Below, in pieces: positions 1 through 64,000 of a stretch of 64,000 nt of DNA. The position numbers were made by a program, and so were the translations under genes. Location: assembly GCA_034401795.1 (NCBI GenBank), contig CM067372.1, forward strand, positions 39,170,520 through 39,234,519, given 5' to 3'. The notes beneath the pieces were generated by a model that saw only the letters and a list, made by a program, of their open reading frames with translations, was not told where the DNA came from and did not search any database. This stretch comes from Chaetoderma sp. LZ-2023a. Its lineage: Eukaryota > Mollusca > Caudofoveata > Chaetodermatida > Chaetodermatidae. Within the stretch, counting starts at the first letter, position 1; each line of letters opens with the position of its first letter.

Positions 1-6
1 GTATGA

Positions 7-119
7 ATGGACCTTTCTAGTTTATCCATCTATCATATGAGGTCATAATCAACTATGCGATGTGGAGGATGACATCATAATCAGTTACAACATGAATGAC
101 TCGATTTAGTATGGCTTAA
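7..119 (+). mobile_element. Family A foldback element, copy A1, left part
   Basis: The left end of a family A element begins at TGGACCTTTC and carries the family's TCATATGA, GTCATAATCAACT and CATGAATGAC segments. It stops exactly at a TTAA where a second element is inserted. The rest of the copy resumes at 2025. No coding capacity is seen, so it would be a non-autonomous element. Confidence 0.8.
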
Positions 120-2020
120 AGGTCATATTTGGAGAAATCCCTTTTATGTACAATTTTGCAAGTATTTAAGGCATTATTGTATAGTAATTAATAACAAACC
201 AGCTGTATGTGTCTAACATTCACCAAATAGCTAATATTACGCTGCGAAGTCGGCGTATGATCGAATACACAAAATTATGTGATGACTTACCTCCCTTGAT
301 TTTGAGCTCTTCAGCGTCAGTAATGACGTAATAGTGGAACAAGCTATTATACCGTAACGTTGAATACATACAGCTTCGTTCAACTTCAACAGGAAATAAG
401 TACAGTTTGGTTGCATTTTCCCGATCAGGCAAAAATAAAAATAGCTTTTTCAGGTCTTATGCCAATACAAATAATAGAAAGTTATATGTTGATTGATTTT
501 AACCCTAGATAAACAACTGACCATCGAGTCTAATGCGCGCTCTTACTTAACATACATAATATAGGCTACATAGCGGAATGACAGTTTTTGACACACGTAA
601 GTCAGCTAGATCTTTCTTATCTGTCTAAAACAAAAATTGTATGAGAACTCAAGGAATTTTCTTTAATTCTGATATTCTTGCTGTGGCTATGTAGGCTACA
701 TGGTTTAGGCCTAGCGGGTGGGTGTGTAGTTAGAATCGCACAAAAACGGAAACAGCTACGAAAAACCAATGCGGCAGATTTTTCTCTGTTTTATGTTTCC
801 AGACATGTTTGAGAACGCGATTACTTTAATGGCGATTTTGGCTCGATAGAAATGTGCATGAACAAAATTAGTCTGTAAATGGCAAGATAATTTAATGTAC
901 AAGTGTGTGAGTTTTTAAAGCTTAGCATATACTCATCATTTTTGAGACCAACTGTTTGTAGGTTTTATCAGAAACCCTTCTGGTTTTACCTAACATGCAT
1001 AGGCCTGATTACAGTTGAATATGCGAAGAAAAATAATCAATATTACATGACCATAGCAATGGTTGGATGGAGGGGTGGGGTGCCTGGTGGTTGGGGGGGG
1101 GGGAGGTGTAGAGGGTGAGGTGCAAGTTAGGGAATCGACGGGCCTGCATATTTTCATGTTGATGCAAAGCATATTATTTTGAGAAATTACCACCAGGCTT
1201 ATTGAAAATTACCACTAGGTGATAAAACAAGCATTCTGTGTGATGGAAGCACATTAATAGTAGCAGATGAACGAATTCATAGGAAGACTGACATATCGGT
1301 TATCGATCGTCTCTCTTTCAATTCATGCGGACGTCAATGAAAGCTTATAGTAAACAAACAATATTTTTTTTAATATGGCAATTTAGTTAATCTTACCCAT
1401 CGGTTATAAATTATTATTGTCACGTCTTTTGCGCATCTTCACTCATATATGTGCTTTTTCAGTGTATACACGACAATTGTACACACTCAGGGCCAGCATT
1501 TGTCTCTAGTATGTAAACCTACAAATTACTCCAGTAAAAGCGTGGGAGAGTGAGTGTCGTTATGCATAAATTTATACGTTAGCTACATTACATTCAAAGA
1601 AATGGTAGATATATACCCAGAATTTACCTCCTTGCCCACATACATATAGGTTACGCACGCATGTGTAGGCCTATGTTTAGAATGACAGGAAACATAAGTG
1701 GCAATGTGTAGGCCCGACCACAGGTATTTTTAGCATAATTTTTGCAACTGAATGCAGTGTTATTTGCTTGTTCAAGTAGCTTAATCACGTAGCCTATGAG
1801 AAGTCCACCTGTATTAGCTTTGCTTAGCGGTTGTTCCACTATGACGTCACAGCTGCTTGGAATTCAAGGGAGGTAATTCATGACACAATATTCTAAAGCT
1901 ATGTACTTTATCGGCAATAAATATAAAAATATGCCATGTATTAGCAAATTAATAACAGCTATATGATTTGGAAGGACTGGATATATTATAATGTCTTAAA
2001 ATACACTCCATATATGACCT
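120..2020. mobile_element. TTAA-flanked 1.9-kb element with long inverted repeats
   Basis: The element starts AGGTCATATTTGG and ends CCATATATGACCT. It is flanked by TTAA at 116-119 and 2021-2024. Inverted homology runs about 250 bp inward: TTACCTCCCTTG and ATAGTGGAACAA on the left (around 290 and 340) are mirrored by GGGAGGTAA (about 1868) and the complement near 1830. TTAA duplication points to piggyBac-type transposition (family knowledge). No transposase frame is visible: the interior (about 380-1780) has only short frames and a G-rich run near 1090-1100. I infer a non-autonomous derivative. It sits inside a family A copy. Confidence 0.85.
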
Positions 2021-2024
2021 TTAA

Positions 2025-2411
2025 TTGTCTGATACGTTGTATGAATTGTATGTCTTTGGTATTTAATAACCATTCTGTTGGATATTTTGAAACTAATTTG
2101 ACTTGTCTCAGCAACAGCACCCAGTCAAATTAGTTTCAAAATAGTCAACAGTTTACCTGTACAGTTTTCTTGAAATTGATAGTCAAAATTGAGGTTCAGT
2201 GATCGATCGATCTCAACACAGGCGAACTGTCAGTGGAGCTTAACTAGGGTTTGATATTTTAAAACTAATTTGACTATGAACATCTCTCAGTCAAATAAGT
2301 TTCAATATATTCAAAAGCTTGAAATTGAGATTCTGAGAATTCAGGGTTTCACAAGTTAAAATTGATTCCACCATAAGTATAAAATGGGCGGAGCTTAGTT
2401 AGAAATGGATC
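2025..2411 (+). mobile_element. Family A foldback element, copy A1, right part
   Basis: This continues the copy from position 119: GAATTGTATGTCTTTG, then a shortened palindromic core (GATATTTTGAAACTAATTTG ... CAAATTAGTTTC), GAAATTGATAGTC, GATCGATCGAT and GTGGAGCTTA. A second partial core follows at about 2253-2312, so the copy appears rearranged internally. The end, GAAATGGATCCCTC, differs from the usual GGAAAGGTCCA and resembles the 16.79-kb copy. Confidence 0.75.
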
Positions 2412-2589
2412 CCTCCATCAATCGTTTTATCTATGTTAGCCAACAATCTGCAAAATTTAATATAAGGATGCATAGAGCATTGACGCTTATGATAAGACAG
2501 TTGCCATTCTTTAAAATGAATTGCAAATGACACTGTATGAAATGTCATCATGAAAACTAAGATTTTTGGCTCACCTGTAAGATTTTTGG

Positions 2590-4556
2590 CTCACCTGGTC
2601 ATGGAGTGGATGTGTCTCATTGTGGACCTGGTCATGGAGTAGATGAGTCATTGTGAAGCTAGTTATGGAGTGGATGAGTCTCATGGTGAAGCCGGTCATG
2701 GAATGGATGAGTCTCATGGTGAAGCTGGTCATGGAGTGGATGAGTCTCATTGTGAAGCCGGTCATGGAGTGGATGAGTCTCATGGTGAAGCCGGTTATGG
2801 AGTGGATGAGTCTCATTGTGAAGCTGTTTATGGAGTGGATGAGTCTCATTGTGAAGCCGGTCATGGAGTGGATGAGTCTCATGGTGAAGCCGGTCATGGA
2901 GTGGATGTGTCTCATTGTGAAGCTGGTTATGGAGTGGATGAGTCTCATGGTGAAGCTGGTCATGGAGTGGATGAGTCTCATGGTGAAACTGGTTATGGAG
3001 TGGATGCGTCTCTTGGAGCTGGTCATGGAGTGGATGTGTCTCATTGTGGACCTGGTCATGGAGTGGATGAGTCATTGTGAAGCTGGTCATGGAGTGGATG
3101 AGTCTCATGGTGAAGCCGGTCATGGAGTGGATGAGTCTCATGGTGAAGCTGGTCATGGAGTGGATGAGTCTCATTGTGAAGCCGGTCATGGAGTGGATGA
3201 GTCTCATGGTGAAGTCGGTTATGGAGTGGATGAGTCTCATTGTGAAGCTGTTTATGGAGTGGATGAGTCTCATTGTGAAGCCGGTCATGGAGTGGATGAG
3301 TCTCATTGTGAAGCTGGTCATGGAGTGGATGAGTCTCATTGTGAAGCCGGTCATGGAGTGGATGAGTCTCATTGTGAAACTAGTCATGGAGTGGATGAGT
3401 CTCATTGTGAAGCCGGTCATGGAGTGGATGAGTCTCATGGTGAAGATGGTCATGGAGCGGATGAGTCTCATGGTGAAGCTGGTTATGGAGTGGATGCGTC
3501 TCTTGGAGCTGGTCATGGAGTGGATGTGTCTCATTGTGGAGCTGGTCATGGAGTGGATGAGACTCATTGTAAAGCTGGTTATGGAGTGGATGACTCTCAT
3601 GGTGAAGCCGGTCATGGAGTGGATGAGTCTCATTGTGAAGCTGGTTATGGAGTGGATGAGTCTCATTGTGAAGCCGGTCATGGAGTGGATGTGTTTCATT
3701 GTGAAGCTGGTCATGGAGTGGATGAGTCTCATGGTGAAGCTGGTCATGGAGTGGATGAGTATCATTGTGAAGCCGGTCATGGAGTGGATGAGTCTCATGG
3801 TGAAGCTGGTCATGGAGTGGATGAGTCTCATTGTGAAGCCGGTCATGGAGTGGATGAGTCTCATTGTGAAGCCGGTCATGGAGTGGATGACTCATGGTGA
3901 AGCTGGTCATGGAGTGGATGAGTCTCATTGTGAAGCTGGTTATGGAGTGGATGAGTCTCATTGTGAAGCCGGTCATGGAGTGGATGAGTCTCATTGTGAA
4001 GCCGGTCATGGAGTGGATGAGTCTCATTGTGAAGCTGGTTATAGAGTGGATGACTCTCATTGTGAAGCCAGTCATGGAGTGGATGAGTCTCATTGTGAAG
4101 CCTGTCATGGAGTGGATGAGTCATTGTGAAGCCGGTCATGGAGTGGATGAGTCTCATTGTGAAGCCGGTCATGGAGTGGATGAGTCTCATTGTGAAGCCT
4201 GTCATGGAGTGGATGAGTCATGGTGAAGCTGGTCATGGAGTGGATGAGTCTCATTGTGAAGCTGGTCATGGAGTGAATGAGTCTCATCGTGAAGCTGGTC
4301 GTGGAGTGGATGAGTATCATGGTGAAGCTGGTCATGGAGTGGATGAGTATCATGGTGAAGCTGGTTATGGAGTGGATGAGTCTCATGGTGAAGCTGGTTA
4401 TGGAGTGGATGAGTCTCATTGTAAAGCTGGTCATGGAGTGGATGTGTCTCATTGTAAAGCTGGTCATGGAGTGGATGTGTCTGATGGTGAAGCCGGTCAT
4501 GGAGTGGATGAGTCGTTGTGAAACTGGTCAATCGAGTGGATGAGTCTCATGGTGTG
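2590..4556. repeat. 33-bp tandem array (minisatellite), about 59 units
   Basis: The unit is 33 bp, built around GGTCATGGAGTGGATGAG and TCTCATTGTGAAGC, with TGGT/TTGT and GGTCATGG/GGTTATGG variants. Because 33 is divisible by three, long open frames appear in several frames on both strands. They are broken wherever a 31-bp unit lacking TC (GATGAGTCATTG) occurs, for example near 2645, 3070, 4120 and 4215. There is no start context, splice pattern or matching flank, so I regard it as non-coding. A higher-order copy of about 424 bp is present. Confidence 0.95.
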
Positions 4557-4895
4557 TGAACAATCTGTTTAGCAAACCATAGTTTCCTATATTCTAGGAT
4601 TGCTTAATCCTACTGGAAACAAACTTTAATATATGGTTGCCTATACAATAAGGAGACAGTAATATGATTGTGAGATCACTAGGTCAAAGGTCAAGGTGAT
4701 TCCGACCTTGCTATTTGACATGTACTTTTCCAATGTTACGCTTTTGTGTTTAGCAAAACATTTTCATTTATATTTCAGGATTGGTTAATCCTATTGGAAC
4801 TAAGCTTGGATACATGATTACCTATAATGTTAGAAAGCAGAATGATGACATTACGGTCACAAGGTCAAAGGTCAAGGTTTCTGTGACAGAGGAGA
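4557..4895 (+). repeat. K-family modular repeat, two modules
   Basis: Two related modules of about 170 bp occur here (near 4570-4735 and 4745-4895). Both contain TTTAGCAAA, GGATTG.TTAATCCTA, TGGAA.C.AA and AGGTCAAAGGTCAAGGT. The layout matches the modules at 55.2-56.0 kb, so they probably belong to one dispersed family. It adjoins the right edge of the 33-bp array. No open frame is supported. Confidence 0.6.
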
Positions 4896-5184
4896 CATGC
4901 GAGCCATTTAATTGTGGCATTCATGTTGCCTGAAATATGAATGACTCATACAATGCCATTTATAATAAAACTGTGAATGGAATGTAAGCCGATGATATAG
5001 CACACACGCACGCATGCACATATGCATGCACACACGACTGTCGCAAGCACGCATTTATCTTCTATTACCTGAATGAACTGTGTACAAACAGATATAGTCT
5101 GGCTGGACATGTCTATTTTTAGAACATATGATTAATGATTTCTAATCACTTATATCTTATATTAGAACATAACTGCTTTTTTAC
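4896..5184. other. Unassigned spacer with CA/TG-rich patch
   Basis: Apart from an alternating ACACACGCACGCATGCAC patch at about 5000-5035, I see no structure here. Confidence 0.5.
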
Positions 5185-5393
5185 CCCTTTAACTCTCAAA
5201 TTAGTTGAAGAAAATTTCAATTTTCTCATCAAAAATTTTCATTTGCAGAGGATGAGATTATTAAAAAAAATATATCACTGGAGTGACTGGCTCGGTTAGT
5301 GGTACATTTAAGAAAAATATTCTCATGGCCTGCTATTAGATATTTCTCAAGACCACAACAGAAGCCGTTTTTGATCAGTTTGAGGTTAAAGGG
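5185..5393. mobile_element. Family B foldback element (diverged)
   Basis: It lies between TTAC (5181-5184) and TTAA (5394-5397). The ends are CCCTTTAACTCTC and GAGGTTAAAGGG. Family marks are TTTCAATTTTCTCAT, CATTTGCAGA, GACTGGCTCGGTTAG, CAAGACCAC and AGAAGCCGTTTTTG. One arm of the core is partly lost. Confidence 0.75.
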
Positions 5394-5640
5394 TTAATCT
5401 AATTGTTCATAATTAACCAACACGTTGTTAAAACACATTCAACTTTTTTGAACACCTACTTGATTCAAAGCTATTGCTGTTTATGATGGCGACAATAATC
5501 AGATAGATGGCTTGCAAAAATAATTTACAGCAATTTTACCCATATGATGTCGGACTGTGTCATATATTGTAACATACAGGATGAAATGTGTTATCATAGA
5601 GATGCATACTAACAATCACTGGTAGGTATTTGCTGCTACA
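5394..5640. other. Unassigned spacer
   Basis: AT-rich sequence between a B and an A element. I see no repeat or coding signal. Confidence 0.4.
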
Positions 5641-5643
5641 ATT

Positions 5644-6029
5644 CACCTGTCTAGAGTACCCACCCATCATCATATGACGTCATAATGAACTGCGCGATGT
5701 GTACAATGACATCATAATGAATGACGTCGATAAGTAGTCACGAATGCATATTTGAAGACGGTCTATGTTTTGTTGTACAAATTGTTTGCTTTTACTATTT
5801 AATAAATATTCTGTTGAATATTTTGAAACTAATTTGACTGGGCGCTGTTGCTGCCATAGGCAGCAACAGCACCCAGTTAAATTAGTTACAAAATATTCAA
5901 CAGCTTCCCTGTATAGTTTTCAGGAAATTGATAGCGAGGGCATTCGGGGATCGATCAATCCCAACACGGCGAGGTGTAGGTGGAGCTTAGCTAGTGATGG
6001 GCGGAGCATAGCTAAAAATGGAAAGGTCC
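5644..6029 (+). mobile_element. Family A foldback element, copy A2
   Basis: A nearly complete copy flanked by ATT (5641-5643 and 6030-6032). In order it has a CACCTGTCTAGAG left end, TCATATGACGTCATAATG, ATTTAATAAATATTCTG, a palindromic core at 5811-5903 (arms GTTGAATATTTTGAAACTAA and its complement, loop GCTGTTGCTGCC/GGCAGCAACAGC), GAAATTGATAG, GATCGATC, GTGGAGCTTAGCTAG, GGGCGGAGCATAGC and GGAAAGGTCC. Length 386 bp. Not coding. The short frame across it is incidental. Confidence 0.88.
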
Positions 6030-6049
6030 ATTACATGTACACTATAGCA

Positions 6050-6630
6050 CAGAAACAACTCTACATGGTTCCAAAACAGAAACCTATTAGTTAGTAAGAA
6101 ATGTTCTGTTGAATATCTTTGAACATAATTCACCTTTCCAGTTTATCCATCAATCATATGACATCATAATCAACAAAGTGAAGTGTAGGCCGACTATGTA
6201 GGCCGACGCCATAATCCTGATGTCATGAATGATTCCAAATAGTCCGTCTTTAACGCTTAATAGTCTGACATGGTGTACGAATTGTATGTCTACTGTTTAA
6301 TAAATATGCTGTTGAATATTTTGAAACTAATTTGACTGGGCGCTGTTGCTGCCATAGTCGAATTAGTTTCAAAATATTCAACAGGTTACCTGCATAGTTT
6401 TATGAAAATTGATAGCCAGGGAGTTCAAAGATCGATGGATCCGAACACGAGTATGGTGTGGGTGGAGCTTAGCTAGAGGTGGGCGGGCGCATAGCTAAAA
6501 CTGGAAATGTTCATTGGATTGGAAGCCATTGCTGCTTTAGGCAGAAATGTCTTCCAATCCAACACTCAACAGTACATTTTATTTTGTTTTGGAAACAAGT
6601 TATTTTATTTCTGAGCTGTACTGTATGTCT
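6050..6630 (+). mobile_element. Family C foldback element, copy C1 (split by A3)
   Basis: Left part to 6130: CCAAAACAGAAACC, TTAGTTAGTAAGAAATGTTC, GAACATAATT. Right part from 6513: GGATTGGAAGCCATTGCTGC, a loop, GTCTTCCAATCCAA, CAGTACATTTTATTTTG, GGAAACAAG and TTTCTGAGCTGTACTG. The 39.55-kb copy reads straight through the break as GAACATAATTGGATTGGAAG, so the middle is a later insertion. Confidence 0.8.
6131..6512 (+). mobile_element. Family A foldback element, copy A3, nested in C1
   Basis: Left end CACCTTTCCAGTTTATCC, right end CTGGAAATGTTC, flanked by ATT at 6128-6130 and 6513-6515. It contains the GTCCGTCTTTAACGCTTAAT segment, a shortened core (second copy of the loop arm lost), GTGGAGCTTAGCTAG and GGGCGGGCGCATAGC. 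A GTAGGCCGAC duplication lies at about 6186-6209. Confidence 0.85.
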
Positions 6631-7009
6631 AGAATGTTGAGTGTAATTGCTGGATTGTTCACATAGCTGCTTGATATAGATATCATAGACGGTAATTAAT
6701 TCAGAGAAAATCTGCCTCTGTGGTATTTAGCACAACTGTAAATACCAACATTATGCTCTTATACGTGGTGGGGTGTTGATGGGGTGGGTGGGTGGGTGGT
6801 GGGGTATGGATGGGGATGGGTTGGGGTGTGATGGAATGGCATAAAGATGGAGTGAGAGTTGGGTAATGAATGCATCAGGAGATGTAAATAAATACCCAAC
6901 ATTATTGTACTTTATATCTATGGTGCAGGCATGCAAGCAGAGACTGCATCAGGAGAAGGTTGTGTTTTACGAGGGTGCTTTACTACTGGCTTGTAGACTG
7001 TTCGGCACT
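6631..7009. other. Unassigned stretch with a G-rich tract
   Basis: Mostly structureless. It includes a G-rich tract at 6769-6830 (GGGGTGGGTGGGTGGGTGG and neighbours) on the + strand with a strong quadruplex pattern. Nothing supports the short frame starting near 6866. Confidence 0.5.
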
Positions 7010-8530
7010 ATCGATCTCCTCACACCCCATGCTACCCCATCCAGGTGGCTGTCCGTCTGTGTGTCAATTGCTTCACTATTTGTGGATGAATTTATCTAAA
7101 ACATGGTTAAGATGGAGTTGATTGGATGCCAAATAGCCATACCACCACTTAAAAAGGTTCTCAGTATGTGATCCAATGGTGAAAGATATTGCTTTGGTGC
7201 TAGGTTTTGTCATTTATGGAATTATTGACTTCTTACTAGCTTTCATGACCATATACTGATCACATACATCAAGGGGTATAACTCTTTGTAGCCCCACCCA
7301 AATATAGTGAGAGTCGAGGAATATTGTAATGTTGGCTGCGTGATCTTGATATCACTAACAGAGAGCCACTTGCGTATCATCAAGAAAATCTGCTATTCAT
7401 AAATTGTTGGAATTATTGGCTCTTCTAGATCTGTCTGTCTGTCTGTCTGTCTGTGTATCATCTGTCAACAATTGTGGCACATTTTGCCATTTGTTGATGG
7501 ATTAAAAGCAAATTTGGCGTCTATGTTCTTTTAGGCAATATCTATGGGTCCTCTGGAGATGGAGTGGCCACACCGACAAATAGCAGAGTTATGGCCCTTG
7601 CCATATTTTCAAACTACTTAACCTATGGGGAAAATACATTTGTGGCATATTTTGGCATTTATCGAAGGATTAAAACCAGATTTAGAAGATATGCTCCTTG
7701 CAGCAATATCTATGGGGTTTCTAAAGATGGAGAGGCCACGCCCACAAATAGCAGTATTATGGCCCTTGCTATATTTTCAAAGTATTGAAGCCTATTTGGA
7801 AAATACGTTTGTGGTACGTTTTATCCTTTATAAAGTGATTAAAACCAAATTTTGCCAGAGGTGTGCCTTTAGGCAATATCTATTTAAGTGCCCATGCCGT
7901 TAAACAAGGGCCACAACTCTGGTTCATTAAGGCCTTTTTAAGTATTGAAGCCTGTAGAGAAAATACGTTTGTGGCACATTTCGTCATTTATTGATGGATT
8001 AAAACTAGATTTGGTAGATATATTCATTTAGACAACATCTATTGAAGATATGAATATGAAGTTGCCACACCCTTAAACAAGGGCCATAACTCTGGTTCAT
8101 TGAGGCATTTTTAAGTATTGAGCCCTACAGGGAAAATACATGTCTTCACCAATGCTGATAGGTTAAAAGCAAATTTAGTAGATATGTTCTAAAGTCAAAT
8201 ATCTATTTGAACTATGAATATAAATAGTCTGCACCTTTGAATAATGGCCATAACTCTGGTTCATTAAGTCTTCAACTATTGAACCCTATGGTGAAAATGT
8301 GTTTGATCGTCAATTGTTGATTAAAACCAAATTTAGCAAATATGTTTCTTCTGTCAAATATCTATATGCGCTATGAATATGACGTGACAACTTGAAATAA
8401 GGGACATAACTCTGGCTCTTTAAGGTGTCTTTAGGTATTGAACACTATGGGGAAAGTTATCTGTGTCACGTTTCGTAAATTGTTCATGGATTAAAACAAG
8501 ATTTATCAGAAATGTTCATTTCGTACGCTA
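7010..8530 (+). repeat. M-family modular dispersed repeat
   Basis: A run of degenerate modules, about 160-165 bp each, repeats GGCATATTTTGGCATTTAT, GGATTAAAACCAGATTTAG, GATATGTTC, AATATCTAT, AAGGGCCATAACTCTGGTTC and AAGTATTGAAGCC. A (CTGT)n patch sits at 7433-7455. Phrases such as GGATTAAAACCAAATTT are repeated four or more times with drift. The open frames at about 7564-7903 fall inside modules and are not conserved between them, so this is not a gene. The family resembles mollusc-type dispersed repeats known to me only by motif. Confidence 0.75.
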
Positions 8531-8609
8531 ATAATTTGACAATTGTGTAAGCGATGGCTGCCCCATTGATCAATGGTATGTTTTCCATCGGTGAATAATA
8601 TTAGTTACA

Positions 8610-8764
8610 CCAGTGTTTTGGCGGGGGTACAGGCTGTTACCACACGTGCAAACGTATTTCTCGATTGTAGCGAGGGAAATACATTTTATATTTCCTGATC
8701 GTAGCGAGGGAAATATATTTGTTTGCACGTGTGGTAACAGCCAGTACTTCCGTCAAAACACTGG
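8610..8764. mobile_element. Small inverted-repeat element (CCAGTGTTTTG ends)
   Basis: Arms of about 40 bp: CCAGTGTTTTGGCGG, then GGCTGTTACCACACGTGC on the left, mirrored by GCACGTGTGGTAACAGCC and CGTCAAAACACTGG on the right. The centre holds two copies of GTAGCGAGGGAAATA. No coding frame. Confidence 0.8.
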
Positions 8765-8767
8765 AAT

Positions 8768-9114
8768 TTATTACCCCTCAGACATCAGCGAGAGATTAAG
8801 AAAGAGAGAGGTGGGGGGGGGGGGGGGGGGGGGTTGGCGAGTGAGAGAATTTTATCTTATCTTAAATATTGCCAATGTTCAGCACTTTATGACGTCAGTT
8901 TCAAAATGCATCATCACTTATGACGTCATGAGCTTCGTCATTGGCTATTGTTACATCATAATTAATCTGCGCATTAAGACGAAAACACGATGTTCGCGTG
9001 GTGAATACCGTGTAGTATTGCCCTCGCGTGAGGAAAACACCAGATTATACATGACTGATCTTAGCCAATCAAATAACAGCATATGGTCATGTGACATTGC
9101 TGAGGGGGTAATAA
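8768..9114. mobile_element. Small inverted-repeat element (TTATTACCCC ends)
   Basis: Terminal repeats TTATTACCCCTCAG and CTGAGGGGGTAATAA enclose 347 bp. A poly-G run lies at 8813-8834. Inside are CATTGGCTATTG and its approximate complement AGCCAATCAAATAACAG. It abuts the preceding element. The frame crossing both has no support. Confidence 0.7.
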
Positions 9115-9581
9115 TGTCAATGACACTAATATTCTTGCATTTGAACAATTTGAGAGTAATGTCAGGGATGGCTGCCCCATTAATTAATGGTACTTTTTCA
9201 ATTGGTCAATGGTGTCAATGATTCTAATATTCTTGCATTTCCTCTTCATGTCTTTACTTGTGACCATTGCCCCATTTGTAAATGACATTTGTTATGTTTG
9301 CCCCATCAGGCAATGGAGCTTTCTTTGGTGGCCATTAGTGTTAGGCATTAATTAATGTAAACATGTTTACAGTTCCTTACCAGCTAGGTGACCACTATGG
9401 TCTATGGACCTTGGGACATTTATTATATACCTTATTTATGTGACCAGAGAGCAGGTAAACTAAACGAGAAGCTGCCATTTTAGTTGCTACACACATCAAT
9501 TGCCATAAATAAAGCAACTTATGTGGCATATTGTGAGTTTATTAAATATGGATTAACGCAGTAACTCTCATCTACATATGT
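9115..9581. other. Stretch with a 97-bp tandem duplication
   Basis: GTCAATGACACTAATATTC (9117) recurs at 9214 with small changes, a 97-bp offset. The motif GATGGCTGCCCCATT is at 9169 and also at 8553, on the other side of the two small elements. This suggests both inserted into one repeat. The remainder to 9581 is unassigned. Confidence 0.5.
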
Positions 9582-9585
9582 TTAA

Positions 9586-9738
9586 CCCTTTCACCGATGA
9601 ATTCCCCATACATCATTTTCAAGGCAAACAACCATATAGAAAAACTGTTGAATTAAGTCAAATTAATTTTAAAATGTTAAACGGAATATGTTTTATGTGG
9701 TAAAATATTTACTTTTCAGGGGTTTGTCAGTGAAAGGG
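9586..9738. mobile_element. Family E foldback element
   Basis: Flanked by TTAA (9582-9585, 9739-9742). Ends CCCTTTCACCGATGAAT and GTTTGTCAGTGAAAGGG. The centre keeps GTTGAATTAAGTCAAATTAA, a decayed half of the core shared with family A. Confidence 0.75.
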
Positions 9739-9755
9739 TTAACGGAGGTATCCCT

Positions 9756-9850
9756 TTAACTCACTAATGGTCAAGGTACATTATTGATTGCTTAGTTTGT
9801 TAATGTCCATTTGCATCCAGAGAAAACTATTGGAGAAGACTTCCTCTTGG
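9756..9850. mobile_element. Family B fragment
   Basis: TTAACTCACTAATGGTCAAG, AATGTCCATTTGCAT and AGAGAAAACTATT match the left half of family B. The core and right half are not recognisable. Confidence 0.45.
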
Positions 9851-10067
9851 ATTTCAAGTGGTACATTCTCGAAAGTATTCTCTATTAAAACACCAAGTTT
9901 CTCAAGACAATGAGAGAGGCCGGGTTTGTGCTGCCAGCTCATTATATGGCCAAGTAATCATCATTACCTTAGCCCACTAAGCCTGAAAATGCCAATGAGC
10001 ATTGTGCGCTAATCACTGAGACAGACACGGCTTTATGATGTAGCAGGTATATATGATTTGACTAATC

Positions 10068-10307
10068 TTGATGGTGATTGGATTGGTCATTGCTGCCGCA
10101 GCCAGGTTCAGATCATTGTACCAACTTACGCCCACTCACATCGCTTCACTGGTCGAGGCCGTACTTGCAAACCCGCAATTTCTCGCTATGTTCGCTGCCA
10201 GTTTTCAGGTAGCCAATCAGATTTCTGCCTACTTCAATCTCGCTATATATCTAAAAGTAGATATCGACGGAGAGCAAAATGCGAGACACGAATGTCAATC
10301 TATGTGA
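10068..10307 (+). CDS. Weak candidate open reading frame, unknown product
   Basis: A 79-codon frame, ATG to TGA, in a patch clearly richer in G+C and CpG than its surroundings (about 10060-10280). The translation is biased like a soluble protein: alanine-rich near the start, then LTPTHIASLVEAVLANPQ, FAASFQVANQISAYF and LKVDIDGEQ. I recognise no family. A GT follows TTTTCAG at about 10209, so it could be read as an exon end or as chance. The overlapping +1 frame is equally open, and CCAATCAGAT-type motifs are common in mobile elements, so a decayed repeat is as likely. No polyadenylation or promoter signal is evident. Confidence 0.15.
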   Translation: MMVIGLVIAAAARFRSLYQLTPTHIASLVEAVLANPQFLAMFAASFQVANQISAYFNLAIYLKVDIDGEQNARHECQSM

Positions 10308-10440
10308 TTGACAGTATATTAGTAGGATGGTAATAACTGAGCAATTTTATTAGGCGGTAGTTGACTGACCTCATGACATTTCGCGGACTTAGCCCAGACA
10401 TCAAAAGCCTGCAAGCACGGGACACAACACGGGAGCGTTA

Positions 10441-10880
10441 GTGGGAGGGCGAGACCGTGCGATAGGATGATGGGTTCAGAGTGGGAGGGCGAGACCGTGC
10501 GATAGGACGATGGGTTCAGAGTGGGAGGGCGAGACCGTGCGATAGGACGATGGGTTCAGAGTGGGAGGGCGAGACCGTGTGATAGGACGATGGGTTCAGA
10601 GTGGGAGGGCGAGACCGTGCGATATGACGATGGGTTCAGAGTGGGAGGGCGAGACCGTGAGATAGGACGATGGGTTCAGAGTGGGAGGGCGAGACCGTGC
10701 GATAGGACGATGGGTTCAGAGTGGGAGGGTGAGACCGTGAGATAGGACGATGGGTTCAGAGTGGGAGGGTGAGACCGTGAGATAGGACGATGGGTTCAGA
10801 GTGGGAGGGTGAGACCGTGAGATAGGACGATGGGTTCAGAGTGGGAGGGTGAGACCGTGAGATAGGACGATGGGTTCAGA
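10441..10880. repeat. 40-bp tandem array, 11 units
   Basis: Eleven near-identical 40-bp units: GTGGGAGGGCGAGACCGTGC followed by GATAGGACGATGGGTTCAGA. Variants are clustered: the last four units share GGGTGAGACCGTGA. GC content is far above the flanks. As 40 is not divisible by three, the apparent frame through it cycles through all frames and is not a gene. Confidence 0.95.
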
Positions 10881-10920
10881 TATGTATGTGTCAAATTGAC
10901 ATAAACACTTTCAGCATTAA

Positions 10921-11068
10921 CCCTTTAACGCACAAATCCCTGAAAAAGTAAATTCTTTATGACATAAATCTTATTCTGTTGAATATTTTGAAATTAATTT
11001 AACTGGAAGCCATTTTTCTATATAGTTGCCTTGAAGATGAGTATATGCAGAATTTATCAGCGAAAGGG
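10921..11068. mobile_element. Family E foldback element
   Basis: TTAA at 10917-10920 and 11069-11072. Ends CCCTTTAACGCACAAAT and TTTATCAGCGAAAGGG. The centre has CTGTTGAATATTTTGAAATT and ACTGGAAGCC, one arm of the shared core. The second arm is missing. Confidence 0.8.
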
Positions 11069-11072
11069 TTAA

Positions 11073-11210
11073 TGTTCAAATTTGGTGCAGATAATTTAAA
11101 TTTTTTCATAGAAAATGACCATTTGTAAGTCAAGTCAAGAAGACTTTTCTTAATTTACTGAGCTTCAGTGGAAAAACATCAGTCCTACATTACATGGCAG
11201 CTTCCAAGTG
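11073..11210. mobile_element. Family B fragment
   Basis: It starts at the TTAA that closes the preceding E element and shows TTTAAATTTTTTCATAGAAA, CCATTTGTAAG and AAGAAGACTTTTCTT, diverged B features. Confidence 0.4.
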
Positions 11211-11326
11211 AATCAATTATTTGAGACGTTTGTAAAATTAAAATCACAGACATATATACCATAGACTGTTTATGCCTGCTAGAATATAACACACTTGTAT
11301 CTTCAGTACATTAATGCCACTGTCAC

Positions 11327-11727
11327 ATAATAGTCATGTAATATATAGTTATGAAATATCTAGTCACGTAGTATATAGTCACATAATATATACTCATGTA
11401 ATATATAGTTACATCATATCGAGTCATCACGTATCTAGTCAAGTAATATCTAGTCATGTGATATCTAGTCACGTAATACTTAATTACATAGTATGTAGTC
11501 GTGTAATATATAGTCGCATAATATCTAGTCACGGAATATATAGTCAGGTAATATATAGTCATGCTGTATCTAGTCACAATATTTAGTCACAGTCACTTTA
11601 TATCTAGTCATGTAATATAAAATCACAATATCTAGTCGCATAATATCTGGTCATGTAATATCTAGTCACATAGTATATAGTTGTGTTATATCTAGTCACA
11701 TAGTATCTAGTCATGTAATATCTATCA
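11327..11727. repeat. 15-bp tandem array
   Basis: About 27 imperfect 15-bp units of the form AATATCTAGTCACGT, with TATAG/CTAG and CATGT/CACGT/CATAGT variants. The unit is divisible by three, which creates open frames on both strands with a Ser/His/Tyr/Val pattern. No other coding signal. Confidence 0.9.
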
Positions 11728-11807
11728 CCATTCGATTGAGTGAATAGCTTTTAGTCATCAAGATTGATAAAGAAAGTTGAAAATGAAAATGAAACATCTT
11801 TTCTTTT

Positions 11808-11935
11808 CTTAGTGACTGTCCATTTGCGGGCAAGGAGACAACTATTTTTGAAAATTGTCACTGGAATAACTGGCTCACTAATCGAGCCAGCCATTCCAGT
11901 GACGAATTACAAATTTTTTTTTTAAATATGACCAC
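11808..11935. mobile_element. Family B foldback fragment
   Basis: The core palindrome is intact: TCACTGGAATAACTGGCTC facing GAGCCAGCCATTCCAGTGA, preceded by GTCCATTTGCGGGCAAGGAG. Both TTAA ends are lost. Confidence 0.7.
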
Positions 11936-12307
11936 ATGCTTCCACTGAATCAATATAGTCTACGCAAATGCTTTGGCATCGTAGTTTATAATTCTAGACT
12001 TATTATTCTCCCACCTCCACCTCCACAAAGGATACATAATTATCTCATATGTGTGGCTGATAACCCAACAATTGAATTCTGACACAGATTCCACCCACAC
12101 CACTCTCAATATCCACACCCACACTTCTCCCCGTGGGCAGACCCACATCTCGCTGTAAATTTACTTACATCTCTCTAGAGCTGCTTCAAATGAGATGTTA
12201 AACAATCATTTGTAATAATTCTTAGACTGGCAGTCGGCTTGGCATCAATATATATTTGATTACTCATCTCTGATAAGCAGGTGGACTGATGGAACATTGA
12301 CCGTTAA

Positions 12308-12732
12308 CCCTTTTACACTCAAGCCAGCTAAAAACACATTCTGCACTGGTCTTGAGAAATGTCCATAATTTGCAGACAGAGATGAGTTTGTGACGGTATT
12401 GGCATCGATCGATCCCTGAACCTCCTGACTATCAATTTCCAGAAAACTACAGGTAAACTGTTGAATATTTTGAAACTGATTTGACTGGTCAAATTAGCTT
12501 CAAAATATTCAACAGAATGTTTATTAAACATACAATTCGTCCAACAACGATTAGTCCATTATCAATTACGGTTTCGTGAAAAATTTATCTACATCATTCA
12601 TGACGTCATGTGGTAATTGATTATGATGTCAGGCTACACGCCACTTAGTTGGTTATGACATCATATGATTGATGGGTAACCTAGAAAGCGGCGTTGAAAA
12701 ATTTTCTTGACCAAATTTAATGATTAAAGGGG
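12308..12732. mobile_element. Family B element split by an A insertion
   Basis: Left half from TTAA (12304-12307): CCCTTTTACACTC, CCAGCTAAAAACACATTCTG, GGTCTTGAGAAATGTCC. Right half after about 12693: AAATTTTCTTGACCAAATTT and AAAGGGG before TTAG (12733-12736). A family A copy lies between, in place of the palindromic core. Confidence 0.7.
12386..12693 (-). mobile_element. Family A foldback element, copy A4, nested in B
   Basis: Reverse orientation: GATCGATCGATCC, TATCAATTTCCAGAAAACTA, a core with the loop deleted (GTTGAATATTTTGAAACTG then CAAAATATTCAACAG), ATACAATTCGT, CATCATTCATGACGTCAT and GACATCATATGATTGATGG. The TIR ends are degraded. Confidence 0.75.
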
Positions 12733-12736
12733 TTAG

Positions 12737-12993
12737 GTGAATGAATCAACTCACTTTGTCTACTTTGTGATTTTCTGATTATGCCAAACAAAAGGTTATC
12801 AACCATATTGATCGCATGTCTGTGTCTAGAGTTTGTACCCATTTCAGACTTGGTCTCCGTAAAACTGTGCATCTCGCGGGCTACGTCTGAGCTCTGTTCA
12901 GTATTCTAGTCTGAGCTCTGGTCAGTATTTTAAGGAAAATTTGACTGAGCATTCTCGGTAACAAGGACTTGCATTCAGATTTCTGTTAGAATA
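12737..12993. other. Unassigned spacer
   Basis: It contains a short duplication, GTCTGAGCTCTG(T/G)TCAGTATT, at about 12885-12930, and nothing else recognisable. Confidence 0.4.
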
Positions 12994-13383
12994 ATGGACT
13001 TTTCAAAGTTTCCATCTATTATATGATGTCATAATCAACTATGTGACGTGTAGGGTGAAGTCATTATCATGACGCCACGAATGACGCGATATAATCCGTC
13101 TTTAGCGCTTAATAATCTGATACGTGTGAATTGTATGTCTTTACCATTAATTTTAATAAACATTCTGTTGAATATTTTGAAACTACTTTGACTGGGCGCT
13201 GTTGCTACCTTGGGCAGCAACAGCGGCAAGTCAAATTAGTTTCAAAATATTCAACAGCTTACATGTATAGTTTTCTGGAAATTGATAGTCAGGAAGTTCA
13301 GAGATCGATCCCAACATGAGCGAGGTGTGAGTTGAGCTTAGATAAAAATGGGCGGGGCATAGATAATATTGGAAAGGGTCCAT
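12994..13383 (+). mobile_element. Family A foldback element, copy A5
   Basis: Full-length: left TGGACTTTTC, TATATGATGTCATAATCAAC, AATTGTATGTCTTTAC, a core with CTGGGCGCTGTTGCTACC / GGGCAGCAACAGC, GAAATTGATAGTCAGG, GATCGATCCCAACA, GGGCGGGGCATAG and right GGAAAGGGTCCA. The ends are close to AAT/ATT. Confidence 0.85.
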
Positions 13384-13574
13384 TGTCATGATGTTGGGTA
13401 TTTAACACGTACCTAATATCGTCGCTAGACAGACTGACCTTGAACAAAGTAGAACATTTGACATGTGTGTGTGTGGGCCAATGTCTGCTCGATATTGATC
13501 TCTCTAAAGCTAGTTAACCTCCCCCCGCCCCCTGCCGCTACAGACTTGATAGAATGTCAGAGGAATGATACTGA

Positions 13575-13700
13575 TGGAAATTAGTTTACTTGGAAGCTAT
13601 TGCTTCTTCAAGGAAGCCATTGCTTTTTCATGGAACCAAATGGCTTCCAGTCAGATTATTTTCAAAAAATTAAACCCCTTTCTTATGCAGTTGCCTTGAA
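13575..13700. mobile_element. Family E-like palindromic fragment
   Basis: AATTAGTTTACTTGGAAGC, an AAGGAAGCCATTGCTTTTTC loop duplication and GGCTTCCAGTCAGATTATTT form a palindrome related to the E core. The termini are not found. The following frame to 13788 has no support. Confidence 0.5.
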
Positions 13701-14057
13701 ATTTAGATATTCATCTATGGACAATTCCGCCTACCTTGAACTGAACAGCGGCGGATCCGGGTCTGTCTGGCTTCTGTCCACAGAATAAATACATTATGAC
13801 TGCATCATTATTGGATTCAAGCTCTGCACAAGAAGATTCACATCAACTTACAATTACATATACAGACAGATAGAAAAGATGTTATTTATTAAGCAAAGGA
13901 TAAATATTATGAAGCGCTCTTTGATTGACTTTGTTCAACTGTTACCATGATTTGTCATGGCCATTGATAACATACACTAGGTGGATAGTGTGTTTGCATT
14001 TGCAGGCATACCGGGTGACACTGTCCCTACAAAACCTCTTTTAAACACGTACCCATC
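13701..14057. other. Unassigned stretch
   Basis: No repeat structure or coding signal is visible. Confidence 0.4.
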
Positions 14058-14061
14058 TTAA

Positions 14062-14266
14062 CTGTCTCACCGCTGGAAGCCACCAGACAATAATTACAAT
14101 GGACAATAACTCGGAACCTGCTGAATATTTTGAAAACAATTTGACTGAAAGTTGTTGGTGCCTTAGGCACCAACAACTTTCAGTCAAATTGTTTTCAAAA
14201 TATTTACTAGGTCTAGCGATATAACCCTTGAAATATGTTGTCTGCAAAAACTCAGCAGTCAAACAT
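14062..14266 (+). mobile_element. Family F foldback element, copy F1
   Basis: TTAA at 14058-14061 and 14267-14270. Ends CTGTCTCACCGCTGG and CTCAGCAGTCAAACA. The core has GAATATTTTGAAAACAATTT, GACTGAAAGTTGTTGGTGCC and the exact complement. It is the A-type core with shared changes in both arms (AAAACAA, GAAAGTTGTTGGTG). Confidence 0.85.
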
Positions 14267-14332
14267 TTAAACATCATGTGCCACTGTCCCTCATACACAC
14301 CTCCACAGCACCTATTCCACCCTTCGTATTAG

Positions 14333-14351
14333 CCCCCCCCCCCCCCCCCCG
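14333..14351 (+). repeat. Poly-C tract
   Basis: An uninterrupted run of about 18 C. Confidence 0.9.
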
Positions 14352-14377
14352 GGTCCCCCTGAGGGACACTTTCTTAA

Positions 14378-14608
14378 CCCATTAACACTGATATCAGCCA
14401 AAAACGGCCTCTGCCCTGGCCTTGAAAAATTTCCATTTACAGACCAAGAAAAGACTATTTTTTTAAATTTATGACTGGAATGACTGGCTCAATAATCAAG
14501 CCAGTCATTTCAGTGGTAAATTTTCTTAAAAAGCGGTCTCATGGTCTGCAAATGGACATTTTCTATGAGAAAATTGAAATTTTCTTGAACACATTTGAGT
14601 GTCAAAGG
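14378..14608. mobile_element. Family B foldback element
   Basis: Left TTAA (14374-14377), right decayed TTTA (14609-14612). Complete order: CCCATTAACACTGATATCAG, CCAAAAACGGCCTCTGC, GGCCTTGAAAAATTTCC, core GACTGGAATGACTGGCTC / AAGCCAGTCATTTCAGT, GGTCTGCAAATGGACATTTT, CTATGAGAAAATTGAAATTT and GAGTGTCAAAGG. Confidence 0.85.
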
Positions 14609-14655
14609 TTTAGACCATCAACGAACAGAAACGACAACTGCTTTATGACGTAAGG

Positions 14656-14712
14656 AACATTCTGTTGAATATTTTGAAACTAGTTCAAAATATTCAACAG
14701 GTTACCTGTATA
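14656..14712. mobile_element. Family A core, deletion derivative
   Basis: CATTCTGTTGAATATTTTGA immediately faces TTCAAAATATTCAACAGG, then TTACCTGTATAG. The middle of the palindrome is deleted, leaving a short hairpin. Confidence 0.65.
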
Positions 14713-14840
14713 GTTGTCATGTAAATGAAATGCTGTGTAATATTAGTGGGTTCATGCGCATGTGCCTAGCTATAATACATACGTGTATCCTTATCTTGAA
14801 CATCACATGCCATAGTCCGGAAGCCTTTATCTAGTCACTA

Positions 14841-15196
14841 AAGGTGCATATTCACACCAAAATGCTTGAAAATAAAATTGCTGAAATTATATACGTTTAA
14901 AGGCTTAAATTGTGTACCTCAATGTAATGAAAAGAAATAAATCTTAACATATGATGATTTCATTGCATATACCAAGATTTTTTAAGGCTTAGTTGTGAAT
15001 TTGAATTAGGGACCCGTGCCTCTAATTCAATTTGAAAACTTAAAAAAATTATATTAATATATATATATACAGAATGAAATCATCATATGCTAAGATTTAT
15101 TTCGTTTCATTACATTGAGGTACACAATTTGAGCCTCTAAAAGTATATAGTTTTAAAAGTTTTATTTTGAACCATTCTGCTGTGAATATGCACCTT
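14841..15196. mobile_element. 356-bp palindromic element
   Basis: Almost the whole element folds back. Outer arms AAGGTGCATATTCAC / GTGAATATGCACCTT, then TTGTGTACCTCAATGTAATG / CATTACATTGAGGTACACAA, then ATCTTAACATATGATGATTT / AAATCATCATATGCTAAGAT, and an inner stem GAATTAG...CTAATTC around GACCCGTGCC. A (TA)n patch lies at about 15052-15069. A non-autonomous DNA element is the natural reading. The target duplication is unclear. Confidence 0.88.
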
Positions 15197-15353
15197 AATG
15201 TCTGGGTCCCATTCATGCCATATCTAGACAGGTTTTATTTTCAATAAATTATGCCATTACGGATAACTTCCCTAGTTGTTATGGCCCCACACCGGAAGCC
15301 CCACACCAGAAGCTGCAAAACTCTGGTGCAGAACCCCTATAGTAATCACTGTG

Positions 15354-15397
15354 TCTGTCTGTCTGTGTATGTCTGCCTGCTTGCCTGCCTGCCTGCC

Positions 15398-15446
<49 letters not shown>

Positions 15447-15470
15447 GCCTGCCTGCCTGCCTGCCTATTG
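15354..15470 (+). repeat. CTGT/CTGC tetranucleotide tract
   Basis: (CTGT)n flanked by (CTGC)n runs. Open frames arise because the 12-bp cycle contains no stop. It directly precedes a modular repeat. Confidence 0.95.
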
Positions 15471-15965
15471 TCCACAATATTTTGTAAAGAGCATATCATA
15501 CAGAAACGCTTCAGATATTTTAATGATACCTGGTGTATGCCTCAGTTATGATAAGCAGATGTGCCTTTTGAAGAATTCACGTTTATAGGTTCAATATTTT
15601 GGATGAAAATTGGCTTTTTAATGCAAAATTGTGGTCAATTTCTTCATAAACAGCATATCATAAAGACCCACATCAGATATTTTATTAAAACTTGGTATAT
15701 GCCTCAGGTATGATATGCAGATGTGTCTTTTGCAGAATTCACGTTTATAGGATCAAGATTTTGGGTGAAAATAGGCTTTTTAATGCAAAAAGCTCATGAT
15801 TTTTGTCAATTTCCTCGTAAACACCATATCATACAGAATTGCTTAAAATAATTAAATAAAACTTGACATGTGGCTTCTTTATGAAGGGTAGAGGCACCTT
15901 TTCGATGAATCATCTTTATAGGGCCAAGATTTTTTAATGTAAAAACTTACAATTTTTGTCAATTT
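15471..15965 (+). repeat. Modular dispersed repeat, three modules
   Basis: Three modules of about 161-172 bp share CATATCATACAGAA, TCAGATATTTTA, CTTGGTATATGCCTCAG, CAGATGTG.CTTTTG, GAATTCACGTTTATAGG and GGCTTTTTAATGCAAAA. They start right after the CTGT tract, the same arrangement as at 7.4 kb. Not coding. Confidence 0.75.
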
Positions 15966-16109
15966 CCTTTTTTTTTAAAATAAAGTTCTTTATTGATTTT
16001 TCTTTTTCTTTTTAAAATTTTTTTAATAATATGAAGGCTTTGAATAAAATTGCTACCTACTACATAGAGAAAGGTATTTCCAGTGATTGCAGGGACATCT
16101 GAGTTAAAC

Positions 16110-16272
16110 AATATTGTCTTTATTTACACTGGTACCCATTTATCCTCCTGGTTCGAGAGAGGCAAGGAGTGAAGGAGATTGTCCAATGTCTCAAAAGATA
16201 CTCCGCCACTCAGGAGTGAACCCAGTTCTCCAGTTAAGAGGTCCAGAGGGCTAACCATTACACCAAACATCC
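16110..16272 (-). mobile_element. tRNA-derived SINE remnant (low confidence)
   Basis: Read on the minus strand, TGGTGTAATGGTTAGC resembles a pol III A box and GGGTTCACTCC a slightly degraded B box, about 30 bp apart, with a plausible anticodon arm between them. The tRNA-like part is followed (toward lower coordinates) by GGATAAATGGGTACCAG and AAATAAAGACAATATTG, like a SINE body and A-rich tail. I cannot name the family. An intact tRNA is unlikely because acceptor-stem pairing is absent. Confidence 0.5.
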
Positions 16273-16555
16273 TCTCGTCTTCTCACCGGGGAATTCATAT
16301 TACCTATGCCATTCTTGGATATTACTATGCTGTTGTTCCTCTAAGACTCTATAGATCCCAGCCTCATTGCCATCATATGCATATCCATCCCTCTAAAACA
16401 CTGATTGTACTATACACCCTTCTATCAAATTGGAGGGATCCAGTCTAGCACTCAAGTATCTAATGACATGGCAAAATATGCCACTTGCTAACTCAGAACA
16501 ATGACATGGTGTAGGTCTGTCAGGAAAGGAGCCAAGGTTTGACAGTATGATCATC
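16273..16555. other. Unassigned stretch
   Basis: No structure recognised. Confidence 0.35.
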
Positions 16556-16792
16556 TCAACTGTATGTCTTTGGTGAATCTACAATTAAATAAACATTTTG
16601 CGAATAATTTGACAGATTCCAGTCAAATTAGTTTCAAAATATTCATTGGATGCTGGTCTAGTGGTAGGCTACTCGCCACCCAAACGCGAGGCAGAAGAAA
16701 TGGGTGGTGCATAGCTAGAAATGGACGGTGCTTAGCTAGAAATGCATAGCTAGAAATGGGCGCTGCATAGCTAGAAATGGCTCCCTCTGTTG
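16556..16792 (+). mobile_element. Family A element, degenerate copy A7
   Basis: CTGTATGTCTTTGGT, TAAATAAACATTTTG, then a deleted core (AATTTGACAGATTCCAGTC, AATTAGTTTCAAAATATTC). The right end has three or four short repeats of GCATAGCTAGAAATGG and finishes GAAATGGCTCCCTC. Confidence 0.65.
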
Positions 16793-17023
16793 TACCACTA
16801 TCCTTATGATTTGTTTCACAGTACCTACATTCCCTATCTATTGAGCCTTCTCCAGAGATCCATGCTCTATAGTGTGCTAATAGTGTCTTATGTCCAAGTA
16901 GAGAGATTAGCTACCAACCTACGCTATTCTTGGAGAGTGAGTCGCATTGTTCCAGTGAGTGGTTCAAGAACGCACACTGCTCTCATTGCTTACTGTACGT
17001 AGCAGTGTCTGTAAGCCTTGAAC
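16793..17023. other. Unassigned stretch
   Basis: A 70-codon open frame from 16790 has no supporting signal. No repeat recognised. Confidence 0.3.
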
Positions 17024-18015
17024 ATCAAGTCATGACACAGTGCCTACTTACCATCTATGCCTGAACACCATGCCACCATACAGGGCTTACCCTCCACACG
17101 TGAACATCAGGTCACCACACAGTGATTACCCTGCACACTTGAACATCAGGCCACCAAACACTGATTACCTCTGCACTTGAACACCAGGCCACAACACCAG
17201 GCCACCACACAGTGGTTAGCCTCCACACTTGAACCCCAGTCCACCACACAGTGATTACCCTCCACACTTGAACACAAGGCCACCACACAGTGATTACCCT
17301 CAACACTTGAACACCAGGCCACCAAACACTGATGACCCTCCACACTTGAACACCATGCCACCACAGTGGTTACCCTCCACACTTGAACACCAGGCCACCA
17401 CACAGTGATTACCCTCCACACTTGAACACCAGGCCAACACACAGTGATTACCCTCTGCACTTGAACACCAGGCCACCACACAGTGATTACCCTCTGCAAT
17501 TTAACACCATGCCACCACAATGATTACCCTCTGCACTTGAACACCAGGCCACCACACAGTGATTACCCTCTACATTTGAGCACCAGGCCACCACACAAGG
17601 CTTCTTACCCTTCAAACTTGAACACCAAGCCATCACTCCGTGATTACCCTCTACACTTGAACACCAGGCCATCACCCAGTGATTACCCTCTATACTTGTA
17701 CGCCTAGCCATGACCCAGTGATTACCCTCTACACTTGAACACCAGGCCTCCACACACTGCTTACCCTTCACACTTGAACACCAGGCCACCACCCAGTAAT
17801 AACCCTCTGCACTTAAACACCAGGCCACCACTCAGTGATTACCCTCTACACTTGATCACCAGGCCACCATACAGTGATTACCCTCCACACTTGAACACCA
17901 GGCCACCATCCTGATTATCCTCTGAACTTGAACACCAGGCCATCCAACACACTGATTACCCTCCACACTTGAACACCAGGCCACCACCTTGTCACTTCCC
18001 TCTATGTTTGAACAT
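17024..18015. repeat. 39-bp tandem array, about 25 units
   Basis: The unit is TGATTACCCTCCACACTTG then AACACCAGGCCACCACACAG, with CTGCAC/CTACAC and CCATGCC variants and a few length variants (for example AGGCTTCTTACC). Long open frames on either strand follow from the unit length being divisible by three and are unlikely to be genes. Confidence 0.95.
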
Positions 18016-18368
18016 CAGGCTCACACACGTATATGTAATATGCTAACAATAATGCAGCACAGTTCCTCAGGTATATCAATAATATATATAATGCGATGCT
18101 TTAACTAGGGTTATGATACATCTTTTTCCCGGATTCGTCCTCTTTTTTGGTCAGTAAATCTCCATCTGGTCGGCTTTGAAAGATACGTAATAATTTTTCT
18201 GGGTCAAATATTAATTGTAGAGCAGACATGATGGCAAATATGGGTGAAATAGAACCATTTGACAGCCAAATTGGGATACATATTTACCTCAGGAAAAGCA
18301 GGAGATGCTATCTGAGAGCATCTAGATTTTTTTTTTCCGGGGGGTAAGGAGTGTGTGTGGGTGATGAG

Positions 18369-18386
18369 GGGGGGGGGGGGGGGGGG
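18369..18386 (+). repeat. Poly-G tract
   Basis: About 18 G, in a G-rich context starting near 18338. Confidence 0.85.
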
Positions 18387-18490
18387 ATGGAGACCCCACA
18401 CCCCGTACTCACCATCTGGTTCGGCTTTCGCCTTTATCGTTCTTGTTCTCTATTCCAATAGCTCAGATATGGCAACCCACACTACTTTAA

Positions 18491-18650
18491 CCCTATCATC
18501 CTAAAAAGATTTCTATTTTCTTGTAGAAAATCAGTTATCCAGCCATTCATTCCAGGGGTAAATTTTAAAAGATAGTCTTATATTGGTCCACAAATGGACA
18601 TTTCTCAAGATGACTGCGGACATTTTTACTGGCTTGAGTGCTAAAGGGGT
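18491..18650. mobile_element. Family B element, one arm deleted
   Basis: Left TTAA 18487-18490. CCCTATCATCCTAAAAAG, TTATCCAGCCATTCATTCCA, GGTAAATTTTAAAAGATAGT, CCACAAATGGACATTTCTC, GCTTGAGTGCTAAAGGGG. The left core arm is missing. Confidence 0.7.
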
Positions 18651-18660
18651 AAATGGTGTC

Positions 18661-18712
18661 AGCTGAATATTTAGAAATCAATCTGTCTAAAGGCTGTTGC
18701 TGCTGGCAACTA
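18661..18712 (+). mobile_element. A-type palindromic core, left part
   Basis: GCTGAATATTTAGAAATCAA, GGCTGTTGCTGCTGGCAACT. It stops at a TTAA where a larger element is inserted and continues at 19316. Confidence 0.65.
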
Positions 18713-18716
18713 TTAA

Positions 18717-19311
18717 AGAGGCATTACCTGCGAGCTAATATCAATTTTTGAAATTTTAAATACTTTGATTGCGATGTAACGAGCTTAGTATACTATTAAT
18801 GCATACTAATTATTTTACACAAATTCTGATTGTCACCCGTATTTGTTATGCTATTGTTGCTCTGGATAAATAGATACGCCCACACGGGTTTCTTACATTT
18901 CTTTATGGATCACTCAGATTGGAGGCAACTCAGAAAATCGTAAATATGTCTAGACAGTCACCGAAAATAGTGGTGCCAGTGTGTTGCGAACCACCATGTA
19001 GCCTCAAAGAACAAAGCCTAATAGAGCCGAGCAGCGCTGAACAACAATAATTTATAGAGCCGATATCAAATGAATTAATCAGTTGGCTACAGCGCCTGGT
19101 CTACTAAATACTCTGGCATTCTGTGAAATTTGTAAGTTCTGTTTATATTGCAATTTTAATATTTGTGAAATCCATAATTTGCATCTTGTTTACTATTACG
19201 TGGACGTATTTATAAGAAACGCTGTTCAAGAGTGAGTATTGCCACACTAGAAGCATTTGATCCACATGCCTTCTGTATATTAAATTTTGAGATTTACCAG
19301 GTATTAGGTCT
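18717..19311. mobile_element. TTAA-flanked 595-bp element
   Basis: TTAA at 18713-18716 and 19312-19315. The ends AGAGGCATTACCTGC and CAGGTATTAGGTCT are imperfect inverted repeats (10 of the first 14 positions), and ATTTTTGAAATTTTAA / TTAAATTTTGAGAT extends them. The interior is unrelated to other families here and has no long frame. Confidence 0.7.
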
Positions 19312-19315
19312 TTAA

Positions 19316-19360
19316 AGTTGCTTTCAAAATATTCATCAACTTTTCTCTTCGCTTACCCGT
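19316..19360 (+). mobile_element. A-type palindromic core, right part
   Basis: GTTGCTTTCAAAATATTCAT and CAACTTTTC complete the hairpin begun at 18661. Confidence 0.65.
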
Positions 19361-20328
19361 GAAACAAGCTTTTTGAGTAAATCGGGATGGAATGTACTAT
19401 TAAAACATCTTTATAATTCCTGTAAATAAATGTTGCTTATAAATTTAGCACCATTGCCAGTAGATAATATATATGCCGAAAGCTGCTAATTCTGGCATAC
19501 ATAGCATGAGATTTTTGTATCGGCTGACTAATTTGTAACAGCTTCCTGTCAGCTGACTCTATAGTAACTGCTTGACAGAAGATAATTAAAGGATATCCTC
19601 TGAGCAACAGGTTTCAGTCTGGCCAGGGCCCACAGGACAGTGACCTGGGAAAAACCTGGGGAAAAATCCATGCTACTAACCTACTTAGGCTTTAGGTCAG
19701 TCAGTCAGGGTGCTAAGCCAGTTCTGTAATTTGTGTAGCTGGATAGGATTGAAGCAGGTCAGTACGAATGAAACAGAGCTAGAGTACTTGTGGCCTGGAA
19801 ATATAGAGTATACACAATTATCCTGCTCATGCACACACACGCATATCTGTTAATGTACACTACGTATGAGTACACACGCTAAGTCATGCATGCATGCATG
19901 CACAAGTGCACAAAAATGCATGCACGTCATAATACAATGATGGATGCGCATGCAGTTTTCTGTACGCACAGGTATGCACAAACGTTGCAGGAGTTGTATG
20001 ATGATGTGTGAACAGCTGTTATATCAGGTAAATGAGAAGCTATACATGTACATTCCTCACTAACAAGTTCACATGCACCAATACATTGCTCAGATAGCTA
20101 TCTAAGGCGGTGGCAGTAAATAGACTTGATCAAAACTCATCAAGACTTGTCCCTGTTTTTCTCACAGATGTGTTGACTTTGGTCAATGAATTTTTAACTT
20201 CAAAGCAAGTATACCTAAGTAAGCATTTGTTAAATATTAGTAGGAAATTACGCCACACCCACATAGCCCCCACTTCACCCCATTTTCAAGCATGATAATT
20301 ATGCCTCTTCCATGTGGTCATGTACAGA
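19361..20328. other. Unassigned stretch with alternating purine-pyrimidine patch
   Basis: At 19827-19985 there is a CA/TG and ATGC-rich patch (CACACACACGCATA, ATGCATGCATGCATGCAC), potentially Z-DNA forming. GGAAAAACCTGGGGAAAAA lies near 19650. No gene signal, including the short frame at 20110. Confidence 0.45.
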
Positions 20329-20332
20329 TTAA

Positions 20333-20550
20333 GGGGCAAGCCAGCCAGAAGATGGCATCTGCAGTGATCTTGATGAAGTTCCATTTGCTGGTCTAGAAAT
20401 TACTATTTTTGAAAATCTTTCACTGGAATGTATGCCTGGCTGTATAACCGAGCCAGTCATTCCAACGGTAAATTTTCAAAAAATGGTCTACCTCAAAATA
20501 AACAACCAGGAAACAAAGATTTAGATTTTTGTGATCAGTCTTGAAAGGGG
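20333..20550. mobile_element. Family B foldback element
   Basis: TTAA 20329-20332 and 20551-20554. GGGGCAAGCCAGCCAGAAG, GTGATCTTGATGAAG, core TCACTGGAATGTATGCCTGG / GAGCCAGTCATTCCAACGG and TTGAAAGGGG. Confidence 0.8.
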
Positions 20551-20559
20551 TTAATTATC

Positions 20560-21010
20560 CCCTTGAAAACAAAGTTTGAAGGGATATAGGTATGTTCCTG
20601 TTCCAGACGTATGTATGTGTGTATGTACATATGTACATGAATAATAGCTTTCCGTACAATGACTTGTGTTGGAGTAAATGGATCTCGCCCAAATTTGGAA
20701 TATAACTTGGTTGTTCACCGGATTTCAAGCTCATTTTCTGTTACTTTTCGTCTATTTGCCAGGGTTATTCCTCATGAAATTTTAAAAATAATCTTTGATC
20801 TGCAGTAACTTAAATTAGAACTAATGGATTTAAACCAAATTTAGAATATAACTTACTTATATAACAACCGAGGTCAAGTTCGAGATCCGTTATATTTCGT
20901 CAATATTTACAAGTGTTATGTCCCTTGAAATATACGAACTTCATTTATTCTGAACAATAACTTATGGTAGACTAAACGGATTTGAACTGAATTCGGAATA
21001 TAGATTAATA
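20560..21010 (+). repeat. L-family modular repeat
   Basis: Three degenerate modules of about 148 bp begin near 20660, 20810 and 20960. Each carries the pattern ACT.GTGTTGGA.TAAATGGAT, CAAATTTGGAATATAACTT and GAGGTCAAGTTCGAG. A TATGTATGTGTGTATGTAC patch precedes them. No frame is conserved between modules. Confidence 0.55.
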
Positions 21011-21218
21011 CCCTTAAGCAAAAAAACGTCATCAAATCTTGACCATTGAAGGTAGGTACCATTGTTATTTCCTTTACTTATCAACAATAAGTTGACGAGT
21101 CTGCTGTTGAAGTTTTGACACTAGCTTACATTCTGCGCATTGTTAGACTGTGCGGATACTTTTCTATTCTTAAATTTAGTTTGTTTGGGCGTTTTGATAA
21201 ATTTACTGGGTGACTACA

Positions 21219-21300
21219 AGCCAAGGGAAGTAATTTAAGATTTTTGTATTGTAGAATTTGTAATCTTTCATGAGTGGTCTCCCTTGAATACTTATGTTAA
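21219..21300 (+). repeat. G-family hairpin repeat
   Basis: CCAAGGGAAGTAA ... TGGTCTCCCTTG forms a hairpin with about 45 bp between arms. A related hairpin recurs at 21.8, 22.55 and 25.2 kb. Confidence 0.6.
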
Positions 21301-21519
21301 ATATTTTGATATTTCTCAGAGAATTTATTCAAAGGCAAAGAATTGTTTCAAATAATAAATAGTATTGAAGAATACTTGTGTGTGATCCATATTTATGGGT
21401 TAATTAACAAACATTGCAATTTTAATTTGTTGTTGTCAGTTTTGTTTTAATCGTATACTAATATCCAATATGCATGTGTTTCTCTCTGCCCAGCTATATG
21501 TGCCCAGATAGACCTGTAC

Positions 21520-21636
21520 AGTTAACTTAGTCTCAAAAATTGTTCACAGTATTAAATTTTCAAAAATAGTCTTCTCTTGGTGTGCAAATGGACATTAGAT
21601 GCCTGGATGATTGAGACATTTGAATTTAGGGGTTGA
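21520..21636. mobile_element. Family B half fragment
   Basis: AAATTTTCAAAAATAGTCTT, CTCTTGGTGTGCAAATGGAC. Right half only. Confidence 0.55.
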
Positions 21637-21779
21637 ATGAGCTAAGCACCCTTTATATACAAATTAATTCATTTAATATCACCACCGCAACCACCAGTGC
21701 TTCTGCCCCTCCTGCTCCAGCCCACCCTCATCCTGGACCCCCCTCCACCAGCCTATAAATTCAGAGTGAGTTTAAATGC

Positions 21780-21985
21780 ACCAAATCTAAATACAGATCA
21801 AGGGAGGTAATCAAGACTGTTTTAATGCTTCATGAGTAGTCTCCCCTGATAATTTATTATTTTTAGGTACCTGAAAATTAATTGATAGGCAATAAACTGA
21901 TTTAGAAATTTCAATATGCGTGTTGTCATCCGCAAGAGTTACAAATTAATTATTAATATTTGTCACATTCATAAAAATAATTTCG
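21780..21985 (+). repeat. G-family repeat, fuller copy
   Basis: Hairpin TCAAGGGAGGTAA ... AGTAGTCTCCCCTGA at 21798-21860, followed by CAATATGCGTGTTGTCATC and AATTATTAATATTTGTCAC. It is homologous along about 200 bp to 22535-22770. Confidence 0.6.
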
Positions 21986-22165
21986 TTAGGATTAAATATA
22001 CAAAATAGTCTTATCTTGGCCTGCAAATGGACATCTTCAATGACACTGCAGAGGCAGGTTTTGGCTGAACCATTAAATTGTTAAAAAATAGTCTTCTCTT
22101 GGTCTGCAAATAGACATTTCTGAAGACCACTGCAGAAGCCGTTTCCGCCATTTTCTAATTTTCTA
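21986..22165. mobile_element. Two family B half fragments in tandem
   Basis: ATAGTCTTATCTTGGCCTGC and ATAGTCTTCTCTTGGTCTGC each start a right-half segment ending in CACTGCAGAGG/CACTGCAGAAG and a GTTTTGGC-like end. The second begins just where the first ends (ATTAAATTG). Confidence 0.6.
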
Positions 22166-22281
22166 CTGTTACTGAAAACGTGACCAACTATTTGTATAAC
22201 ACTTGTTCTTGTATTTGTCATTGGTCATTATCAGTCACACCTATTTTCAAAATGTTAATCATGATTTTCTGTGTATGTTAA

Positions 22282-22496
22282 CCGTTTATGCTGCCCAAAA
22301 ATGGCCTCTGCAGTGGTCTTGAGGAATCCATAGTACGGTATGCCAAGAGATGACTTCTTAAAAATTTACCATTGCAGTGACTGGCTCAATTAGCGAGCCA
22401 GTCATTGCAGTGGTAAATTTTCAAAAATAGTCTGCTTGACATTCAAATGGACATTCACTGAGCAGAAATTTATATCTTGACAAATCTTAATGCGCT
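22282..22496. mobile_element. Family B foldback element
   Basis: TTAA 22278-22281 and 22497-22500. CCAAAAATGGCCTCTGCAG, GGTCTTGAGGAATCC, core CATTGCAGTGACTGGCTC / GAGCCAGTCATTGCAGTGG. Both arms carry TGCA where other copies have TGGA. Confidence 0.85.
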
Positions 22497-22534
22497 ACTT
22501 ATTGCACTTTATTTTGTGGTACATCAAACTACAG

Positions 22535-22770
22535 AATAACTGCAGCTCAAGGGAGGTAACTTACAAATCCAAATCATTATAACAGTAGAAACCATACAGG
22601 AGTAGTCTCCCTTATGGATGATTTAAATACATTATTAATGTTTTGAGATTGATATACTTGGCACATAATTTATAAGCAGACAGTGAATTTACATTGAATG
22701 TTCCAATTTACATGATCATGTCAGCAAGAATTCACAACTAATTCTTAAACTTTGTCACATCAGATTCTAG
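22535..22770 (+). repeat. G-family repeat
   Basis: CTCAAGGGAGGTAACTTA ... GGAGTAGTCTCCCTTATG, followed by CATGTCAGCAAGAATTCAC and TAAACTTTGTCACATC, homologous to 21780-21985. Confidence 0.6.
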
Positions 22771-22946
22771 ACCAAAGCTTTCAGTGAAATTAACTTCAAA
22801 CTAATCAGCACAATATTTGTTATGTCATGAAGAAAATGTATTTTATCTAGTGTGTGTGAAATCATTATCATTTCATTCTTTGTGTCATAAATAATTGAAT
22901 GTACAGTTACCTGTCTATGATGGAGACCTAGCTTTTGGGATGTTTA

Positions 22947-23166
22947 ATGGTCAAAATTGGTCAAGAAAGCTAAATATTCTGCTTATTAAAGGTAGAATAT
23001 ACATGCCAAAACAACATTTTAAAATTATCAGTGAAATGACGGGCTCTGTTGTCGAGCTATTCAGTAGAGTGGTAATTTTCAAAGATGTTCTTCTCTGGGC
23101 CAGCAAATGGACATTCCTCAATACCACTGCAGAGGTCAGCTTTTCCCTTTTGGTCAGCTTGACCGG
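22947..23166. mobile_element. Family B foldback element (diverged)
   Basis: TTAA 22943-22946, right GTAA 23167-23170. TGGTCAAAATTGGTCAAGAA, GAAATGACGGGCTCTG / GAGCTATTCAGTAGAG, ATGTTCTTCTCTGGGCCAGC. The 91-codon frame across it is a shadow of the repeat. Confidence 0.7.
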
Positions 23167-24174
23167 GTAAGGAGTTACTATTATTAGCTCACCTGGCTAG
23201 AATGGCCAAGTGAGCTTATGCCATGGCGCCCGTCCGGCGTCGGTCCGTCAACTTTTCTTTAAACGACTTCTCAAGAACCACTGGGCCGATTTCAATTATA
23301 TTTGGCGGAAGTACCCTTATGGTATAGGGATCCAAGTTTGTTAGAACAAAGTCGATTGGCCAATTTGGCAGGTGGCCGTCTTGGATTTTGGCCGATTTTA
23401 GGAAATGGCTTTAAAAATCTTCTCCGAAACCGCTTAGTGGATCGATTCAAAACTCATGAAATATCATATAGGGCAAGAGCTGAACCAAATTTGTTCGAAG
23501 GAACTTGATTGGCCAAATAGTTTGGTGCCCATCTTAGATGACCTAGTTTTCGTGAAAACGACTTATTCTGCAGAACCGCTGAACGGATCGGGCTGAAATT
23601 TTGGGAATATGATTATGGACTAAGGGCCATTAAAGTTTGTTCATGGGAAGTTGATAGGTAAAAAACATGGCCGCCGTGGACCAATCAAATTTTAGCGTGT
23701 TTGGCTGCCATATTCAATTTTTTTATTTGATGGATTTTGAAGCCGAAATTGATTTTCTTAACTCAGCTTACTTGTCAGTCAGCTGTCGTATAGCGATGAC
23801 CCCATCCACCTTCTGTATGTCTGTCCATCCATCTGTCTGTCCATCACCAACAATGGTGCCTCATTTTGTTATTTCGTGATGGATTGACACCAAACTTGGT
23901 CACAATGTTAATGTCGGCATCTAATATATGTGTTGTGAAAATGAAACTGATAGGATGTCAAATGCCAGAGTTATCACTCCTTAAATATTTGCAGTCTCAC
24001 TTTCATAGGGCAAATACAGGTTTGTTCCCACCATCCATTGATTTATCACCATGTCAGATTTTATTGCCAAACTAGATATTAAATTCCAATTAACAGATTA
24101 ACCTTTCCAATACTGCCGAAATATTTAAGATATGTATTATGTGCTCTGACATCTATGCTCTTAAAAATATTTTG

Positions 24175-24240
24175 AAATGTATTTGATTGAAAGTTGTTGC
24201 TGCCTAAGGCAGCAATGACTCAGTCAAATTATTTAAATCA
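24175..24240. mobile_element. A/F-type palindromic core fragment
   Basis: AAATGTATTTGATTGAAAGT, TGTTGCTGCCTAAGGCAGCA and CTCAGTCAAATTATTTAAAT. Ends not identified. Confidence 0.55.
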
Positions 24241-24385
24241 ACTCCAGCTCACCCTACCCCTACTGCTAACTTGGTGATTCAGCCAGATGCGCATGTGTTA
24301 AATGGATTGTGTGGTGCTGGGGGAATAACCTGCTATGAAGACCACCTACCTGCCTTTAGAGACCATTTTGTTCAATTGTATTTAA

Positions 24386-24593
24386 ACCTCTGTCTGACTG
24401 GGTTTTTGCAGACGACATATTCTAAAGGTTATATCTCTGAACCTGATAAATATTTTGAAAACAATTGGACTGAAAGTTGTTGGTGGCTAAGCCGCCAACA
24501 ACTTTCAGTCGAATTGTTTTCAAAATATTCAAGAAGTCAAGAGCTTTAGAAAACTGAAATTATTGGCTGCACTGGCTTGCAGCAGTGAGACAG
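24386..24593 (-). mobile_element. Family F foldback element, copy F2
   Basis: TTAA 24382-24385 and 24594-24597. Reverse relative to F1: left CCTCTGTCTGACTGGG, right GCAGCAGTGAGACAG. The core GAAAGTTGTTGGTGGCTAAG with its complement is nearly perfect. Nested in S1. Confidence 0.85.
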
Positions 24594-24926
24594 TTAAGAA
24601 ACCATCTGTGGTTAGCACTGATATCATCTATTTTCACTTAAACATTGTTCAAAATCACTAATGCAAAAAAAACCAGTCGACAGATTGTTGTCAATATCTT
24701 GAAAACTAAACCATTTGACTGAAAGTCATTGGAAGTGACACTGATGGATGTAAAACTTAAGTAAGATTAGTTGAAATGCCAGGTGAGCGATACAGGCCCA
24801 TTGGGCCTCTTGTTAGAGATAATAGTTGCATTGAGATTAGTACCAATATTTATGGAACTATCCTGATTATTGTTCTCAGAATATTTTTAAATTTTAATAT
24901 GCGAGTCTTTCTGTAATGGCTCTTAA

Positions 24927-25135
24927 CCCTTAAACCCTAAAATTTGTCAGGAAAATGTTAATTTTCTCATTGAAAATCTCCATTCGCAGAACAAGAAAAG
25001 ATGATGTTTAACTATTTATCACCGACTCGGTTATCGAGCCAATCATTCCACTGGTAAATATTCACAAACAGTCTTGTCTTGTTCAGCAACATTTCTGAAG
25101 AGCATTGTAGAAGCTGTTTTGGCCGGCTTGGTGTG
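24927..25135. mobile_element. Family B foldback element
   Basis: TTAA 24923-24926, right TTAG 25136-25139. CCCTTAAACCCTAAAATTTG, GAAAATGTTAATTTTCTCAT, core ACTCGGTTATCGAGCCAATC, CAGTCTTGTCTTG and AGAAGCTGTTTTGGCC. Confidence 0.8.
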
Positions 25136-25202
25136 TTAGTAAAATAATTTGCGCCAGCATTTTTAATGTGTACCAATGACAATGTATGTATTTTAATCTA
25201 AC

Positions 25203-25275
25203 TTTATCAAGACAAGGGAGATAACTTGTACTTAGTATAAAATAAGTGTTGATCCTAATGAATTGTCTCCCTTGT
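25203..25275 (+). repeat. G-family hairpin repeat
   Basis: CAAGGGAGATAACTTG ... ATTGTCTCCCTTG. Confidence 0.55.
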
Positions 25276-25659
25276 GTATGTTTCTGACACTTCATAGAAT
25301 CGCTATATAGGACCTTCAAGTTAGACTGAAATAATTACAGTGATGATGGAGCTACTAACAGTGATTGACTGCATGAATTCCAATAACTGGATAAAACCCA
25401 GATACTTTAATCCTTTCATATCCCGGATCATTTTAATCATTGTGGATGACCACTGTTGTCGCATATTTGGAAATAAATTGTACTTAGCCCCTTAATGGTC
25501 AGTGTCTTTGTCCACAAACTAACATTTCTCTAGAGCACTGTAGTGGTTCATGCAGTGACTACAAGTCTCAATTATATGAAGTTTTGGCTGTGGGTAGAAG
25601 CTTAATAAACCACCGTGTTCCTAGGTAGTCAGACCAGTCCTGCCATAAATGCTTTAATT
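25276..25659. other. Unassigned stretch
   Basis: A possible weak B fragment lies at about 25490-25550 (CCCCTTAATGGTCAGTG, CTAGAGCACTG). Otherwise nothing. Confidence 0.35.
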
Positions 25660-25920
25660 TCAAGCTTTAGTTTGGAGGAAAGCTTGCCCGTGGCACCTTG
25701 AAGATGTATGATAAATTTGTGGTCTAAAGGTCAAAGGTCACAGCCATGGTGACCAGATTGGGAAACTGATTGTTTTGGAAACTATGTGTCTGAAAAACAC
25801 AATTTGTCAATAGCTTTGGTTCTACTGTAAAGATCTTTTGCCCAGACTTGGGTAGAAGGTTGGCCATGGGGTCCTGAGGATGTGTGATAAATTTGGGGTT
25901 GTTTAAAAATTTATCCAAAT
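25660..25920 (+). repeat. H-family modular repeat, two modules
   Basis: GAAAGCTTGCCCGTGGCACC, TTGAAGATGTATGATAAATT and AAGGTCAAAGGTCACAG, then about 177 bp later GAAGGTTGGCCATGGGGTCC and TGAGGATGTGTGATAAATTT. A diverged tandem pair. The minus-strand frame over it is incidental. Confidence 0.55.
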
Positions 25921-26149
25921 GCAAACGAGATGCACATTGCACAAATTTGTGCTTGTTTATATACGAATGGCTGTCACTGGTCATGTTAGACAGGTGATCG
26001 TGTGGGTAGCAGCCCAGTAAACTGTGATATCCCTCAGTTAGTTAGTTAGTTCGTCAGTCGGTAACAAAAGCGTATTCTACCCTGTTGTTTCAAAGTCATA
26101 CAGTAATCAAGCTTGGTGTATGTATGCATTGTAGGCATGTAGCATAGCA

Positions 26150-26315
26150 AAAGTAGCTATTTTTTTGAAAATTTACCACTGGAATGACTGGCTCGGTTAT
26201 CGAGCCACTCATTCCAGTGGTAAATTCTAAAAAATAGTCTTCTCTTGGTCTGGGAATGGAGATTTTTCAAGACCACTGCAGAAGCTGTTTTTGGCCGCTA
26301 TGAGGGTTAAAGGGT
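26150..26315. mobile_element. Family B foldback element, 5' truncated
   Basis: The core ACCACTGGAATGACTGGCTC / GAGCCACTCATTCCAGTGGT is intact at about 26180-26226. The right half is complete to GAGGGTTAAAGGGTTG. The left terminal part before the core is absent. Confidence 0.75.
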
Positions 26316-26612
26316 TGAGTAGAATTATTGTCAGCATATTCTATAGTGAATATGTTTTGTTTCCGTGATATTATTTTCTGTGATGATGAAAATCAGTGTT
26401 ACTCTAGTACACATGACCCCGCCGCTCCTTATGCGGTGCACTGTCACTCTGTGAGCTCAGTTATGCTCCAGTGAATCTGAAAAAGACAAGACCCAGGATT
26501 TGAACAAATGTCATAGAAAATGAAAATGAAGAATTGCAGTAGAATTAATCAGTGATGGGTGTTTTTACGATAAATTGCATAATTTTTATTATATTTTTCT
26601 ATGTTTAGTTAG

Positions 26613-26780
26613 CCCTTAGCACACTGATGTCAATATTTTGTCTTTTACTGCGTCAATATCAAAGAAACTGGTATACATTTTTAAACAATTTTGGTGGAAG
26701 ATGTTGCTGTCTATGACAGCATCAAATTTGTAGAAAAATGAACACCAGTTCATCTTTTAATTTAATTTGAGTGGTACGGG
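26613..26780. mobile_element. Family D foldback element, copy D1
   Basis: Flanked by TTAG (26609-26612) and TTAA (26781-26784). CCCTTAGCACACTGATGTC, TTTTACTGCGTCAATATC, AACTGGTATACATTTTTAAA, then TTTGGTGGAAGATGTTGCTG / CAGCATCAAATTTG. The same sequence, reversed, is nested at 58146-58294. Confidence 0.7.
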
Positions 26781-26892
26781 TTAATGTTGATATTCATGTT
26801 ATGTACACATGACAGTTTATGTGACATTTTTAGCAATATATTTACAGGAGATCAAATTCACTTCATGCTAAATCTTTTAAAGCTTTATTTAA

Positions 26893-27115
26893 CCTGCCTC
26901 AAATTTGTGTAACATTTTTTTAATTTTCTCAAAAAAATCGTCCATTTGGCAGACCAAGAGAAGAACGTTTTTTTGAATATATCACTTGTGTGACTGGCTC
27001 GAGCTAGTTAATTCCAATGATATATATTTATAAATAGTCTTCTCGTGACCTGCAATTGAATATTCCTCAAGACCATTGCTGAGGTGGATTTGTTGCCAGC
27101 TTGGCCATTAATGGG
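26893..27115. mobile_element. Family B foldback element
   Basis: TTAA 26889-26892, right CTAA 27116-27119, which is also the first base group of the adjoining 38-bp array. CCTGCCTCAAATTTGTG, CCATTTGGCAGACCAAGAG, GTGTGACTGGCTCGAGCTAG, TAGTCTTCTCGTGACCTGC. Core mostly deleted. Confidence 0.75.
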
Positions 27116-27116
27116 C

Positions 27117-30100
27117 TAAATCATCCCATAGAGAATCTAAACATGTGTCTGTTGTAAATCATCCCATAGACCATCTAAACATGTGTCTGTTGTAAATCAT
27201 CCCATAGAGCATCTAAACATATGTCTATTGTAAATCATCCCATAGAGCATCTAAACATGTGTCTGTTGTAAATCATCCCATAGAGAATCTAAACATGTGC
27301 CTGTTGTAAATCATCCCATAGAGAATCTAAACATGTGTCTGTTGTAAATCATCCCATAGAGCATCTAAACATGTGTCTGTTGTAAATCATCCCATAGAGC
27401 ATCTAAACATGTGTCTGTTGTAAATCATCCCATAGACCATCTAAACATGTGTCTGTTGTAAATCATCCCATAGAGCATCTAAACATGTGTCTGTTGTAAA
27501 TCATCCCATAGAGAATCTAAACATGTGTCTGTTGTAAATCATCCCATAGAGAATCTAAATATGTGTCTGTTGTAAATCATTCCATAGAGAATCTAAACAT
27601 GTGTCTGTTGTAAATCATCCCATAGAGCATCTAAACATGTGTCTGTTGGAAATCATCCCATAGAGCATCTAAACATGTGTCTGTTGTAAATCATCCCATA
27701 TACCATCTAAACATGTGTCTGTTGTAAATCATCCCATAGAGCATCTAAACATGTGTCTGTTGTAAATCATCCCATAGAGAATCTAAACATGTGTCTGTTG
27801 TAAATCATCCCATAGAGAATCTAAACATGTGTCTGTTGTAAATCATCCCATAGAGAATCTAAACATGTGTCTGTTGTAAATCATCCCATAGAGCATCTAA
27901 ACATGTGCCTGTTGTAAATCATCCCATGGAGCATCTAAACATGTGTCTGTTGTAAATCATCCCATAGACCATCTAAACATGTGTCTGTTGTAAATCATCC
28001 CATAGAGAATCTAAACATGTGTCTGTTGTAAATCATCCCATAGAGAATCTAAACATGTGTCTTGTAAATCATCCCATAGAGAATCTAAACATGTGTCTGT
28101 TGTAAATCATCCCATAGAGAATCTAAACATGTGTCTGTTGTAAATCATCCCATAGAGCATCTAAACATGTGTCTGTTGTAAATCATCCCATAGACCATCT
28201 AAACATGTGTCTGTTGTAAATCATCCCATAGAGAATCTAAACATGTGTCTGTTGTAAATCATCCCATAGAGAATCTAATCATGTGTCTGTTGTAAATCAT
28301 CCCATAGACCATCTAAACATGTGTCTGTTGTAAATCATCCCATAGACCATCTAAACATGTGTCTGTTGTAAATCATCCCATAGAGCATCTAAACATGTGT
28401 CTGTTGTAAATCATCCCATAAACCATCTAAACATGTGTCTGTTGTAAATCATCCCATAGACCATCTAAACATGTGTCTGTTGTAAGTCATCCCATAGACC
28501 ATCTAAACATGTGTCTGTTGTAAATCATCCCATAGACCATCTAAACATGTGTCTGTTGTAAATCATCCCATAGACCATCTAAACATGTGTCTGTTGTAAA
28601 TCATCCCATAGAGCATCTAAACATGTGTCTGTTGTAAATCATCCCATAGAGAATCTAAACATGTGTCTGTTGTAAATCATCCCATAGAGAATCTAAACAT
28701 GTGTCTGTTGTAAATCATCCCATAGAGAATCTAAACATGTGTCTGTTGTAAATCATCCCATAGAGCATCTAAACATGTGCCTGTTGTAAATCATCCCATA
28801 GAGCATCTAAACATGTGTCTGTTGTAAATCATCCCATAGACCATCTAAACATGTGTCTGTTGTAAATCATCCCATAGAGAATCTATACATGTGTCTGTTG
28901 TAAATCATCCCATAGAGAATCTAAACATGTGTCTGTTGTAAATCATCCCATAGAGAATCTAAACATGTGTCTGTTGTAAATCATCCCATAGAGCATCTAA
29001 ACATGTGTCTGTTGTAAATCATCCCATAGACCATCTAAACATGTGTCTGTTGTAAATCATCCCATAGACCATCTAAACATGTGTCTGTTGTAAGTCATCC
29101 CATAGACCATCTAAACATGTGTCTGTTGTAAATCATCCCATAGACCATCTAAACATGTGTCTGTTGTAAATCATCCCATAGACCATCTAAACATGTGTCT
29201 GTTGTAAATCATCCCATAGAGCATCTAAACATGTGTCTGTTGTAAATCATCCCATAGAGCATCTAAACATGTGTCTGTTGTAAATCATCCCATAGAGAAT
29301 CTAAACATGTGTCTGTTGTAAATCATCCCATAGAGAATCTAAACATGTGTCTGTTGTAAATCATCCCATAGAGAATCTAAACATGTGTCTGTTGTAAATC
29401 ATCCCATAGAGAATCTAAACATGTGTCTGTTGTAAATCATCCCATAGAGAATCTAAACATGTGTCTGTTGTAAATCATCCCATAGAGAATCTAATCATGT
29501 GTCTGTTGTAAATCATCCCATAGACCATCTAAACATGTGTCTGTTGTAAATCATCCCATAGACCATCTAAACATGTGTCTGTTGTAAATCATCCCATAGA
29601 CCATCTAAACATGTGTCTGTTGTAAATCATCCCATAGACCATCCAAACATGTGTCTGTTGTAAATCATCCCATAGACCATCTAAACATGTGTCTGTTGTA
29701 AATCATCCCATAGACCATCTAAACATGTGTCTGTTGTAAATCATCCCATAGACCATCTAAACATGTGTCTGTTGTAAATCATCCCATAGACCATCTAAAC
29801 ATGTGTCTGTTGTAAATCATCCCATAGACCATCTAAACATGTGTCTGTTGTAAATCATCCCATAGACCATCTAGTCATGTGTCTGTTGTAAATCATCCCA
29901 TAGACCATCTAGACATGTGTCTGTTGTAAATGATCCCATAGAGCATCTAAACATGTGTCTGTTGTAAATCATCCCATAGACCATCTAAACATGTGTCTGT
30001 TGTAAATCATCCCATAGAGCATCTAAACATGTGTCTGTTGTAAATCATCCCATAGACCATCTAAACATGTGTCTGTTGTAAATCATCCCATAGACCATCT

Positions 30101-31143
30101 AAACATGTGTCTGTTGTAAATCATCCCATAGACCATCTAAACATGTGTCTGTTGTAAATCATCCCAGAGACCATCTAAACATGTGTCTGTTGTAAATCAT
30201 CCCATGGACCATCTAAACATGTGTCTGTTGTAAGTCATCCCATAGACCATCTAAACATGTGTCTGTTGTAAATCATCCCATAGACCATCTAAACATGTGT
30301 CTGTTGTAAATGATCCCATAGAGCATCTAAACATGTGTCTGTTGTAAATGATCCCATAGAGCATCTAAACATGTGTCTGTTGTAAATCATCCCATAGACC
30401 ATCTAAACATGTGTCTGTTGTAAATCATCCCATAGAGCATCTAAACATGTGTCTGTTGTAAATCATCCCATAGACCATCTAGACATGTGTCTGTTGTAAA
30501 TCATCCCATAGACCATCTAAACATGTGTCTGTTGTAAATCATCCCATAGAGCATCGAAACATGTGTCTGTTGTAAATGATCCCATAGAGCATCTAAACAT
30601 GTGTCTGTTGTAAATCATCCCATAGACCATCTAAACATGTGTCTGTTGTAAATCATCCCATAGAGCATCTAAACATGTGTCTGTTGTAAATCATCCCATA
30701 GACCATCTAAACATGTGTCTGTTGTAAATCATCCCATAGACCATCTAAACATGTGTCTGTTGTAAATCATCCCATAGACCATCTAAACATGTGTCTGTTG
30801 TAAATCATCCCAGAGACCATCTAAACATGTGTCTGTTGTTAATCATCCCATGGACCCTCTAAACATGTGTCTGTTGTAAGTCATCCCATAGACCATCTAA
30901 GCATGTGTCTGTTGTAAATCATCCCATAGACCATCTAAACATGTGTGTTGTAAATCATCCCATAGTGCATCTAAACATGTGTCTGTTGTAAATCATTCCA
31001 TAGACCATCTAAACATGTGTCTGTTGTAAATCATCCCAGAGACCATCTAAACATGTGTCTGTTGTAAATCATCCCATAGAGCATCTAAACATGTGTCTGT
31101 TGTAAATCATCCCATAGAGCATCTAAACATGTGTCTGTTGTAA
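27117..31143. repeat. 38-bp satellite array, about 106 units
   Basis: Very homogeneous 38-bp units: TAAATCATCCCATAGA, then GCATCTAAACATG, then TGTCTGTTG. Most variation is at one site class, with three alleles GAGAAT, GAGCAT and GACCAT mixed along the array. Rare marker variants show a higher-order period of 608 bp (16 units) in the left half and 646 bp (17 units) in the right. One unit near 28064 lacks two bases, and another near 30947 is also short. No frame is open because each unit has stops. The left edge abuts a B element; the right edge breaks off at TGTCTGTTGTAATAAAAACC. Confidence 0.97.
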
Positions 31144-31167
31144 TAAAAACCAGCTACATGTATTTAA

Positions 31168-31373
31168 CCCTTTAATACATAAAATATGTCAGTGTAGGAA
31201 TATCAAAACAACTACACAGGAAATCTGGTGAATATTTTGAAACTAAATCGACTGGACTGCGTCCAGTTTTTGTTGCAGGCAGTAATCAGCAGATTAGTTT
31301 CAAAATTTTCACCAAAATATTTGTTATTTTATGAATAGTTTGTAATTTCTTATGTGTGTGGTTTATCAGCGAG
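31168..31373. mobile_element. Family E foldback element
   Basis: TTAA 31164-31167 and 31374-31377. CCCTTTAATACATAAAATA, core TGAATATTTTGAAACTAAAT / AGATTAGTTTCAAAATTTTC with a disrupted loop, end GGTTTATCAGCGAG. Shares its right TTAA with the next element. Confidence 0.75.
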
Positions 31374-31377
31374 TTAA

Positions 31378-31574
31378 CTCTTTAACTGTTATATCAGCCA
31401 AAAACACCTTTTGCAGTGGACTTGAGAAATGTCCATTTGCAGACCAAGAGAAGACTATTTTGAAAATTTACAACTAGAATGACTGGCTCGATAACCGAGC
31501 CAGTCATTCTAGTGTTAAATTTTCAAAAATAGTCTTCTCTTGGTCTGCAAATAGACATTTTCAAGGGTTAAAGG
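31378..31574. mobile_element. Family B foldback element with near-perfect palindrome
   Basis: Left TTAA 31374-31377. The palindrome spans 31430-31557 (128 bp): GTCCATTTGCAGACCAAGAG and its complement, with CAACTAGAATGACTGGCTCG / CGAGCCAGTCATTCTAGTG. The A/T change (CTAGAAT) is present in both arms. The right end is degraded (GGTTAAAGGGGTAAG). Confidence 0.88.
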
Positions 31575-31899
31575 GGTAAGGAGGTTAAGCTGTCGTCGCC
31601 ATAGGGATATATTGACTTGGTCTATTTTTCCAAGCCATGTCCTGAGGCCCAGGCAGACATATTGAATGACTGTGGACAGATAATGATGGATGTGTGTGAT
31701 GTTTATGACTTTCTTGCCCTAGATAATGAATAGAGTGGTAATGTGAGGAGAGCAGGTCATGAATGGAGGGATGGATGGTGTTGATCAACAGCTTCATGAA
31801 TGAAACAAATGGGTGGTACTGAGGCCATATTGCGGTTGATTCAGGTTTTGATAGGAGGGTACATATTGATTGGTTGTTTCTTGAAATGGGAGAGAGCTG

Positions 31900-32895
31900 A
31901 AAGTGTGGGCATATGATTAGGAACTAAGGGCCATTTAACTTTGTTTAAGGGAACTTGATACCAGAGAGGATGGCCATCATCGACCAATCAAAATTGAGCA
32001 TCTGTTAGTTGATGTAATTTGGCACCATAAATGGTGATATATAGGTTTTACTGGCAGATGAATAGCAGATGAATATGAAATTGATAAGTTCAAATCAGAT
32101 GGATCGATCAGGTAAGTCATACAAAATTGGATTGATCAGGTTAGTCAAACGAAGCAGAGAGGTCGATTTCGTCGGCAGCAATCTTTGAAACACTGTTAAA
32201 GATCCTCTTCTCCGAAAGCGCTTATCCGATTGATATGAAACTGGAGATAGACCATATAAGGCAATGGCTGAATGAAGCTTGTTCAAGAGGACCCTGGTTT
32301 GATGGCTGCTAAGTAACAATTTGAGAATTTAAATCTGATTAATCGATCAGGTCATCCATGTGATGATAATTGGTCAGTTTAGTCAGGTGCCAGCTCGAAC
32401 TTTGTGTTATTTCTAAGAACACATTTAACCCTATAATGGCCATATTTGGTCAAGAAAATTTTAATATATCCTTATTGAATGTCCATTTACAAGCCAAGAG
32501 AAGACAATCCTTTAAGAATTATCCCTGGAATGACATTGCAATGGTAAATTTTCAAAAATTGTATTTTCTTGACCTGTAAATGTAAATTCCATAAGACCAG
32601 AGCATAGGCCTGTTTTGCCCAGCATGACCATTGAATGGTTTAATATTTCCAAAACTACTTTGCTGATTGACATGAAATTCAAGAAAATTATCTATGTTCA
32701 AGAAAATGGATTGGTCAATTTGCATAGCGGCCATCATGAATGACCACGTTTTCACCAAAAAAATTACTTGTCATATATGATTAGTCCCTAAGGGTCATTT
32801 ACATCTTAAAAGAAATGTTTGTATTCACAGCAAAAATTAAGTTTTCATATATTTCTTGTTCCTGATTCCAATACTGATGTTGTAGGTGAGCAAAA
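31900..32895 (+). mobile_element. S-family dispersed repeat, fragment S3
   Basis: CATATGATTAGGAACTAAGG, GCCATCATCGACCAATCAAA, TTGTTAGTTGATG-type text, CTTCTCCGAAAGCGCTTATC and a GGTGAGC end at about 32885 match the interior and right end of S1/S2. The left end is missing. A B element at 32429-32638 interrupts it. Confidence 0.65.
32429..32638. mobile_element. Family B foldback element nested in S3
   Basis: TTAA 32425-32428 and 32639-32642. CCCTATAATGGCCATATTTG, GTCCATTTACAAGCCAAGAG, a partly deleted core CCCTGGAATGACATTGCAAT, and end CATTGAATGG. The matching uninterrupted site is in S2 at 43414-43417. Confidence 0.85.
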
Positions 32896-33671
32896 GACAC
32901 GTCCCCCCCCCCCCCCTAGATTTGTGTAAGCAGTAATATTATATATCTTCCCTCTATAACAGACACAGGTGAATGGTTTTGGGGCTCAGCCACACTGTGA
33001 ATGCATGATTATAAGTTAACCCTGGAAATGTGTGCGGGATCTGGCTGAAATAATCACGTGATATGTAGGCCTACCGCAACATGACAGCCAGCAATTATTA
33101 TGTTCATTCATAGATTCAGTGCAGGCAGGCCTTCAGGCCACAATGTATTCCCTGGAATGAGCATTTAATATTGCTCATACAAACAGCTGTATATTCACAA
33201 TGTTACTTTAAATAAGGCTGATATTCTACTTAGGTCTAGTCCATGCACGCATGTGTGCGTCTGTGCCTGTGTTGTATGCGTGTGTAAGTGTACTCTGACA
33301 TCTGCTAATTTACTACTTTATAAAATAACAATTACAAAAGTTGTAGCAATCAGAATAAACACATGTAGAAGCCTCTATCTGTCTGCCTGCCTGCCCGTCT
33401 ATCTACCTGCCCACCTGTCTGTTTGTCAAACTTTTGACAGTTGTTCTAAAGCCGTCTATGTCTCAACTGTAGCTTGCTCGCACTTATTACAGCATTCTTT
33501 AATGAAAACTAAAGGTCTCATTATTTGACATACTAATATCATATATTTGTAAAATAATACACTTAATTTATCACCTAATATCGTCTATATAGTAGTTAAG
33601 ATAATCAAATTACAGTCAAACTGGCATAAGTGGTCCTCTAAGCATTTCACTGATTCATTCCCTGTATCTTA
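32896..33671. other. Unassigned stretch with short low-complexity patches
   Basis: Poly-C at 32903-32916; a TGTGTGCGTCTGTGCC patch near 33250; CTGTCTGCCTGCCTGCC at about 33380-33425. No gene signal. Confidence 0.45.
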
Positions 33672-33674
33672 ATT

Positions 33675-34001
33675 CACCTTTACAGAGTATCCATCGATGT
33701 TCTGATGTCATATGACGTTATACTCAGCTAAGCAGCGTGTAGGATGACATCATAATCATTACATCATAAATGATTCTATTGGGCCCGTCTTTAATTCTTA
33801 ATAGTCAGACACGTACGAATTGTATGTTTCTACTATTTAATAGGCAGTCAAATCAGTTTCAAAATATTCAACAGCTTTCACGTACAGTTTTCTGGAAATT
33901 GATAGTCAGGAAGTTCAGAGACCGATCGATCCCAACACGGGCAAGGTGCGGGTGGAGCTTACCTGGAGATGGGTGGGGCATAGCTAAAAATAGAAAGGTC
34001 C
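33675..34001 (+). mobile_element. Family A element, copy A8, one core arm lost
   Basis: Flanked by ATT (33672-33674 and 34002-34004). CACCTTTACAGAGTATCC, GTCATATGACGTTATACTC, GTCCGTCTTTAATTC, then only the right core arm (CAAATCAGTTTCAAAATATT), GAAATTGATAGTCAGG, ACCGATCGATCCCAAC and GAAAGGTCC. Confidence 0.82.
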
Positions 34002-34009
34002 ATTAGGAG

Positions 34010-34110
34010 GTTAACATATAGGAAAGGTGCTGAATATTTTCAGGCCACCTCCAGTCATATTAATTTCAAAATATATAACAAAATATGGTTTATTTTGTAG
34101 CGAATTTATT
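34010..34110. mobile_element. A/E-type palindromic fragment
   Basis: GTGCTGAATATTTTCAGGCC, CTCCAGTCATATTAATTTCA, TATGGTTTATTTTG. A degraded core only. Confidence 0.4.
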
Positions 34111-34621
34111 TGAGCTGGGATTTGTTAAGGGCACCAACAATGGTTACTAATTACAGGTGAATTGCTAATGCATGTCATTCCTCATAGATAATAACTTTTG
34201 CCAACAAAAAATGGTGCTTGTTTAAGATATGTTGTCAAAAGCCCTCCTGTAAGAGGTTTAAGTGTATCACCATGAGTCATCATCATTATCATCATCACCT
34301 GTGACATAGATTTGACAGAAATGTTTGTACACACCTTTACAGGTGTTCTTGACCTCCTCATTCAGCCCACCTTTTCCTGCTTAAGACATTTGGAGAGTGT
34401 GAGAGCTGAGACTTGAATCTACTTATAATCACGTGATGTAATTCTCAATCACTCAAACTCAAGTACTGCAAGGGAGGTAACTTTTGCTCATAGATGATCG
34501 CCATAAACAGATGAGAAAAGATTAATTTTTGAAAAACTACTCATGATAGGACTGGCTCATTAGTGCTTTAATGGTCAAGAATGCCCCAAATTAACCATTT
34601 AATGGTCAAGACTTTTCAACA
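34111..34621. other. Mostly unassigned; G motif and B fragment
   Basis: A short ATC run at about 34280-34305, GCAAGGGAGGTAACTTTTGC at 34468, and B-like TTAATTTTTGAAAAACTACT with TTTAATGGTCAAG repeated twice (34568, 34601). Confidence 0.45.
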
Positions 34622-37285
34622 CCATGAGTGCCACACCCCGAATCACCATGCCACTATTACTACCACCTGTGTCACGCCCAGAATCACCATGCCACTCTAC
34701 CCACTGTCACCACCACCAGTGCCACCCCCATAATCACCATGCCACTCTACCCACTGTCACCACCACCTGTTCCACGCCCAGAATCACCATGCCACTCTAC
34801 CCACTGTCACCACCACCAGTGCCACACCAAAAATCACCATGCCACGCTACCCACTGTCACCACCACCTGTGCCACGCCCAGAATCGCCATGCCACTACCC
34901 ACTGTCACCACCACCAGTGCCACACCCTGAATCACCATGCCACTGTCACCACCACCTGTGCCACACGCAGAATAATCATGCCACACTATCCACTGTCACC
35001 ACCACCAGTGCCACACCCAGAATCACCATGCCAGTGTCACCACCACCTGGGCCACACCCAGAATCACCATGCCACTCTACCCACTGTCACCACCACCAGT
35101 GCCACACCCAGAATCACCATGCCACTCACCACCACCACTGCCACACCCAGAATCACCATGCCACTCTCACCACCACCTGTGACACACCCAAAATCACCAT
35201 GTCACTCTACCTACCCACTGTCACCACCACCTGTGCCACGCCCAGAATCACCATGCCACTACCCACTGTCACCACCACCAGTGCCACACCCTGAATCACC
35301 ATGCCACTGTCACCACCTCCTGTGCCACACGCAGAATAATCATGCCACACCATCCACTGTCACCACCACCAGTGCCACACCCAGAATCACCATGCCAGTG
35401 TCACCACCACCTGGGCCACACCCAGAATCACCATGCCACTCTACCCACTGTCACCACCACCAGTGCCACACCCAGAATCACCATGCCACTGTCACCACCA
35501 CCACTGCCACACCCAGAATCACCATGCCACTCTCACCACCACCTGTGACACACCCAAAATCACCATGTCACTCTACCTACCCACTGTCACCACCACCTGT
35601 GCCACACGCAGAATAATCATGCCACACCATCCACTGTCACCACCACCAGTGCCACACCCAGAATCACCATGCCAGTGTCACCACCACCTGGGCCACACCC
35701 AGAATCACCATGCCACTCTACCCACTGTCACCACCACCAGTGCCACACCCAGAATCACCATGCCACTCACCACCACCACTGCCACACCCAGAATCACCAT
35801 GCCACTCTCACCACCACCTGTGACACACCCAAAATCACCATGTCACTCTACCTACCCACTGTCACCACCACCTGTGCCACGCCCAGAATCACCATGCCAC
35901 TACCCACTGTCACCACCACCAGTGCCACACCCAGAATCACCATGCCACTCACCACCACCACTGCCACACCCAGAATCACCATGCCACTCTCACCACCACC
36001 TGTGACACACCCAAAATCACCATGTCACTCTACCTACCCACTGTCACCACCACCTGTGCCACACCCATAATCACCATGTCACTCTACCCACTGTCACCAC
36101 ACCCAGAATCACCATGTCACTCTACCCACTGTCACCACCACCTGTGCCACACCCCGAATCACCATGCCACTCTACCCACTTCACCACCACCAGTGCCACA
36201 CCCAAAATCACCATGCCACTGTCACCACCACCTGTGCCACACCCAGAATCACAATACCACTCTACCCACTGTCACCACCACCTGTGCCACACCCAGAATC
36301 ACCATGCCACTGTCACCACCACCTGTGCCACACCCAGAATCACCATGCCACTCTACCCACTGTCACCACCACCTGTGCCACACTCAGAATCAACATGTCA
36401 CTCTACCCACTGTCACCACCACCTGCACCAGACCCAGAATCACCATGTCACTCTACCCACTGTCACCACACCTGTGCCACACCCAGAATCACCATCCCAC
36501 TCTACCCACTGTCACCACCACCAGTGCCACACCCAGAATCACCATGCCACTGTCACCACCACCTGTGCCACACCCAGAATCACAATACCACTCTACCCAC
36601 TGTCACCATCACCTGTGCCACACCCAGAATCACCATGCCACTGTCACCACCACCTGTGCCACACCCAGTATGACTATGCCACTCTACCCACTGTCACCAC
36701 CACCAGTGGCACACCCAGAATCACCATGCCACTCTACCCACTGTCACCATCACCTGTGCCACACCCAGAATCACCATGCCACTGTCACCACCACCTGTGC
36801 CACACCCAGTATGACCATGCCACTCTACCCACTGTCACCACCACCAGTGGCACACCCAGAATCACCATGCCACTCTACCCACTGTCAACACCACCTGCAC
36901 CACACCCAGAATCACCATGCCACTCTACCTACTCTCACCACTACCTGTGCCACGCCCAGAATCACCATGCCACTCTACTCACTGTCACCACCACCTGTGC
37001 CACACCCAGAATCGCCATGTCACTCTAGCTACTGTCACCACCACCTGTGCCATGCCCAGAATCAGCATGCCACTCTACCTATTGTCACCACCACCTGTGC
37101 CACGCCCAGAATCACCATGTCACTCTAGCTACTGTCACCACCACCTGTGCCACGCCCAGAATCACCATGCCACTCTACCCACTGTCACTACCACCTGTGC
37201 CACACCCAGAATCACCATGCCAGTCTACCTGCTGTCACCACCACCTGTGCCACACCCAGAATCACAATGCGACTACCAAGCCATC
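34622..37285. repeat. 50-bp tandem array with shorter variants
   Basis: The basic unit is 50 bp: CCACTGTCACCACCACCTGT, GCCACACCCAGAATCACCAT, GCCACTCTAC. Variants of about 38-44 bp lack CTCTACCCACT. Blocks of several unit types recur, for example the ACTACCCACTG...CACCCTGAATC block at about 34890 and again about 362 bp later. Long open frames arise from the near absence of stops in this C/A-rich strand. A 50-bp unit shifts frame each copy, so a protein would need a 150-bp cycle. I do not call a gene. Confidence 0.93.
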
Positions 37286-37608
37286 TTGACAACCACCCAG
37301 CTATTTCCTGTTCATCTATAAACTCAGAAATTCTGTGTGCTTGAAATTTATCGTTGTTGGCGGAAAGTAAATCACAACCTTTGAAATGTTTTCTATAATT
37401 ATTTCACCTCGTGATGAAAGTTTTAATGGTTATGAATAAGTGGTCACTATCTCTAGATATACATCTGCGGTGATGGAGTCATGGTGGGTAGGTGGGTTAA
37501 GCGTGTGTGGGCGGTGACGTGGATAAAGTTGATATATATACACCAGTAGTGTTATATATGCAATACTGAGATTAAACAAGTCAGGTATTAAAACTGCTTT
37601 CCGTTTAG
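37286..37608. other. Unassigned stretch
   Basis: No repeat recognised. Confidence 0.35.
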
Positions 37609-37813
37609 CCCTAAAGTCGGCCAAAAACGACTCCTGCAGTGGTCTTGAGAAACGTCCATTTTCAGACCAAGAGAAGACTATTTTTTTTAATTTCCCACTG
37701 GAATGACTGGCTCGATAACCGAACCCATCATTCCAGTAGTAAATTCTCAAAAATAGTCTTCTCTTAGTCTGCAAATGGACATTTACTATCAGACAATTTA
37801 AATTTTCAAAGGG
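37609..37813. mobile_element. Family B foldback element
   Basis: TTAG 37605-37608, TTAA 37814-37817. CCCTAAAGTCGGCCAAAAAC, CAGTGGTCTTGAGAAACG, core CCACTGGAATGACTGGCTCG / GAACCCATCATTCCAGTAGT, TCTTAGTCTGCAAATGGACA. Confidence 0.85.
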
Positions 37814-37985
37814 TTAATGCATTTGAAAAGCCATAGGACGTGCTTTTAACTTTTATCAGTGCATCCGTGTGCACCAATAGACACCTACATTGCTGAGGAG
37901 ACCACTTCATGGCAGCGTGAGAAGAGCACAGTATTCTCCCCTCTCTCAATGGCCTGCATCGGCACCATATTTTGTACTAAGACAC

Positions 37986-38359
37986 TGGACCTTTCCAGTT
38001 TATCCCTCCATCATATGACATCATAATCCACTGTGTGACATGTAGGATGACGTCATAATTACTTACAGCATGAATGACTTGATTTAGTCCATCTTAAATG
38101 CTTAATAGTCCAATACATTGCACGAATTGTATGTCTTTGCTATTTAATAAACACACTGTTGAATATTTTGAAACTAATTTGACTAGGTGCTTTTGCGCAG
38201 CAACCCAGTCAAATTAGTTCGTATAGTTTTCTGGAAATTGATAGTCAGGGAGTTTAGGAACGGATCATTTAGGGATCGATCGATCCCAACATGATCGAGG
38301 TGTGGGTGACGCTTAGCTCTAGTGATGGGCAGTGTATGGCTAAAACTGCAAAGGTCCAT
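37986..38359 (+). mobile_element. Family A foldback element, copy A9
   Basis: TGGACCTTTCCAGTTTATCC to CTGCAAAGGTCCA. It contains CATATGACATCATAATCC, GCACGAATTGTATGTC, a core with a shortened right arm, and a duplicated GATCATTTAGGGATCGATCG region. Confidence 0.83.
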
Positions 38360-38776
38360 AGAAGTAGGAAGGAGTTGACATATGATGGTATGGACCTAAG
38401 TGAGAGGGAAATGCAATACGTCACTTTGGATTGCTCAATTCTCCATTTAATACTGGGTCAGAAATCAAGGACATGGTGGTGCTGATGTCACTATGACCAT
38501 GTGTCACTCACTCTCTCTACGTTACTTATGTGTCAGATGCTTATGAGACTTGATACACCTGTTGTCCATGATGAAAGGAAGGATGTTTTGGATGCCAAGC
38601 ATCATATTTGTTTACTTGTTTGTTTACTACACAGACAAGGTGCTTGTTTACTCTAATTATTTATTTGCTGCTTAGATATAAACTACTTTAATTACTCTAA
38701 CTCTCGTTAAAGGTGCTGCTAAAATAGCGAAACATTTTTCGTCAGGTGTACACCATGCATGCAGCCCTTTTATATC
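38360..38776. other. Unassigned spacer between inverted A copies
   Basis: It separates a plus and a minus A element. No structure recognised. Confidence 0.4.
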
Positions 38777-39185
38777 ATGACCCTTTCCAGTTTTATCTAT
38801 GCCCCGCCCATCACTAGCTAAGCTCCACCCTCACTTCACCGTGTTGGGATTGATCGATCCCCGACTGCCATGACTATAAATTTTCTGAAAACTATACAGT
38901 TAAGTTGTTGAATATTTTATAACTAATTTGACTGGGTGCTTTTGTTGCCTATGGCAGCAACAGCGCCCAGTCAAATTAGTTTCAAAATATTCAACAGGAT
39001 ACTTATTATAAAGCCATACAATTCGTACAACAACACATGGTCCATCTTTAACTATGAGTTCGTGATGTACTTATCTACATCATTCACGACATTATAATGA
39101 CATCATTAATTGTGACCTAATTCTATATGTCACCTAATTGATTACGATGTTATATGATGGATGGACACAGTAGAAAGCTCCATTG
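38777..39185 (-). mobile_element. Family A foldback element, copy A10
   Basis: Reverse copy: GACCCTTTCCAGTTTTATC, TATGCCCCGCCCATCAC, GATTGATCGATCC, core with GTGCTTTTGTTGCCTATGGC and complement, CATACAATTCGTACAAC, GTTATATGATGGATGG. Right end weak (GAAAGCTCCATTG). Confidence 0.83.
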
Positions 39186-39549
39186 TAGCAATTCAGATTT
39201 TAGCTTCAGTGAGAGGAGTTAACGTTGTCTTTCTTCTACCTATGGGCTTGACCTCTGACATCTATTGGTATCCACAATGGAATGGGAGGCAAAACATTTA
39301 ATTCTATGGACATTGTATTCAACACAGAAAATTGGATTCAAAGCGTGATAGATTTTAAGACTATCTTCTATTTTTTTACAAGCTCTAACACATAAATGCT
39401 TTTCATCAGATGCACTTGATCCAAATTAATTAATTTATGAGTGAAAGCTTGTCAAAAAATTGAAAAGTTTGTCTTAAGACATATCACCTTTTGAATTGGG
39501 TTATCATTATAAACAGAGTAACACGGCTAACCACAACTTTTAATCTATC
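39186..39549. other. Unassigned stretch
   Basis: No repeat or gene signal seen. Confidence 0.35.
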
Positions 39550-39800
39550 CAACACGGCTTTACAGTACAGCTGTGAAATACCTTAACCTGTTTCCAAAAC
39601 AAAAACAGAAACATGTTAGTTAGTAAGAAATATTCTCTTGAATATTTTGAACATAATTGGATTGGAAGACATTGCTACCTAAAGTCTGACAATCCAATTA
39701 TGTTCAAAATAATTAACGTGTAATAATTTTATTGCGTTCTGGAAATATGTTAAGTTATGTCTGTAGTTACCAGGAGCCACAATGGTGCATTCTGTGTTTT
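39550..39800 (+). mobile_element. Family C foldback element, copy C2
   Basis: CAGTACAGCTGTGAAATACC, TTTCCAAAACAAAAACAG, TTAGTTAGTAAGAAATATTC, then the hairpin GAACATAATTGGATTGGAAG / CAATCCAATTATGTTC, and TGCGTTCTGGAAATATG. It shows the uninterrupted form of C1. Confidence 0.75.
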
Positions 39801-39846
39801 ATACTTACCATTACACAGCTGTTTTTTCCCTCATAATCAGCATTAA

Positions 39847-40066
39847 ATTAGAGCTTATGCCAGCTAAAAATGCCTTCTGCAGTGGTCTTGAGAAATATCA
39901 GACCAAGATAGCTTATTTTTGAAAATTTATCACTGGAATGACTGGCTCGATAACTGAGCCATTCATTCCAACGATAAATTTTCAAAAATAAGCTATCTTG
40001 GTCTGGAAATGGACATTTTCTATGAGAAAACTTAAATTTTCTTGAATAAGTTTTGAGGTTAACTGG
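39847..40066. mobile_element. Family B foldback element with matched arm variant
   Basis: TTAA 39843-39846 and 40067-40070. Both arms carry the same departure from the family: CCAAGATAGCTTATTTTTG on the left and CAAAAATAAGCTATCTTGG on the right, where other copies have GAGAAGACTA / TAGTCTTCTC. The core loop is GGCTCGATAACTGAGCC. Confidence 0.88.
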
Positions 40067-40171
40067 TTAACCATATATTTTGTGGTGAAGTTTACTCGTA
40101 CATTTTATTCTCATATTCGTGAAACGTGCGACATCATCTTAATAATTAGCATGAAATTATGTTCTTTCCCA

Positions 40172-40372
40172 GGATATTTTCACGATAAACTCACAGATAT
40201 TGATGCGGTGTGTTTATCTGCCGATGTAAACACAATTATACCGCCCGATGATATACTGACGATGGCACAAACGCGCCTTGTAACAGTCCAGTGTCTTCTG
40301 CAATATCCCAAAACTCTTTCAAAGCTAACACTACTTTGCCACATTCACAAAAATCTTTTTGATTTTGTATGA
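40172..40372 (+). CDS. Possible terminal coding exon, unknown product
   Basis: A frame beginning after a good acceptor-like site (TTCTTTCCCAG at 40161-40171) stays open to TGA at 40370-40372, about 66 codons. The same frame is open upstream to an ATG at 40082. The translation looks protein-like: FHDKLTDIDAVCLSADVN, TIIPPDDILTMAQTRLVT, LLQYPKTLSKLTLLCHIHK. CpG-containing codons are more frequent than in flanking DNA. It lies in one of the few stretches without a repeat, between B elements. I recognise no family. No canonical polyadenylation signal follows closely, and a random open frame of this length is possible. Confidence 0.22.
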   Translation, partial: GYFHDKLTDIDAVCLSADVNTIIPPDDILTMAQTRLVTVQCLLQYPKTLSKLTLLCHIHKNLFDFV

Positions 40373-40544
40373 TTCTGTTTGAAGAAAACATACTCATTAG
40401 TATTTGTTATATAAATGGTGTTGGTTTGGAGAGAGTTAGGGATTACAAGAATGTCCACTTCACAATATAAACACTGGTCATTTATTTAATACAGAATGTT
40501 GTTAAATAATGGGTGAATAGCCTACACTTGAATCTAAAATTTAA

Positions 40545-40731
40545 TGTCTAAATTTGGTCAAGAAAATCTAAATATTTGCTTATTGAATGAATGTTTATTT
40601 GCAAGGCAAGACAAGACAATATTTGAAAATTTACCACTGGAACATTTTCAAAAATATCCTCTTGAATTGCAAATCTACATTTCTAAAAAGCAATGCAGAG
40701 GGAGGTTTTGGCCAGAATCACCATAAAGGGG
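40545..40731. mobile_element. Family B foldback element, core deleted
   Basis: TTAA 40541-40544 and 40732-40735. TGTCTAAATTTGGTCAAGAA, AAGGCAAGACAAGACAATAT, ACCACTGGAACATTTTCAAA (centre deleted), end CACCATAAAGGGG. Confidence 0.78.
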
Positions 40732-40735
40732 TTAA

Positions 40736-41090
40736 ATCTTACTGAGTATTCTTAATGAGAAAATATAGATGCAATCAATGCTTCTCTAAAGGTCACCTGT
40801 CTTCTGGATCCAGCATCATTTTTGCTCCCTAATGGCATATCATATTGCAAATCCCCTGTATTATGAGACCACCTGACAGTTGTGACTCAGTGTCTGCGCT
40901 CCATAAGGTGGTCCAATAAGACAGGTTTTACTGTGTATCAAGTTCTTTTAGTCAAGCTAGAATTACTATTGAACAAGAAATACAACACTTGATATGCTGC
41001 TATAGCTATGCGACAGCCACCCCTGACTGTGGCGTGACGTACTCCGCAAAATGAAAATATACATGTACATGCATACACAAAATGTGTATA
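40736..41090. other. Unassigned stretch
   Basis: No structure recognised before the trinucleotide tract. Confidence 0.35.
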
Positions 41091-41313
41091 TCGATATCAT
41101 CATCACCATCATCATCCACCACCACCACCGTCGTCATCATCATCATCATCATCACCACAACCACCATCATCATCCACCACCACCACCGTCGTCATCATCA
41201 TCATCATCATCATCACAACCACCATCATCATCCACCACCACCACCGTCGTCATCATCATCATCACCATCATCATCATCACAACCACCATCATCATCCACC
41301 ACCACCACCGTCG

Positions 41314-41349
<36 letters not shown>

Positions 41350-41484
41350 CAACCACCATCATCATCCACCACCACCACCACCACCACCGTCGTCATCATC
41401 ATCATCATCATCACAACCACTACCATCATCATCATCATCATCATCACAACCACCACCGTCATCATTATCATCATCATCACAATC

Positions 41485-41518
<34 letters not shown>

Positions 41519-41610
41519 CTACCACCACCATCATCATCATCACAACCACCACCATCATCATTATCATCATCATCATCATCACCACAATCACCACCACCAC
41601 CACCACCACC

Positions 41611-41644
<34 letters not shown>

Positions 41645-41671
41645 CTACCACCCCCACCCTCATCTCACCAT

Positions 41672-41703
<32 letters not shown>

Positions 41704-41738
41704 CAACCACCACCATCATCATCATCATCATCACAGCC

Positions 41739-41769
<31 letters not shown>

Positions 41770-41881
41770 ATCATCACAACCACTACCATCATCATCATCA
41801 TCCATCACAACCATCATCATCATCAGCATCATCAATATCATCATCAGCATCATCATCATCATCAATCATCACAACAACAAC

Positions 41882-41916
<35 letters not shown>

Positions 41917-42008
41917 ACATCACCAACATCATCATCACAACCACCACCATCATCATCATCACCACTACCATTATCATCACCACCATCACCATCATCATCG
42001 TCGTCACA

Positions 42009-42055
<47 letters not shown>

Positions 42056-42131
42056 TACCATCATCATCATCATCATCATCCATCATCATCATCATCATCA
42101 TCATCACCACCACCATCGTCATCACCACCAC

Positions 42132-42184
<53 letters not shown>

Positions 42185-42208
42185 CCACCACCACCACCAC
42201 CATCATCA

Positions 42209-42239
<31 letters not shown>

Positions 42240-42240
42240 G
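41091..42240 (+). repeat. ATC/ACC trinucleotide tract, 1.15 kb
   Basis: An almost uninterrupted mix of ATC and ACC (CAT/CAC) triplets. The left part has a longer period marked by CCACCACCGTCGTCATC at about 41124, 41182, 41239, 41304 and 41383 (spacing about 57-79 bp). All three frames on both strands are open and predict Ser/Pro, His or Ile/Thr runs. There is no evidence of translation. Confidence 0.96.
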
Positions 42241-42502
42241 AGACTCGCTCATATTGTTGATCTGAGTTTCCACAAGTTTGACATTATCATGGTTGAGTAT
42301 TCCGTAAAGCCACACACAATTAGAAATGTAGATTCTTTTAGGACAAAACATATACCATATGACACATACATGTATTTCTGTGGGCAATATACCAGTGGTG
42401 AATGTTGGAGAGTGAGCACAGTTCGAGGCCTCCCCAGTTAAAATTCGAAAATTAGATGCTCTGAGAAGTCATTTCCTGCATGCTGATTGATAAACAACAT
42501 TA
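42241..42502. other. Unassigned spacer
   Basis: Nothing recognised. Confidence 0.35.
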
Positions 42503-44016
42503 TTAGCTCACCTAGCCTGAGAGGTTGATTGAACCTATACACTTATTCCATGTGGACTGTCCATCCGTCCATCTGTATGTCATATGTCATCAACCTTTCC
42601 TTTAAATGTATTCCTCTCAAGAAACATTGGTCCGATTTCAACCATATTTGTCAGTGTCAAAGGAGGTTGATTGGTGGATATGGCCAGTGGCGGTATTTGG
42701 ATCTTTGCACTATTTGTAGAAACACGTTTTAAAATCTCAGAAACAGTTTGGCCAATCAATGGATTCAAAGTTCAAGAAGCATCAGTTTGGACAAAAAAGA
42801 TCAAGCAAGTTTGTTCGAGAGAAGCTGATTGATCCATTGCCTCATCACCTTGTTTTCACAGAATGACCTCCAGAACTGCTATGGACCAAATTTTGGTGAA
42901 TTGTTGAAACGGCTGAGGGGCATTCATGTTTTTCATGGGAAGTCGCTCGATAAATAAGAAGTGCCCTCATGGACCAATGAAAATTGAGCAAATATTGGAA
43001 TTTGTTAGTTGATGGATTTTCATGGTGACATTTGTTTTATATATGTTTATGGATATGGAAATGTAAGATTGTGCACTAATACAATTGGAAATTTTAATGG
43101 CTTCTCATGATCTATGATATATTTCAAAGAAATTAGTAGAAATCATCATTGGCACATAGAGATGCAAAATTGTTCAGATGAAGCTGATTGCTCAATTTGG
43201 CCATTGGCCAACATGTATTTTGCACTATTTTTATCTCACTTGTCCTTTCTGCTTCAGAACTGCTGAATCGATCATGCAGAGATTTGGCACATATCATTAT
43301 GGACTATATGATCTTGATATAATGTAAAATGCTTTGGACCAATTAGAATGTAGTATTTGGCAGCCATATTGAATTCTGTATCTTTGATATTCTTAAATTT
43401 TTTAGAAACACATTTAAACACCCTTTCCTATGAAACCATTTGGTTGATTGATTTGAAACTAAAGAAACTTCATCTTGGTCAAGGGCTTAATCAACCTTGT
43501 TCAAGAGGACATGATTGGTCGCTTTGACTGGCAACCATCTTGGATTTACAGGAAATTGTTTAAATGATGACTCCTCATGAACAGTTGGTCTCATTTAAAC
43601 CAAGTTTGCCTGTAAGGAACCTAGTGTGGTACATTAGGAGAGATTTATACAGGAATTTGATTGGTTTCAGAAAATGTCCAGGAATTTGGTTAAAAAGATA
43701 AACTCATCATTAACTGTTAAACCTATTTCAAAAAAACTTGGCTGGATGGGCTTTTGTGTCATAGAGTTCAAAAAACCTTTACAGAAATTTGATTATAAAT
43801 TTTCTTAGCTACCATCTTGGATTTCGGAAAAAGTCCAGAAAATCATTTCTTATATTACTCTTAAAATGGCTGATCACAATTTATACATATAAAACTTAGA
43901 TTTTGTCTGTGAGCAGAACTGTTGACTTTGTCGAAAAAGATGTATATGGATCCACATTTCTACTTGAAATGCCGATCTCGCTGGTGAGCGATACAAGCCC
44001 CTTGAGTCTCTTGTTA
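42503..44016 (+). mobile_element. S-family dispersed repeat, copy S2
   Basis: It starts TTAGCTCACCTAGCCTGAG and ends GGTGAGCGATACAAGCCCC then GAGTCTCTTGTTA. 1514 bp. Internal modules recur about every 150-200 bp (TCCTCTCAAGAAACATTGG, CCTCCAGAACTGCTATGG, TGCTTCAGAACTGCTGAATC, CTTTCCTATGAAACCATTTG, CATGAACAGTTGG), each followed by a GATTGG(TC) phrase. No transposase frame. It provides the empty site for the B insertion in S3. Confidence 0.8.
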
Positions 44017-44017
44017 C

Positions 44018-44487
44018 AAACTGATGATGAAAGTGGTTGGTCAATTGATATAACCTCAATAAACATAATCTACTGCAAGATCTAAACCAAATGTCTTCAA
44101 GAGTACCTGATTGGATGATTTCTCTGGTTGTCATTTTTGATGACCTAGTTTTCACAAAAATGTCTTCTACAGAACTGCGTTTGCTAGAGGCTGGTCAGAT
44201 ATCAAGATTACAGTAGGTCACTATGCCATATGTTTTGGAGAATAACAGCATAATGCCACTTTGATCATTCTTCAGCGCTCTTAATACTTAGCAGATAAAG
44301 ACATTTTCTCATAATCTGTAGTCATTATACACTAGGTCAGTATAAAGTTTGCTCAGGAAGAATCCATATTGCAAAGCTTGTCTCTCAATTGACATGAATG
44401 CTACTAATGTATAATGTAGATCTAGGCTCCCAGTGCCCAGGTTCAGCTGAGAGTCGAGGCCAGCCACCCTCGTGTTGATAAAACAGG
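44018..44487. other. Unassigned stretch
   Basis: It may contain further degraded S-type modules (CTGATTGGATGATTTC, CTACAGAACTGCG at 44110-44180). Confidence 0.35.
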
Positions 44488-44632
44488 ATGAATTCTGATA
44501 CCATTTCAAGAGCTAAATATCCCTTGACCATTCTGAGAACTCTAAGGACATAAAACATTATGAATTCTGAGACCAATTCAAGAGATAAATATCCCTTAGC
44601 GCTTCTGAGAACTCTTAAGGACATTTTAGCTG
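44488..44632. repeat. 72-bp tandem duplication
   Basis: ATGAATTCTGATACCATTTC at 44488 recurs at 44560 as ATGAATTCTGAGACCAATTC. AAGAG(C/A)TAAATATCCCTT and TCTGAGAACTCT.AAGGACAT follow in both. Confidence 0.85.
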
Positions 44633-44850
44633 GCTATTGTCAGTATGATATTATGTGACATTTTTACAAACTAAAGTCCATTCTGAGTGTAAGCTGACAT
44701 GTATATATGTGGGTCAGCGTGCTCAGCTACATAAGTCTGCATCATGTGTCTGTCCCACACTTTGCAGATATCACACTGAAATATCCCCAAACAGATACAT
44801 ACCCCAATCTACTGAATAATTTGTCCAGTTTGCATAGGTATTCAGTTTAA

Positions 44851-45061
44851 CCATTTAACCTTCAAATTTGTGGAATAGATTTAAATTTTCTCACAAATAT
44901 CTATCTCGAGAACAAAAGACTATTTTTGAAAATTTACCACTGGAATGCCTGGCCTGGTTATTGAGCTAGTCATTCCATTGGTAAATTTTCAAAAATAATC
45001 TTGGTCTGCAAATTGGCAGTTCTCAAGCCCTCTGCAGAGGCTGTTTTTGCCGTTTTGAATG
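44851..45061. mobile_element. Family B foldback element, first of a chain
   Basis: TTAA 44847-44850 and 45062-45065. CCATTTAACCTTCAAATTTG, core CCACTGGAATGCCTGGCC / GAGCTAGTCATTCCATTGG, GGCTGTTTTTGCCG. The right TTAA is shared with the next element. Confidence 0.85.
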
Positions 45062-45065
45062 TTAA

Positions 45066-45259
45066 CCCTTTAACTAGGAAATGTCCATTCGCAGACCAAG
45101 AGAAGACTATTTTTGAAAATTTATAACTGGACTGACTGGTTCGATAACTGAGACAATCATTCCAGTGATAAGTTTTCAAAAATAATCTCTTGGTCTACAA
45201 ATCAACATTTTCTATGAAAAAATTTAAATTTTTTTGGAATAAATTTGAGTGTTAAAGGG
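45066..45259. mobile_element. Family B foldback element, second of a chain
   Basis: TTAA 45062-45065 and 45260-45263, shared on both sides. CCCTTTAACTAGGAAATGTC, core AACTGGACTGACTGGTTCG / GAGACAATCATTCCAGTG, end GAGTGTTAAAGGG. Confidence 0.87.
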
Positions 45260-45263
45260 TTAA

Positions 45264-45446
45264 CTGTTTAATGGCCAAGCTATAACAACCATCATCTGAA
45301 GTCCTTTTGAGGAATGAACATTTACAGACCAAGAGAAGATTATTTTCCAGTGGGAAACTTTCAAAATTAATCTACATTCTGGTCTGCAAATAGACATTCA
45401 ATAAACAAATATTTGGATTTTTTGCCCAAATCTATCTATCAATGGA
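45264..45446. mobile_element. Family B element, third of a chain, core deleted
   Basis: TTAA 45260-45263 and 45447-45450. CTGTTTAATGGCCAAGC, CAGACCAAGAGAAGATTATT, TGGTCTGCAAATAGACATTC. Confidence 0.78.
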
Positions 45447-45515
45447 TTAAAGACGGTGATTAAATTTGTTGTCTATGAGAAATGATTTGCATTCCATGAG
45501 ATATGTTCAGTTTAA

Positions 45516-45725
45516 CACAGTAATGGCAAAGATTGGTCATGATTAGCAAAGACAATATAAACTATTGTCTATTTTGTATGCCAGAAGGACTGTTTTTGAA
45601 AATTTACCATGAGAATGACTGGCTTGGTTATCGAGCCTGTCCTAGTATTAATTTTTTTTAAATATTTCCTCTTGTCATGCGTATGGAGATGACCACAGCA
45701 TTGGCCATTTTAGGTAGCTTGATCA
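45516..45725. mobile_element. Family B foldback element
   Basis: TTAA 45512-45515 and 45726-45729. CACAGTAATGGCAAAGATTG, core ATGAGAATGACTGGCTTGG / TATCGAGCCTGTCC (shortened), TTGGCCATTTTAGGTAGC. Confidence 0.75.
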
Positions 45726-45789
45726 TTAAGTTTTTACATGGAGCGGTTCTTGGCTTCTGTTTGGCAAAGATTCAATCTATACTGTTTAA

Positions 45790-45994
45790 CTCTTTAATGG
45801 CCAAGCTGGTCAAAACTGACCCCTGCATTCTGCTCTGACCAATGTCTATTTGCTGACCAAGAGAAGACGATTCTTTTAAATTTCACCATTTAAATGACTG
45901 GCTCGGTTATTAAGCCAGTGGTAAGATTTCCAAAAAAAACCCAATTTCTTGGCGTTTAAGTGGATATATGGATTTTCTTGACTACTCTTGATGG
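45790..45994. mobile_element. Family B foldback element
   Basis: TTAA 45786-45789, right TTAC 45995-45998. CTCTTTAATGGCCAAGCTGG, GCTGACCAAGAGAAGACG, AAATGACTGGCTCGGTTATT. An E element starts at its right end. Confidence 0.77.
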
Positions 45995-45998
45995 TTAC

Positions 45999-46170
45999 CC
46001 CTTTCACTGACAAATGCCTGAAAAACATTTTGCTTATGATATAAAGCTTATTCTGTTGAATATTTCTAAATTAATTTGACAGGAAGCCGTTGCTGTCTAA
46101 GGCAGCAATGGCTTCCAGTCAAATTAATTAAAAAATATCCAACAGTTTTTCATGTATGGTAGCGTTGAAA
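45999..46170. mobile_element. Family E foldback element
   Basis: CCCTTTCACTGACAAATGCC, GAAAAACATTTTGC, then the core CTGTTGAATATTTCTAAATT / TTAAAAAATATCCAACAG with loop AGCCGTTGCTGTC / GCAGCAATGGCTTCC. The right end beyond GTTGAAAATGAGG is not clear. Confidence 0.7.
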
Positions 46171-46364
46171 ATGAGGTATGATGAATCCAGGGACAGATCA
46201 GGGCTTTTGCAATGTTCTCGCCTATAGATAAGCCAAATACCATTTTTTCTTAGCTAATGTTTTCCACAGTTTTCCATGGCACTTATGTAGATGTTTGCAG
46301 TCAGTCGTCATCAGTTAATACTATCAATTCTACGGTTCAAAGACAATAGGTCTAACTGTAAAAG

Positions 46365-46462
46365 AAGTGTTGAATATTTTGAACCTAATTTAACCGGACG
46401 CTGTTGCTGCCTTAAGCAGCAACAGCTTTCAGTCATACTAATTTCCAAATATTCAACAAATT
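46365..46462. mobile_element. A-type palindromic core without recognisable ends
   Basis: GTGTTGAATATTTTGAACC, GGACGCTGTTGCTGCCTTAA, GCAGCAACAGCTTTC, CCAAATATTCAACA. Core only; flanks do not match A, C, E or F. Confidence 0.7.
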
Positions 46463-46576
46463 AAGCACAAATTTTTGCCTTGCAGTTGAAATGCTGGAAT
46501 TAATTAGGATATCTGCCAATCAAGAAAATTTAATTAATTTTAATCATAGCAAATGATTTCGCCAATTCTGCTTTTC

Positions 46577-47582
46577 ATTAGCCAGATTTTGTCACCCAGA
46601 CACATACAGGCCAGCTCAGATATAACCTCCATCACCCAGAGACATACAGGCCAGCTCAGATATAACATCTGGCACCCAGACACATACAGGCCATCTCAGA
46701 TATAACATCTGTCACCCAGACACATACAGGCCAGCTCAGATATAACATCTGTCACCCAGACACATACAGACCAGCTCAGATATAACATTCATCACCCAGG
46801 CACATACAGGCCATCTCAGATATAACATATGTCACCCAGACACATACAGACCAGCTCAGATATAACATTCATCACCCAGACACATACAGGCCAGCTCAGA
46901 TATAACCTCCATCACCCAGAGACATACAGGCCAGCTCAGATATAACATCTGGCACCCAGACACATACAGGCCATCTCAGATATAACATCTGTCACCCAGA
47001 CACATACAGGCCAGCTCAGATATAACATCTGTCACCCAGACACATACAGGCCAGCTCAGATATAACATCTGTCACCCAGACACATACAGACCAGCTCAGA
47101 TATAACATTCATCACCCAGGCACATACAGGCCATCTCAGATATAACATCTGTCACCCAGACACATACAGGCCATCTCAGACATAACATCTGTCACCCAGA
47201 CACATACAGGCCATCTCAGATATTGAATCTGTCAACCAGACACATACAGACCAGCTCAGATATAACATTCATCACCCAGGCACATACAGGCCATCTCAGA
47301 TATAACATCTGTCACCCAGACACATACAGGCCATCTCAGATATAACATCTGTCACCCAGACACGTACAGACCAGCTCAGATATAACATTCATCACCCAGG
47401 CACATACAGGCCAGCTCAGATATAACATCTGTCACCCAGACACATACAGGCCATCTCAGATATAACATCTGTCACCCAGACACGTACAGGCCAGCTCAGA
47501 TATAACATTCATCACCCAGGCACATACAGGCCAGCTCAGATAAACATCTGTAACCCAGACATATACAGGACAGCTCAGATAT
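46577..47582. repeat. 40-bp tandem array, about 25 units
   Basis: The unit is CACCCAGACACATACAGGCC, AGCTCAGATATAACATCTGT. Variants CATCTCAG/AGCTCAG, ATTCATC/ATCTGTC and CAGGCAC/CAGACAC recur in order. A seven-unit (280-bp) block starting CTCCATCACCCAGAGACAT is repeated (46627 and 46907). The last units carry small deletions. Confidence 0.95.
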
Positions 47583-47589
47583 AACAAAA

Positions 47590-47770
47590 GATGTTTTCAA
47601 AACAAAAATGGAAATGTGTTCGATAGTACAATTGTGAACATGATGGAAGAAATAGTTGCCTAGCACAGCAATGTCTTCCAATCTAATTATGTTCAAAATA
47701 TTCAACATGTATTTATTTGTTTTGGAAACTTGTGCAGTTATTTCTGAGTTGTACTATGCTGAATGAGTCA
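47590..47770 (+). mobile_element. Family C foldback element, copy C3
   Basis: TTTTCAAAACAAAAATGG, GTGAACATGATGGAAGAAAT, then GTCTTCCAATCTAATTATGT and TCAAAATATTCAACATG, TTTGTTTTGGAAACTTG, TTTCTGAGTTGTACTATGC. Left arm diverged. It directly follows the 40-bp array. Confidence 0.7.
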
Positions 47771-47818
47771 AAGGTATTATGAAGAAAGTACATTTTCTGC
47801 TGAGTATTCTTTAAACAA

Positions 47819-48212
47819 CGGACCTGTCCACTTTTAGCTATGCCTCACCCCTCTCAAGCTAAGCTCCACCCACACCGCGTCCGTGTTGTGATCGATCGAT
47901 CTCTAAGCACACTGGCTATCAATTTCCAGAAAACTATATACATGTAAGCTGTTGAATATTTTGAAACTAATTTGACTGAGTGCTGTTGCTGCCTATGGCA
48001 GCAACAGCACCCAGTCAAGTTAGTTTCAAAATATTCAAAATAATCAACAGCATGTTTATTAAGTAGTAAAGACATACAATTCGTACAACGTGTCGGACTG
48101 TTAAGAGTTAAAGACTGGTCAAATAGAATCATTTATGATTATGATGTCAGCATACACGTCACTTAGTTGGTTATGATGTCATATGATCAATGGATAAACT
48201 TGGAAAGGGCCA
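47819..48212 (-). mobile_element. Family A foldback element, copy A11
   Basis: GGACCTGTCCACTTTTAGC to CTTGGAAAGGGCC. Reverse orientation with TGCCTCACCCCTCTC, GATCGATCGATCTC, a full core (GAGTGCTGTTGCTGCC / GGCAGCAACAGCACCC), CATACAATTCGTACAACG and GTCATATGATCAATGG. Confidence 0.85.
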
Positions 48213-48313
48213 TTTGATTCAAAGCTGTCGGTCTTTTGGTGCCAACAGGCGTCAGGAATTCTTACTCAAACTGCTGCTAAAGTAATCCGCAGATCTCCAG
48301 CCAGTGTCTGTCA

Positions 48314-48482
48314 TGTGAGCACCCATCAGGCGTATGGACATTACAGAATTGATTACATGTCAGATCCTCGGGTTTATGTCCTGTCAGAATGCGGTGGTGA
48401 GGAGATGTATATTTTGTCCTGCTTATGTAATAATAATCGTTCTAATTGCTTTGTTCTTGATGTATTTTTCTGAGTTTAATAT
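48314..48482 (+). CDS. Weak candidate exon with hydrophobic segment
   Basis: A frame from an ATG at 48334 encodes ITCQILGFMSC, then a hydrophobic run YVIIIVLIALFLMYF, and meets a good donor-like sequence ATG|GTAAGT at 48480-48488. Downstream, pyrimidine-rich TTTATTTATTTTTCAG ends at about 48592, but joining there gives an immediate stop in phase 0. Family unknown. A chance frame is likely. Confidence 0.12.
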
Positions 48483-48639
48483 GGTAAGTATGACACAGAA
48501 TGAATCATACTTTGTTTCGCTTATGCAATAACTATTTGAAAGCTTTGTACTTTATGTATTTTTTTAGCCTTGTACTTTATTTATTTTTCAGTGTTGAATA
48601 AGTGCGGCCTGAAGGAGACACATGTTGAAAAACTCGGAA

Positions 48640-48735
48640 CTAGCTATAGATTGGACTGACAACTTAAACAAATTGCATCTTTGAAAAGAGCAACAAGAAC
48701 TTTCAGTCAAACTTTTTTCAAAATATTCAGCCTTA
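48640..48735. mobile_element. Family F-like core fragment
   Basis: GAACTAGCTATAGATTGGAC and AACTTTCAGTCAAACTTTTT, TCAAAATATTCAGCC. One arm intact, the other decayed. Confidence 0.45.
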
Positions 48736-49519
48736 CTAACATTAGTATACACAACATCATGTGAAATACTCGGCATGAAATGTGCTAAAATGACATTTCT
48801 TCTGTATTGGATACATACTGTCCGCATCATGCCCTGAGGTGTCATCATTTCTGTCCTCGATACATCCTTTCTGCATCGTATCTTGCCACCACTCTCTTTG
48901 ATGATGGAACTCGGCACTGTGGATTTCATAATTCCAGCTTTTCGTGGCCTGAAACCATCGTACCATTGTTAAGACTTCTACCATTGTATCTGCTTGTACA
49001 TCGTCATAACATCAGGTGAGAAATTCATCATTTATTTTCTGAACATATATCCATGTATTGTCCATATCTTTGACACTAATGCTTGGATGTATGCTCAATC
49101 TACATCGTCTGGAACACGTGTGAGGTTTAATATTAAAACGTGTGAATTATTTGGACATCGTGACTAATCCTATCCATGACCGGTTTGAAACTAGGTGCTC
49201 ATCAAAGAGAGAGACAGGTTTCAAACCCACAACCTTTGCTCTCTGAGTCCACCTCATTGCCTGAGGACCACAGGTGTCACATGTCGTGTAAGACTCATCC
49301 ACTCACCTCATCTGTTATGCCTCGGAGGCTCAGGTAATGTCATGATTTATTACATGGTCATACCTTTCCTTTGTACCAAAATATAGCAGCCATTAATTCC
49401 AGTAAGCGTCAAGATTGGCTAAGATCAGAATTTTGATCAATAGAATATTCATTAACGGGTTAAGGGAAGTGTATTTGCCGATGCGTACATGAAGTGGAAG
49501 ATGGCTCGACGTAGAAATG
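48736..49519. other. Unassigned stretch
   Basis: Short frames on both strands at 48757-49019 show no consistent splice or codon evidence. AACATCAGGTGAG at about 49007-49019 resembles a donor, without an identifiable partner. No repeat family recognised. Confidence 0.35.
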
Positions 49520-49630
49520 GATGATTCCCGTTTTAGCTATGCCCCACCCATCTCTAGCTAAGCTCCACTCACAATTTGTCCATGTTGGGATCGATTGATC
49601 CCTGCACTCCCTGAATCTCAATCTCCAGAA

Positions 49631-49703
<73 letters not shown>

Positions 49704-49887
49704 ATAGGCAGCAACAGCATCCAGTTAAATTAGTTTCAAAATATTCAATAACATGGTTATTAAATAGTAAAGATATACAATTCATACAACTTGACAGACT
49801 ATTACGCATTTATGATGGACTAAATTGCATCATTTATGACTTAAATAATTATCACATCAGCCTACATGTGACGTAGTTGATTATACT
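49520..49887 (-). mobile_element. Family A element, copy A12, with AT expansion
   Basis: GTTTTAGCTATGCCCCACCC, GATCGATTGATCCC, CCAGAAAACTATATATAT, then about 67 bp of (AT)n at 49634-49700 in place of the first core arm. It resumes at CCATAGGCAGCAACAGC, CAAAATATTCAATAAC, ATACAATTCATACAAC. Both terminal repeats are degraded. Confidence 0.82.
49634..49700. repeat. (AT)n microsatellite inside A12
   Basis: A pure alternating AT tract. Family members have ACTATATACATG at its starting point, a likely seed for expansion. Confidence 0.95.
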
Positions 49888-50230
49888 TTACAGATTTGTT
49901 CTCTGTCATCATTGCATCCAGACTTTGTTTATTTTGCACCAACAATTAGAAGAATGTTAGTCATTCAGTGGACATCTTATTTATTCATCAAGAGCTTATC
50001 CAACCTTAATAAACGTTTACAGATTTGCACTCTACCATCATTGCATTCAGTCTGCGCCATATTGAAAAATGATTTAAAAAATATTTCCATTCATTTACAT
50101 GGTTTGGTCCTTATATTTGCTTTATTTAATGGTGATTTGTCTCCTGTTAATCCAAGAATTAGACGAATGTTAAAGTTTTTCAATCAACATTTAATTCATC
50201 AAGGGCTTAAACTGTTTTATTTTCAAGTGG
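49888..50230 (+). repeat. Diverged tandem duplication, unknown origin
   Basis: CAGATTTGTTCTCTGTCATC (49891) matches CAGATTTGCACTCTACCATC (50020). CAATTAGAAGAATGTTA (49943) matches GAATTAGACGAATGTTA (50156), and TTATTCATCAAGAGCTTA (49981) matches TTAATTCATCAAGGGCTTA (50191). Offsets of about 129 and 211-213 imply two or three diverged modules. A 122-codon frame (49912-50280) spans them but the modules fall in different frames, so I do not call a gene. Confidence 0.5.
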
Positions 50231-51473
50231 AAAGCCACGACCCTGGATTTATATGCCTGATGCTTGTCCTGAAGGTTTAGGACAAAAGTCGGATGCCTGG
50301 CACTGTATTGGATAAAGGCTCCTAACAAGCCCTCCCCCCCCCCCCATCCCCGCTCATCCCCCTCCCAACCCCCCCCCCCCCCACACCACTCATCCCCCTC
50401 CTGATCCCCCCATCCCTCTCATTCATCCCCCTCCTGACGTTATAAGAACCCGTACACTATTTTAATGAAACCGTATGCAGATTTGTTCTATGCATCTGCT
50501 TGCATTTATTTTACATCATAATTAAAATATCTTTTTGTTATTTTTACCGTCTCCATAAGAGGATGAGGGTATTACATTCGTAGCTCTTGTATAAAATCTG
50601 AATTTATTTCAACTTCTTTTATTATATGTACAGTGATTACAATCAATGGCATATAAACATATATACATATTTACCGAATAGACTGTGGATGATTTGTCTA
50701 TCTTTAAGACTTGCTCAAGCCAGTGGTGGTTACACTGCAGGGATGGAAAGCGGTTAGGCGTTAGGGATCAGTCTCTAGTCTAGATCCTTTTAGCTTGCTC
50801 ATTGGGTAATACCATTGGGAGCTCGCTCTAGCATGTAATTGATCTTTTGAAGATCAGACTTGTATCAAGTGATCAAATTTCAATGTGATTTTGTGTGATG
50901 CTCATAGTTTCTTTAGTGTTGAAACATAACACTTTCTATTTTGCTGAGGGATATACCTCAAGCGTTGTGGCTTATCATGGTTTTACCAGTTTAAATTAAT
51001 TAAAATATGGCAGGAACCAATACAGAAAATCTCCAACCCAGAAATTATCCTGCCCTCCATTTCAAAGCTGATTCTTCTCACAGAAGTAGCACAGGAAGCG
51101 GAAGATAGGTACCTCGGCCCATCCCCTAAGAGGGGTTCCAGGTGCTAACAGAAACACTCCAATCAGGAGAGAAAAAAGCATACAGGATATACCATCTCTA
51201 CACCATGGAGTCTCTAGGCACCAGCCTTATGGTTAAAGAGCCCTTAGACAGTAGGCTGTTTCCCCCCTCCCCCCCCCCCCCACACACACACACACCTCAC
51301 ACCCTTCTCCTCTGTCCCACACTCTGACGTTATAAACTCCATCCCAGACCATAAAATGACCTGCCATACCATACCATACCATACCATAGTATAGGAATCC
51401 TTATATCATGAGTTCATATATATTGTGATATGCATACAAACAAAAGGGCTCAACATGTGCAATACAGTCCTAG
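50231..51473. other. Mostly unassigned; C-rich and pentanucleotide patches
   Basis: C-rich patches at 50328-50440 and 51262-51300 (CCCC with CACACA) and (CATAC)n at 51361-51388. No repeat family or coding signal elsewhere. Confidence 0.45.
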
Positions 51474-51570
51474 TTTTGAGCCAGCCATTTCAGTGGTAAA
51501 CTTTCATAAATCATCTCTGTTGGCCTACCAATGGGCATTTCTCAAGACGACTGCAGAAGTCATCTTTACC
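51474..51570. mobile_element. Family B right-half fragment
   Basis: TTTTGAGCCAGCCATTTCAG, TGGTAAACTTTCATAAATCA, GGGCATTTCTCAAGACGAC, CTGCAGAAGTCATC. Confidence 0.55.
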
Positions 51571-51579
51571 AGAACATCA

Positions 51580-51945
51580 GGTGGAGCACAGCTTCGGGGA
51601 GAATACACCCATTCAGGCAGTTTCCATCTTCAGGGAGAGTCACCAGCACGAGTATCCACTTCTTCTGGGAGAGCCCAGATCAATTCATAGGATTACAGAA
51701 TTTCCACAGCTTCAGGAAGCATCCATAGATTTAGAAAGAGTCCACATGTTTAGAGTCTGCCTTTTCAGTAAGCATCCATATTTTCAGGGAGCGGCCACAG
51801 CTCCACAACTTTAGGCAAACATTCACAGCTTCATTGAGCATTCACATCAACAGCGAGAGTCGACATCTTAGAGCGAGCCATGGCATCAGAGGGAATCCAC
51901 CAGTTGAGAGTGAATTCACAACATCAATGTGTGCCCGCAACTTCA
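51580..51945. repeat. Decayed tandem repeat, about 28-32-bp unit
   Basis: Phrases like TTCCATCTTCAGGGAGAG, TCCACAGCTTCAGGAAGC, CCATATTTTCAGGGAGCG and TTCACAGCTTCATTGAGC recur about a dozen times with heavy drift. It looks like an old minisatellite. Open frames over it are not supported as genes. Confidence 0.65.
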
Positions 51946-52947
51946 GAGCAACACCCTGACACAAAGCAAAATACTGGTGGCTTCTGAAAATGCCAGTTTT
52001 TCCAAGCAGGTATCCTGTCACCCTCTGTACACTTATACACTTTATGTGTTCACAGAGCTTAACTTCACATCTTAGCGATATTATTGAGTACCTTTAGCCC
52101 CGTTATAGGGGTCAGAACAACAGAGCAAGATAATTTATTATTAAACAACGAGTTGTTTTTAAGTTGACATTGTGTGGGGAGCCAAGCGCATCATATTTGC
52201 TTAATTTATCTGGTTAAAACCTTTCTGAAGCGATCCGGTGGCCTATAATGCAGTTTTCGATGTTTTACATTTTAGGCCTGTGTAAATTCCCACCTCATAA
52301 GCAAATATCTTGTTTCCACTCTGCAGTCGGAGTATTTGTATGAAGCTTGCACTGGTTAAGGCTCTGTGTATCTTTGCAATTATCTGTCTATTTGTCAGTC
52401 TTTGTGTCCTACATTCCACAAATTGACACAGCGGAGATTTGTGATCATGAGCAAACGGATGTTTAACGATTGATAATGTCCCACCAAGGAGAGGAAACTG
52501 ATCATTATGTCACTGAATCAACACTCTTTTTACAAACTTGGCCCAATTGGGATTGCTTAGTAAAAGTATTAAAGCTCATTTACACATTTTAGCTTTGATA
52601 GTCTACAACCTCTACAATATTCATTCCAGAGCTGATCATAGGTTTTAAAAAACATGATTTGAAACCATTGCTTGAACATTTACCATTAGTGGCAATGGGT
52701 GACATAGGGATTAAGAACATATGAATGTATTGAAAGTTCCCGATTAACTGTGGCTCCCATCTTGACATAGTATTCATCCAACATTTCTCGTTGATTCTTC
52801 ATATTTGCACAGCATTCATTGAATAAGTAACTTTATCTACAATTTTAGCGAAGCATTTCTTCTAAGACTCGGGGCCCACCTACGTACTAAAGCATGTACC
52901 CTCTTCCAGCTTCTCACACTCTTGACCATCTGTATTCAAACTGCCTT
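51946..52947. other. Unassigned unique-looking stretch
   Basis: I see no repeat family, microsatellite or convincing exon over this kilobase. Confidence 0.4.
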
Positions 52948-52951
52948 TTAA

Positions 52952-53138
52952 TGGTGATGAGGTGTCAGGAAAATTGAAAGGTTTGCTTAATGAGTGTCCA
53001 TTTGCGGACCAAGGAAAGACTAATTGTGAAAAATAGAATAGTTAAATTTTCAAAAATAGTCTTCTCTTGGCCTGCAAATTTTTGGAATTTTCAAAGACCA
53101 CTGCACAGACTGGTTTTAGCCAGCTTGACCATTTAAAG
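52952..53138. mobile_element. Family B element, core deleted
   Basis: TTAA 52948-52951, right TTAC 53139-53142. TGGTGATGAGGTGTCAGG, GTCCATTTGCGGACCAAGG, AATAGTCTTCTCTTGGCCTG, GTTTTAGCCAGCTTGACC. Confidence 0.75.
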
Positions 53139-53227
53139 GTTACATAATCTTCAAGGTCTGACATGGCCAATAGTGCAGTAATGCATATGGGAGAGTGTGT
53201 GATAATGTGCGTGTGAGAAATTTGAAA

Positions 53228-53290
53228 ACAGAGTTTATTTTGTTTTGTAAGCATGTTAGCTTATTTCTGAGGTATGCTGCAGCAGATGGA
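53228..53290 (+). mobile_element. Family C right-end fragment
   Basis: CAGAGTTTATTTTGTTTTG, TAAGCATGTTAGCTTATTTC, TGAGGTATGCTG match the right end of C1. Confidence 0.5.
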
Positions 53291-54359
53291 CTGTAATATG
53301 ATGGAAAGTTGCCGCTGTCTGTTAAGCTACAACAATCATTCAAATTACTTCACTAAATAGCACTAATCCACTTTGCCTGTTCAGACATATATTTGAGGGT
53401 TCATGATTTTAGGGATTCAAAGTTATTTTTAAATTACTGCTGAGCTTAAATTTTAATTATCAAACTTCAAATTTAAAATATTTATCCTGCTTTAGTGCTT
53501 TGTTTTGAGATTGTGGATAAGATGAATTCAAAATATGCCACCATTTAATTTCTTTTCTTATTGTTGTACAATCTGGTCTTAATCCAAGTTTACTCCGTAA
53601 CATCACATTCACTCATGTTTGTGGATAGAGTACACGTGCTTACACACTTCGGCATTGCACTGTCAGGCATTTCTCTGCGGATCTAAATCTTTTTTCAATA
53701 GGGTGTTATAGAGTACAGTTAGAAATGATGTTTCAGCGTGAAAACTTGTTCTCCGCATTAATCCGTGATATTGAATAGTCCAATAATTCAGGGTGTTCCA
53801 GAGCCCATGTCAAACAACGTCGAGACAGAACGATTCTTCACAACTAACTGTTTGTTGACAGTTGACTGTGTTTGTTACGCCTTGTGTTTGTATGCATTGA
53901 AGCGCCTTTGACTTGCGAACACCGCTGAATTAACCGCTACCTCGCCTCTGTATGAGAAGTGCAAAGAAAGCGGGCAATGTTTGCTTCCAAATTTTCCAGC
54001 ATCCTTCATAAGCCTGCCATAATGCTTAATGCAAAGAATATGACCTGTAATGCCTCCACAACAAAGGTCCCTAAATCCTGCGATTTGTCTACAAGGATCA
54101 CGCTTTCTTGGTGATTGTTTGTGAAAGTTATCAGCAAATTATCACGGCATCTTATTGGTTGTGTGTGAAACAAATGCAGAAATATAAATCTCAAATTATT
54201 GATGGTAATGTTACTCCTGAACTGTGCTGTTTTGCAGTCAGTATATTGAACTACGTTTTACCTGGCTTTACAAAATGAGCTATCGTTATACACTCTCGGT
54301 CATTTGACAAAGGTGGTGGTGGTGGTGGCGGTAATGGTGTCAGAGATTGTGATGACGTC
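53291..54359. other. Unassigned unique-looking stretch
   Basis: Only a short GGTGGTGGTGGTGGTGGCGG run at about 54313-54333. No coding evidence. Confidence 0.4.
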
Positions 54360-54416
54360 ATCAGCGTTATCCACTTTGCATTTAGCTCAACTTAGCAGTT
54401 CATATCTGATATTTGG
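54360..54416 (+). repeat. K-family module, left part
   Basis: ACTTTGCATTTAGCTCAAC, TTAGCAGTTCATATCTGAT, ATTTGG. It is interrupted by a B element and continues at 54571. Confidence 0.75.
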
Positions 54417-54420
54417 TCAA

Positions 54421-54570
54421 CCCTTTAACCCTCAAACCTTTATTTGCCAAATTTACCGCTTGAACCAGTCATTCCAGGGATAAATTTTAAAAAAATTCCC
54501 TTGCAGTGCAAATGGACATTGCTCAAGACCACTACAGCAGCTGTCTTTGGATGATATGAGTGCTAAATGG
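54421..54570. mobile_element. Family B element nested in a K module
   Basis: Flanks TCAA (54417-54420, mutated) and TTAA (54571-54574). CCCTTTAACCCTCAAACC, ACCAGTCATTCCAGGGATAA, GCAAATGGACATTGCTC, ATGAGTGCTAAATGG. The left core arm is deleted. Confidence 0.82.
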
Positions 54571-54580
54571 TTAATCATAT

Positions 54581-55190
54581 GGAACCCAGCATTGGACATA
54601 CACTTCCTTATAACCAAGCATTGGACATATACTTCCTTATAACCCAGCATTAGACCTATCCTTTCTTATAACCCAGCATTGGACATATACTTCCGTATAA
54701 CCCTGCATTAGATATATCCTTTCTTCTAACCCAGCATTGGATATATACTTCCTTATAACCCAGCATTGGACATATCCTTTCTTATAACCCAGCATTGGAC
54801 ATATACTTCCGTATAACCCTGCATTAGATATATCCTTTCTTCTAACCCAGCATTGGATATATACTTCCTTATAACCCGGCATTGGACATATAGTTCCTTA
54901 TAACTCAGCATTGGACATATACTTCCTTATAACCCAACATTGGCCATATACTTCCTTATAACCCAGCATTGGGCATATCCTTCCTTCTAACCCAGCATTG
55001 GACATATACTTCCTTATAAACCAGCATTGGACATATCCTTTCTTATAACCCAGCATTGGACATATACTTCCTTATAACCCGGCATTGGACATATAGTTCC
55101 TTATAACTCAGCATTGGACATATACTTCCTTATAACCCAACATTGGACTTATACTTCCTTATAGCTCAGCATTGGACATATACTTCCCGA
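54581..55190. repeat. 29-bp tandem array, about 21 units, inside a K module
   Basis: The unit is CCCAGCATTGGACATATAC, TTCCTTATAA, with CCTGCATTAGATATATCC and CAACATTGG variants arranged in repeated blocks. The unit corresponds to part of the K module (GACCCGCTTTTGGATGC, AAACTTCTTTATAA at about 55470). The array is bounded on both sides by K sequence. Confidence 0.93.
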
Positions 55191-56040
55191 TAATGAGAGA
55201 ACATGGCCCAATAACATTGGTGTCAAAAGATTTTTCTCAACATTAACATATTGCATTTAGCTCAGCTTGTCATTTCATATATCTTGTTTGGTTAATTATA
55301 CTGGACCCAAACTTGGAGACATATGATGAGAGGACATGATCCAATGACCTTGTGGTAAAATTGTCAGAGATCAAGGGTCTTTGTGCCATTGATTAAAGTA
55401 GTTTTTTCAACATTTTGCATTTAGCTCAACTTAGCAGTTCATATCTCATGTTTGCTTAATCATACTGGACCCGCTTTTGGATGCAAACTTCTTTATAAGG
55501 AAAGGGCATGACCCAGTGATATTTGGGTCAAAATGTCAAACACCAAGTAGCATTTTGTGCTTATCTCAACTTAGCAGTTCATATCTCATGTTTGTTTAAG
55601 CACCCATGACCCATGTTTGGATGAATGCTTCCTGATCACATCCTGGCATGACAAAATCAAGTTGCCATAAACTGTCAAAGATCAAGTTCAGTGTGACAAA
55701 ACTTTATTTTTCTTCAACAATAACATTTTGCATTTAGCTCAACTTAGTGGTTCATATCTGATGTTGGTTTAATCATACTGCATCCATTCTTGAATGCATG
55801 CCTCCCTATAATGACAGGCAGTGGCACATTGAGGTTTGGCTCAAAATGTAACGGTCACTCACTATGTACTTAATAAAAACATGGGGTTTTTTTCAAGAGT
55901 ATCATTTTGTGATTATCTCAGCTTAGCGGTTTATAACTTGGGTTTGCTTAAGTATACTGGAAACAAACTGAGGCACATGCTTACTTGACACAATGATTTT
56001 GGGGTCAGAAGGTCATTGTCACTGGTAGGTGGATAGATAG
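55191..56040 (+). repeat. K-family modular repeat, five modules
   Basis: Modules of about 140-175 bp begin near 55254, 55419, 55558, 55730 and 55905. Each has (G)CATTTAGCTCAACTTAG, CAGTTCATATCTCATGTTTG, TTAATCATACTGGACCC and GACCCAGTGA..TTGGGTCA. The family also occurs at 4557-4895. No frame is conserved. Confidence 0.78.
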
Positions 56041-56087
56041 GTTTCTTGTTAGCCTTGTCTAGTCTATGTAAGTAAAATTATGCCCAC

Positions 56088-56152
56088 ACCCACGCAATCA
56101 CGAGTACACACGTACGCACACGCACGCACGCACATGCACGCACGCCCACACA
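56088..56152 (+). repeat. CACG/CACA-rich tract
   Basis: GTACGCACACGCACGCACGC and similar alternating purine-pyrimidine sequence, potentially Z-DNA forming. Confidence 0.8.
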
Positions 56153-56261
56153 TTTATATGAAACGAAGGATAGTACGATGAAAAAATCCATTTGGTGTAC
56201 ATCATTTGCTCTGTGAATTAGCTAGAATGTTACGTTTAAAAAATACCCTGACATATCCATA

Positions 56262-58020
56262 TCTAAGGCCAGGCCTCTAGTGTAGGATCCACATGTAGGG
56301 CCAAGCCTCTAGTAAAGGCTCCACATGGAGGACCAGGCCTCTAGTGTCAATCCATATGTACGGTCAGGCCTCTAGTCAAGGCTCCACATGGAGGACCAAG
56401 CCTCTACTGAAAGCTCCACATGGAGGACAAGCCTCTGGTGACTGCTCCACATGGAGGACCATGCCTTGAGTGAAGGCTCCATGTGGAGGGGCAGACCTCT
56501 AGTGAAGGATCCACATTCAGGACCAGGCCTGTAATGATGGCTCCACATGTAGAACCAGGCCTTTAGTGGAGGCTCCACATGGAGGACCAGACCTAGTAAC
56601 GGCTCCACATGTAGAGCAAGGCCGCTAGTGATGGCTCCACATGGAGGGGCAAGCCTTTCCTGAAGGCTCCACATGGAGGGCCAGGCCTTTAGTGAAGGCT
56701 CCACATGTGTGTCCAGGCCTGTGGTGAAGGATCCACATGTATGACCTGGCCTATAGAGAAGGCTCCACATAGAGGATAATAACTCTAGTGAAGGCTCCAC
56801 ATGGAGGATCAGGCTTCTAGTGAAGGCTCCATATGGAGGGCCAGACCTCTAGTGAAGGCTCCACATGGAGGACCAGGCTTCTAGTGACGGCTCCATATGG
56901 AGGACCAGACCTTTAGTGATGGGTCCTCATGGAGGACCAGGCCTCTAGTGAATGTTCCACATGGAAGACCAGGCCTCTAGTGAAGACTCCATGTGGAGGG
57001 CCAGACCTCTAGTGAAGGATCGACATTCAGGACCAGGCCGTAGTGAAGGCTCCAAATGTAGAACCAGACTTCTGGTCAATGCTCCACATGGAGGACTATG
57101 CCTCTGGTGAAGGCTCCACATGTATGATCAGGCCTGTAGTGAAGGATCCACATGTAGGACAAGGCTTCTAGTGAAGGCTGCACATGGAGGAGAATACTTC
57201 TAGTGAAGGCTCCATATGGAAGGCCAGATCTCTAGTTAAGGCTCCACATTGAAGTCGCTAGTGAATGCTGCACATGGAGCACCTGGCCTGTAGTGAGGGC
57301 TCCACATGGAGAGCCATGCCTCTAGTGAAGGCTCCACATGAAGGACCAGGCCTTTAATGAAGGCTCCACATGGAGGGCCAGGCCTTTACTGAATGCTCCA
57401 CATGGAGGGTCAGGCCTCTCGTAAAGGCTCCATATGTAGTACCAGCCTTGCATTCCATATGGAAAACGCTCCAGAGTGCTCTGCGCGTGCAAAATCGGCT
57501 TTTCTCGATTTGTATATTCTATGATATAATGCAAAAACAGCAGATTGTAAAAAGTTTTCGGATGATCAAAACGTTTTGGATTGTTTTCCCAATGGAATGC
57601 AAGGCAGGCCTGTAGTGAAGGATCCACATGTAGGCCTCTAGTAAAAGCTCCACATGGAGGCCTCTAGTGAAGACTCAACATGGAGGCCTCTAGTGAAGGA
57701 TCCACATGTAGAACCATGCCTCTAGTGAAGGCTCCACATTGAGGGCCAGGACTAATGTAGGCTTGAAATGGCGGACCAGGTCCCTAGTGAAGGCTCCACA
57801 TGGAGAGATAGGCGTCTGGTGAAGACTCCATATGGAGGGGCAGGCCTCTAATGAAGGATCCACAGTCGGGACCAGGCCTCTAGTGAAAGCTCCACATGGA
57901 GAACCAGGCCTCTAGTGAAGGCTCCACATGGAGGACAGGCCTCTAGTGAATACTCCATATGGTGGACCAGGCCTATAGTGAAGGCTCCACATTCAGGACC
58001 AGGTCTCTAGTGAAGGCTTG
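56262..58020. repeat. 32-bp tandem array, about 50 units, with one insertion
   Basis: The unit is CTCTAGTGAAGGCTCCACAT, GGAGGACCAGGC, with many single-base and length variants, so it looks older than the 38-bp array. An unrelated inverted-repeat element interrupts it at 57446-57604. Minus-strand frames through it have a Pro/Ser/Trp pattern and no coding support. Confidence 0.92.
57446..57604. mobile_element. 159-bp inverted-repeat element inside the array
   Basis: Ends CCTTGCATTCCATATGGAAA and TTTCCCAATGGAATGCAAGG are inverted repeats of about 22 bp with two mismatches. The array reads ACCAG | CAGGCCTG across it, so CAG (57443-57445, 57605-57607) is a 3-bp target duplication. The interior is AT-rich and non-coding. 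Confidence 0.85.
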
Positions 58021-58039
58021 GCTTGTTGGTATAATTATA

Positions 58040-58440
58040 GTATGACTCAACTTAACATTTTTCCAAAATCAAAATATAATATGCTGTTAAATATGTTAAA
58101 CTCAATTTGATTGATTTAATTTGATTGGAAGCCATTGAAGCTTAACCCTTAGCAATCCGAATTAATCTAAATCAACAGATGAACTGGTGGTTGTAGACAG
58201 CAACATGGTCCACCAAATTTGTTGAAAAGTTTACACCAGTTTCTGTGCTATTGACCTGGTAAAAGATAGAATATTGACATTAGAGTTGTAAGTGTTAAGG
58301 CAGAAATAGCTTCCAATCAAATTAATTTGAATAATATTCAACAGACCATTTCTCATATCGTGTTCAAAATTGTACATGTGAATTTTTTTGTTTTGTAAAC
58401 ATGATAACTTGTTTATGAGCTGTACTGTAGATCAAGACCA
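58040..58440 (+). mobile_element. Family C foldback element, copy C5, split by D2
   Basis: Left: TTTTTCCAAAATCAAAATAT, TTAATTTGATTGGAAGCC, ATTGAAGC. Right: GGCAGAAATAGCTTCCAATC, AAATTAATTTGAATAATATT, CAACAG, TTTTTTTGTTTTGTAAACA, TTATGAGCTGTACTG. Interrupted in the loop by a D element. Confidence 0.78.
58146..58294. mobile_element. Family D foldback element, copy D2, nested in C5
   Basis: TTAA 58142-58145 and 58295-58298. CCCTTAGCAATCCGAATTAA, CAGATGAACTGGTGG, CAGCAACATGGTCCACCAAA, TTTGTTGAAAAGTTTACACC, TAAAAGATAGAATATTGACA, GAGTTGTAAGTG. Related to 26613-26780 in reverse. Confidence 0.85.
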
Positions 58441-58964
58441 TTTGAGCTATTTCTTATTGTGTAACAGTATGTAATGGATATTATGCATGATGATGTAGTA
58501 TTTTAATGTCCATGTCTTCTGTCTGTCAACTCCCTTGCCATAGATAACTGTTTATAGATCCTGAGCAAATAAATTGATTGATGGATTGAAAATGATTATT
58601 AAGTGGCACACTTCCTTAAGGGTGTCCTTATCACTCTCTTCACAGCTTAAGCACACTCTCTTCACATGCTTGACATAGATGGGCTCCTGGGGGGTCCAGT
58701 TTGTCCTAATGCTTATCATAGATATGTTACCATGGAGGGGTCCAAGCTGTCCATGCCTATCATAGTTATGTTACCAGGGAGGGCTCCTTCAGCCCTGGTT
58801 AAGGGTTTGGAGTTCAGGTGTTTCAAGTTTGTCACCTTGCATCCTTAAGCAGATTAATGCTGCATTCTTGGCAAGCCTAAGCTCTAGCTGCTTAACTTGG
58901 AAGTGTGGTGAGTATCATTGATTATTCAACTCTCAGATTCTGCTCCAAATAATAGTAATTCCAG
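58441..58964. other. Unassigned stretch with a short duplication
   Basis: ATGCTTATCATAGATATGTTACCA (near 58712) and ATGCCTATCATAGTTATGTTACCA (near 58754) are a 42-bp-spaced pair. Nothing else recognised. Confidence 0.4.
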
Positions 58965-59056
58965 TGTTATTAAAAAAAAATCTGTTCTTGATCGGAAAAT
59001 GTTCATTTTCTATGTGAAAGTTTAAATTTTCTTGAGCAAATTTTACCATTGATATG
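58965..59056. mobile_element. Family B right-half fragment
   Basis: TCTGTTCTTGATCGGAAAAT, GTTCATTTTCTATGTGAAAG, TTTAAATTTTCTTGAGCAAA, ending at CTAA (59057-59060), where an F element begins. Confidence 0.6.
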
Positions 59057-59060
59057 CTAA

Positions 59061-59264
59061 CTGTCTGCTTGCTGCAAGCCACCAGACAATAATTTCAATG
59101 GTCAATAACTCTGGACCTACTTAATATTTTGAAAACAATTTGACTGAGAGTTGTTGGTGGCTTAGCCACAAACAACGTTCAGTCAAATTACTTTCAAAAT
59201 ATTCCGCATGTCCAGGGTTAAACACGATGGAAAATGTAGTCTGCAGAAATTGGCATGCGGTCAG
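59061..59264 (+). mobile_element. Family F foldback element, copy F3
   Basis: CTAA 59057-59060 (mutated) and TTAA 59265-59268. CTGTCTGCTTGCTGCAAGCC, CCAGACAATAATTTCAATGG, core GAGAGTTGTTGGTGGCTTAG and complement, GTCTGCAGAAATTGGC. 204 bp, like F1 and F2. Confidence 0.82.
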
Positions 59265-59319
59265 TTAAATACTGTGTAGCCTGGCTTAAACATAATGTAG
59301 AGTAATATGTAGAATGTAA

Positions 59320-59500
59320 ACCCTTTAATAGTCAAGAAAAAGAACATTCCTGTCTTAATGAATGTCCATTTACAGGATAAGACAATAATACATTTGAGAA
59401 TCTTTCTAATGGAATGGCCAGCTCGATAACTCTGCCAATTGACATACCTCGAGGGCACTACAGAAGCCATTTTGGGTCAACTTAACCAGTAACTGAGTAA
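59320..59500. mobile_element. Family B element (diverged)
   Basis: CCCTTTAATAGTCAAGAAAA, GTCCATTTACAGGATAAGAC, ATGGAATGGCCAGCTCG, GGGCACTACAGAAGCC, GGGTCAACTTAACC. One core arm is lost. Confidence 0.65.
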
Positions 59501-60073
59501 GCCTGTCCTCATTATGGCATTCTTAACTGACATTCATACAGGCAAATCCAAACTTAAAATACATCCTGGGAATGGAGAGACGGGGAGCGAGGGAGGGAGG
59601 GAGGCTGGATGTCTCAGACAGGTCATCATTATTTCTAAAGCGGGTACTAAATACACATTGCATCATAAACTCATAAATGTTATTTATAACGCAAACTACA
59701 GCTATTGTACATATTACACAATTGACCTCTAAGTTTTGGCACATATTCGCCAGACTGCTTATTGCCTCATAATACTGATTTACCAGAATGAGACAAGATA
59801 GTTGATTCGGATTCTTAACAATCTTCTATCGCAGTCCAATATCGTGGGCGAAAGAAAGCTTTCCACTTGTCCTTATATCCGTTGGAATTTGTTATTCAGA
59901 TAGCAGCTTCTTGGGAGTATGACCTTTATCTAAATCACTCCTGCAGGAACTCTTTATTTCGGCTACATGGCTGAGTATTTTGGCATGTTTTCACTATTCA
60001 GTTACAGTAAGAATCTTGTCCAGGAAATGTGCTTTCTGATCATGGCCTAAAATAAGTGTCTGATCTTAACCAT
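59501..60073. other. Unassigned stretch with GAGG patch
   Basis: GAGCGAGGGAGGGAGGGAGG at about 59586-59605. The overlapping plus and minus frames at 59514-59744 have no support. Confidence 0.4.
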
Positions 60074-60077
60074 TTAA

Positions 60078-60317
60078 CCCTTTAAGCCTTAAATTTCTTC
60101 AAGAAAGTTTCAATTTTCTGAAAGAAAATGTTAATTTGCAGACCAGGAGAATATTTTAAAATATTTACTACTCCAATGACTGGCTCGGTTATGACTGGCC
60201 CAGTCATTCCAATTGTAAATTTTCTAATTTTGAAAGATTTTCTACTCTTGGTCTGCAAATGCAGATTTGTCAAGACTACTGCAGAGACCGTTTTTGGATG
60301 ATATGAATGTTACAGGG
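60078..60317. mobile_element. Family B foldback element
   Basis: TTAA 60074-60077 and 60318-60321. CCCTTTAAGCCTTAAATTTC, GCAGACCAGGAG, core ACTCCAATGACTGGCTCGG / TGGCCCAGTCATTCCAATTG, ATGAATGTTACAGGG. The right TTAA is shared with the next element. Confidence 0.83.
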
Positions 60318-60321
60318 TTAA

Positions 60322-60520
60322 TGACCAAATTTTGTTTTTAAATCATTTGCTTATTGAATGCTAATTTTCAGACCAAGAGACGGCTATTTCTGAAAATTTA
60401 ACGCTGGAATGACTGGTTCGATAACAAAGCTAGTAATTACAGTGACAAATTTTCAAAAGTAATCTTGTCCTGTAAATTGGCATTGCTCAAGACTGGTTTT
60501 GACTGGCTTTGCCATGAAAG
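60322..60520. mobile_element. Family B foldback element, right end decayed
   Basis: TGACCAAATTTTGTTTTTAA, CAGACCAAGAGACGGC, core CGCTGGAATGACTGGTTCG / AAGCTAGTAATTACAGTG, GGTTTTGACTGGCTTTGCC. Confidence 0.75.
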
Positions 60521-60542
60521 AGTTGTCTGAAACCTTAACATC

Positions 60543-60882
60543 GCCATTTCAAGCCCTGTATATAAGAATGGTCATTTCAAGCCCTGTATATAAGAAAGGT
60601 CATTTCAAGACCTGTATATAAGAAAGGTCATTTCAAGACCTGTATATAAGAAAGGTCATTTCAAGACCTTTATAAAGAAAGGCCATTTCAAGACCTGATT
60701 ATAAGAAAGGTCATGTCAAGACCTTATTATAAGAAAGGTCATTTCAAGACCTGTATATAAGAAAGGTCATTTCAAGACCTGTATATAAGAAAGGTCATTT
60801 CAAGACCTGTATATAAGAAAGGTCATTTCAAGACCTGTATATAAGAAAGGTCATTTCAAGACCTGTATATAAGAAAGGCATT
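60543..60882. repeat. 28-bp tandem array, 12 units
   Basis: The unit is AGGTCATTTCAAGACCTG, TATATAAGAA. Each unit has a small hairpin (AGGTC / GACCT). The first units differ (GCCCTG); two in the middle are variants (TTTATAAAG, TTATTATAAG). Confidence 0.95.
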
Positions 60883-61189
60883 GAATCTATGAAGTGCATG
60901 CACAGCAGACAGGAAAGAATTGATGAGTACCGGTAAGGAGGGATTCAGTTATGCTTGAAAGGTTAACATTTAATTTGAAATCCTGCTTATATCACCATAC
61001 CCCCACCAAATCCTATTAACTAACAGCCTATGTTCTCTGCCTACCCCAAACCTTTGAATTATCGGCTTTAAGTGGTCTCTGCCTTGCCACCCCATTGAAT
61101 TAACAGCTTAATATATTGTTTAATCAAAGCTGCGTCTGGCCCATTAAGTGATATAGAATAGTAAAAGATAAATGTCTTACAATGTACAG
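60883..61189. other. Unassigned stretch
   Basis: Nothing recognised. Confidence 0.35.
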
Positions 61190-61290
61190 AATATTTTTTG
61201 AATATTTTGAAATCAATTTCACTGATGGTACTAATGGTTCCAGATAATTTAGTTTCTAAATGTTCATCAGCTTTCCTCTATAGTTGTATT
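61190..61290. mobile_element. A-type palindromic core fragment
   Basis: TTTTGAATATTTTGAAATCA, TTAGTTTCTAAATGTTCATC, CTATAGTTGTATTGA. Loop rearranged. Confidence 0.5.
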
Positions 61291-61357
61291 GATTAATATG
61301 CTGATAGCTGGATTATAGGCTTGGAACAGTATTCAACTTGATCGAAATATCCACTCT

Positions 61358-61410
61358 CCCCTCTCCGCCCCCTCCCCCTCCTGGCCCCCCCCCCTCCCCT
61401 CCCCTACACC
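61358..61410 (+). repeat. C-rich pyrimidine tract
   Basis: CCCCTCTCCGCCCCCTCCCC followed by further C runs. Confidence 0.8.
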
Positions 61411-61559
61411 ATTTGAAGTGTGGATCCCTATCATGTAAGAGCTGGGCTAAAATTGTATTACTATGCATTGCATGTGAGGTGATCAAACCTCGGTTGATGA
61501 GCTTTTTTCGCGTTTAACCATCCAAATTCCAGTATCTAAGTTTGAAGAAACGTATGGAG

Positions 61560-61670
61560 GGAAGCTGTTGAATATTTTGAAACTAATTGAACTGGAACCT
61601 GTAGCTGCCATGGCTAGAAACAGGTCGCAGTAAAATTACCTTAAAATATTTGATAGATTTCCGTACATCA
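61560..61670. mobile_element. A/E-type palindromic core fragment
   Basis: AGCTGTTGAATATTTTGAAA, CTGGAACCTGTAGCTGCC, AAACAGGTCGCAGTAAAATT. Ends not found. Confidence 0.55.
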
Positions 61671-62474
61671 GAGAGAATTTGTTGTTTGTACCCTAACCCT
61701 GTGGTGTGTGAAGGTTACCAGATTAAAAAATCAGACTATGGGGAGATAATCCTGGGTAGAGTGCAAGCATCCTTTCTTATTGTAATCATAATAAAGTGTA
61801 GTTTCTGTTGTGTGTATGTTTGAAGGCTCATCTTTCACTTATATTACCTGTTGTTTATGTTTATAATATGTTAAGTATTAAGCATTTTCTTTATTCATTA
61901 AAATTGTCTGCCTCTCTCATCATTATGTAACATTCTTCATCCTTTCTTCGTTATTTTAGCAAGCTCTCTCAGGCAAGGGCTTCCCACATAAAGAGCTGTA
62001 TTTTATGTGTTTTACTGATATTCGGGAGTATTCATCCAGCCTTGGCATCTTGTCAGATCACTTTATGTAGAGGATTTTATTTCTATTCTCCAAGATTCTG
62101 CATTTGCTCTGTCTGCTATAGAATTGTTGTCGAATCTGCGTCTAATTTCTTTGTCTGGTAAATTCTACGCACTTATAAAACGATTCCTGGCAAAGTTATG
62201 CGCAATTTCTGGTAAGTAGAAAAATTAGATGATTTGATGCCATTATATGGTAATTAATTCCCTTTGTGGTTCATCATCAATATCACTGGCCATCATTCAC
62301 CTAGTGTAGCATATGCGTGTGTTTTGTTACGAAGGATGAGAACCGGAGTTTAGATTCCTACACCAGAAAAACTGTTTTTATTCAGTAGTCCAACAAACAG
62401 ACCTAAAGCCATCCATAAATGGCCAAATTGCCAAACCATACATCCATCTTTTCTTTTTGCTTTTTGCTTTTTCT
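61671..62474. other. Unassigned stretch
   Basis: AATAAA at about 61789 and a pyrimidine-rich TTTGCTTTTTCTTTTACAG at 62462-62480 resemble gene signals but have no associated frame. Confidence 0.4.
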
Positions 62475-62560
62475 TTTACAGCAAATTTTAGAAATGCTCA
62501 TTTGCAGGAGTAAAGAAGCATAATTTTGAAAACTTACCATTGGAACGACTGGCTCTGTGT
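62475..62560. mobile_element. Family B left-half fragment
   Basis: ATGCTCATTTGCAGGAG, AAAACTTACCATTGGAACGA, CTGGCTCTG. Right half missing. Confidence 0.5.
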
Positions 62561-62617
62561 ATAGTCTTTGTTTAGCCCGCTGTTGGAGATCCTTGATGAG
62601 ACAAATGTATTATAATT

Positions 62618-63020
62618 CACCTTTCCAGGTTATCCATCTATCATCTGACCTCGTACGACGTCATAATCAGCTCAGCTTGTGTATGATGACTTCACTATCA
62701 TTACGTCACAAAGGGTTCCATATAGTCCGTCACCAAATCTCAATTACTCTGACACATATGAATTGTATGTCTTGGTAATTCTTTGCTATTTAATAAATAT
62801 GATGTTGAATATTTTGAAACTAATTTGACTGGGCGCTGTTGCTGCCTTAGGCAGCAACAGCACCCAGTCAAATCGGTTTCAAAATATTCAACAGTTTAAA
62901 TGTGTAGTTTTTTGGAAATTGATAGTCAGGGTGTTAGAGATCAATCGATCCCAACACGAGCGAGGTGTGGGTGGAGCTTAGCTAGAGATGGGCGGGGCAT
63001 AGCTAAAACCGGAAAGGTCC
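62618..63020 (+). mobile_element. Family A foldback element, copy A13
   Basis: Flanked by ATT (62615-62617, 63021-63023). CACCTTTCCAGGTTATCC to CCGGAAAGGTCC. Core palindrome 62803-62893 almost perfect (GGGCGCTGTTGCTGCCTTAG and complement), then GAAATTGATAGTCAGG, CAATCGATCCCAACACGAGC, GTGGAGCTTAGCTAGAG, GGGCGGGGCATAGC. The best-preserved A copy here. Confidence 0.9.
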
Positions 63021-63067
63021 ATTATTTAACACTCGCAAACTAGAAACGGCAAATCATATGTTGTACA

Positions 63068-63215
63068 GGATATGCTGTTGAAGATTTTGAAACTTATGTC
63101 TGGGAGCTGGTGTTGCCATAATGAATATTTTGAAACTAATTTGAATGAGAGATTTTGCTGCCTATAGGAGCAACAAATTCAAGTAAAATTGGTTTCAAAA
63201 TTCTCAATGTTCAAT
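63068..63215. mobile_element. Two overlapping A-type core fragments
   Basis: GCTGTTGAAGATTTTGAAAC with GGGAGCTGGTGTTGCC, then ATGAATATTTTGAAACTAAT, GATTTTGCTGCC and TTGGTTTCAAAATTCTCAAT. Confidence 0.5.
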
Positions 63216-63339
63216 TTCCTGTAAAGTTGTTTTGAAATTGTGGCACTAAAATTTATAGGGTTAGATGTTTTCACAAGGTGTGTAGGAGATATGCTGGTTA
63301 TTTTGAATTTGAGGCCACGGGCAGCTTTCTAAACCATCT

Positions 63340-63730
63340 CTGTTTGACAGAGTATTTCTAAAAGTCTGGTTTATAGTTTATACCAGAGAAATCAGAAATT
63401 GGAGACCATCACTCTCCCGTTTTTGTCACATTGTAAGAAAGTTTGGGTTTTCTGGATTTGTATGGATCATGGCCAAAGTTGTGGGATCTTAGTGTCGGAT
63501 CACAGCCTTTCTTGTGCTAAGGTTTAAGCCAAATCGGACCAGTAGTTTCAGAGATATCCACAGATCCAGAATTTCATCTGATCCAAATTCCAGATATGGC
63601 CGACGTCTGGAAATCCTTTTGCAATGTAAACTCATTTGTTGTATTAAAATTTGATCTAAATTGGATCAGAGGTCTTAGATACATCTCGGTGAGAGAGACA
63701 GGCAGAGACAGATAGACAAACAGAGCTGAT
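63340..63730 (+). repeat. Modular dispersed repeat remnant
   Basis: TTTAAGCCAAATCGGACCAG, TAGTTTCAGAGATATCC and, later, TTTGATCTAAATTGGATCAG, AGGTCTTAGATACATC form a diverged pair about 145 bp apart, followed by GACAGGCAGAGACAGATAG. The pattern is like the M and L repeats (module pair beside a CAGA/CTGT patch). Confidence 0.5.
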
Positions 63731-64000
63731 CATGATACGCTAAGTGTTACGTAAATTGTCACTATCTTGAAACCCACAATCTGAAATTAAAGGTTTAGTT
63801 TGGCTTGAGGCATTTTTATGGTGAAATAAATTGAATTCCACCAGTCAAATTTGACGGAGTTTGAGCATGTAAACCAAAAATATGAAGTCAAATGTCGCAT
63901 CCATATTGATAGATATGGTGATGAGACATTAACGCAGTATGATTGGCTATGTCTTTCGACAATTAATTAAAAGAAATTAACCTTGTTCGACTTTCATTCA

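Follow-up and report, generated by a model that had tools for sequence, protein, structure and literature searches.

A very probable Kolobok-type nonautonomous transposon inserted at a TTAA site within a repeat of the Chaetoderma genome

Introduction

The Kolobok superfamily of DNA transposons is defined by a TTAA target in combination with 5'-RR and YY-3' termini, according to PMC9587614; the same paper states a C/DxxH motif for Kolobok and four other superfamilies. Elements of its Kol0 type encode a second protein, KolX, which is reported to resemble the C-terminus of P2X7, and a few piggyBac families are also described as encoding a protein like the C-terminus of KolX (PMC9587614). Another group, KolobokP, is reported from 7 animal phyla (PMC9587614). 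For piggyBac, the hallmark is a CC[C/T]T terminal motif (PMC2872659).

Here, we analyse a TTAA-flanked insertion in the genome of Chaetoderma sp. LZ-2023a and the family it belongs to. The family resembles the Kol0 lineage (Kolobok-1_XT type; PMC9587614) in its TTAA target, its AG...CT termini and the presence of a larger relative (locus L049) that carries KolX and transposase pieces on opposite strands. It differs in that the family itself is noncoding, while L049 is without recovered catalytic parts or a detected THAP domain. The nonautonomous Kolobok element T2-MITE of Xenopus shares with it the TTAA target, an AGG tip, the lack of a transposase and a multi-copy state, but the terminal motif given for T2-MITE in PMC6004289 is AGGRR, whereas we find AGGTC, and the 22 two-ended copies fetched here span 2.1-3.1 kb, unlike short MITEs. 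KolobokP elements (PMC9587614) agree in superfamily, TTAA target and RR...YY termini; they have long terminal direct repeats, while a comparison of the two ends of the window copy yielded no such repeat, and we therefore rejected an identity with KolobokP. Finally, piggyBac MITEs such as the coral CMITEs (PMC2872659) also use TTAA and lack a transposase, but their tips read CC[C/T]T where ours read AGG.

Results

Insertion site and boundaries

The window, i.e., the whole stretch of 64,000 nucleotides that was analysed (C14:39170520-39234519), belongs to a host assembly of 2.44 Gb. Its features of interest are collected in Table 1.

Table 1. Features of the inserted element and of the interrupted repeat (window coordinates)
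Feature	Position	Strand	Basis or remark
Interrupted family A repeat, left part	6..115	+	Matches at 12993, 37986, 48214, 6132 and others
Left target-site copy, TTAA	116..119		Family A paralogues; left-end TTAA at 31/36 genome places
Very probable nonautonomous Kolobok-type element, internally deleted family copy	120..2020	+	Genome copies; family majority length 2,846 bp
Left terminal inverted repeat AGGTCATATTTGGAG, RR terminus	120..134	+	14/15 identical to right tip
Left subterminal conserved block (ATG..TTACCTCCCTT ... ATAGTGGAAC)	271..342	+	Shuffles; six-row alignment
Junction of an internal deletion (about 0.85 kb, retained by most aligned family copies)	1806..1808		Family alignment
Right subterminal conserved block, inverted	1831..1892	-	Shuffles; six-row alignment
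Right terminal inverted repeat AGGTCATATATGGAG (read inward), YY terminus on the + strand	2006..2020	-	Tip comparison
Right target-site copy, TTAA	2021..2024		Family A paralogues and genome copies
Interrupted family A repeat, right part	2025..2430	+	Contains the hairpin 2075-2151; right limit estimated by eye

The segment between the two TTAA copies comprises 1,901 bp and splits a family A repeat. Both the flanks and the interruption had been proposed in a preliminary description of the window and are borne out by the paralogues: none of the 10 family A copies that could be aligned over the junction contains the insert, and five of them (near 13.1, 48.1, 38.1, 6.26 and 33.8 kb) show a single intact TTAA there, with differing sequence at that spot in the remaining five. 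The undisturbed text that had been quoted for the empty site starts at 6254 and not at 6255. Among the 20,242 TTAA pairs of the window that are 100-6000 bp apart, a tip identity of 14/15 is reached by two only (116/2021 and 58116/58325).

The family A hairpin arm GTTGAATATTTTGAAACTAATTTGACT is found 45 times in the 64 kb (22 in one orientation and 23 in the other, with 5 mismatches allowed), e.g., at 2077, 5813, 6311, 13167, 38158, 47951 and 62804. It also occurs inside piggyBac-like elements at 9656 and 10978, such that the palindrome seems to be common to different repeats.

The window also harbours short TTAA-flanked elements whose tips read CCCTTT, i.e., a piggyBac-type signature, at 9582-9742, 10917-11072 and 45062-45263 as well as other TTAACCCT ends; this set targets TTAA separately from the 1.9-kb element. 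The heptamer TTAAAGG is enriched in the window (24 vs. 8.6 expected), in part because several piggyBac-type tips read CCCTTTAA.

Copies across the genome

A genome search with the element yielded 94 matches at 40 places, which are those scored among 1,169 candidates at first look. We fetched 36 places, best first, so that the sample leans towards well-preserved copies. At all 36, the ends are those of the window copy, while the 15 bases outside differ, one local duplication excepted. The left end is a TTAA at 31 of the 36 places. Statistics on both ends are based on 22 fetched copies plus the window copy (23 in total), since at the other 14 places one of the ends was absent, cut short or could not be located. 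TTAA is found on both sides in 17/22 fetched two-ended copies (18/23 including the window copy); in the other five, it is off by one base at an end, and in one of these at both. That is, copies with both ends were collected as the preliminary description had suggested, and its refuting case (copies that always run past the ends or are never flanked by TTAA) did not arise: the copies stop at the same bases and are TTAA-flanked.

The 19-base tip TTAAAGGTCATATNTGGAG has 544 exact matches in the genome (263 on one strand, 281 on the other), compared to 0 for the reversed control. The majority length of the family is 2,846 bp. Copies are on average about 92% identical in pairwise comparison, and the window copy (93%) is an ordinary member, whose deletion ends 215 bp short of its right end. 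None of the 23 copies contains a stop-to-stop open reading frame (ORF) of more than 143 aa. Six-frame Pfam searches of the window copy, and of the 0.86-kb segment absent from it (taken from L018), detected no transposase remnant, the best match being DUF2647 with E 0.12. The element had been described as apparently lacking a transposase, which agrees with both results.

Given these copies, the segment is confirmed as a mobile element with neat bounds. The target and boundaries, said beforehand to be definable from the sequence, hold since the genome copies share their end points; the case thus rests on the genome copies and not on the score of a long inverted similarity.

A few places need separate mention. 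In L027 (1001-3798, minus-strand count), the left part of one copy is present twice in tandem with an identical 15-bp flank, which suggests a local duplication and not a second insertion. L046, L047 and L048 were considered as autonomous partners and rejected, as they are further copies of the noncoding family that contain nested insertions. By eye, the translations of the nested frames are a pogo-like transposase (L046), a Tc1-like transposase (L047) and a reverse transcriptase; such inserts amount to layered transposon activity. Outside the host, a single IMG/VR match to the tip (L001) covers 22 bases in otherwise unrelated DNA of 31% GC and was thus taken as chance, and prokaryote genome contigs contain 0 matches to 18 bases taken from the inner block. 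Among the papers listed by a literature text search with the letters of the tip and the inner block, none is about the element, judged at title and abstract level; PMC10747672, which this search turned up, deals with plant satellite repeats.

Architecture of the ends

Foldback elements are defined by long near-identical inverted ends that can form a hairpin. We find strong likeness of the two ends to be confined to the 15-bp tip and one inner block (271-342 / 1831-1892). The latter aligns with a score of 51, compared to a maximum of 24 in 1000 shuffles. The stretch between tip and inner block (135-270 vs. 1893-2005) is at shuffle level (reached by 82/1000), and beyond the inner block there is weak similarity (reached by 10/1000). 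Under a harsher control, 3 of 240 arbitrary arm pairs from elsewhere in the repeat-rich window score at least 53 (65, 79 and 106), which is the value of the 300-bp ends considered here; long inverted similarity alone is therefore no proof of an element. Of the 250-bp inverted ends originally proposed, the likeness of the tip and the inner block stands, but the repeat is not continuous.

When the left and right ends of the window copy, L018 and L049 are aligned in six rows, three blocks emerge, i.e., the tip, ATG..TTA(C/T)CTCCCTT and ATAGTRGAAC. Conservation of the inner block extends to both family ends and to the 9.84-kb KolX-bearing L049, while much of the intervening sequence has drifted. 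The ends are distinct from each other: alignment to L049 scores higher for like ends (left-left 217/269 aligned bases, score 236; right-right 205/266, score 224) than for opposite ends (scores 110 and 119). Foldback is thus a poor description.

The motif TTACCTCCCTTGA is present at 287, 1864, 21798, 22547 and 34468, i.e., five times in the window (one with a mismatch) vs. 0.05 expected, with three sites outside the element. Those at 21798 and 22547 were dismissed, as no matching tip is nearby (21.6-23.05 kb).

The termini read 5'-AGG...CCT-3' and thus follow the RR...YY pattern of Kolobok. All 23 copies start with AG on the left, and 20/23 end with CT on the right. The other three right ends were inspected by eye: L015 has CT after offset correction, L036 has CC (still YY) and L026 has AT, where the right ends of L015 and L026 were placed by extrapolation and are one or two bases off.

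A coding relative with a KolX-like frame

Among 100 of the 544 tips, six facing pairs are unusually far apart. The analysis covered four of them, namely L049 and the noncoding copies L046, L047 and L048, but not the C1 pairs of 9.5 and 13.8 kb. L049 spans 9,842 bp between TTAA sites, and 20 bases (TTAA included) are identical at both ends. Its ORF 7693-8058(-) matches the Pfam family P2RX7_C (E 5e-7, 30.3 bits vs. a cut-off of 23.5; profile positions 138-191 of 192); P2X7 entries in the PDB are matched weakly (E 0.013 at best). KolX, with its P2X7-type ballast domain, is thereby seen as a partial P2RX7_C match in L049, at 13 convergent loci (see below) and as a relic of its 5' exon in 6/23 copies. 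KolX alone is no proof of Kolobok because of the few piggyBac families with a similar protein.

The ORF 4572-4958(+) of L049 represents a transposase piece without any Pfam match. It has 69 genome matches, itself included, roughly ten of them at 84-93% identity and some in long single frames, with L050 and L051 open over 674 and 644 aa, respectively. The region 4677-4928(+) of L049 matches these two ORFs with E 9e-16. A further region, 6302-6481(+), matches weakly (E 0.002, one query only), with order and strand as in L050/L051. Transposase and KolX pieces are on opposite strands in L049, the only element in which tips, transposase piece and KolX were seen complete together. No catalytic D/D/E parts were recovered from L049, which may itself be defective, and THAP, suspected in L049 by eye, had no Pfam match in seven L049 pieces or the two ORFs L050 and L051.

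Neither L050 nor L051 matches any Pfam family above cut-off; the 674-aa homologue shows weak similarity to Mutator/MULE (E 0.0099 and 0.041, below cut-off). By eye, we find the motifs D, TDRH, DIWH/DVWH and SLEAFH in both, which appear to be in keeping with the C/DxxH motif of Kolobok. With regard to a transposase with D..DxxH..E and H2CH, the window family has none, and L049 has an H2CH-like piece as well as the weak C-terminal piece.

P2RX7_C is located within 10 kb at 13 of 64 transposase-piece places, in convergent orientation in all 13 cases, where about 0.02 are expected if placed at random. Of the 69 transposase matches, 64 entered this count, as did 37 of the 44 for P2RX7_C; second matches at listed places were omitted. 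L049 is not among the 13 loci, its own P2RX7_C piece being absent from that match list. The convergent transposase-KolX loci, e.g., C14:124766773-124772872, provide a ready set of autonomous-type Kol0 candidates. The tip was seen at 0/3 other transposase places, for which end positions were guessed; at two, the fetched stretches may have missed the ends. At the C14 place (L052), about 600 bp past the equivalent of L049 position 466 have no match to the first 465 bases of L049; judged by eye, this stretch is perhaps an intron absent from L049.

Alternative explanations

The preliminary description had seen a foldback family mobilised by piggyBac. Several observations fit this idea, namely the TTAA target, the abundance of piggyBac transposases in the genome (at least 119 DDE_Tnp_1_7 matches, with 116 of 427 candidates scored) and the piggyBac families with a protein like the KolX C-terminus (PMC9587614), as the P2RX7_C match of L049 covers exactly that part. 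But the termini are AGG...CCT and not the CC[C/T]T given in PMC2872659, and there is no single continuous inverted repeat at the ends. Ends that do fit piggyBac, i.e., TTAACCCT, form a separate set in the window (22 vs. 2.1 expected). Furthermore, a full-length relative with the same ends and a piggyBac transposase was anticipated, while in the one large relative we find P2RX7_C and transposase pieces whose longer homologues are without the piggyBac domain: DDE_Tnp_1_7 is absent from the seven L049 pieces and, at E up to 1, from L050/L051. Among the matches listed (116 of 427 candidates scored), none is near L049, the nearest on C1 being at 175.1 Mb. We thus consider mobilisation by piggyBac very unlikely, while the remainder of the earlier interpretation, a DNA transposon without transposase in a TTAA inside family A, stands.

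An element of Tc1/mariner type with a TA target, a preference for TTAA and ends AAGG...CCTT seems to us just as improbable. Because TTAA is palindromic, a single site fits a duplication of TA (parsed as TA + AAGG...CCTT) equally well, so that the window alone cannot separate the two targets and genome copies are required. In 17/22 fetched copies, T and A are the outer neighbours of TA at both ends, as a TTAA target predicts, and L049 contains P2RX7_C. Tc1-like and pogo-like genes do exist inside two long copies (L047 and L046), but they are located between matching halves of the noncoding family, like nested inserts. A chance pair of TTAA sites or a segmental rearrangement, i.e., no mobile element at all, is hardly conceivable. 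Although the window has 482 TTAA sites and many inverted repeats, with arbitrary arm pairs that match equally well, this explanation is already refuted by the 36 fetched places with common ends and different neighbours as well as by the tip counts (544 vs. 0).

Discussion

The element is very probably a nonautonomous DNA transposon of the Kolobok superfamily, of the KolX-bearing Kol0 type, and the family A repeat, as part of the same reading, the older sequence into which it landed. The TTAA target (17/22 fetched copies and the window copy, empty paralogous sites), the RR...YY termini, KolX and the motifs compared by eye point to the name Kolobok, whereas of the piggyBac features TTAA is shared and the CC[C/T]T tips are absent. 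This kind of element is already known; the family would be a further member of the Kolobok group, ordinary in kind.

By analogy with the superfamily, a Kolobok transposase produced from another genomic locus would act in trans. It would recognise the 15-bp tips, probably together with the subterminal block that lies about 150-225 bp in from the end, excise the element and paste it into a TTAA, which is duplicated in this cut-and-paste reaction. In the present case, insertion would have taken place in the older family A repeat, with a copy that is now without about 0.85 kb of the family interior. A more specific, tentative and rather unlikely proposal is that tip and block are two modules needed by the transposase machinery, with the block as a putative subterminal binding site, perhaps for KolX.

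The origin of the noncoding family can be approached via the N-terminal KolX-like ORF of L049 (9416-9646, -), which has decayed tblastn matches in 6/23 noncoding copies (E 2e-7 to 0.001). This relic of the KolX 5' exon adjoins the right end of the family, and a gapped DNA alignment of L049 and L018 spans the right tip through the relic; family ends and KolX therefore belong together. The window copy lacks the relic because its deletion reaches to within 215 bp of the right end. Since noncoding copies carry a KolX relic, the family would descend from a KolX-bearing element, most likely one like L049 that lost its interior.

For the assignment of families, this locus is a correction, in that TTAA by itself is insufficient for piggyBac. 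What would take its place is a Kolobok family of clear bounds, present in one genome as a noncoding branch alongside a KolX-bearing relative. Its conserved subterminal blocks are probable marks of what the transposase reads, and the KolX relic is a record of the origin of the noncoding family.
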